From positions 1 to 20,067 of IMG/VR virus record IMGVR_UViG_3300025138_000511: 20,067 nucleotides of DNA; one strand, written 5' to 3'. The position numbers were made by a program, and so were the translations under genes. The notes beneath the pieces were generated by a model. The model saw only the letters and a list, made by a program, of their open reading frames with translations, did no database searches and had not been told where the DNA came from. Position 1 is the first letter of the stretch, and every line of letters starts with the position of its first letter. Positions 1 to 20,067 of this stretch are shown here, in pieces. Source of the stretch: a virus.

Positions 1-502
1 AAATACTTATCTTTTGAGGTAAAAGTTTAGATGTTTTCAAATCAATAAAAAAATCTTCTTTAGTATTTTTATCTTCAAAATGAAAATCAGTATATCCTAT
101 AAATGGAATACCTTTTATTTCAACTTCTACCTTTTTTTGATAGTTTAGTAATGTCCACCTATAAGCATATTCTTGAAATGTCTTAACACCTAATTCTAAT
201 AATGGTACTAAGTTTGCTCTTTCATCATCTACTTTAGGGTCATTTATTTGTAAACAATTAGCATCATATTCGGCTATCATCTTTTGACTAGCTTCTTCAA
301 TAGGCATACCATGAAGAAACATATTGATACCAGATTCCACAACTTGCCCTCTAATAGCTGGTGCAGAAGTTGGGAATTGATAACCAAATATTCGCCTTAA
401 TGCCCATCTCTCACGATAAAAAGCAAATTCATTAAGATGACTAAATGACAATGGAAGTAAACCCTTTCCATAATCATTAAACTTTTCAAAATGCTCTATC
501 AT
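1..502 (-). CDS. PD-(D/E)XK (RecB/Cas4-like) nuclease, partial
   Basis: The gene starts at ATG 502-500, overlapping the previous stop as ATGA, and runs off the left edge of the window after about 167 codons. The visible part has the layout of PD-(D/E)XK exonucleases of the RecB/Cas4 type. An N-terminal segment resembles the usual 'S-x-L-x-x-F' start (SFSHLNEF, about residues 19-26). A charged helix follows with RGQVVESG (51-58). The core is GYTDFHF (136-142), with D139 as the likely metal-binding acid, then IDLKTSK (153-159), giving the D-x-K catalytic pair D154/K156 and a conserved T-S. Such phage proteins process double-stranded ends in replication or recombination, which fits its place at the end of an operon with SSB and other DNA-binding proteins. 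The C-terminal part is outside the window, so length and any fused helicase domain are unknown. Confidence 0.8.
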   Translation of the reverse strand, partial: MIEHFEKFNDYGKGLLPLSFSHLNEFAFYRERWALRRIFGYQFPTSAPAIRGQVVESGINMFLHGMPIEEASQKMIAEYDANCLQINDPKVDDERANLVPLLELGVKTFQEYAYRWTLLNYQKKVEVEIKGIPFIGYTDFHFEDKNTKEDFFIDLKTSKLLPQKISI

Positions 503-744
503 ATCTTGTCAATCCACTCTTGAAGATGTTTTTTATTTTCAAGAACTTGGACTTTTAAATCAAAACATTGGTCATGAACATTACTAACCCTGCCAAATTT
601 TAGGATATATTGGTCAAGAGCAAAAACTAGTTTATCCATTACACAAATATCATTTAAATGTTTTGTTATTGCAGATTGTTTTTCATTATCTTGATCTGCT
701 TCTATTTGGTTTAATTCTTCTCCAAGATTATATTTATATGACAT
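499..744 (-). CDS. Hypothetical protein, 81 aa
   Basis: I do not recognise this protein. It is 81 residues, acidic in its first third (residues 9-21 are rich in E, D, Q and N) and mostly helical in appearance, with hydrophobics spaced as in a short coiled coil towards the C-terminus (LKVQVLENKKHLQEWIDKI). There is no signal peptide, membrane segment or metal-binding motif. The start ATG overlaps the stop of the HTH protein as TAATG and has a strong AAGGAG ribosome site in the end of that gene. Its own stop overlaps the nuclease start as ATGA. The tight coupling to the PD-(D/E)XK gene makes a partner or regulatory role for that nuclease possible, but this is inference from position only. Confidence 0.7.
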   Translation of the reverse strand: MSYKYNLGEELNQIEADQDNEKQSAITKHLNDICVMDKLVFALDQYILKFGRVSNVHDQCFDLKVQVLENKKHLQEWIDKI

Positions 745-983
745 TAATCTTTCTCCTTTAACAATGTATCGTTTAACAATGTGTATTGAGCATAGGTTTT
801 GCCATTTTCATAAATATTATTAGTGACAATATTATAACCTTCATTCCTAAGAACAAAAATTCTATCAGCTAATCTAAAGCTTCCGTACTTTTGTAATGCT
901 TCTAATGGTGTTATTGATTTACCACTTTTTAAGTGATTAAGTATATTTGACTTTTGTGTATTTGATCTTTGTGTATTTGACAT
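744..983 (-). CDS. HTH_39-like helix-turn-helix protein, 79 aa
   Basis: A small protein with one winged-helix-like domain, about residues 14-58: ILNHLKSGKSITPLEALQKY, then GSFRLADRIFVLRNEGYNIV. The pattern 'I-x-x-x-L-x-x-G-x-x-I-T-P-L-E-A-L' followed by 'x-R-L-x-x-R-I-x-x-L-R-x-x-G' is that of the phage HTH_39 family (PF14090 as I recall it). Members are usually found among phage replication genes and are presumed DNA-binding; their targets are not known to me. ATG 983 has an AAAGGA site and lies 11 bases after the preceding stop. The N-terminus is unusual: residues 2-13 (SNTQRSNTQKSN) are made by a 15-bp tandem repeat, and a second 15-bp duplication lies near the C-terminus. It could regulate this operon or act as a replication accessory; I see no site that decides this. 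Confidence 0.75.
   Translation of the reverse strand: MSNTQRSNTQKSNILNHLKSGKSITPLEALQKYGSFRLADRIFVLRNEGYNIVTNNIYENGKTYAQYTLLNDTLLKEKD
757..782 (-). repeat. 15-bp tandem duplication at the 3' end of the HTH_39 gene
   Basis: TTTAACAATGT occurs at 757-767 and again at 772-782 on the plus strand, a period of 15 bases. It encodes the repeated TLLN/TLLK at the C-terminus of the HTH_39 protein and keeps the frame. Confidence 0.8.
946..983 (-). repeat. 15-bp tandem repeat at the 5' end of the HTH_39 gene
   Basis: Two full units (946-960 and 961-975, TTTGA then C/T TTTTGTGTA-like) and a partial third (976-983) lie at the start of the gene. They encode SNTQR, SNTQK and SN behind the start Met, and keep the frame. 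Confidence 0.85.
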
Positions 984-994
984 AATAATCCTTT

Positions 995-1351
995 CTATAA
1001 ATTACGTTTTGCCATTTCCCTCTCATTAACAACCTTAGTTCTTAGGTCATCACGAAAGGCTTTGAAGGATTCAAATCTAATTTTAGACTGATTCCTCTTT
1101 TTTAAGGTTATTCCGTATCTATCAAAATAATCCTTAAACTTTGTGTCCGAATAAATTAAACCATTTAATTCGGTCATATTTTTATAATTACCTTTTCTGC
1201 TGTAGTAAATAGTTAATTCTGCAACAATCATTTTTTCTTCTTTTTTCATTAATTCTACAGCAGTATCTAAATCAGCAAATGTAATACCTAATTCTTCTTG
1301 CTGATAAGATAGTTTGTTAGGTTCAAAATCTGCTAAATAAATATCACTCAT
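995..1351 (-). CDS. Hypothetical protein, 118 aa
   Basis: Not recognised. The protein is 118 residues, with an acidic first half (EPNKLSYQQEELGITFADLD) and a basic second half (KKRNQSKIRFESFKAFRDDLRTK), and no cysteine, signal peptide or membrane segment. The C-terminal half (about residues 75-118) is rich in Lys and Arg and could contact nucleic acid. The start overlaps the SSB stop as TAATG, so it is probably co-translated with SSB. Position directly after SSB in a DNA-metabolism operon suggests a replication or recombination accessory, but no motif supports a specific role. Confidence 0.7.
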   Translation of the reverse strand: MSDIYLADFEPNKLSYQQEELGITFADLDTAVELMKKEEKMIVAELTIYYSRKGNYKNMTELNGLIYSDTKFKDYFDRYGITLKKRNQSKIRFESFKAFRDDLRTKVVNEREMAKRNL

Positions 1352-1710
1352 TAGAATGGTATTTCATCATCAAGATCATTACTTGGAATATTGTTAGTTG
1401 AAGCATTTACAGGTTTTGAACCAAAAGAAAAGCTATTAACTCTTAACATTAAAATAGTTTTAACCACTCCTTTTATTTCATATTCTTTAGTTGATAATTC
1501 ACCATTAACAAATATTTGCTGACCTTTTACAAGGTGTTTTACTGCACCCTCGCCTTGTTTACCCCACAAAGCACAATCAACCCACATTGTCTTTTTATTG
1601 TCACCATAACCAACATTTGTTCCTATAGCGAAGTTACAAACCTTATAACCAGATACTTCTTTTAATTCAGCATCTTTACCAATTCTTCCGTCAAAACTAC
1701 ACATATTCAT
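1351..1710 (-). CDS. ssb: Single-stranded DNA-binding protein
   Basis: A 119-residue SSB with one OB fold. It shows the family's marks: an N-terminal strand with GRIGKDAELKE (residues 9-19), the core MWVDCALWGKQGEGAVKHL (about 42-60, with the usual 'W-x-x-x-x-x-W-G-K-x-A/G' pattern), a GQQIFVNGELSTKEYE segment, and a short disordered linker ending in the acidic tip DLDDEIPF. That tip corresponds to the DDDIPF tail through which bacterial SSB recruits partner proteins. It is shorter than chromosomal SSB, as phage versions usually are. ATG 1710 is chosen because GGGAG lies seven bases upstream; a second ATG two codons later is less well placed. It coats ssDNA during phage replication and recombination, and the intact tail suggests it can engage host SSB-interacting enzymes. 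Confidence 0.95.
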   Translation of the reverse strand: MNMCSFDGRIGKDAELKEVSGYKVCNFAIGTNVGYGDNKKTMWVDCALWGKQGEGAVKHLVKGQQIFVNGELSTKEYEIKGVVKTILMLRVNSFSFGSKPVNASTNNIPSNDLDDEIPF

Positions 1711-1724
1711 GTTATTACTCCCTT

Positions 1725-1910
1725 TTATTCTTCACTTATGCTAATGACTTCTAGTTCATTTAATAAGGTTTGATAATCTCGCCTTTTAGCAATATTTTTC
1801 CACCTTTTTTCGGCTTCTTCATAGTTTCTAGCTTTAATATTAACATTGTAATATTTTGTTTCCTTACAATGGATTACAAATTCAGAAAGTTTTACTTCAT
1901 TTTTGATCAT
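1725..1910 (-). CDS. Hypothetical protein, 61 aa
   Basis: Not recognised. A 61-residue soluble protein with two beta-like strands (KLSEFVIHC, YYNVNIKAR) followed by a charged helix (NYEEAEKRWKNIAKRR) and an acidic C-terminus. The 'Y-x-V-x-I-x-A-x-x-Y-E-E-A-E-x-x-x' pattern resembles the small phage proteins often annotated as DpdA-like or beta-beta-alpha hypothetical proteins, but I would not assign a family. The start overlaps the 3' end of the HNH gene by 14 bases, an unusually long overlap that still keeps the best available ATG; 14 bases separate its stop from the ssb start. Confidence 0.65.
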   Translation of the reverse strand: MIKNEVKLSEFVIHCKETKYYNVNIKARNYEEAEKRWKNIAKRRDYQTLLNELEVISISEE

Positions 1911-2196
1911 ATAAATTACCCCACTCTTTATAATAAATTTTTTCTTTTAACTTTTCTTTCCATTCCTCATTTATAGATTTATCTTTATGTGCCAAATCAT
2001 GACATGATCTGCAAACTGGGAATAAATTATCAATCCTATTTAATCTGTTGTTTTTAACCCCACCCATGCCTTTAGGTATTAAGTGGTGTATATCTACAGC
2101 TTGTTTTCTAAAGCACCCCCAACAGATGGGAATATGACTTTCATCATACCCCCAAAAGTCGGCAAATAGTTTTTTATAATTTTTTAAGGTTTTCAT
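1897..2196 (-). CDS. HNH endonuclease, 99 aa
   Basis: A compact HNH nuclease with two zinc-knuckle cysteine pairs. CWGC (about residues 25-28 counted from ATG 2196) and CRSC bracket the catalytic beta-beta-alpha-metal fold. The active-site part reads DIHHLIPKGMGG, then RIDNLFPVCRSCHDLAH, with the first His pair, the Asn of the second motif and the final His of the HNH pattern all present. I take ATG 2196 as the start; a GTG three codons upstream (2205) would also be in frame. Either choice overlaps the preceding gene's end. Free-standing HNH proteins in phages act as homing nucleases, packaging-associated nickases or structure-specific nucleases. Here the gene is not next to a terminase, and tight embedding between DNA-binding genes argues for a real part of the operon rather than a recent insertion. 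Confidence 0.85.
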   Translation of the reverse strand: MKTLKNYKKLFADFWGYDESHIPICWGCFRKQAVDIHHLIPKGMGGVKNNRLNRIDNLFPVCRSCHDLAHKDKSINEEWKEKLKEKIYYKEWGNLYDQK

Positions 2197-2659
2197 TAAA
2201 AGCACTCACAGCATTTTTTGTTAATTTTTCAATATCCTCGACACTAAAATGTCCAGAACCCATAGACCTGCCAACAATACCAGTAACAAAAATATCCATT
2301 CTTTGGGTATCGCCTTTATTGAAACCATTATTTTGTTGTGGTGGTTGTGGTGAATTTAATGCTTGAATAGTTGGTGAGTTCCACCCACTATTATCAACAA
2401 CATTTCCTAATGTTTGAGGTGCATTATTTTGCTGAACATTATTATCAGCAATTTGAACATCTTTAACATTAGTGTATTGGTTGCCATTTGCTGACGTTTT
2501 AACATTCATTACAGTATAATTGATAGCATCACCAGAATTGGGCATAGGGTTCATAACTACACCCCTATAGTACAATCTAGTTCCATCAATTAGATTTATT
2601 GAATAGTTAGGAACACCATCTTTAGTATTATCATAAATTTTATCTATTATATTAGCCAT
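2174..2659 (-). CDS. Probable OB-like DNA-binding protein with low-complexity linker, 161 aa
   Basis: Three regions are visible. The N-terminal part (about 1-73) is strand-rich and reads like a small OB-type barrel: YSINLIDGTRLYYRGVV, a GDAINYTVMNV strand pair, and ANGNQYTNVKDVQI. The middle (about 74-115) is low-complexity, rich in N, Q and P. The C-terminal 45 residues contain RMDIFVTGIVGRSMGSGHF and a final helix. The same plan, OB domain, disordered linker and conserved terminal segment, is common for small ssDNA-binding or annealing accessory proteins of marine phages, but I cannot name a family with certainty. ATG 2659 lies just after a GAGGGT ribosome site. It sits upstream of HNH and ssb in the operon, consistent with a role at ssDNA. 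The function is inference. Confidence 0.65.
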   Translation of the reverse strand: MANIIDKIYDNTKDGVPNYSINLIDGTRLYYRGVVMNPMPNSGDAINYTVMNVKTSANGNQYTNVKDVQIADNNVQQNNAPQTLGNVVDNSGWNSPTIQALNSPQPPQQNNGFNKGDTQRMDIFVTGIVGRSMGSGHFSVEDIEKLTKNAVSAFNENLKKL

Positions 2660-2667
2660 TTTACCCT

Positions 2668-2973
2668 CTATTTATTTAGTACACTATAACCACGACCCTC
2701 AAGACATCTATTAACGAAGTCTGAACGAGTGTTTAATTTTGGACTTAACCACAATACTTTCCACCTAAGATTATTATAGATGGTTTTACCTATGTTCCAA
2801 CCAGAACTAGTCTGATCTTCAACTAGGCTTTTACAAGTAAAATAGTCATCATGAAATCTGTTCATATCGCCTTTGATATTTGCAGATGATTTTCCCCTGC
2901 TATCTACTATTGGCATTGTAGAACACCCCCCTATAGACACCAGAACGAAAATTATTGAAATTGTTTTATACAT
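2668..2973 (-). CDS. Small lipoprotein, 101 aa
   Basis: The N-terminus is a lipoprotein signal peptide: MYKTISIIFVLVSIGGC, a short basic start, a hydrophobic core and a lipobox ending in IGGC, with Cys17 as the lipidated residue. Residue +2 is Ser, not Asp, so outer-membrane sorting would be expected in a Gram-negative host. The mature part carries two further cysteines, one in DDYFTCKSL and one in NRCLEGRGYSVLN, which could form a disulfide in the periplasm. ATG 2973 is preferred over the in-frame TTG 2988, because GGAG in the leader is correctly placed for it. A lipoprotein among replication genes does not fit a spanin, which normally lies near the endolysin. Superinfection exclusion, as by early phage lipoproteins, is a plausible but unproven role. 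Confidence 0.8.
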   Translation of the reverse strand: MYKTISIIFVLVSIGGCSTMPIVDSRGKSSANIKGDMNRFHDDYFTCKSLVEDQTSSGWNIGKTIYNNLRWKVLWLSPKLNTRSDFVNRCLEGRGYSVLNK

Positions 2974-3024
2974 TTTTTTGATCTCCAAATCATTATTAAA
3001 CCTACATTATTTTTTTGGTTAAAT

Positions 3025-3117
3025 CTACAAAAAAAACATTATTAGACAAAAACCTATAGTTACAAAAACCATACATTCCAAAAGAAAAACACCATAATTT
3101 TTAAGAATATTAATCAT
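3025..3117 (-). CDS. Tiny single-span membrane protein, 30 aa
   Basis: This 31-codon frame fills what would otherwise be a gap of about 140 bases. ATG 3117-3115 overlaps the stop of the upstream gene as ATGA, the same coupling used across the operon, and the frame ends at TAG 3027-3025. The product is almost entirely a membrane helix: MINILKNYGVFLLECMVFVT followed by IGFCLIMFFL. A short, weakly basic N-terminus would face the cytoplasm. No family is recognisable at this length. It directly precedes the lipoprotein gene, so both envelope proteins may be made and act together. The evidence is the start overlap, continuous hydrophobicity and operon position; there is no homology evidence. Confidence 0.6.
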   Translation of the reverse strand: MINILKNYGVFLLECMVFVTIGFCLIMFFL

Positions 3118-3311
3118 TTTGTTACCTCTTTAATCATAACAATTTTATCAAAACTTAAATTATGGTCTATATATGCTTGGTCTTTAAGTTCATATTTTTC
3201 ACATTCTCTATCTGGATAATCAGCAGTATTTACAGTTTTTAAAACACTTTTAGTTTTAACACCTTTGCCATTGTTCCAGACAAACCAAGATATTTTCCAA
3301 GTTCTTTCCAT
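3114..3311 (-). CDS. Hypothetical protein, 65 aa
   Basis: Not recognised. A 65-residue protein with aromatic-rich strands at the N-terminus (TWKISWFVWNNGKG) and alternating charged residues afterwards (DYPDRECEKYELKDQAYID). It looks like a small beta-rich fold. No metal site or membrane segment is seen. The start overlaps the preceding stop as TAATG and its stop overlaps the start of the 30-residue membrane protein as ATGA, so it is a firm member of the operon. Confidence 0.65.
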   Translation of the reverse strand: MERTWKISWFVWNNGKGVKTKSVLKTVNTADYPDRECEKYELKDQAYIDHNLSFDKIVMIKEVTK

Positions 3312-3547
3312 TAATTTTCCCCTTTTAATTTTTCTAATACTAATTTATTTAGATTATATCTAATCCCATAGATTAAATTTAGTTCTGCTTTTTCTTTATC
3401 TTTGTCTAGTTGCTCTTTATTGATTTCTCTAGCTTGATTAAGCATTTCTGAATACTCCTTAACCAAACCATAATATTGAGCCACAGACATATTCAGAACC
3501 CTAGCAGTATAAAGTTCTGTATTTCCAATTTTTGGTAGATTATTCAT
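3311..3547 (-). CDS. Hypothetical helical protein, 78 aa
   Basis: Not recognised. The protein is 78 residues and predicted by eye to be mainly helical, with a strongly charged central stretch (NKEQLDKDKEKAELN) between two more hydrophobic helices. There are no cysteines and no membrane segment. A GGGAG ribosome site lies in the end of the upstream gene and the junction is TAATG, so translation is probably coupled to the OB-like protein before it. A small partner protein of that neighbour is possible; nothing in the sequence identifies it. Confidence 0.65.
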   Translation of the reverse strand: MNNLPKIGNTELYTARVLNMSVAQYYGLVKEYSEMLNQAREINKEQLDKDKEKAELNLIYGIRYNLNKLVLEKLKGEN

Positions 3548-4536
3548 TAGTTTGCTCCCTTAATAATATCACCATTATTATCGACATTAAGACTTTTAAG
3601 AACCTTAATTCTTTCTAGTCTAGTTTGCTTAATACATAGCTTTTCAAAGTTCATAGGTCTGTATTTGTTATGCTCTTTGACCTTACCAGTAACTACAATC
3701 TTATGATTTTCTTTTACTGGTGAGTTCCATTCTAATCTGTTCTTATCAGCTAAATCAGCAGAACCTTTATAGACAAAGATGTTTCCATCATTATCTGACA
3801 TTGTGTAAATGTTGACATAATTCCATTGTGTAGAATAACCAGTAATTTTATTAACAGTTAATTCAACTTCAACCTTATCGCCAACATTACCAACAAAGTT
3901 TGTTTTCTTAGCTTGTTGAATGGCTTTACCTTTCCAACCTTTAGTAACTAAAGAAATGATTTTAGCTTTTTGAAAAAGTGTTCTTTTCATTTTATGCAAT
4001 TCATTTTCTTTTAGTTTATTTGCCAAAAACTTTTTTTCTTTAAAGTTCATTAAACTATCTTTGGATATTTGCATTTTTGTTTCTAGTGCAATATTAAAGA
4101 AACCTCTTAGCTTATGCTTACTTTCCCAAGAAAATCTATCTGACATTTTACGAACCCATGCAATATCGTCTTTGATTTTCTCGTATCTGATTTTTTCAGA
4201 TTTTTCTTCTGCAATTTCTTCTGGGGTTCTAAAGTCATAAGGGTTTTGTTTACTAGGCTCTTTAGCTAAATAAAGACCATTAATAACCCTTTGTTTTTTA
4301 CAAAATGCTTTAGCCTTTTCTTGGGCATTATGAAAGTCAATCGCAAGGTTTACAAGATGTTGGGTTTTATATTCAACCCTAGCTATAGGAACACCACCCT
4401 CTGCTTTACCCCATACTGTTTCTTTCCAGTTAGCATAAAGAGAATATAATTTATCTTCCTTACCCAAACCAACAAAAAGAGATGTGATAGTATCACACCC
4501 CCCAACAAAATCTTTTGCCATTTCTAAATTGTTCAT
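3547..4536 (-). CDS. Putative nucleic-acid-binding protein with C-terminal OB-like domain, 329 aa
   Basis: The largest gene of the early operon. The first 200 residues are highly charged and helical, with KEDKLYSLYANWKETVWGKA near the start and Lys/Glu-rich stretches in the middle; I recognise no enzyme motif there. From about residue 212 the sequence becomes strand-rich: FVGNVGDKVEVELTVNKITG, VNIYTMSDNDGNIFVYKGSA, then HKIVVTGKVKEHNKYR and EKLCIKQTRLERI. This 'Y/F-V-G-x-V-G-D-K-V-E' start with a later 'V-T-G-x-V-K-x-H-x-x-Y' is an OB-like domain that I know from many uncharacterised phage proteins. ATG 4536 is preferred over GTG 4542 because AGGGGG is well spaced for it. A role in DNA replication or in binding ssDNA or RNA is inferred from fold and neighbours. 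Confidence 0.7.
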   Translation of the reverse strand: MNNLEMAKDFVGGCDTITSLFVGLGKEDKLYSLYANWKETVWGKAEGGVPIARVEYKTQHLVNLAIDFHNAQEKAKAFCKKQRVINGLYLAKEPSKQNPYDFRTPEEIAEEKSEKIRYEKIKDDIAWVRKMSDRFSWESKHKLRGFFNIALETKMQISKDSLMNFKEKKFLANKLKENELHKMKRTLFQKAKIISLVTKGWKGKAIQQAKKTNFVGNVGDKVEVELTVNKITGYSTQWNYVNIYTMSDNDGNIFVYKGSADLADKNRLEWNSPVKENHKIVVTGKVKEHNKYRPMNFEKLCIKQTRLERIKVLKSLNVDNNGDIIKGAN

Positions 4537-4545
4537 ATCCACCCC

Positions 4546-4737
4546 CTATTTATGTGAAACATTGTTGGTTTCGATCATCTTTTTGATCTTATGACAAGCA
4601 ACCCCAATAGCTTTAAGTTCGTTGTCTAATTCAAAATTTTTAAGAAATGGGTAATCCAGATCATAGATTATTTTTTCAATATCTGAAATTTTGTAGTGCA
4701 TATCTATATTTTTTTTTGTGTTAGTTAAATTTGTCAT
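4546..4737 (-). CDS. Hypothetical protein, 63 aa
   Basis: Not recognised. A 63-residue soluble, probably helical protein (KISDIEKIIYDLDYPFLKNF, then ELDNELKAIGVACHKIKKMI). An in-frame TTG lies upstream at 4749, but the GGAGATC in that extension is the ribosome site for ATG 4737, six bases before it, so the shorter form is chosen. It is the second gene of the leftward early operon. A run of TTA triplets, five in a row, separates it from the preceding gene. Confidence 0.6.
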   Translation of the reverse strand: MTNLTNTKKNIDMHYKISDIEKIIYDLDYPFLKNFELDNELKAIGVACHKIKKMIETNNVSHK

Positions 4738-4762
4738 TTTGATCTCCAATTTATTATTATTA

Positions 4763-4984
4763 TTATTTATTAGCTACTGCAATTCCTGCATGATAAAGAG
4801 CATACAATTTTGTATTTGGAACTTTGCCATACTTTGTATAACCATCAGTATAACCATTTAAAGCAAACTTATAACCACTTTGAAAAGTAGCTGATGTAGT
4901 TCCAAGACCATGTAAATCCATTGGATTTTGTGTAATTGCATGGTCATAAACTCTTTGTACATCTTTGTTTGTAATCTTTTTCAT
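4763..4984 (-). CDS. Hypothetical protein, 73 aa, first gene of the early operon
   Basis: Not recognised. The 73-residue product has a compact, slightly basic composition with helix-forming segments (NKDVQRVYDHAI) and Gly/Tyr-rich stretches (LNGYTDGYTKYGKVP). The pattern 'F-x-x-G-Y-x-x-A-L-x-G' is seen in small phage proteins of unknown function. ATG 4984 is chosen because GGAG lies at the right distance; an in-frame TTG upstream (4996) has no ribosome site. As the first gene behind the candidate leftward promoter it would be expressed earliest and most strongly, a position often held by small host-takeover proteins; that role is speculation. Confidence 0.6.
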   Translation of the reverse strand: MKKITNKDVQRVYDHAITQNPMDLHGLGTTSATFQSGYKFALNGYTDGYTKYGKVPNTKLYALYHAGIAVANK

Positions 4985-5006
4985 ACTAATCTCCAATAAC
5001 TAATCT

Positions 5007-5051
5007 TAATAACCTAATATTTATTCTAGGTTATTACAAGTGCTTTTTTAA
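5007..5051 (-). promoter_or_regulatory. Candidate leftward promoter overlapping a 10-bp inverted repeat
   Basis: On the minus strand TTAAAA (5051-5046) and TAGAAT (5028-5023) are 17 bases apart, matching 4/6 and 5/6 of the sigma-70 consensus. The -10 element overlaps a perfect inverted repeat, TAATAACCTA (5007-5016) and TAGGTTATTA (5027-5036), with a 10-base loop. This layout fits an operator over the start site of the early operon, or a hairpin in its 5' leader. There is no experimental evidence; AT-rich DNA yields such boxes by chance, but the 10-bp repeat is less easily explained that way. Confidence 0.4.
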
Positions 5052-5095
5052 CTTTTTTTAAATTATTTTCAAACTATTGTTAATTATGGCTTTAT

Positions 5096-5137
5096 TTGAT
5101 ACTATCTGATAGAAAGTAATTATACTCTGATCTCCAA
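5096..5137 (+). promoter_or_regulatory. Candidate divergent promoter region with 11-bp palindrome
   Basis: On the plus strand TTGATA (5096-5101) and TATACT (5121-5126) are 19 bases apart, a longer than ideal spacer, and could drive the VRR-NUC gene. The spacer contains the palindrome CTATCTGATAG (5102-5112), a possible operator. The same TA-rich element read on the minus strand gives a perfect TATAAT (5124-5119), so a leftward start here is also possible. An orphan copy of the TTGGAGATC leader motif lies at 5137-5125 on the minus strand. The exact start sites cannot be decided from sequence. Confidence 0.35.
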
Positions 5138-5233
5138 TCGTTGTATAAATAGGGGGTAAATTATTATTTCTTTGATGTACTTAAATAAATCGCAGTATTT
5201 ATAGGAAGTGAAACAGAAGTAGGTTTACCCCTT

Positions 5234-5596
5234 ATGACTAAAGAATCAGACATTCAAATAGCTTGTAATCAATATCTAAACATCTTAGCTAATACCTATT
5301 ATTTCCGTCATTTTCATGTGCCAAATGAGGGTAAAAGGTCTATTTCATATCATGCTAAAATGAAGAAAATGGGTTTGAAATCTGGCTGTCCAGACATAGT
5401 TGTTGAGTATCCACAAGGTAGGGTTTTATATATCGAACTTAAAAACGAAAAGGGTAGATTATCTGATAATCAAAAATTGTGGGCAGTACAATCTAAAGGA
5501 CTAGGAACACCTCACTTTATAGTCAAGGGGGGTTTAACCGAATGTTTAGACCAAGTAAAACAAATCATTGAAACAAACATTCCCATGAGGTGTTGA
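5234..5596 (+). CDS. VRR-NUC domain nuclease, 120 aa
   Basis: The protein is a stand-alone VRR-NUC domain of the PD-(D/E)XK superfamily. Visible motifs are a helix with a conserved acid (KESDIQIACNQYL, E4), the segment HVPNEGKRS, GCPDIVV with D54 as the metal-binding Asp, YIELKNEKGRLSDNQ with E68-x-K70 as the catalytic pair and Q80, then a helix ending in the typical G-x-x-x-x-x-V strand region. The length is normal for phage VRR-NUC proteins, which are thought to act as Holliday-junction or flap nucleases in replication, recombination or DNA clearing before packaging. It is the only plus-strand gene here, with its own upstream region and a hairpin plus T-tract downstream, so it is probably a separate transcription unit. 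The start ATG 5234 has only a weak AGTAGG site ten bases upstream. Confidence 0.9.
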   Translation: MTKESDIQIACNQYLNILANTYYFRHFHVPNEGKRSISYHAKMKKMGLKSGCPDIVVEYPQGRVLYIELKNEKGRLSDNQKLWAVQSKGLGTPHFIVKGGLTECLDQVKQIIETNIPMRC

Positions 5597-5644
5597 GGAT
5601 TGCCTAGTACACTTTATCCTTCTAGTGGGCAAAAGTCGCTGTAC

Positions 5645-5681
5645 TGCCCTTAAATAGCCCTTAAAGGGCATCTTATTTTTT
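5645..5681 (+). terminator. Rho-independent terminator of the VRR-NUC gene
   Basis: Two copies of GCCCTTAAA are followed by AAGGGCA. TGCCCTT (5645-5651) can pair with AAGGGCA (5664-5670) over a 12-base loop, or GCCCT (5657-5661) with AGGGC (5665-5669) over a three-base loop. The stem is followed by TCTTATTTTTT, ending at 5681. This fits a terminator for rightward transcription between converging genes. On the minus strand the same stem has only a poor T-tract, so leftward late transcription may be stopped less well. A further GGGCA at 5627-5631 can compete for TGCCC at 5645-5649. Confidence 0.65.
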
Positions 5682-5783
5682 CTTTCTGTTTCTATATGTT
5701 AACTTTTTCATTGCTGAATTTTTCATTAATTTACCATTAGGCATATAATGATACCCCTTGGGTGCTTTTTTTCTTTTAGCCAT
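5673..5783 (-). CDS. Very small basic protein, 36 aa
   Basis: A 37-codon frame ends the late operon. Its ATG (5783-5781) overlaps the previous stop as TAATG. The product is MAKRKKAPKGYHYMPNGKLM followed by KNSAMKKLTYRNRKKK, with about 14 Lys or Arg among 36 residues and the pattern 'P-K-G-Y-H-Y-M-P-x-G-x-L-M-K', which I recall from very small proteins in other marine phage genomes. It has no membrane segment. A nucleic-acid-binding or virion-packaging role would fit the charge, but no function is known to me. The stop lies within the downstream flank of the terminator T-tract. Confidence 0.65.
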   Translation of the reverse strand: MAKRKKAPKGYHYMPNGKLMKNSAMKKLTYRNRKKK

Positions 5784-5968
5784 TATTTTTTCTTCTTCTT
5801 AACTGGCTTTTTCTTTTTTTTCATAGGCTTAGATTTCATTCCATATCCTTTGTGCATTTCTTGTTCCTTTCTTTGTTTATTGTGTAGTGTCGTTACATGA
5901 AGATTATAAAAATAATTTCCAATCTTATTAAAAAACTTAGCTAATGTTAGCCAATGCCACAACATCAT
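5783..5968 (-). CDS. Lys-tailed small protein with amphipathic N-terminus, 61 aa
   Basis: The start ATG (5968, followed directly by a second ATG) overlaps the holin stop. The first 30 residues are aromatic and hydrophobic (MMLWHWLTLAKFFNKIGNYF), enough for membrane attachment though short of a clean single span. The rest is basic: MHKGYGMKSKPMKKKKKPV and a final KKKKK. The part from the internal Met (MHKGYGMK) resembles small marine phage proteins that start at that point, so a shorter 24-residue product is possible; no strong ribosome site before that Met supports it. Sitting directly behind a holin, a membrane-active peptide with a poly-Lys tail could modulate lysis. That is inference. Confidence 0.6.
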   Translation of the reverse strand: MMLWHWLTLAKFFNKIGNYFYNLHVTTLHNKQRKEQEMHKGYGMKSKPMKKKKKPVKKKKK

Positions 5969-6372
5969 TTTTTCATATTCTCCCTTGCAACACCTTTTGA
6001 CTTCTCAAAACTTCTCATTCCACCCAATCCCAATAACGAAAGTGTTAAAGTCATAAGTTCAGAAGTGGCTAATTTTGGTAAAGCTATTTCTGGCAACCAT
6101 ATTGCTGTTGCCCATTCAGCTATAGGCATTATAAAAAATTGTGTTAATAGACCTAATGCACAAATCCACATTATAGCAGGTCTTGCACCTGCCACAAATA
6201 AACTAGGGTGTTTAGCTTGTGCTGTATTAGCTTCAATTTGACCTTTTGCCAATTCTTGAGCATGACGAGATGCTAATGTTGCCAAGTCGTGAGCCAACTT
6301 ATTTTTTTGGTCTTTATCTTCTATAAACTTACCAACTAATTTTGATACTGGTGCTATTAGTGATGTTAACAT
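5965..6372 (-). CDS. Holin of the 3TM gene-transfer-agent type
   Basis: A 135-residue protein of the GTA_holin_3TM type. The N-terminal helix is charged (KFIEDKDQKNKLAHDLATLA, about 15-34), followed by the family's conserved HPSLFVAGARPAIMWICALG (55-74) and a second hydrophobic stretch through IMPIAEWATAIW. The third segment is ELMTLTLSLLGLGGM (105-119), and a basic tail follows. Holins of this family open the inner membrane so that the endolysin can reach the peptidoglycan; homologues release gene transfer agents in Rhodobacterales. ATG 6372 has an AAAGGG site. It lies 44 bases after the endolysin stop, which makes a conventional lysis pair. Confidence 0.85.
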   Translation of the reverse strand: MLTSLIAPVSKLVGKFIEDKDQKNKLAHDLATLASRHAQELAKGQIEANTAQAKHPSLFVAGARPAIMWICALGLLTQFFIMPIAEWATAIWLPEIALPKLATSELMTLTLSLLGLGGMRSFEKSKGVARENMKK

Positions 6373-6416
6373 TTTATAACCCTTTCTCCAGGTAAATACC
6401 CTTATAAATCAATGAC

Positions 6417-6851
6417 TTAGATACTTTTCCTCATCTTCTGTATCAACCTATCCCATCTGTTTGTAGTCTGATTATATGCTCTACTATCTTTCATTTCAAC
6501 AATAGCTTTTTCAATATCATTATCTTGCAATGCTTTTTTAAATTTCTTGAACTGGTTTAGCTTTGGCAAACCTAATTGAAATGACATATGAGTTACACAT
6601 TCTTTAACATTATCGTCTAAATCCATACCTTCATAAAAGGTTTCAGCATCTTGAATGGATACACCTAAATCTAAAACAAATAGTTCTGTTGCTCTTTGTT
6701 CTGTTATTGGGTTCATTAGTTCTTCTTTTTCATCATCTTTTATCAAATGCCCACAACCTATTGTCCAAAAACCTAAATGATCTTGGTAAGGCTCTAGCAC
6801 CAAATGACCTTCTTCCCTCATTATATCGTCTTTTAAACTCTCTAAATCCAT
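6417..6851 (-). CDS. Endolysin, T4-lysozyme-like muramidase (GH24)
   Basis: The 144-residue protein has the GH24 active site: REEGHLVLEPYQDHLGFWTI then GCGHLI. E14, D24 and T30 fit the Glu-Asp-Thr triad of T4 lysozyme, with one extra residue between Glu and Asp compared with T4 (ten against nine). The C-terminal RAYNQTTNRWDRLIQKMR matches the conserved 'Y-N-Q-T-x-N-R' substrate-cleft segment and closing helix. No signal peptide or SAR anchor is seen, so export depends on the holin. It cleaves the MurNAc-GlcNAc bond of peptidoglycan at the end of infection. The start overlaps the end of the EF-hand gene by one base (TAATG type). Confidence 0.92.
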   Translation of the reverse strand: MDLESLKDDIMREEGHLVLEPYQDHLGFWTIGCGHLIKDDEKEELMNPITEQRATELFVLDLGVSIQDAETFYEGMDLDDNVKECVTHMSFQLGLPKLNQFKKFKKALQDNDIEKAIVEMKDSRAYNQTTNRWDRLIQKMRKSI

Positions 6852-7180
6852 TATTTAACCCCATTCTTTTTAGCCATTTGATTAAACCCTATAAAAGAAC
6901 CAATAACACCCATGTTTGATAATACCCATATTTCAGCAATGCCAGATAAATGGTCTATTCTTTCCATAGGCAATAATGGTGTCATTAATACAATTATAAA
7001 AATAGTTACAGATAAAGCACTAAACCAAACTAAATATCTTTGTTGATCTTCTTTTTTATCTCTATTTTCTAATAAAATAAGTTTTTCACGCATTTCAAAC
7101 TCTTGATCTGAAATTATATTATCCCCATTAGTATCTAGTTCTTCAAACTTTGAACCCTTTTGTAATTTCTTCTGTGTCAT
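6851..7180 (-). CDS. EF-hand protein with two membrane spans, 109 aa
   Basis: Residues 16-27, DTNGDNIISDQE, form a complete canonical EF-hand loop: D16, N18, D20, I22 (backbone ligand), S24 and E27 at positions 1, 3, 5, 7, 9 and 12, with the hydrophobic residue at position 8. A charged helix (EMREKLILLENRDKKEDQQR) leads to a membrane span at about 51-70 and a second at about 83-99, ending in a basic tail. The single loop would lie in the cytoplasm if both ends are inside. Proteins of this plan occur near lysis genes in marine phages as I recall; their function is not established. Position directly before the endolysin suggests a holin-like or lysis-timing role, possibly sensing Ca2+ or Mg2+. 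Confidence 0.8.
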   Translation of the reverse strand: MTQKKLQKGSKFEELDTNGDNIISDQEFEMREKLILLENRDKKEDQQRYLVWFSALSVTIFIIVLMTPLLPMERIDHLSGIAEIWVLSNMGVIGSFIGFNQMAKKNGVK

Positions 7181-7401
7181 TTCATAACCTCATTTAATCC
7201 AAAAACTTCAAAAATCATAAAGGTAAAAAACAATAATAAAATTCCACCTGCTATCAGTTTACCAGAAAAATTAGTTGAGCCTATTTTTATTGCTACAAAT
7301 TCATTTCCTAAAATTCTTAAAATTAATTCAAAACTATTATCATTTATTTTTAAATCTAATGGTTTTTCATACATTTTATCTACATCTAATTTTTTTTCCA
7401 T
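7177..7401 (-). CDS. Single-span membrane protein, 74 aa
   Basis: A small bitopic protein. The first 45 residues are soluble and charged (DVDKMYEKPLDLKINDNSFE), and one clear hydrophobic segment follows at about 47-67 (LIAGGILLLFFTFMIFEVFG). No cysteine is present. The ATG overlaps the preceding stop by one base and its own end overlaps the EF-hand start as ATGA. I do not recognise the family. In this place an antiholin, a pore accessory or an inner-membrane spanin part could be considered, but it lacks the long periplasmic coiled coil of an i-spanin. Confidence 0.65.
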   Translation of the reverse strand: MEKKLDVDKMYEKPLDLKINDNSFELILRILGNEFVAIKIGSTNFSGKLIAGGILLLFFTFMIFEVFGLNEVMK

Positions 7402-7607
7402 TAGTATACCTTTACTTTATCACTATCTATTTGAGGAACTAATTTACAAATACATTTATATGTTTCTGAACCATCTTTTGACATAAAATTTTGATCGCTT
7501 AACTTTTCTGCATAATAACTACAATCATTAACAGATTTAAAATAAATTGTTGAAGCATTTTTTTCACTTGGTTGCATAGCACAATATAATAAAAATGCAG
7601 TTATCAT
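7401..7607 (-). CDS. Small Cys-containing, probably exported or anchored protein, 68 aa
   Basis: The N-terminus MITAFLLYCAMQ is hydrophobic but short, more like a weak signal or anchor than a full membrane helix. The remainder has cysteines at 29, 52 and 54 (NDCSYYAEKL and YKCICKL), besides C9. The pattern 'F-K-S-x-x-x-C-x-Y-Y-A-x-x-L ... C-x-C' resembles small marine phage proteins found next to lysis or tail genes, with paired cysteines suited to an oxidising periplasm. C9 is not in a good lipobox (LLYC), so lipidation is unlikely. Function unknown; joined to its neighbours by four- and one-base overlaps. Confidence 0.6.
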   Translation of the reverse strand: MITAFLLYCAMQPSEKNASTIYFKSVNDCSYYAEKLSDQNFMSKDGSETYKCICKLVPQIDSDKVKVY

Positions 7608-8374
7608 TTGGCTATGCTCCGTAAACTTTCCATGATTTGATCTATTGATGGTTCTTTACTGTTTAATTTATCATATTGACATTTATATTGCTTTGGGCAA
7701 CCAATACTCAAATCTGCAAAATCTAAATCAAATCGTTTATTAGCACCCTCGTATATACAAGCTAATTTATCTTTATAAACTTTTTGTTTTTTTAATCGGC
7801 AAGTTGTCATTTTTGGTAAAATAATTGTCCCATTGTTTATTTTTTGATTTCTGGTTAAATCTTTAGGTTTGTATGTATAACCATCAGCATATGCTTTAAA
7901 TGCCACTACAAAACTAATTATAATTACTGCTATAACACAAAAGATAATTCCTATTGTTTGCAATGTATCAAGAAATTCTTTTTGTTGTTGTCTTGCTTCT
8001 ATTCTTTGTATTCGGCTTGCTTCTTTAGCTTCACTTATTCTATTGGCTCTTTCAGAAATAATTTGATCCCATGTTGATGGATAACCTGCTTGTGTGGGAA
8101 ATCTAAGATTGATTATTTGCCTTAACTCGGCTCTTTTTTCTTCTAACAATTTCATGTTAATAAAATCATCTGCTGACTTTTCCACAGAACCAAACTGTTC
8201 AGCAATAGACATACCTTTACCTTTACTTTTATTCATCTGGTCAGCACCAGTAAAAAAGCCATCAATTTGTTTTGCTATACCAGAAATGTCATTTACTGTT
8301 GATATATTTGATTTTATAAATTCAACGGATTTTTGAACTAATGCTATGCCTGTGAGTATTTCAGCAACGACCAT
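7604..8374 (-). CDS. Bitopic membrane protein with coiled coil and four-Cys C-terminal domain, 256 aa
   Basis: No family is recognised. The N-terminal 40 residues are weakly hydrophobic (MVVAEILTGIALVQKSVEFI). Residues about 85-135 are highly charged and helical, with RFPTQAGYPSTWDQIISERA followed by a long Arg/Glu/Gln helix (RISEAKEASRIQRIEARQQQ). One strong membrane segment is at about 139-160 (IGIIFCVIAVIIISFVVAFK). The C-terminal 95 residues hold four cysteines (192, 206, 226, 232) in CRLKKQKVYKDKLAC and CPKQYKC, consistent with disulfides in the periplasm. The topology would be N-inside, C-outside. It lies between the tail and lysis genes, so it could be a virion ejection, envelope-modifying or lysis protein. 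ATG 8374 lacks a strong ribosome site. Confidence 0.65.
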   Translation of the reverse strand: MVVAEILTGIALVQKSVEFIKSNISTVNDISGIAKQIDGFFTGADQMNKSKGKGMSIAEQFGSVEKSADDFINMKLLEEKRAELRQIINLRFPTQAGYPSTWDQIISERANRISEAKEASRIQRIEARQQQKEFLDTLQTIGIIFCVIAVIIISFVVAFKAYADGYTYKPKDLTRNQKINNGTIILPKMTTCRLKKQKVYKDKLACIYEGANKRFDLDFADLSIGCPKQYKCQYDKLNSKEPSIDQIMESLRSIAK

Positions 8375-8380
8375 ATTGCT

Positions 8381-8548
8381 CTATCTCACAAGTAAACCTA
8401 TTAATAATAATACTATGGCTGAAACAGAAGAAATCATATAAACCTCTATCCTCTTGATGCGTAAGATGCTTTCTCTCCACCTCTCATCAGAAACAGCTAT
8501 ATGTTTTTCTAAAGTTACATGAATTTCTTGTAAAGTTGGTTTTGCCAT
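8381..8548 (-). CDS. XhlA-like tail-anchored small protein, 55 aa
   Basis: A 56-codon frame fills the gap between two longer genes. ATG 8548-8546 follows the upstream TAA directly (TAAATG), and TAG 8383-8381 ends it seven bases before the next start. Residues 1-36 form a charged helix (LQEIHVTLEKHIAVSDERWR and ESILRIKRIE) and residues 38-54 a membrane helix (MISSVSAIVLLLIGLLV) with Arg at the end. This plan, soluble helix then C-terminal anchor, is that of XhlA-type holin accessory proteins, and the 'D/C-x-E-R-W-x-E-x-I-x-R-I-K-R-I-E' run is familiar from them. I assign likeness of layout, not a confirmed homology. It opens the membrane-protein cluster that leads to the endolysin. Confidence 0.65.
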   Translation of the reverse strand: MAKPTLQEIHVTLEKHIAVSDERWRESILRIKRIEVYMISSVSAIVLLLIGLLVR

Positions 8549-8797
8549 TTAACTCGCCTTTGAATCTTCCATTCTTTTAATAGTTTCATCATTTTGTAAA
8601 GATAATAACAGGTCTTTTTTATAAACTTGTTTTGCTTTTTCATAAATATCAATTTTTCTTACTAATAAAGCTAATTGATTTATTTCATTTTGACAAAAAC
8701 TTATTTGATCTATTAAGGCTTTCTGGTCATCTTTTAGGTTTTCTGTTGAAAATTCTTTTCCATCAATACTAAGAATGTTTGATTTTTGTTCACTCAT
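8549..8797 (-). CDS. DUF6447-like phage protein, 82 aa
   Basis: An 82-residue protein that begins with a short beta-hairpin (NILSIDGKEFSTENLKDDQK) and continues as one long helix (ALIDQISFCQNEINQLALLV, then RKIDIYEKAKQVYKKDL). This matches my memory of DUF6447: 'I-x-x-x-G-x-x-Y/F-x-x-x-x-L-x-x-x-x-K-x-x-L-x-x-L' followed by a coiled coil that ends '...A-R-x-x-Y-x-x-x-L'. The family is common beside phage tail-fibre genes and has no assigned function; a trimerising accessory or fibre chaperone is a reasonable guess. ATG 8797 overlaps the upstream TAA (TAATG); an in-frame TTG two codons earlier (8803) is not preferred. Confidence 0.75.
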   Translation of the reverse strand: MSEQKSNILSIDGKEFSTENLKDDQKALIDQISFCQNEINQLALLVRKIDIYEKAKQVYKKDLLLSLQNDETIKRMEDSKAS

Positions 8798-9126
8798 TAC
8801 CAAGATACTCCTGTTGCTGTAATAGGTGTCTGTGCTTCAGATATTTGATTTGATACGTTCAACTCAGAATTAGCTATGCCATCTGCACCTAACTTGTCTT
8901 TAACAAATTGTATTGCATCTGCTTCTGCTACAGAACTAAATGCCTTAAATGTCTGACTGCCAAGTTCAACACTAACAGTTTCACTCATAGAGCCAGTATG
9001 TGCTGTGCCATCCACTGTTTCTGTGCCATCAAGTTGGTATCTTATTTCTGTTATAACATCAGACTTATCGCCCATTGTTATCTGTCTTTCCATGTCAACT
9101 ATTGACCATGTATATGTTATTGCCAT
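8797..9126 (-). CDS. DUF7936-like phage protein, 109 aa
   Basis: A strand-rich 109-residue protein: ITYTWSIVDMERQI, SDVITEIRYQLDGTE, then SMSETVSVEL and a central TFKAFSSVAEADAIQFVKDK. The 'Y-T-W-x-I/V ... V-I-x-x-I-R-Y-x-L-x-G-T-E ... A-D-x-I-x-F-V' pattern is one I associate with small proteins (DUF7936) next to tail-fibre genes of marine phages. The function is unknown; a decoration or adhesin-accessory role would fit the fold and place. A GGGAG site precedes ATG 9126, 13 bases after the fibre gene stop. Confidence 0.7.
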   Translation of the reverse strand: MAITYTWSIVDMERQITMGDKSDVITEIRYQLDGTETVDGTAHTGSMSETVSVELGSQTFKAFSSVAEADAIQFVKDKLGADGIANSELNVSNQISEAQTPITATGVSW

Positions 9127-9138
9127 TATGCGTTCTCC

Positions 9139-10632
9139 CTATATAGCCGATATGATAAAGGCTAATAATTCACTGTACCTTATACCTAATCTAGTTCTTT
9201 CTGTGTAGCCTTCGGTAGCTTCTTGTTTGGTATCTATATATGTGTAAGCATCTTTAGCTTCTATACCTTTTTCTTCATTTGCTTCTACTGCATCTACAGT
9301 CATTTCTTTTTGCCACCAAGTATCTGAACAGAACATTGCATACTTACTTGCATCTAAACTTTCTGCTGTAAAAGCATCTTGTAAGTCTTGTGCTATAATA
9401 CCAAAGTGAGTTCTTGCATCATCACCTTTTTCTGCAACCTTATCTTTCCATCTAAACTTTCTCATAAGACCTTTAGCAACAACAGCAACTCGTTTTTCTG
9501 CATCTGTTGGTTCTTCTATGTCTTGTTTATCATTTCTATCTGATGTTTGTATTGTGCCATTGGTTGCCCTTACGTCATCAAATCTATAAGAAGGGTGTCC
9601 TAAATCCATAACATTATCTTCTAACGCTCCACTTTCATTAGTTGGTATTAATTCTTGGTCAGACACAGAAATACCTGCTCCTCTATTACAAGTAAAGTAC
9701 ATATTACTTGAATCATCTACACCTATTTTTCCTCTTACACCATTGTCTTTTCTAAACTCAATATAATCACCATTGTCGGAAGTTCTGTTTATAAATATAG
9801 CTGTATTGGATGCTCTATTCAAAGCTATTGTTCCAGATGCTTCAAGTTCAATTCCTGAAACATTTGAAGTGTTGCTAGTTTTTCCTATCAATAAAGTACC
9901 TGCACCAGACATATCAAATCGTGCCGCTTCTATAGTAGAACCACCATCATTACCTGCAAAAATTATATCTCCATTACTCTGTAAATTTGCAATTTTTCCA
10001 TTTGTACCATCACTTGAAAGGAAAAGGTCAGCACCAGAACCAAGTTGAATGTTATTGTTATCAGCAATTTTAATATCATGACCAAATATAGCAGTACCTG
10101 CATCTGACATATCAAGTCTCATAGCTTCTATACCACTACTAGCATCATTTCCTCTGAAGATTATGTCTTTATCTGAAACACTACTTTGAATTACAAAATC
10201 TGTACTATTATTTTGAAGTACCCCAAATTGTGTGTCACCATCTACAAGTCTTACATCACCACCATCTGCATTTAGAAAAATATTTCCAGCAACATCTACT
10301 GTTAAATCACCACTAGACAAATCAATCTCTGTGCCATCTATGGTTATGTTGTCAACAATAAGAGCATCAGCAGTTAGATTTCCGTTAATTGTTAAACTTT
10401 CAATATTGTCATTAGTTTGATCTAAGGTAAAAAGAGAAATAAAAGCATCATTAGCTTCATTTCTTATTTTTAAAATATTATTGGTTGCATCATACCATAA
10501 CATATTTGCGTATGTGGTAGAAGGTGCTGACGTTCCAGAATTTGTTGAACCCAATGCCTGTAAAGCACTATTTAAATCAGTCCTAAAAGATGCGAACCCT
10601 TGGTTGGCTATTGCTAAATCATTTTGTGACAT
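9139..10632 (-). CDS. Tail fibre with C-terminal S74 intramolecular chaperone
   Basis: A 497-residue fibre. The first 70 residues (LAIANQGFASFRTDLNSALQ; TYANMLWYDATNNILKIRNE) resemble virion-attachment ends of many phage fibres. The middle is beta-structured and repetitive, rich in 'DG', 'NG' and 'I-x-L' strands, with a 29-residue repeat at 156-184 and 222-250 (DIIF-x-GND ... DMS-x-AGT). The C-terminus is a peptidase S74 chaperone: TSDRNDKQDI (363-372) with S364 and K369 as the presumed self-cleaving pair, then RTHFGIIAQDLQDAF (407-421) and the closing GIRYSELLAFI. S74 domains help trimer folding and then cut themselves off. It probably recognises the host surface, with the gpJ-like protein upstream. 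AGGAG lies before ATG 10632. Confidence 0.9.
   Translation of the reverse strand: MSQNDLAIANQGFASFRTDLNSALQALGSTNSGTSAPSTTYANMLWYDATNNILKIRNEANDAFISLFTLDQTNDNIESLTINGNLTADALIVDNITIDGTEIDLSSGDLTVDVAGNIFLNADGGDVRLVDGDTQFGVLQNNSTDFVIQSSVSDKDIIFRGNDASSGIEAMRLDMSDAGTAIFGHDIKIADNNNIQLGSGADLFLSSDGTNGKIANLQSNGDIIFAGNDGGSTIEAARFDMSGAGTLLIGKTSNTSNVSGIELEASGTIALNRASNTAIFINRTSDNGDYIEFRKDNGVRGKIGVDDSSNMYFTCNRGAGISVSDQELIPTNESGALEDNVMDLGHPSYRFDDVRATNGTIQTSDRNDKQDIEEPTDAEKRVAVVAKGLMRKFRWKDKVAEKGDDARTHFGIIAQDLQDAFTAESLDASKYAMFCSDTWWQKEMTVDAVEANEEKGIEAKDAYTYIDTKQEATEGYTERTRLGIRYSELLAFIISAI
9883..10167 (-). repeat. Internal repeat in the tail fibre
   Basis: Residues 156-184 and 222-250 of the fibre share DIIF-x-GND-x-x-S-x-IEA-x-R-x-DMS-x-AGT-x-x-x-G. 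The repeats are 66 residues apart and match at about two thirds of positions. They probably form equivalent turns of a triple-stranded beta shaft. Confidence 0.8.
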
Positions 10633-10641
10633 TTATAACTC

Positions 10642-13611
10642 CTAACTTACTAATTCACCATATCCTCTAGCAACATAATCAAATGTTCTATTAACTGTTG
10701 CATTGGAACTATTAAAAAACTCAATCGTAAATCCTGTAGCACTTTTATTTGTTATAGCATAGTAATCTCCACTTGTTAAGTTCTGTGCTGAAATTCCTAC
10801 ACCTTGAAGAACTTTAAACGCAGGGGAATAAGTAATTGCTTTACCACTTGTACTTGTACCACTTGCTATATCGGCTTCTGCTACAACTCTATCTGGCATA
10901 TCTACAGTAACCGATAATGCTGAAATTTGGTGGGTTGCTGTACCTTTTGTGCTTGTCATTTGGACTTTAAATTTATATGCCCTTGCTTTATAATCACCAA
11001 CAAAAAACTTTCTAAAATCTGTGTATGTAGGTGAACCAGATGGGTCACCTTCTGTGGTAGCAACTAATAATTCTGAATTCGTATCATCAAATTCTGATGG
11101 GTCACCATCAAAATCACCATCTCTATCATCAAAATTACCTGTGGCACTATCAAACAAATCAACAGAACTAAAGTTTGCAACATTCATATTTGCTGTAACT
11201 CGGCTTGTATAAACAGAACCTAAATCAATATGTGTATCAAATTCATATGTCCCAGAACTAGCAATATTACCTTGTCCTGCATCAAATAAACCACTTGCAT
11301 CATCAAAGTTACCTGCAACACTATCAAATAGATTAGATGTACCTAATTGAAGTTTATTATCCACAACTACAGTATTTGTTTTTGTTCCTGCAAAACTAGG
11401 ACTTTGTGTAGATGTTGCAACTAAATTTAAACCTTTTATACTTTCAATTATAGCAACTTTATTAACAGCATTTCTTGAAGGATTACCCACTTTATCCACA
11501 GCTTTAATAAAATATGTGCCTGTCATAGCAGGAACTATTACAGTATTTGCAGGTCTTGATACTTTATCAGCTAAATCAACTGAATTTGCATATGTCCCCC
11601 CACTTGTTTCCCTGCAATGCCTTATTCTATAATGTGATAAATCTAAATCTGAAACTGGTGTCCAACTTAAATGTGCTTCTGTTCCAATAATATTTACACT
11701 AAAATTAGTTACATCTTCTGGGGGTTCTGTTTTACCTACTACTTGGTGTTGAGAAGTTGCAAACGCAGAACGACTAACAGAAGTAACAGACCTTGCTCTA
11801 ACATCATAAATTACATTATCTTCAACATTAACTAATTCAAATTGTGATGAACTTCCACGACCTAAGTTTATAAACACGGAATCGGTTGACCTTTTAGCTT
11901 GTACCTCAAAATCTGTAATAAATCTATCTGTGGCTGTAACATTAACTAATAAAACTGCTATAGCTTCTTCATTTCTTGATCTTAGTTCATCTACTACTGA
12001 AACTGTTGGGGTTTGCACATTAAATGGATTAGGTAAAGTTGTGTCTATTATTTCTTCTAATGGGTCTTGTGTTCCAAAAGTATAATAACTATCTTGATGT
12101 TCTGATAAACTTAAACTAACAGAATGATCTGCATTTAAAGTCAAACCCTGCACTCTAAAAGGCTTTGCAGAAAATGCAGGTGTTGCGTGTGTAATATTCA
12201 CAATATCACCAATGGATAAATCTAATGCTGTTGCATCTGCTTTTAATGAAACATTTAAACTAGACCTTGACCTTCGTAATATTATTTCAGCCATTTCTTG
12301 TGCTTGAAATCTATTTGTAAACATAGAAAAATCAAATCTTCCTTCTAGCAATAAACCACCATCTTCGGCTAAAAGTGTTGCGTGTCTGTCTGCTTCAACT
12401 ATTAATTCTGGGTTTTCTACAGCAGGAGGAAATTGTGTTGAATCCGATTGATAATTTTTATCTGGGTTAATATAATTCACAATTACACGATTATATCTGG
12501 AGTTTTTGTTTTTACTTAAAACTGTAATACCACCTAATATATTATCTTCTGTTAATGTTATTGATGCAGAACCACTTGATTCAACTAATATTTTATATTT
12601 GCCAGATGAAAAGTTTAAATAAGACCTTGAACCCCTTACTAAGTCTTTTACATTATCTATAGCTTTTTTTGATGTATCTATAGCTATATGACTATTCATT
12701 AAATCAATAGTATTTGCAGATACAGGGTCACCAAAACCAATACCAAAAGCATTAATTAAAAATAAATCCCCCCCTAAAGGTTCAATTTGTGTATCACATA
12801 CATCACTTGCTGTTTGCCAATCTGCAAAATTACTATCAAAATAACTATCAGCTATACCCATTCCAAATCTATCATTTCTTAAATAATCTAATAATTGCAA
12901 TATTGGGTTGTCTGAATATGCCCAAGTTGAACTATCATTTTGTCTGTGGCTACCACTCCCACCAGTAACAGTTCCATCTAAATTGGGGTTATATACCTTT
13001 CTACCTTTAATTAAGGCTTGTACGTTTGGTATAGAGCCAAATTTATCTGCGTTCCATTCAAACCTTAAAGCTATATAAGCCAAACCTTGCAATTTATGTA
13101 GTGATGACCAAGTATTGGTTTCTTGCAATAAAGAAGATGAAGATTGTGTATCTGAACCAAAATGTCCTTCTACAGTTATTAAACTTTGTGATTCATCTGT
13201 GTCATAAAAGTTTTGATCTGAATTTGTTACAGTTCTTTGGACATTATCGGATATTACACCAGATAAATTTACCCTTTTATCATTAACATAAAGACATGTT
13301 ATTTCATCAATTTCGCCTTCACCTAAAACTAATGCCATATATAAATATTTATTATCATCTCCAAAAGTTTCTAAAAAAACAACATTACCACCAACTTTCC
13401 TTGTTCCATAAATAATAGGTATGTGAGCATTTGCACTAATTTTGTTTACTAAAACACCCTGTGCATTTCGGTCTGAATTGTTATCGCCAAAATCTGGAAT
13501 GTCTGGCATAGGTATTAACCAACCTATAACATCTTCTATTATATCCTCTATGCCATCAACAATATCGTCTATAATATCAATAATATCTTTGATAGGATTC
13601 CAACCACCCAT
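10642..13611 (-). CDS. gpJ-like tail tip / host-specificity protein, 989 aa
   Basis: The N-terminus has an Ile/Asp amphipathic stretch (DIIDIIDDIVDGIEDIIEDV), then the conserved entry IPIIYGTRKVGGNVVFLE (about 64-81), as in lambda J-type tip proteins. Residues about 430-500 resemble the hub domain (QAQEMAEIILRRSRSSLNVS; LDLSIGDIVNITH). A fibronectin-III-like domain lies at about 628-715 (TEAHLSWTPVSDLDLSHYRI). The C-terminal part is strand-rich with an Asp-rich repeated stretch at about 758-845. Such proteins form the central tip that contacts the receptor and opens the tail. Length is close to lambda gpJ (about 1130 residues). The GGAGG site is placed in the last codons of the GNAT gene, with a TAATG overlap. 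Confidence 0.88.
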   Translation of the reverse strand: MGGWNPIKDIIDIIDDIVDGIEDIIEDVIGWLIPMPDIPDFGDNNSDRNAQGVLVNKISANAHIPIIYGTRKVGGNVVFLETFGDDNKYLYMALVLGEGEIDEITCLYVNDKRVNLSGVISDNVQRTVTNSDQNFYDTDESQSLITVEGHFGSDTQSSSSLLQETNTWSSLHKLQGLAYIALRFEWNADKFGSIPNVQALIKGRKVYNPNLDGTVTGGSGSHRQNDSSTWAYSDNPILQLLDYLRNDRFGMGIADSYFDSNFADWQTASDVCDTQIEPLGGDLFLINAFGIGFGDPVSANTIDLMNSHIAIDTSKKAIDNVKDLVRGSRSYLNFSSGKYKILVESSGSASITLTEDNILGGITVLSKNKNSRYNRVIVNYINPDKNYQSDSTQFPPAVENPELIVEADRHATLLAEDGGLLLEGRFDFSMFTNRFQAQEMAEIILRRSRSSLNVSLKADATALDLSIGDIVNITHATPAFSAKPFRVQGLTLNADHSVSLSLSEHQDSYYTFGTQDPLEEIIDTTLPNPFNVQTPTVSVVDELRSRNEEAIAVLLVNVTATDRFITDFEVQAKRSTDSVFINLGRGSSSQFELVNVEDNVIYDVRARSVTSVSRSAFATSQHQVVGKTEPPEDVTNFSVNIIGTEAHLSWTPVSDLDLSHYRIRHCRETSGGTYANSVDLADKVSRPANTVIVPAMTGTYFIKAVDKVGNPSRNAVNKVAIIESIKGLNLVATSTQSPSFAGTKTNTVVVDNKLQLGTSNLFDSVAGNFDDASGLFDAGQGNIASSGTYEFDTHIDLGSVYTSRVTANMNVANFSSVDLFDSATGNFDDRDGDFDGDPSEFDDTNSELLVATTEGDPSGSPTYTDFRKFFVGDYKARAYKFKVQMTSTKGTATHQISALSVTVDMPDRVVAEADIASGTSTSGKAITYSPAFKVLQGVGISAQNLTSGDYYAITNKSATGFTIEFFNSSNATVNRTFDYVARGYGELVS

Positions 13612-14054
13612 TAGATTAACCTCCAGTTACTACCCATATGTTTAAACCCTAATTTTTCAAAAACTGGGTCTACACCTAAACCAGATGTAATAGATAAAAC
13701 TATTGGCAAATCTTCTGAACCTTTTTTTACAGTATTAATTAAATTTTTTACTAATTTATAATTTCTGAAATCTTTTTTAACATAAATTAATTGTATTTGC
13801 ATAATTTGGCTTTTACTAAAAAAATATTCAGATTTATTAAACATACAACAACCAATTAATTTGTCTTTGTCTAAATCATTAACTAGAATTATTTTCCCTT
13901 TTTCTAAAATAGTATTAATAAAATATTTTAATTTTTTGATATCAATTTCATCTGGGTATAAATCAACTAAATCTGTATTTTTATATTCAACTAATAAATT
14001 ATATATTTTTTCAATATCTGTTTTTTCTGCATAATATAAATGGGTACTTGTCAT
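13611..14054 (-). CDS. GNAT-fold acetyltransferase-like protein in the tail module
   Basis: A 147-residue protein with the layout of a GNAT N-acetyltransferase: helices at 10-60, the strand pair IILVNDLDKDKLIGCCMF, then the motif-A region IMQIQLIYVKKDFRNYKLVK with a following helix. The usual acetyl-CoA pyrophosphate loop R/Q-x-x-G-x-G/A is weak; here it reads KDFRNYKLV, so the loop Gly residues are missing. The end (GVDPVFEKLGFKHMGSNWRL) matches the typical 'FYEKLGFK' C-terminal strand. Single GNAT genes occur between tail genes in several phages; targets are unknown. The degenerate loop leaves open a non-catalytic, structural role. It overlaps its upstream neighbour as ATGA. Codon use looks more AT-rich than the flanking tail genes. 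Confidence 0.7.
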   Translation of the reverse strand: MTSTHLYYAEKTDIEKIYNLLVEYKNTDLVDLYPDEIDIKKLKYFINTILEKGKIILVNDLDKDKLIGCCMFNKSEYFFSKSQIMQIQLIYVKKDFRNYKLVKNLINTVKKGSEDLPIVLSITSGLGVDPVFEKLGFKHMGSNWRLI

Positions 14055-14617
14055 TCTCTACCCCACTTAATATCACGAACTGTTAAAGCTGAATAATTCA
14101 TACCTATATCATCACTAAAAAATCTTTGTTGTGAATTATTGGTGGTACTTCTGCCACTCGTTTTGCTAAAATTACCCCAATGTGAACTAATTATCAAAAC
14201 TAAAGTTGCTGTTGATGTATTATCGGATATTTTAAATTCATCTATAGTGCCATAAAACAATAAAAATGGGTCTGCTATTAATGCCAAACTAGAATTTAAA
14301 TAACCTTGATAAATAAAAACATTATCATTTATAATATTCTCGTTTAATGCTAGTGCTACATACGTTTGATCTACAGCAGAAAGACTTAATGACAAACTAT
14401 TCTTAGTTGGTGCGTTTGTTTCTTGAACCCCTGTAATACCCCTTAAATGCCCATTAGATAGGTATGTTCTTGATGTTCCAGATATACTAGATGTTAAATC
14501 AAAACTCGCATTAGTTAAATATATCGGTGTTGAAAGACCTATTTCCACTAAAATTACTGGTTCTATTATCCCAGTAGCTAGTTCTGTTTTTACTGCACTT
14601 GTTAAACCCCTAGCCAT
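14051..14617 (-). CDS. DUF2163-like distal tail / hub protein, 188 aa
   Basis: A strand-rich 188-residue protein. The start (LTSAVKTELATGIIEPVILV) with YLTNASFDLT and the body (NSLSLSLSAVDQTYVALAL; FLLFYGTIDEFKIS) correspond to the distal tail proteins seen between tape measure and gpJ in many siphophages and in gene transfer agents. The end (QRFFSDDIGMNYSAL, then IKWGRE) resembles the 'S-x-x-R-F-F-x-x-D-x-G-L-x-Y ... I-x-W-G' signature that I recall from the DUF2163 and baseplate-hub families. I infer a structural tail-tip role. It follows its upstream neighbour as TAAATG and overlaps the GNAT start. Confidence 0.7.
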   Translation of the reverse strand: MARGLTSAVKTELATGIIEPVILVEIGLSTPIYLTNASFDLTSSISGTSRTYLSNGHLRGITGVQETNAPTKNSLSLSLSAVDQTYVALALNENIINDNVFIYQGYLNSSLALIADPFLLFYGTIDEFKISDNTSTATLVLIISSHWGNFSKTSGRSTTNNSQQRFFSDDIGMNYSALTVRDIKWGRE

Positions 14618-15226
14618 TTACAATGCCTCTATAACATCAAACTCATATGTAAATAATAAATTACCTTCATTATCATTTTGACCTGTTGCAAATTCTTGGG
14701 CATCACTTGTTAAATGAACATTAAATGGAACTGAATCATAAGTAACAGAACTATCATTTGCTAAAGCAGTTCTTAAAGGTGGCTCTATAGTAATTGTTGA
14801 AGCATTACTTGAACTTGTTGCATCTTCAACAACCATATAAACCTTATCATGTGCAAATTTTATTAAATCACCTGCTTTTAATCTACCTGCACCATCACCT
14901 GCAAAACCATCTATAGCTATTGTGGTATCGGCTACAGCATGAACCCCATTTACTAGCAATGTATTAGTTTCATTGCCCTGTGCGTTTAAATAACTTGGGA
15001 ATGTCACAGTAAAGTTTTCTTGTCTTGATCTTTGTTTCATAATAAATGCCATGATAGGTGCAAATTCTGACCTTTTCATAGGTGGATATTGTACTGTAAA
15101 ACTAAACTTCTGACCTTGAATTTGCCTTCTAAAAGTCTTTCCACTATCTGTTTGAGATAACAAAGTCTTTTGATTGCTCCTAAAATTAACAGCAGTAAAA
15201 TTAGTATTTGGTAATGCACCACTCAT
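14618..15226 (-). CDS. Distal tail (Dit-like) protein, 202 aa
   Basis: A 202-residue beta-rich protein. The first part (TFRRQIQGQKFSFTVQYPPM, about 30-49) and MKRSEFAPIMAFIMKQRSRQ (49-68) carry the pattern of small tail-tip proteins, in which a strand with 'Q-x-F-x-F-x-V-x-Y/F-P-P-L' is followed by a helix 'x-x-E-x-x-x-L-x-A-F'. The middle (GDGAGRLKAGDLIKFA) is a typical 'G-L-x-x-G-D-x-I' beta turn segment shared with marine phage tail proteins, often with a K-V-Y-x-V strand as here. I call it a distal tail or hub protein on this basis and on its place right after the tape measure. Its ATG overlaps the tape measure stop as ATGA. Confidence 0.65.
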   Translation of the reverse strand: MSGALPNTNFTAVNFRSNQKTLLSQTDSGKTFRRQIQGQKFSFTVQYPPMKRSEFAPIMAFIMKQRSRQENFTVTFPSYLNAQGNETNTLLVNGVHAVADTTIAIDGFAGDGAGRLKAGDLIKFAHDKVYMVVEDATSSSNASTITIEPPLRTALANDSSVTYDSVPFNVHLTSDAQEFATGQNDNEGNLLFTYEFDVIEAL

Positions 15227-17334
15227 ATTATCGCCATCTTACCTTTTTCGTTAACAGCACTATTAATCATATTTACTATAGTACCTCTTGAATTTACTAA
15301 TAATTCATTAAATCCTCTAGCATCAACTGTGCTTATATTAAAGTTTACTGTTACAGCTTTACCCATGTCACCTAATTTACCATTCGGCACTACATTTGAT
15401 GCTCTATCTGGGACAACTAATTCTGCTCCTGCTTCTCCGACTAAATAAGGTTGTCCTTGATTCATACGACCACCTTGTTTACGACCTTGATATTTTTGTG
15501 ACATTATTGTGGCAATTTGAACTGCACCAAAAGCACCTATTGCTATAGCTAAAGGTATATTACCACTTGATAAAGCTTTAGTTACACCTGTAGCTGTATT
15601 CATAATGCCTTCTGCTATATTAAAGGCTTTATTTAATGCAAAAGCTTGTTTATTGCTTTTTGCCATTTCATTTAGACCTTCCCTACCTACTTTTACTGCC
15701 AAATCAGTTTTTGCTTTACCAGACATTTTTTCTAAATCTATTTCACCTGCCTTGCCAGATTTTATTAAATTAAAATTGTCATTAAATAGTTTTTTCTGAA
15801 TTTCCATTTCTTTTTGTGCTGTTTCATGAGCAAGAGTAATTCTATCATCTGCACTAATTCTTCTTAATTCAGCTAATAGTTCGTCTTGCTCCATAATTGC
15901 ATTAATTTTATTTGTAAAAGCTTGTTTTTCAACATCAGCTTCTAGTTTTGCCATTTCATTTAGACCTGCTAATTTTTCTTCTTTTGAAAATGTATGTTCA
16001 AATGAACCCATAATTGCATCTTGACCTAACATAGTGCCGTCAGTCACTTTTAATTTTTCGTCATTTAACTTTTTAACTGCATCTGTTTGTGCTATTATTG
16101 CACCCGTATTTATGGCTCTTATTTCTGAATCTAAAGCAATATGACTTTGACTTAGCTTATATTGTGCTATTTCTTTATCTACTGCTTCTATTTGTTTTTC
16201 AAATTGCTCAATAGTAGTTTTGCTAGTGAAAGTTCTGTTCTTCTCGGCACTATCTAATGCTTCTAAAAGCATCTGTTTCTTTTTAAACAATTCATTAAGT
16301 TTTTTCATAGGGTCTACTGCTTTAGCATTGGCATCACTAAGCATTGATATACTTGTACCTAATGCTAATAAAAAACCTACTAAGTTAAGTTTTGATAGCC
16401 TAGAAAATGCAACCAAAGCAACTTTAGCTTTTCCAATATTGATTGCTAATGTAAAAAATGCTCCTGCCAACTTAAAGACAATAATACCCATACCTAATGC
16501 TTTTAGCACTTCAAAATTATCTTTTAAAAAGGCTACCGATTCACCTGCAAAAATTACTGCATCTGACAATCCTTTTCCCACAGATTTAGCTATATCATCA
16601 ATGGTTTTTTGATTGTCTGCTAGAGCCTTGTCTAATGCACCAAATTCTTGTTTTAAACCAACAAAAAAACTTTCTGCTATTATCTTTTGAAAGTTGAAGA
16701 ACTTATCCCCAACCATTGAAAGAGTACCCTCTAGGGTTTTGGCTAGGTCATTTGTAGCACCTGCCATTGTTCCATTTTTACCAAAAACTCTTTCAAATGC
16801 TTCTTCTGTTTCTTTTGCTGATACTTTTGCACCTGCACTAAAACCTAATAAATCCCTAACACCTCTTTCTCTAAATATATCAGCACTAGCTATTCCTGCT
16901 GAAAATGATCTTGATATTTGTTCTGATGCTGTTCTAAAATCTAACCCAGTAACAGATGCAACATTACCAGTAATTTCAAGCATTTTGGCTAATTCGTTTG
17001 CATCTTTAGATACAATCGCTAAACTTCCTGCACCTGCTTGAATTTGCTCTAAGCTAAAAGGTACTTTAGATGCAAACTTTGACATTACATCAAATGCTTT
17101 TGCACCCTCCTCAACACTACCAAATAAAAATTTTAATCTAATTTGTAATGATTCAACTGATTTACCAACATCTATAAAAGACTTTATGGCAACCCCTGCA
17201 CCTAAACCAATTAGGGCATTTTTTAAATTGAAAACTGAACTTTTAAGACCATCTACACCTTTTGTAGCAGAATTCATAGCTTGTCTGGTCTTATCTTTAG
17301 CTACAATATCTATATTTACTTGTTTTGTTGCCAC
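15223..17334 (-). CDS. Tail tape measure protein, 703 aa
   Basis: A long helical protein that sets tail length. The start (VNIDIVAKDKTRQAMNSATK) and the following GVAIKSFIDVGKSVESLQIR are typical of tape measures, and the segment through about 190 (PFSLEQIQAGAGSLAIVSKD; TGLDFRTASEQISRSFSAGI; RERGVRDLLG) is the TMP N-terminal domain. Hydrophobic segments lie at about 275-306, 317-333 and 592-612, which could insert into the membrane during DNA ejection. The end (RKQGGRMNQGQPYLVGEAGA ELVVP split here) is the 'G-G-x-x-x-x-G-x-P-x-x-V-G-E-x-G-x-E' signature common near TMP C-termini. The start is GTG 17334-17332, one base inside the stop of the GT frame (TAGTG). At about 1.5 angstrom per residue the tail would be near 105 nm. 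Confidence 0.92.
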   Translation of the reverse strand: MATKQVNIDIVAKDKTRQAMNSATKGVDGLKSSVFNLKNALIGLGAGVAIKSFIDVGKSVESLQIRLKFLFGSVEEGAKAFDVMSKFASKVPFSLEQIQAGAGSLAIVSKDANELAKMLEITGNVASVTGLDFRTASEQISRSFSAGIASADIFRERGVRDLLGFSAGAKVSAKETEEAFERVFGKNGTMAGATNDLAKTLEGTLSMVGDKFFNFQKIIAESFFVGLKQEFGALDKALADNQKTIDDIAKSVGKGLSDAVIFAGESVAFLKDNFEVLKALGMGIIVFKLAGAFFTLAINIGKAKVALVAFSRLSKLNLVGFLLALGTSISMLSDANAKAVDPMKKLNELFKKKQMLLEALDSAEKNRTFTSKTTIEQFEKQIEAVDKEIAQYKLSQSHIALDSEIRAINTGAIIAQTDAVKKLNDEKLKVTDGTMLGQDAIMGSFEHTFSKEEKLAGLNEMAKLEADVEKQAFTNKINAIMEQDELLAELRRISADDRITLAHETAQKEMEIQKKLFNDNFNLIKSGKAGEIDLEKMSGKAKTDLAVKVGREGLNEMAKSNKQAFALNKAFNIAEGIMNTATGVTKALSSGNIPLAIAIGAFGAVQIATIMSQKYQGRKQGGRMNQGQPYLVGEAGAELVVPDRASNVVPNGKLGDMGKAVTVNFNISTVDARGFNELLVNSRGTIVNMINSAVNEKGKMAII

Positions 17335-17854
17335 TATCTTTGAGCCTTTGCTAGTCTTTGTTGTCTTTCATGTTCATCATTTTGAATTTGAAAGTATGCT
17401 AACCACATATTAAACTCATCTACTGACATTTGCAAGATTTCGGAAACAGTCTTGTGTAGCTTTTCGGCTAACCCAAAAATATTATGTAATTCTACATCAT
17501 TTCTAAGTTTTTTTTATTATCTTCAATATCTGTGTTTCCAGTTCCCATTATCTTTGTGGCAACATCTGCAATAACATTAGTATCAGCTTTAGTTTTAAAT
17601 GCTAAAACATGACTTCCATTAAACATTTTATTACCATCTTTTGTTAATGCCTTTTCTATAATAACATCAATCAAAACAATTAAATCTGTGCCACTAGCAC
17701 CTTTGAAAATCTTTTGTTTTTCAAGCATATTGAAAGGTTTACAAAATATAGCTTTATCGCCTACTAAATCCCACTCTGGCACTTCAATTATTTGAGTGTC
17801 GAGGGTGCTGAAATGATCTCTAATACCATCAAAATAATCAATTTTATCTGTCAT
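17334..17854 (-). CDS. Tail assembly chaperone, -1 frameshift fusion (gpGT-like), 173 aa
   Basis: The zero frame to codon 116 (AAC, 17509-17507) joins the -1 frame from CTT (17507-17505) to TAG (17336-17334). The extension is 57 residues: it starts LRNDVELHNIFGLAEKLHKT and ends in VDEFNMWLAYFQIQNDEHER QQRLAKAQR (split here). The 'E-F-x-x-W-x-A-Y-F-x-I' segment is the hallmark of the T part of tail chaperones and of related small tail proteins. No ATG, GTG or TTG with a ribosome site opens this frame by itself, and it ends exactly one base into the tape measure start. By analogy with lambda the fusion is made in a small share of translation events and its T part binds tail-tube subunits. The stretch 17335-17491 would otherwise be an unexplained gap in a region with none. 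Confidence 0.85.
17492..17854 (-). CDS. Tail assembly chaperone, zero-frame product (lambda gpG-like), 120 aa
   Basis: Directly after the tail-tube gene (TAAATG junction) comes a 120-residue acidic protein: YFDGIRDHFSTLDTQIIEVP, EWDLVGDKAIFCKPFNMLEK (about 28-47), then GASGTDLIVLIDVIIEKALT and KMFNGSHVLAFKTKADTNVI. The middle 'W-x-x-x-G-x-x-x-x-x-K-P-x-x-x-x-E-K' pattern is that of phage tail assembly chaperones encoded just before the tape measure. By analogy with lambda gpG it would keep the tape measure soluble and recruit tail-tube subunits. The frame ends at TAG 17494-17492, twelve bases beyond an A AAA AAC heptamer at which ribosomes can shift. Confidence 0.85.
   Translation of the reverse strand: MTDKIDYFDGIRDHFSTLDTQIIEVPEWDLVGDKAIFCKPFNMLEKQKIFKGASGTDLIVLIDVIIEKALTKDGNKMFNGSHVLAFKTKADTNVIADVATKIMGTGNTDIEDNKKNLEMM
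17507..17513 (-). promoter_or_regulatory. A AAA AAC slippery site for -1 ribosomal frameshifting
   Basis: On the minus strand a run of eight A and then C (17515-17507) is read in the zero frame as AAA (codon 114), AAA (115), AAC (116). The last seven bases form A AAA AAC, an X XXY YYZ heptamer on which both tRNAs can re-pair after slipping one base back. About ten bases downstream TGTAG (from 17497) can pair with CTACA, and an inner TAGC/GCTA stem lies within that loop; this stimulator is weak and uncertain. No clear Shine-Dalgarno-like stimulator is seen upstream. Confidence 0.85.
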
Positions 17855-18241
17855 TTAAACAGTACCGATAGTAAGACCACCATTGCCTTGTACTGATACA
17901 GTTCTAGTTGTAACACCATCTAATGTAACACCTACTGACATTCCAGTTACAATACCAGTTCCAGAGAACTTTCTATCTCCAGAAGCATTACCCTCTGGTA
18001 AAAATGCAAATGTAAGTTCTGCACCTTGTACTAGATTAGTTTGTGCTGTATCTGTTTCATCAAAGTTCATATCAATACTTGCTGTATAAGTACCCCTACC
18101 AACTATGAAAGATTTCATTGAATTACCTAAAGGTGTATCTTCAACAACGTCTTGGGTAGTATCTACTGTGAAACCAGTCGCATTACCTAAAGTATCACTA
18201 CCTATAGTAACAACTCCCTCTTTTCCATGATGTGTAGCCAT
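17855..18241 (-). CDS. Major tail tube protein, 128 aa
   Basis: A 128-residue beta-rich protein with the features of a siphophage tail-tube subunit: GKEGVVTIGSDTLGNATGFT near the start, TTQDVVEDTPLG (about 28-39), then SFIVGRGTYTASIDMNFDET and a final strand GGLTIGTV. The 'G-x-x-x-x-x-T-x-x-x-x-V-E-D-T-x-L-G' and 'T-x-S-I-D-x-x-x-D' patterns are widespread among tail tubes of marine and other phages. It would form stacked hexamers around the tape measure. Its place between the tail terminator block and the G/GT chaperone is the standard order. An AAGGAG site lies in the end of the preceding small gene, whose TAA directly precedes this ATG. Confidence 0.85.
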   Translation of the reverse strand: MATHHGKEGVVTIGSDTLGNATGFTVDTTQDVVEDTPLGNSMKSFIVGRGTYTASIDMNFDETDTAQTNLVQGAELTFAFLPEGNASGDRKFSGTGIVTGMSVGVTLDGVTTRTVSVQGNGGLTIGTV

Positions 18242-18409
18242 TTATAACTCCTTATCGTTAGCTTCATTAGTTTCTTTTATTTTTTCAGTTTTTTTAACAA
18301 CTGCTTTTTCATTTCCTATAGTAAACCCATTTTTCTTAAAATGCTCTACATGGTCTTCTGAACATTTTATAATAGTTTCGCCTTTTTTCATAGTAACATT
18401 TTTAGCCAT
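18242..18409 (-). CDS. Small tail-module protein, 55 aa
   Basis: This 56-codon frame fills the 167-base space between the tail terminator and the tail-tube gene. ATG 18409-18407 overlaps the preceding TAA (TAATG), and TAA 18244-18242 abuts the tail-tube ATG. The product begins MAKNVTMKKGETIIKCSEDH and continues VEHFKKNGFTIGNEKAVVKK with a Lys/Glu/Asn tail. A 'G-E-x-x-x-x-x-E-D-H-V-x-x-F-x-x-x-G-F' pattern is typical of very small phage proteins found near head-tail joining genes, similar in outline to head fibre or Rho-N-like mini domains, but I cannot name it. Probably a minor structural or assembly protein. Confidence 0.7.
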   Translation of the reverse strand: MAKNVTMKKGETIIKCSEDHVEHFKKNGFTIGNEKAVVKKTEKIKETNEANDKEL

Positions 18410-18852
18410 TATGCACTCCCTCTAGTAAATTCATAAATAACCCTTGCTGTTATTCTTACACCACCATAAGGATAAATTGTACCCTCGTCTGATGATACTT
18501 CTATTATTTGGGTATCTATAGCATTACCATTTCTAGTTATATCATTATCTAAAGTTTCTTCAACAACTTCTATAATTTGATTTCTAACAGTATCTATATT
18601 TGTTGTTGTACCTTTACCAAAAGCAACTATTAAAAAATCTATTGTACCTCTATAAGAACCTGCTCCAGTATCGCCTATGCTTAATACTTCCCTTGTTTCA
18701 TCACCACTTTGAATAAACATTGCAGGAAACTGGGCATCACTTAATTCTTCAACTTCAAAAGGTTCTCTAGTAATCTTTTTAAACTCAATAGGACTTGTAA
18801 CAGCATCAAGTTTAGAAATTATATCACTAGCTATGTTTTCTCTTTTGCTCAT
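18409..18852 (-). CDS. Tail terminator / tail completion protein, 147 aa
   Basis: A 147-residue alpha/beta protein. The N-terminal helix (NIASDIISKLDAV) is followed by EPFEVEELSDAQFPAMFIQS, a strand with SYRGTIDFLIVAFG, the helix RNQIIEVVEETLDND, and the strand pair IIEVSSDEGTIYPYGGVRIT ending in RVIYEFTRGS. This order, helix, 'P-A-x-x-I', strand, helix with 'L-x-x-D', then a last strand 'R-x-x-Y-x-F', fits tail terminators of the gpU-like kind, which cap the finished tail and join it to the head. It sits between the gpS-like tail completion gene and the tail-tube gene as expected. The start overlaps its neighbour as ATGA. Confidence 0.75.
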   Translation of the reverse strand: MSKRENIASDIISKLDAVTSPIEFKKITREPFEVEELSDAQFPAMFIQSGDETREVLSIGDTGAGSYRGTIDFLIVAFGKGTTTNIDTVRNQIIEVVEETLDNDITRNGNAIDTQIIEVSSDEGTIYPYGGVRITARVIYEFTRGSA

Positions 18853-19319
18853 AATCTCATTTCTTTAAAATAGAAATTCTGAAATTCTTTTATTATTTTA
18901 TCTTCTTCTTTGTTACCTATAGCAAAAAAAGGTCTTTTTGTCTTTCTTTTACCTACTCCAAAACTATCATGGTAACTAGCAATTTTTTCTCTTTCCTTAT
19001 TTGCAAAGAATAATGTGCTTTTTAATCCACCAGTTTTGAAGTCTAAACTCCTAAACATTTTGCCACTATCGGTTAAATCAACAGAACCTGTTTGTCTACC
19101 CCTCTTTTTTCGGCTTCTAACAGTAGAAGGTGCATATGATCGCATATTACCCCCATCTGGAAGTTTCCCACTTTGTGTCCTCTTTGTAATCATTAATATA
19201 GCCATATTAGAAACTCTATTAAGTGATTTAGTTATTACTGCCTTTTGTTTTCTACTAATTTTCTTTAGTAGATTAGTTATTTCTATAGAATTTACGTTAA
19301 CTTTGACATCAACTGCCAT
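18849..19319 (-). CDS. Virion morphogenesis / tail completion protein (gpS or HK97 gp10-like), 156 aa
   Basis: A very basic 156-residue protein. The first 50 residues are a helix with SRKQKAVITKSLNRVSNMAI, leading to RTQSGKLPDGGNMRSYAPST and VRSRKKRGRQTGSVDLTDSG. The segment 'P-D-G-x-x-x-x-x-Y-x-x-x-T-x-x-x-R-K-x-x-G ... V-D-L-T-x-S-G-x-M' is characteristic of virion morphogenesis proteins (Phage_tail_S family as I recall it, related to HK97 gp10). The end has SYHDSFGVGKRKTKRPFFAI followed by a short acidic helix. It would act at head-tail joining, next to the connector gene. Start overlaps the connector stop as TAATG. Confidence 0.8.
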   Translation of the reverse strand: MAVDVKVNVNSIEITNLLKKISRKQKAVITKSLNRVSNMAILMITKRTQSGKLPDGGNMRSYAPSTVRSRKKRGRQTGSVDLTDSGKMFRSLDFKTGGLKSTLFFANKEREKIASYHDSFGVGKRKTKRPFFAIGNKEEDKIIKEFQNFYFKEMRL

Positions 19320-19795
19320 TATCTGACTAATCTTAAATAATGTAATGCTTCTTTTTCACTATCGCTAACAGTACCCCCACCATCTTCATCATATTCAACA
19401 CCATCTCGCAGGATAGCTTGGAATTCTTCTTCATATCTATCTCTATAGAAATCTATTTGAACTTGGAATGTGTCTTTGCCCTCGCCTGTGTCTGGGTCTT
19501 TCCATTTAGTTAAAATTGGATAAGCATATTTCCATAAAGTCAAATAAACAACTGATTGTGTCCATTGTGAATTAGTTAGTTTGCTATTAGTCATTTCAAC
19601 AGATGTAATCTTAGTAATATCTTTGTATCTGATTTGGTGTCTATATCTTTCCCACCATTCTTCCCTAACTCGCCTAAGAACATCATTTTCAGCAAATTGT
19701 AATTGATCGCCAAAATCAGAAACCCCAAAACCTAGAATATCTGGTTGTATCTTTTGTAAATTAGCATTAGCAACTGCAAATTCAGATGTAGCCAT
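19319..19795 (-). CDS. Head-tail connector/adaptor-like protein, 158 aa
   Basis: A 158-residue, mainly helical acidic protein: NLQKIQPDILGFGVSDFGDQ, then EWWERYRHQIRYKD (about 47-60), SQWTQSVVYLTLWKYAYPIL and TFQVQIDFYRDRYEEEFQAI. The pattern 'I-x-x-x-G ... D-F-x-x-x-x-x-x-A-E-x-D-V-L-R-x-x-x-x-x-W-W' with a later 'F-Y-R-x-R-Y-x-x-E-F' fits head-tail adaptor proteins placed after the capsid genes. It would bind beneath the portal and lead to the tail completion protein. Assignment rests on helix pattern and gene order, not on a firm family match. It starts directly after the preceding stop (TAAATG). Confidence 0.65.
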   Translation of the reverse strand: MATSEFAVANANLQKIQPDILGFGVSDFGDQLQFAENDVLRRVREEWWERYRHQIRYKDITKITSVEMTNSKLTNSQWTQSVVYLTLWKYAYPILTKWKDPDTGEGKDTFQVQIDFYRDRYEEEFQAILRDGVEYDEDGGGTVSDSEKEALHYLRLVR

Positions 19796-19987
19796 TTATG
19801 TGTCCTTTTTTTGGGATTTTTTATTTTCTTCTGGTTTTTGCCACTCACTATCAACTTTTGGTTGTGGCTTTGGTTGTGCTTTAGACTCAACGTAAGGTTT
19901 CCACCCTCTTAATGTCCAAGTCTTTAAATTAGCTTCATAATCAACTTTAGTTCTTTCGATAATTTTATTTCCGTTAGTTAATTTCAT
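19796..19987 (-). CDS. Small hypothetical protein with basic Pro/Gln-rich tail, 63 aa
   Basis: A 63-residue protein. The first 35 residues form a small fold (KLTNGNKIIERTKVDYEANL KTWTLRGWKPY split here), and the rest is a disordered, charged tail with PKPQPKVDSEW and PEENKKSQKKDT. The 'I-x-R-x-x-V-D-Y-x-x-N-x-x-x-W-x-x-R-G-W-K-P' pattern occurs in small proteins between capsid and connector genes of marine phages, as I recall. ATG 19987 is chosen because AAAGAGG lies at the correct distance. An upstream in-frame GTG (20029) would add 14 residues but lies in the hairpin described next and has no ribosome site. Confidence 0.6.
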   Translation of the reverse strand: MKLTNGNKIIERTKVDYEANLKTWTLRGWKPYVESKAQPKPQPKVDSEWQKPEENKKSQKKDT

Positions 19988-20009
19988 AATTACCTCTTTC
20001 TTGTAGTAA

Positions 20010-20030
20010 GGTGAGGGATTAACCCCCACC
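20010..20030 (-). promoter_or_regulatory. Stable RNA hairpin before the connector genes
   Basis: On the minus strand GGTGGGGG and CCCTCACC form an eight-pair stem (one G-T wobble) around a TTAAT loop. It has no T-tract on either side, so it is not a standard terminator. It lies 22 bases before the start of the 63-residue gene. The bases beyond it, up to the right edge, are AT-rich with stops in all three leftward frames and probably hold the end of an upstream gene, likely a capsid gene outside the window. A partial terminator, processing site or mRNA-stability element that lowers expression of downstream genes after a capsid gene would fit; this is inference. Confidence 0.45.
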
Positions 20031-20067
20031 CTAAAGATTATATTATTATGATATTATGCTTAAATTC

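What the first reader, a model, noticed from the sequence alone, without database searches (positions are those of the whole stretch)
17334..17854. Programmed -1 frameshift linking G-like and T-like frames of the tail assembly chaperone
Seen: an A AAA AAC heptamer in the correct phase at codons 114-116 of the 120-residue frame, a 57-codon open -1 frame from that point, and a TAG placed exactly at the tape measure start. The -1 product carries EFNMWLAYFQI, a T-type segment. Known: G/GT frameshifting before the tape measure gene is conserved in long-tailed phages. Inferred: this phage makes gpG- and gpGT-like proteins from one start. An ordinary gene caller would leave the 157-base T part unannotated.
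Basis: partly seen in the sequence, partly recalled or inferred. Interest (0 to 1): 0.75.

Follow-up and report, generated by a model that had tools for sequence, protein, structure and literature searches.

The report
Frameshifted tail chaperone of marine phage
A marine phage, related to viruses of the ocean bacterium Pelagibacter, very probably makes two versions of its tail-building helper protein from one gene by letting some ribosomes slip back one base; this is a well-known phage trick, here found in a lineage whose database entries leave the second half unannotated.

Summary
On the minus strand, a 120-codon frame (17854-17492) carries A AAA AAC in slippery phase (17513-17507). A 57-codon -1 frame follows, and its TAG (17336-17334) overlaps the tape-measure GTG. 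The joined 173-aa product matches a tail-assembly-chaperone family over its whole length (52 bits, against 31 and 14 for the halves). The predicted fold of the first half resembles HK97's chaperone.

The heptamer and frame relation are kept in all 370 related loci scored. The -1 frame is under purifying selection (dN/dS 0.12-0.24) and has no usable start of its own. This is an ordinary G/GT system, left unannotated in four GenBank pelagiphage relatives and annotated as a joined gene in Rhodobacter phage RcRhea.

Stop identity changes repeatedly while the stop is kept, so it looks selected. Published phage averages for that distance are 26-36 nt. The window's own clade has lost this stop; its frame ends four codons later.

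Frameshifting itself is inferred; nothing here was measured experimentally.

The parts
17492..17854 (-). G-like tail assembly chaperone, 120 aa, zero-frame product
   Evidence: phrog_16513, E 4.5e-7; predicted fold closest to HK97 tail assembly chaperone 2ob9, prob 0.99, E 0.014
17507..17513 (-). slippery heptamer A AAA AAC (within an 8-A run), codons 114-116
   Evidence: kept in 370/370 loci as A AAA AAC, A AAA AAG or G GGA AAC
17492..17494 (-). zero-frame stop TAG, four codons after the heptamer; most relatives have the stop directly after it
17337..17507 (-). T-like -1 extension, 57 codons, open from the slip to TAG
   Evidence: dN/dS 0.151 in its group; A14, L17, W35 invariant across 11 phages
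17334..17336 (-). stop TAG of the -1 frame, overlapping the tape-measure GTG by one base
15223..17334 (-). tape measure protein, 703 aa
   Evidence: phrog_3336 E 5.2e-17; Pfam TMP_3 E 2.2e-9, just below its cut-off
17855..18241 (-). major tail (tube) protein, 128 aa, directly upstream; in lambda the T domain binds the tail tube protein
   Evidence: phrog_10528 E 1.4e-10

Best explanation
This is the G/GT tail assembly chaperone gene of a long-tailed phage related to the Pelagibacter HTVC phages. Most ribosomes end at the TAG at 17492 and make a 120-aa G protein. A minority slip back one base on A AAA AAC (tRNA-Lys and tRNA-Asn re-pair on AAA AAA) and make a 173-aa GT protein ending at the tape-measure start. 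By the lambda model, G coats the tape measure protein and the rare GT recruits tail tube subunits. Gene order, frames, conservation and homology are shown here. The slip, its efficiency and the chaperone activity are inferred.
For: Heptamer in phase and a 57-codon -1 frame. The joined product scores 52.1 bits to phrog_16513 (tail assembly chaperone) over profile 8-155 of 160, against 31.1 and 13.7 for the halves. 80/80 close relatives keep it, as do 330/330 loci in four groups and 40/40 in a fifth. T-frame dN/dS is 0.12-0.24, and no stops occur in the T frame while the other two frames hold 2.7-5.5 stops per sequence. G fold: HK97 tail chaperone 2ob9 is the top PDB match (prob 0.99) and the RcRhea tail assembly chaperone is the second viral match. 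RcRhea annotates both a short and a joined CDS at this place. Context is tail terminator, tube, this gene, tape measure, distal tail.
Against: No experiment. No downstream RNA structure beyond control (mean z -0.28 downstream, -0.55 in an upstream control), and no Shine-Dalgarno-like stimulator in the window's group (0 of 18), so the slip would rest on the heptamer alone. The Pfam Phage_tail_T match is below its cut-off (15.6 against 25.9 bits). The PDB fold match has E 0.014 and TM about 0.5.
Confidence: 0.95

Rival explanations
1. Transcriptional slippage: RNA polymerase adds an A in the 8-A run and part of the mRNA carries G and T in one frame (junction NKKK-LRND instead of NKKN-LRND).
For: The window has an A run of 8, and such runs can slip in AT-rich genomes (general knowledge).
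Against: The A run is only 6 in 61 loci and 7 in 147 loci, while the heptamer phase is kept in all. RcRhea uses G GGA AAC with no long run. What is conserved is the tandem codon-slip motif, not run length.
Confidence: 0.03
2. T is a separate gene started internally rather than by frameshifting.
For: ATG and TTG codons occur inside the T frame. Start codons at residues 24-26 are common in three of the four groups, and GenBank phi3LM21 annotates a short separate ORF here.
Against: Those starts would cut away the first half of the conserved domain (A14, L17 invariant). 9 of 27 representatives in the Roseobacter-phage group have no start codon at all in the T frame. A Shine-Dalgarno motif precedes the first T-frame ATG in only 0-1 loci per group.
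Confidence: 0.02
3. The -1 frame is a decayed or accidental open frame.
For: In-phase heptamers are common in this AT-rich window (58).
Against: Purifying selection on the T frame and universal conservation of the frame relation.
Confidence: 0.005

Closest known systems
Lambda G/GT tail assembly chaperone (reviewed in PMC5009743; Levin 1993, Xu 2004, 2013, 2014 cited there)
   Same: Gene order tube, G, -1 T extension, tape measure; -1 slip near the 3' end of G; T-like C-terminal part.
   Different: Heptamer A AAA AAC instead of lambda's GGGAAAG (from my own knowledge); sequence hardly related (Pfam T match below cut-off).
Rhodobacter phage RcRhea tail assembly chaperone (KR935216, RCRHEA_11 and RCRHEA_12)
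   Same: About 28% identity over 86% of the joined product; same frame relation; annotated as short and joined CDS.
   Different: Heptamer G GGA AAC followed directly by TGA.
Pelagibacter phages HTVC202P, HTVC026P, HTVC111P, HTVC112P
   Same: 34-39% identity over about 91-92% of the joined product, same heptamer type, -1 frame ending at the tape-measure start.
   Different: Zero-frame stop directly after the heptamer; the T part is not annotated in GenBank.
HK97 tail assembly chaperone (PDB 2ob9)
   Same: Top structural match of the predicted G fold.
   Different: 12% identity, TM about 0.5.

Membership tests
Tail assembly chaperone G/GT with programmed -1 frameshift | Gene lies between major tail protein and tape measure protein | tested here: met
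[quoted passage not shown]
Tail assembly chaperone G/GT with programmed -1 frameshift | Heptamer and frame relation conserved in relatives | tested here: met
Tail assembly chaperone G/GT with programmed -1 frameshift | Homology of the joined product to known chaperones | tested here: met
   phrog_16513 E 1.6e-13 over both halves; RcRhea joined protein
Tail assembly chaperone G/GT with programmed -1 frameshift | T part resembles lambda-type T (Pfam PF06223) | tested here: inconclusive
   15.6 bits, cut-off 25.9; only 1 of 11 members matches
Tail assembly chaperone G/GT with programmed -1 frameshift | Chaperone fold of G | tested here: met
   Model pLDDT 77.6; best PDB match HK97 chaperone, prob 0.99 but E 0.014 and TM about 0.5
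Tail assembly chaperone G/GT with programmed -1 frameshift | Both products made, in a set ratio, and needed for tail assembly | not testable with these tools
   Needs reporter assay, mass spectrometry or mutants

The most novel reading that the evidence does not exclude
In this marine chaperone family the stop codon directly after the slippery heptamer is a selected part of the signal. With the stop in the A site, release factor and -1 slip compete, so the G:GT ratio is set by termination rather than by an RNA structure. The window's clade, which lost the adjacent stop, would be a natural variant that lost this control.
Probability: 0.25. Interest if true: 0.5.

Novelty: new member of a known kind. 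Interest (0 to 1): 0.27.

Why it matters
It fixes an annotation gap in marine phages: the 57-codon T domain is missing from the GenBank records of four Pelagibacter relatives, and two of them carry a wrong-strand ORF there instead. The family-wide stop directly after the slip site is a compact natural data set for asking whether release factors tune -1 frameshifting in bacteria, which the paper I found tested with an artificial stop at the HIV-1 site (PMC4373837).

Tried and rejected
A profile scan with the 11-sequence G alignment could not be run (no stretch conserved enough). A prophage search of genome contigs with the Sinorhizobium phage G found nothing. A search with RcRhea G found only one locus, a 100% match. 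Rfam gave no match in the window. Downstream stimulatory RNA structure: z-scores were no clearly better than an upstream control in any of four groups, so not supported. Upstream Shine-Dalgarno stimulator: absent in the window's group and in the HTVC202P group; a GAGGA motif ending 6 nt before the heptamer is frequent in the HTVC111P and Roseobacter-phage groups (12/15, 26/27), where it may only encode Glu-Glu, so it was not used. Literature searches found no paper on frameshifting in pelagiphage chaperones, but only open-licence papers are held.

Full report
Observation. The window is 31.5% G+C and is an IMG/VR virus record. On the minus strand the ORF 17854-17492 encodes 120 aa. The heptamer A AAA AAC lies at 17513-17507 in the phase required for tandem -1 slippage. 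The -1 frame from there holds 57 codons and ends with TAG at 17336-17334, one base overlapping the GTG of the 703-aa tape measure frame. Heptamers alone are cheap here: 58 lie in phase in 35 genes. Only this one opens a -1 frame that runs well past its gene's own stop.

Identity. The neighbours are, in order, tail completion/neck protein, tail terminator, a 55-aa unknown, major tail protein, this gene, tape measure protein and distal tail protein. The zero-frame product alone scores 31 bits to phrog_16513 (tail assembly chaperone), the -1 part 14 bits, and the joined product 52 bits over nearly the whole profile. The T part alone also matches phrog_337 (tail protein, E 7.7e-5) and, below threshold, Pfam Phage_tail_T. 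An AlphaFold model of G (pLDDT 77.6) has the HK97 tail assembly chaperone as its best PDB match (prob 0.99, E 0.014, TM about 0.5). Its second match among viral models is the RcRhea tail assembly chaperone.

Relatives. All 80 close IMG/VR relatives keep heptamer, phase and -1 frame; in one of them, L071, the contig ends inside T. Among named phages the joined product matches Pelagibacter phages HTVC202P, 026P, 111P and 112P (34-39% identity), Sinorhizobium phi3LM21, DSL-LC06, Rhodobacter RcRhea and Roseobacter CRP phages. Each of the eleven examined has an in-phase heptamer (A AAA AAC, A AAA AAG or G GGA AAC) and a -1 T frame. Across four groups 330 of 330 loci with a T match keep it, and 40 of 40 in a fifth group. 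In non-overlapping sequence the T frame has dN/dS of 0.12-0.24 and no stops, while the other two frames hold 2.7-5.5 stops per sequence. RcRhea is annotated with a short and a joined CDS. The four Pelagibacter phages leave T unannotated, and HTVC111P and HTVC112P carry a wrong-strand ORF there.

Mechanism. A separate T start is unlikely: start codons mostly lie inside the conserved domain or are absent, and almost none has a Shine-Dalgarno motif. Transcriptional slippage is unlikely as the shared mechanism, because the A run is only 6 long in 61 loci and absent in G GGA AAC. Downstream RNA structure is not clearly above control. The most likely process is -1 ribosomal slippage on the bare heptamer, giving G and, rarely, GT. 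The roles of G and GT are taken from lambda, where a 30:1 ratio is crucial for tail assembly (PMC5009743).

In 336 of 370 loci the zero-frame stop directly follows the heptamer. After removing near-duplicates (over 8% difference) it is 82 of 88, and 23 of 24 in the fifth group. The -1 frame fixes only a Leu or Val there. The codon choice that yields a stop is over-used: CTA in 15 of 17 Leu codons of the window's group against 25% of CTN in background; CTA or CTG in 27 of 27 Roseobacter-phage-group representatives against 40%; GTA in all 14 Val codons of the HTVC111P group against 31%. On trees the stop's identity changes repeatedly (TAA, TAG, TGA), with 12 changes and no loss in two groups and 7 stop/non-stop changes in all five groups. 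Sequences are related, so these counts are not independent trials. PRFect reports average heptamer-to-stop distances of 26 nt in SEA-PHAGES and 36 nt in the Xu phages (PMC10885494). [quoted passage not shown] In E. coli an artificial stop after the HIV-1 site lowered frameshifting, and RF2 overexpression abolished it (PMC4373837). So the adjacent stop may tune the G:GT ratio through release factor; it may equally just trim G. The window's clade has CTT AGA instead, so its zero frame reads on for LEMM before TAG.

Verdict. Observation confirmed, interpretation supported, known kind of system. Interest is low to moderate, carried mainly by the stop-adjacent architecture of the relatives.

Noticed in passing
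relatives of 17507-17513 (e.g. L082-L085, L087-L092, L334-L373): Zero-frame stop directly after the slippery heptamer in 336 of 370 loci, with TAA, TAG and TGA interchanging; lost in the window's clade.
   Followed up: yes
HTVC111P gp45 (L084:2894-3046) and HTVC112P gp41 (L085:2894-3040): Antisense ORFs annotated over the T part, probably spurious, because the conserved -1 frame on the other strand is what is under selection and gene callers miss it.
   Followed up: partly
loci of the HTVC111P, Roseobacter-phage and DSL-LC06 groups: A GAGGA Shine-Dalgarno-like motif ends 6 nt before the heptamer, with GAG codons above background (26/27 against 49%; 12/15 against 37%); absent in the window's group.
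   Followed up: partly
L036, L046, L048, L054, L062, L064, L065, L067, L078, L079: In some close relatives the T frame ends with TAA in a different context, so the TAG/GTG overlap with the tape measure start is not universal.
   Followed up: no
13611-14054: A 147-aa frame inside the tail module looks like an acetyltransferase by eye; the matching HTVC111P region includes a gene annotated 'toxin-activating lysine-acyltransferase'.
   Followed up: no
18242-18409: A 55-aa gene between tail terminator and tube protein with no PHROG match (Pfam only a sub-threshold hit); small ORFs sit at a similar place in the Pelagibacter phages.
   Followed up: no
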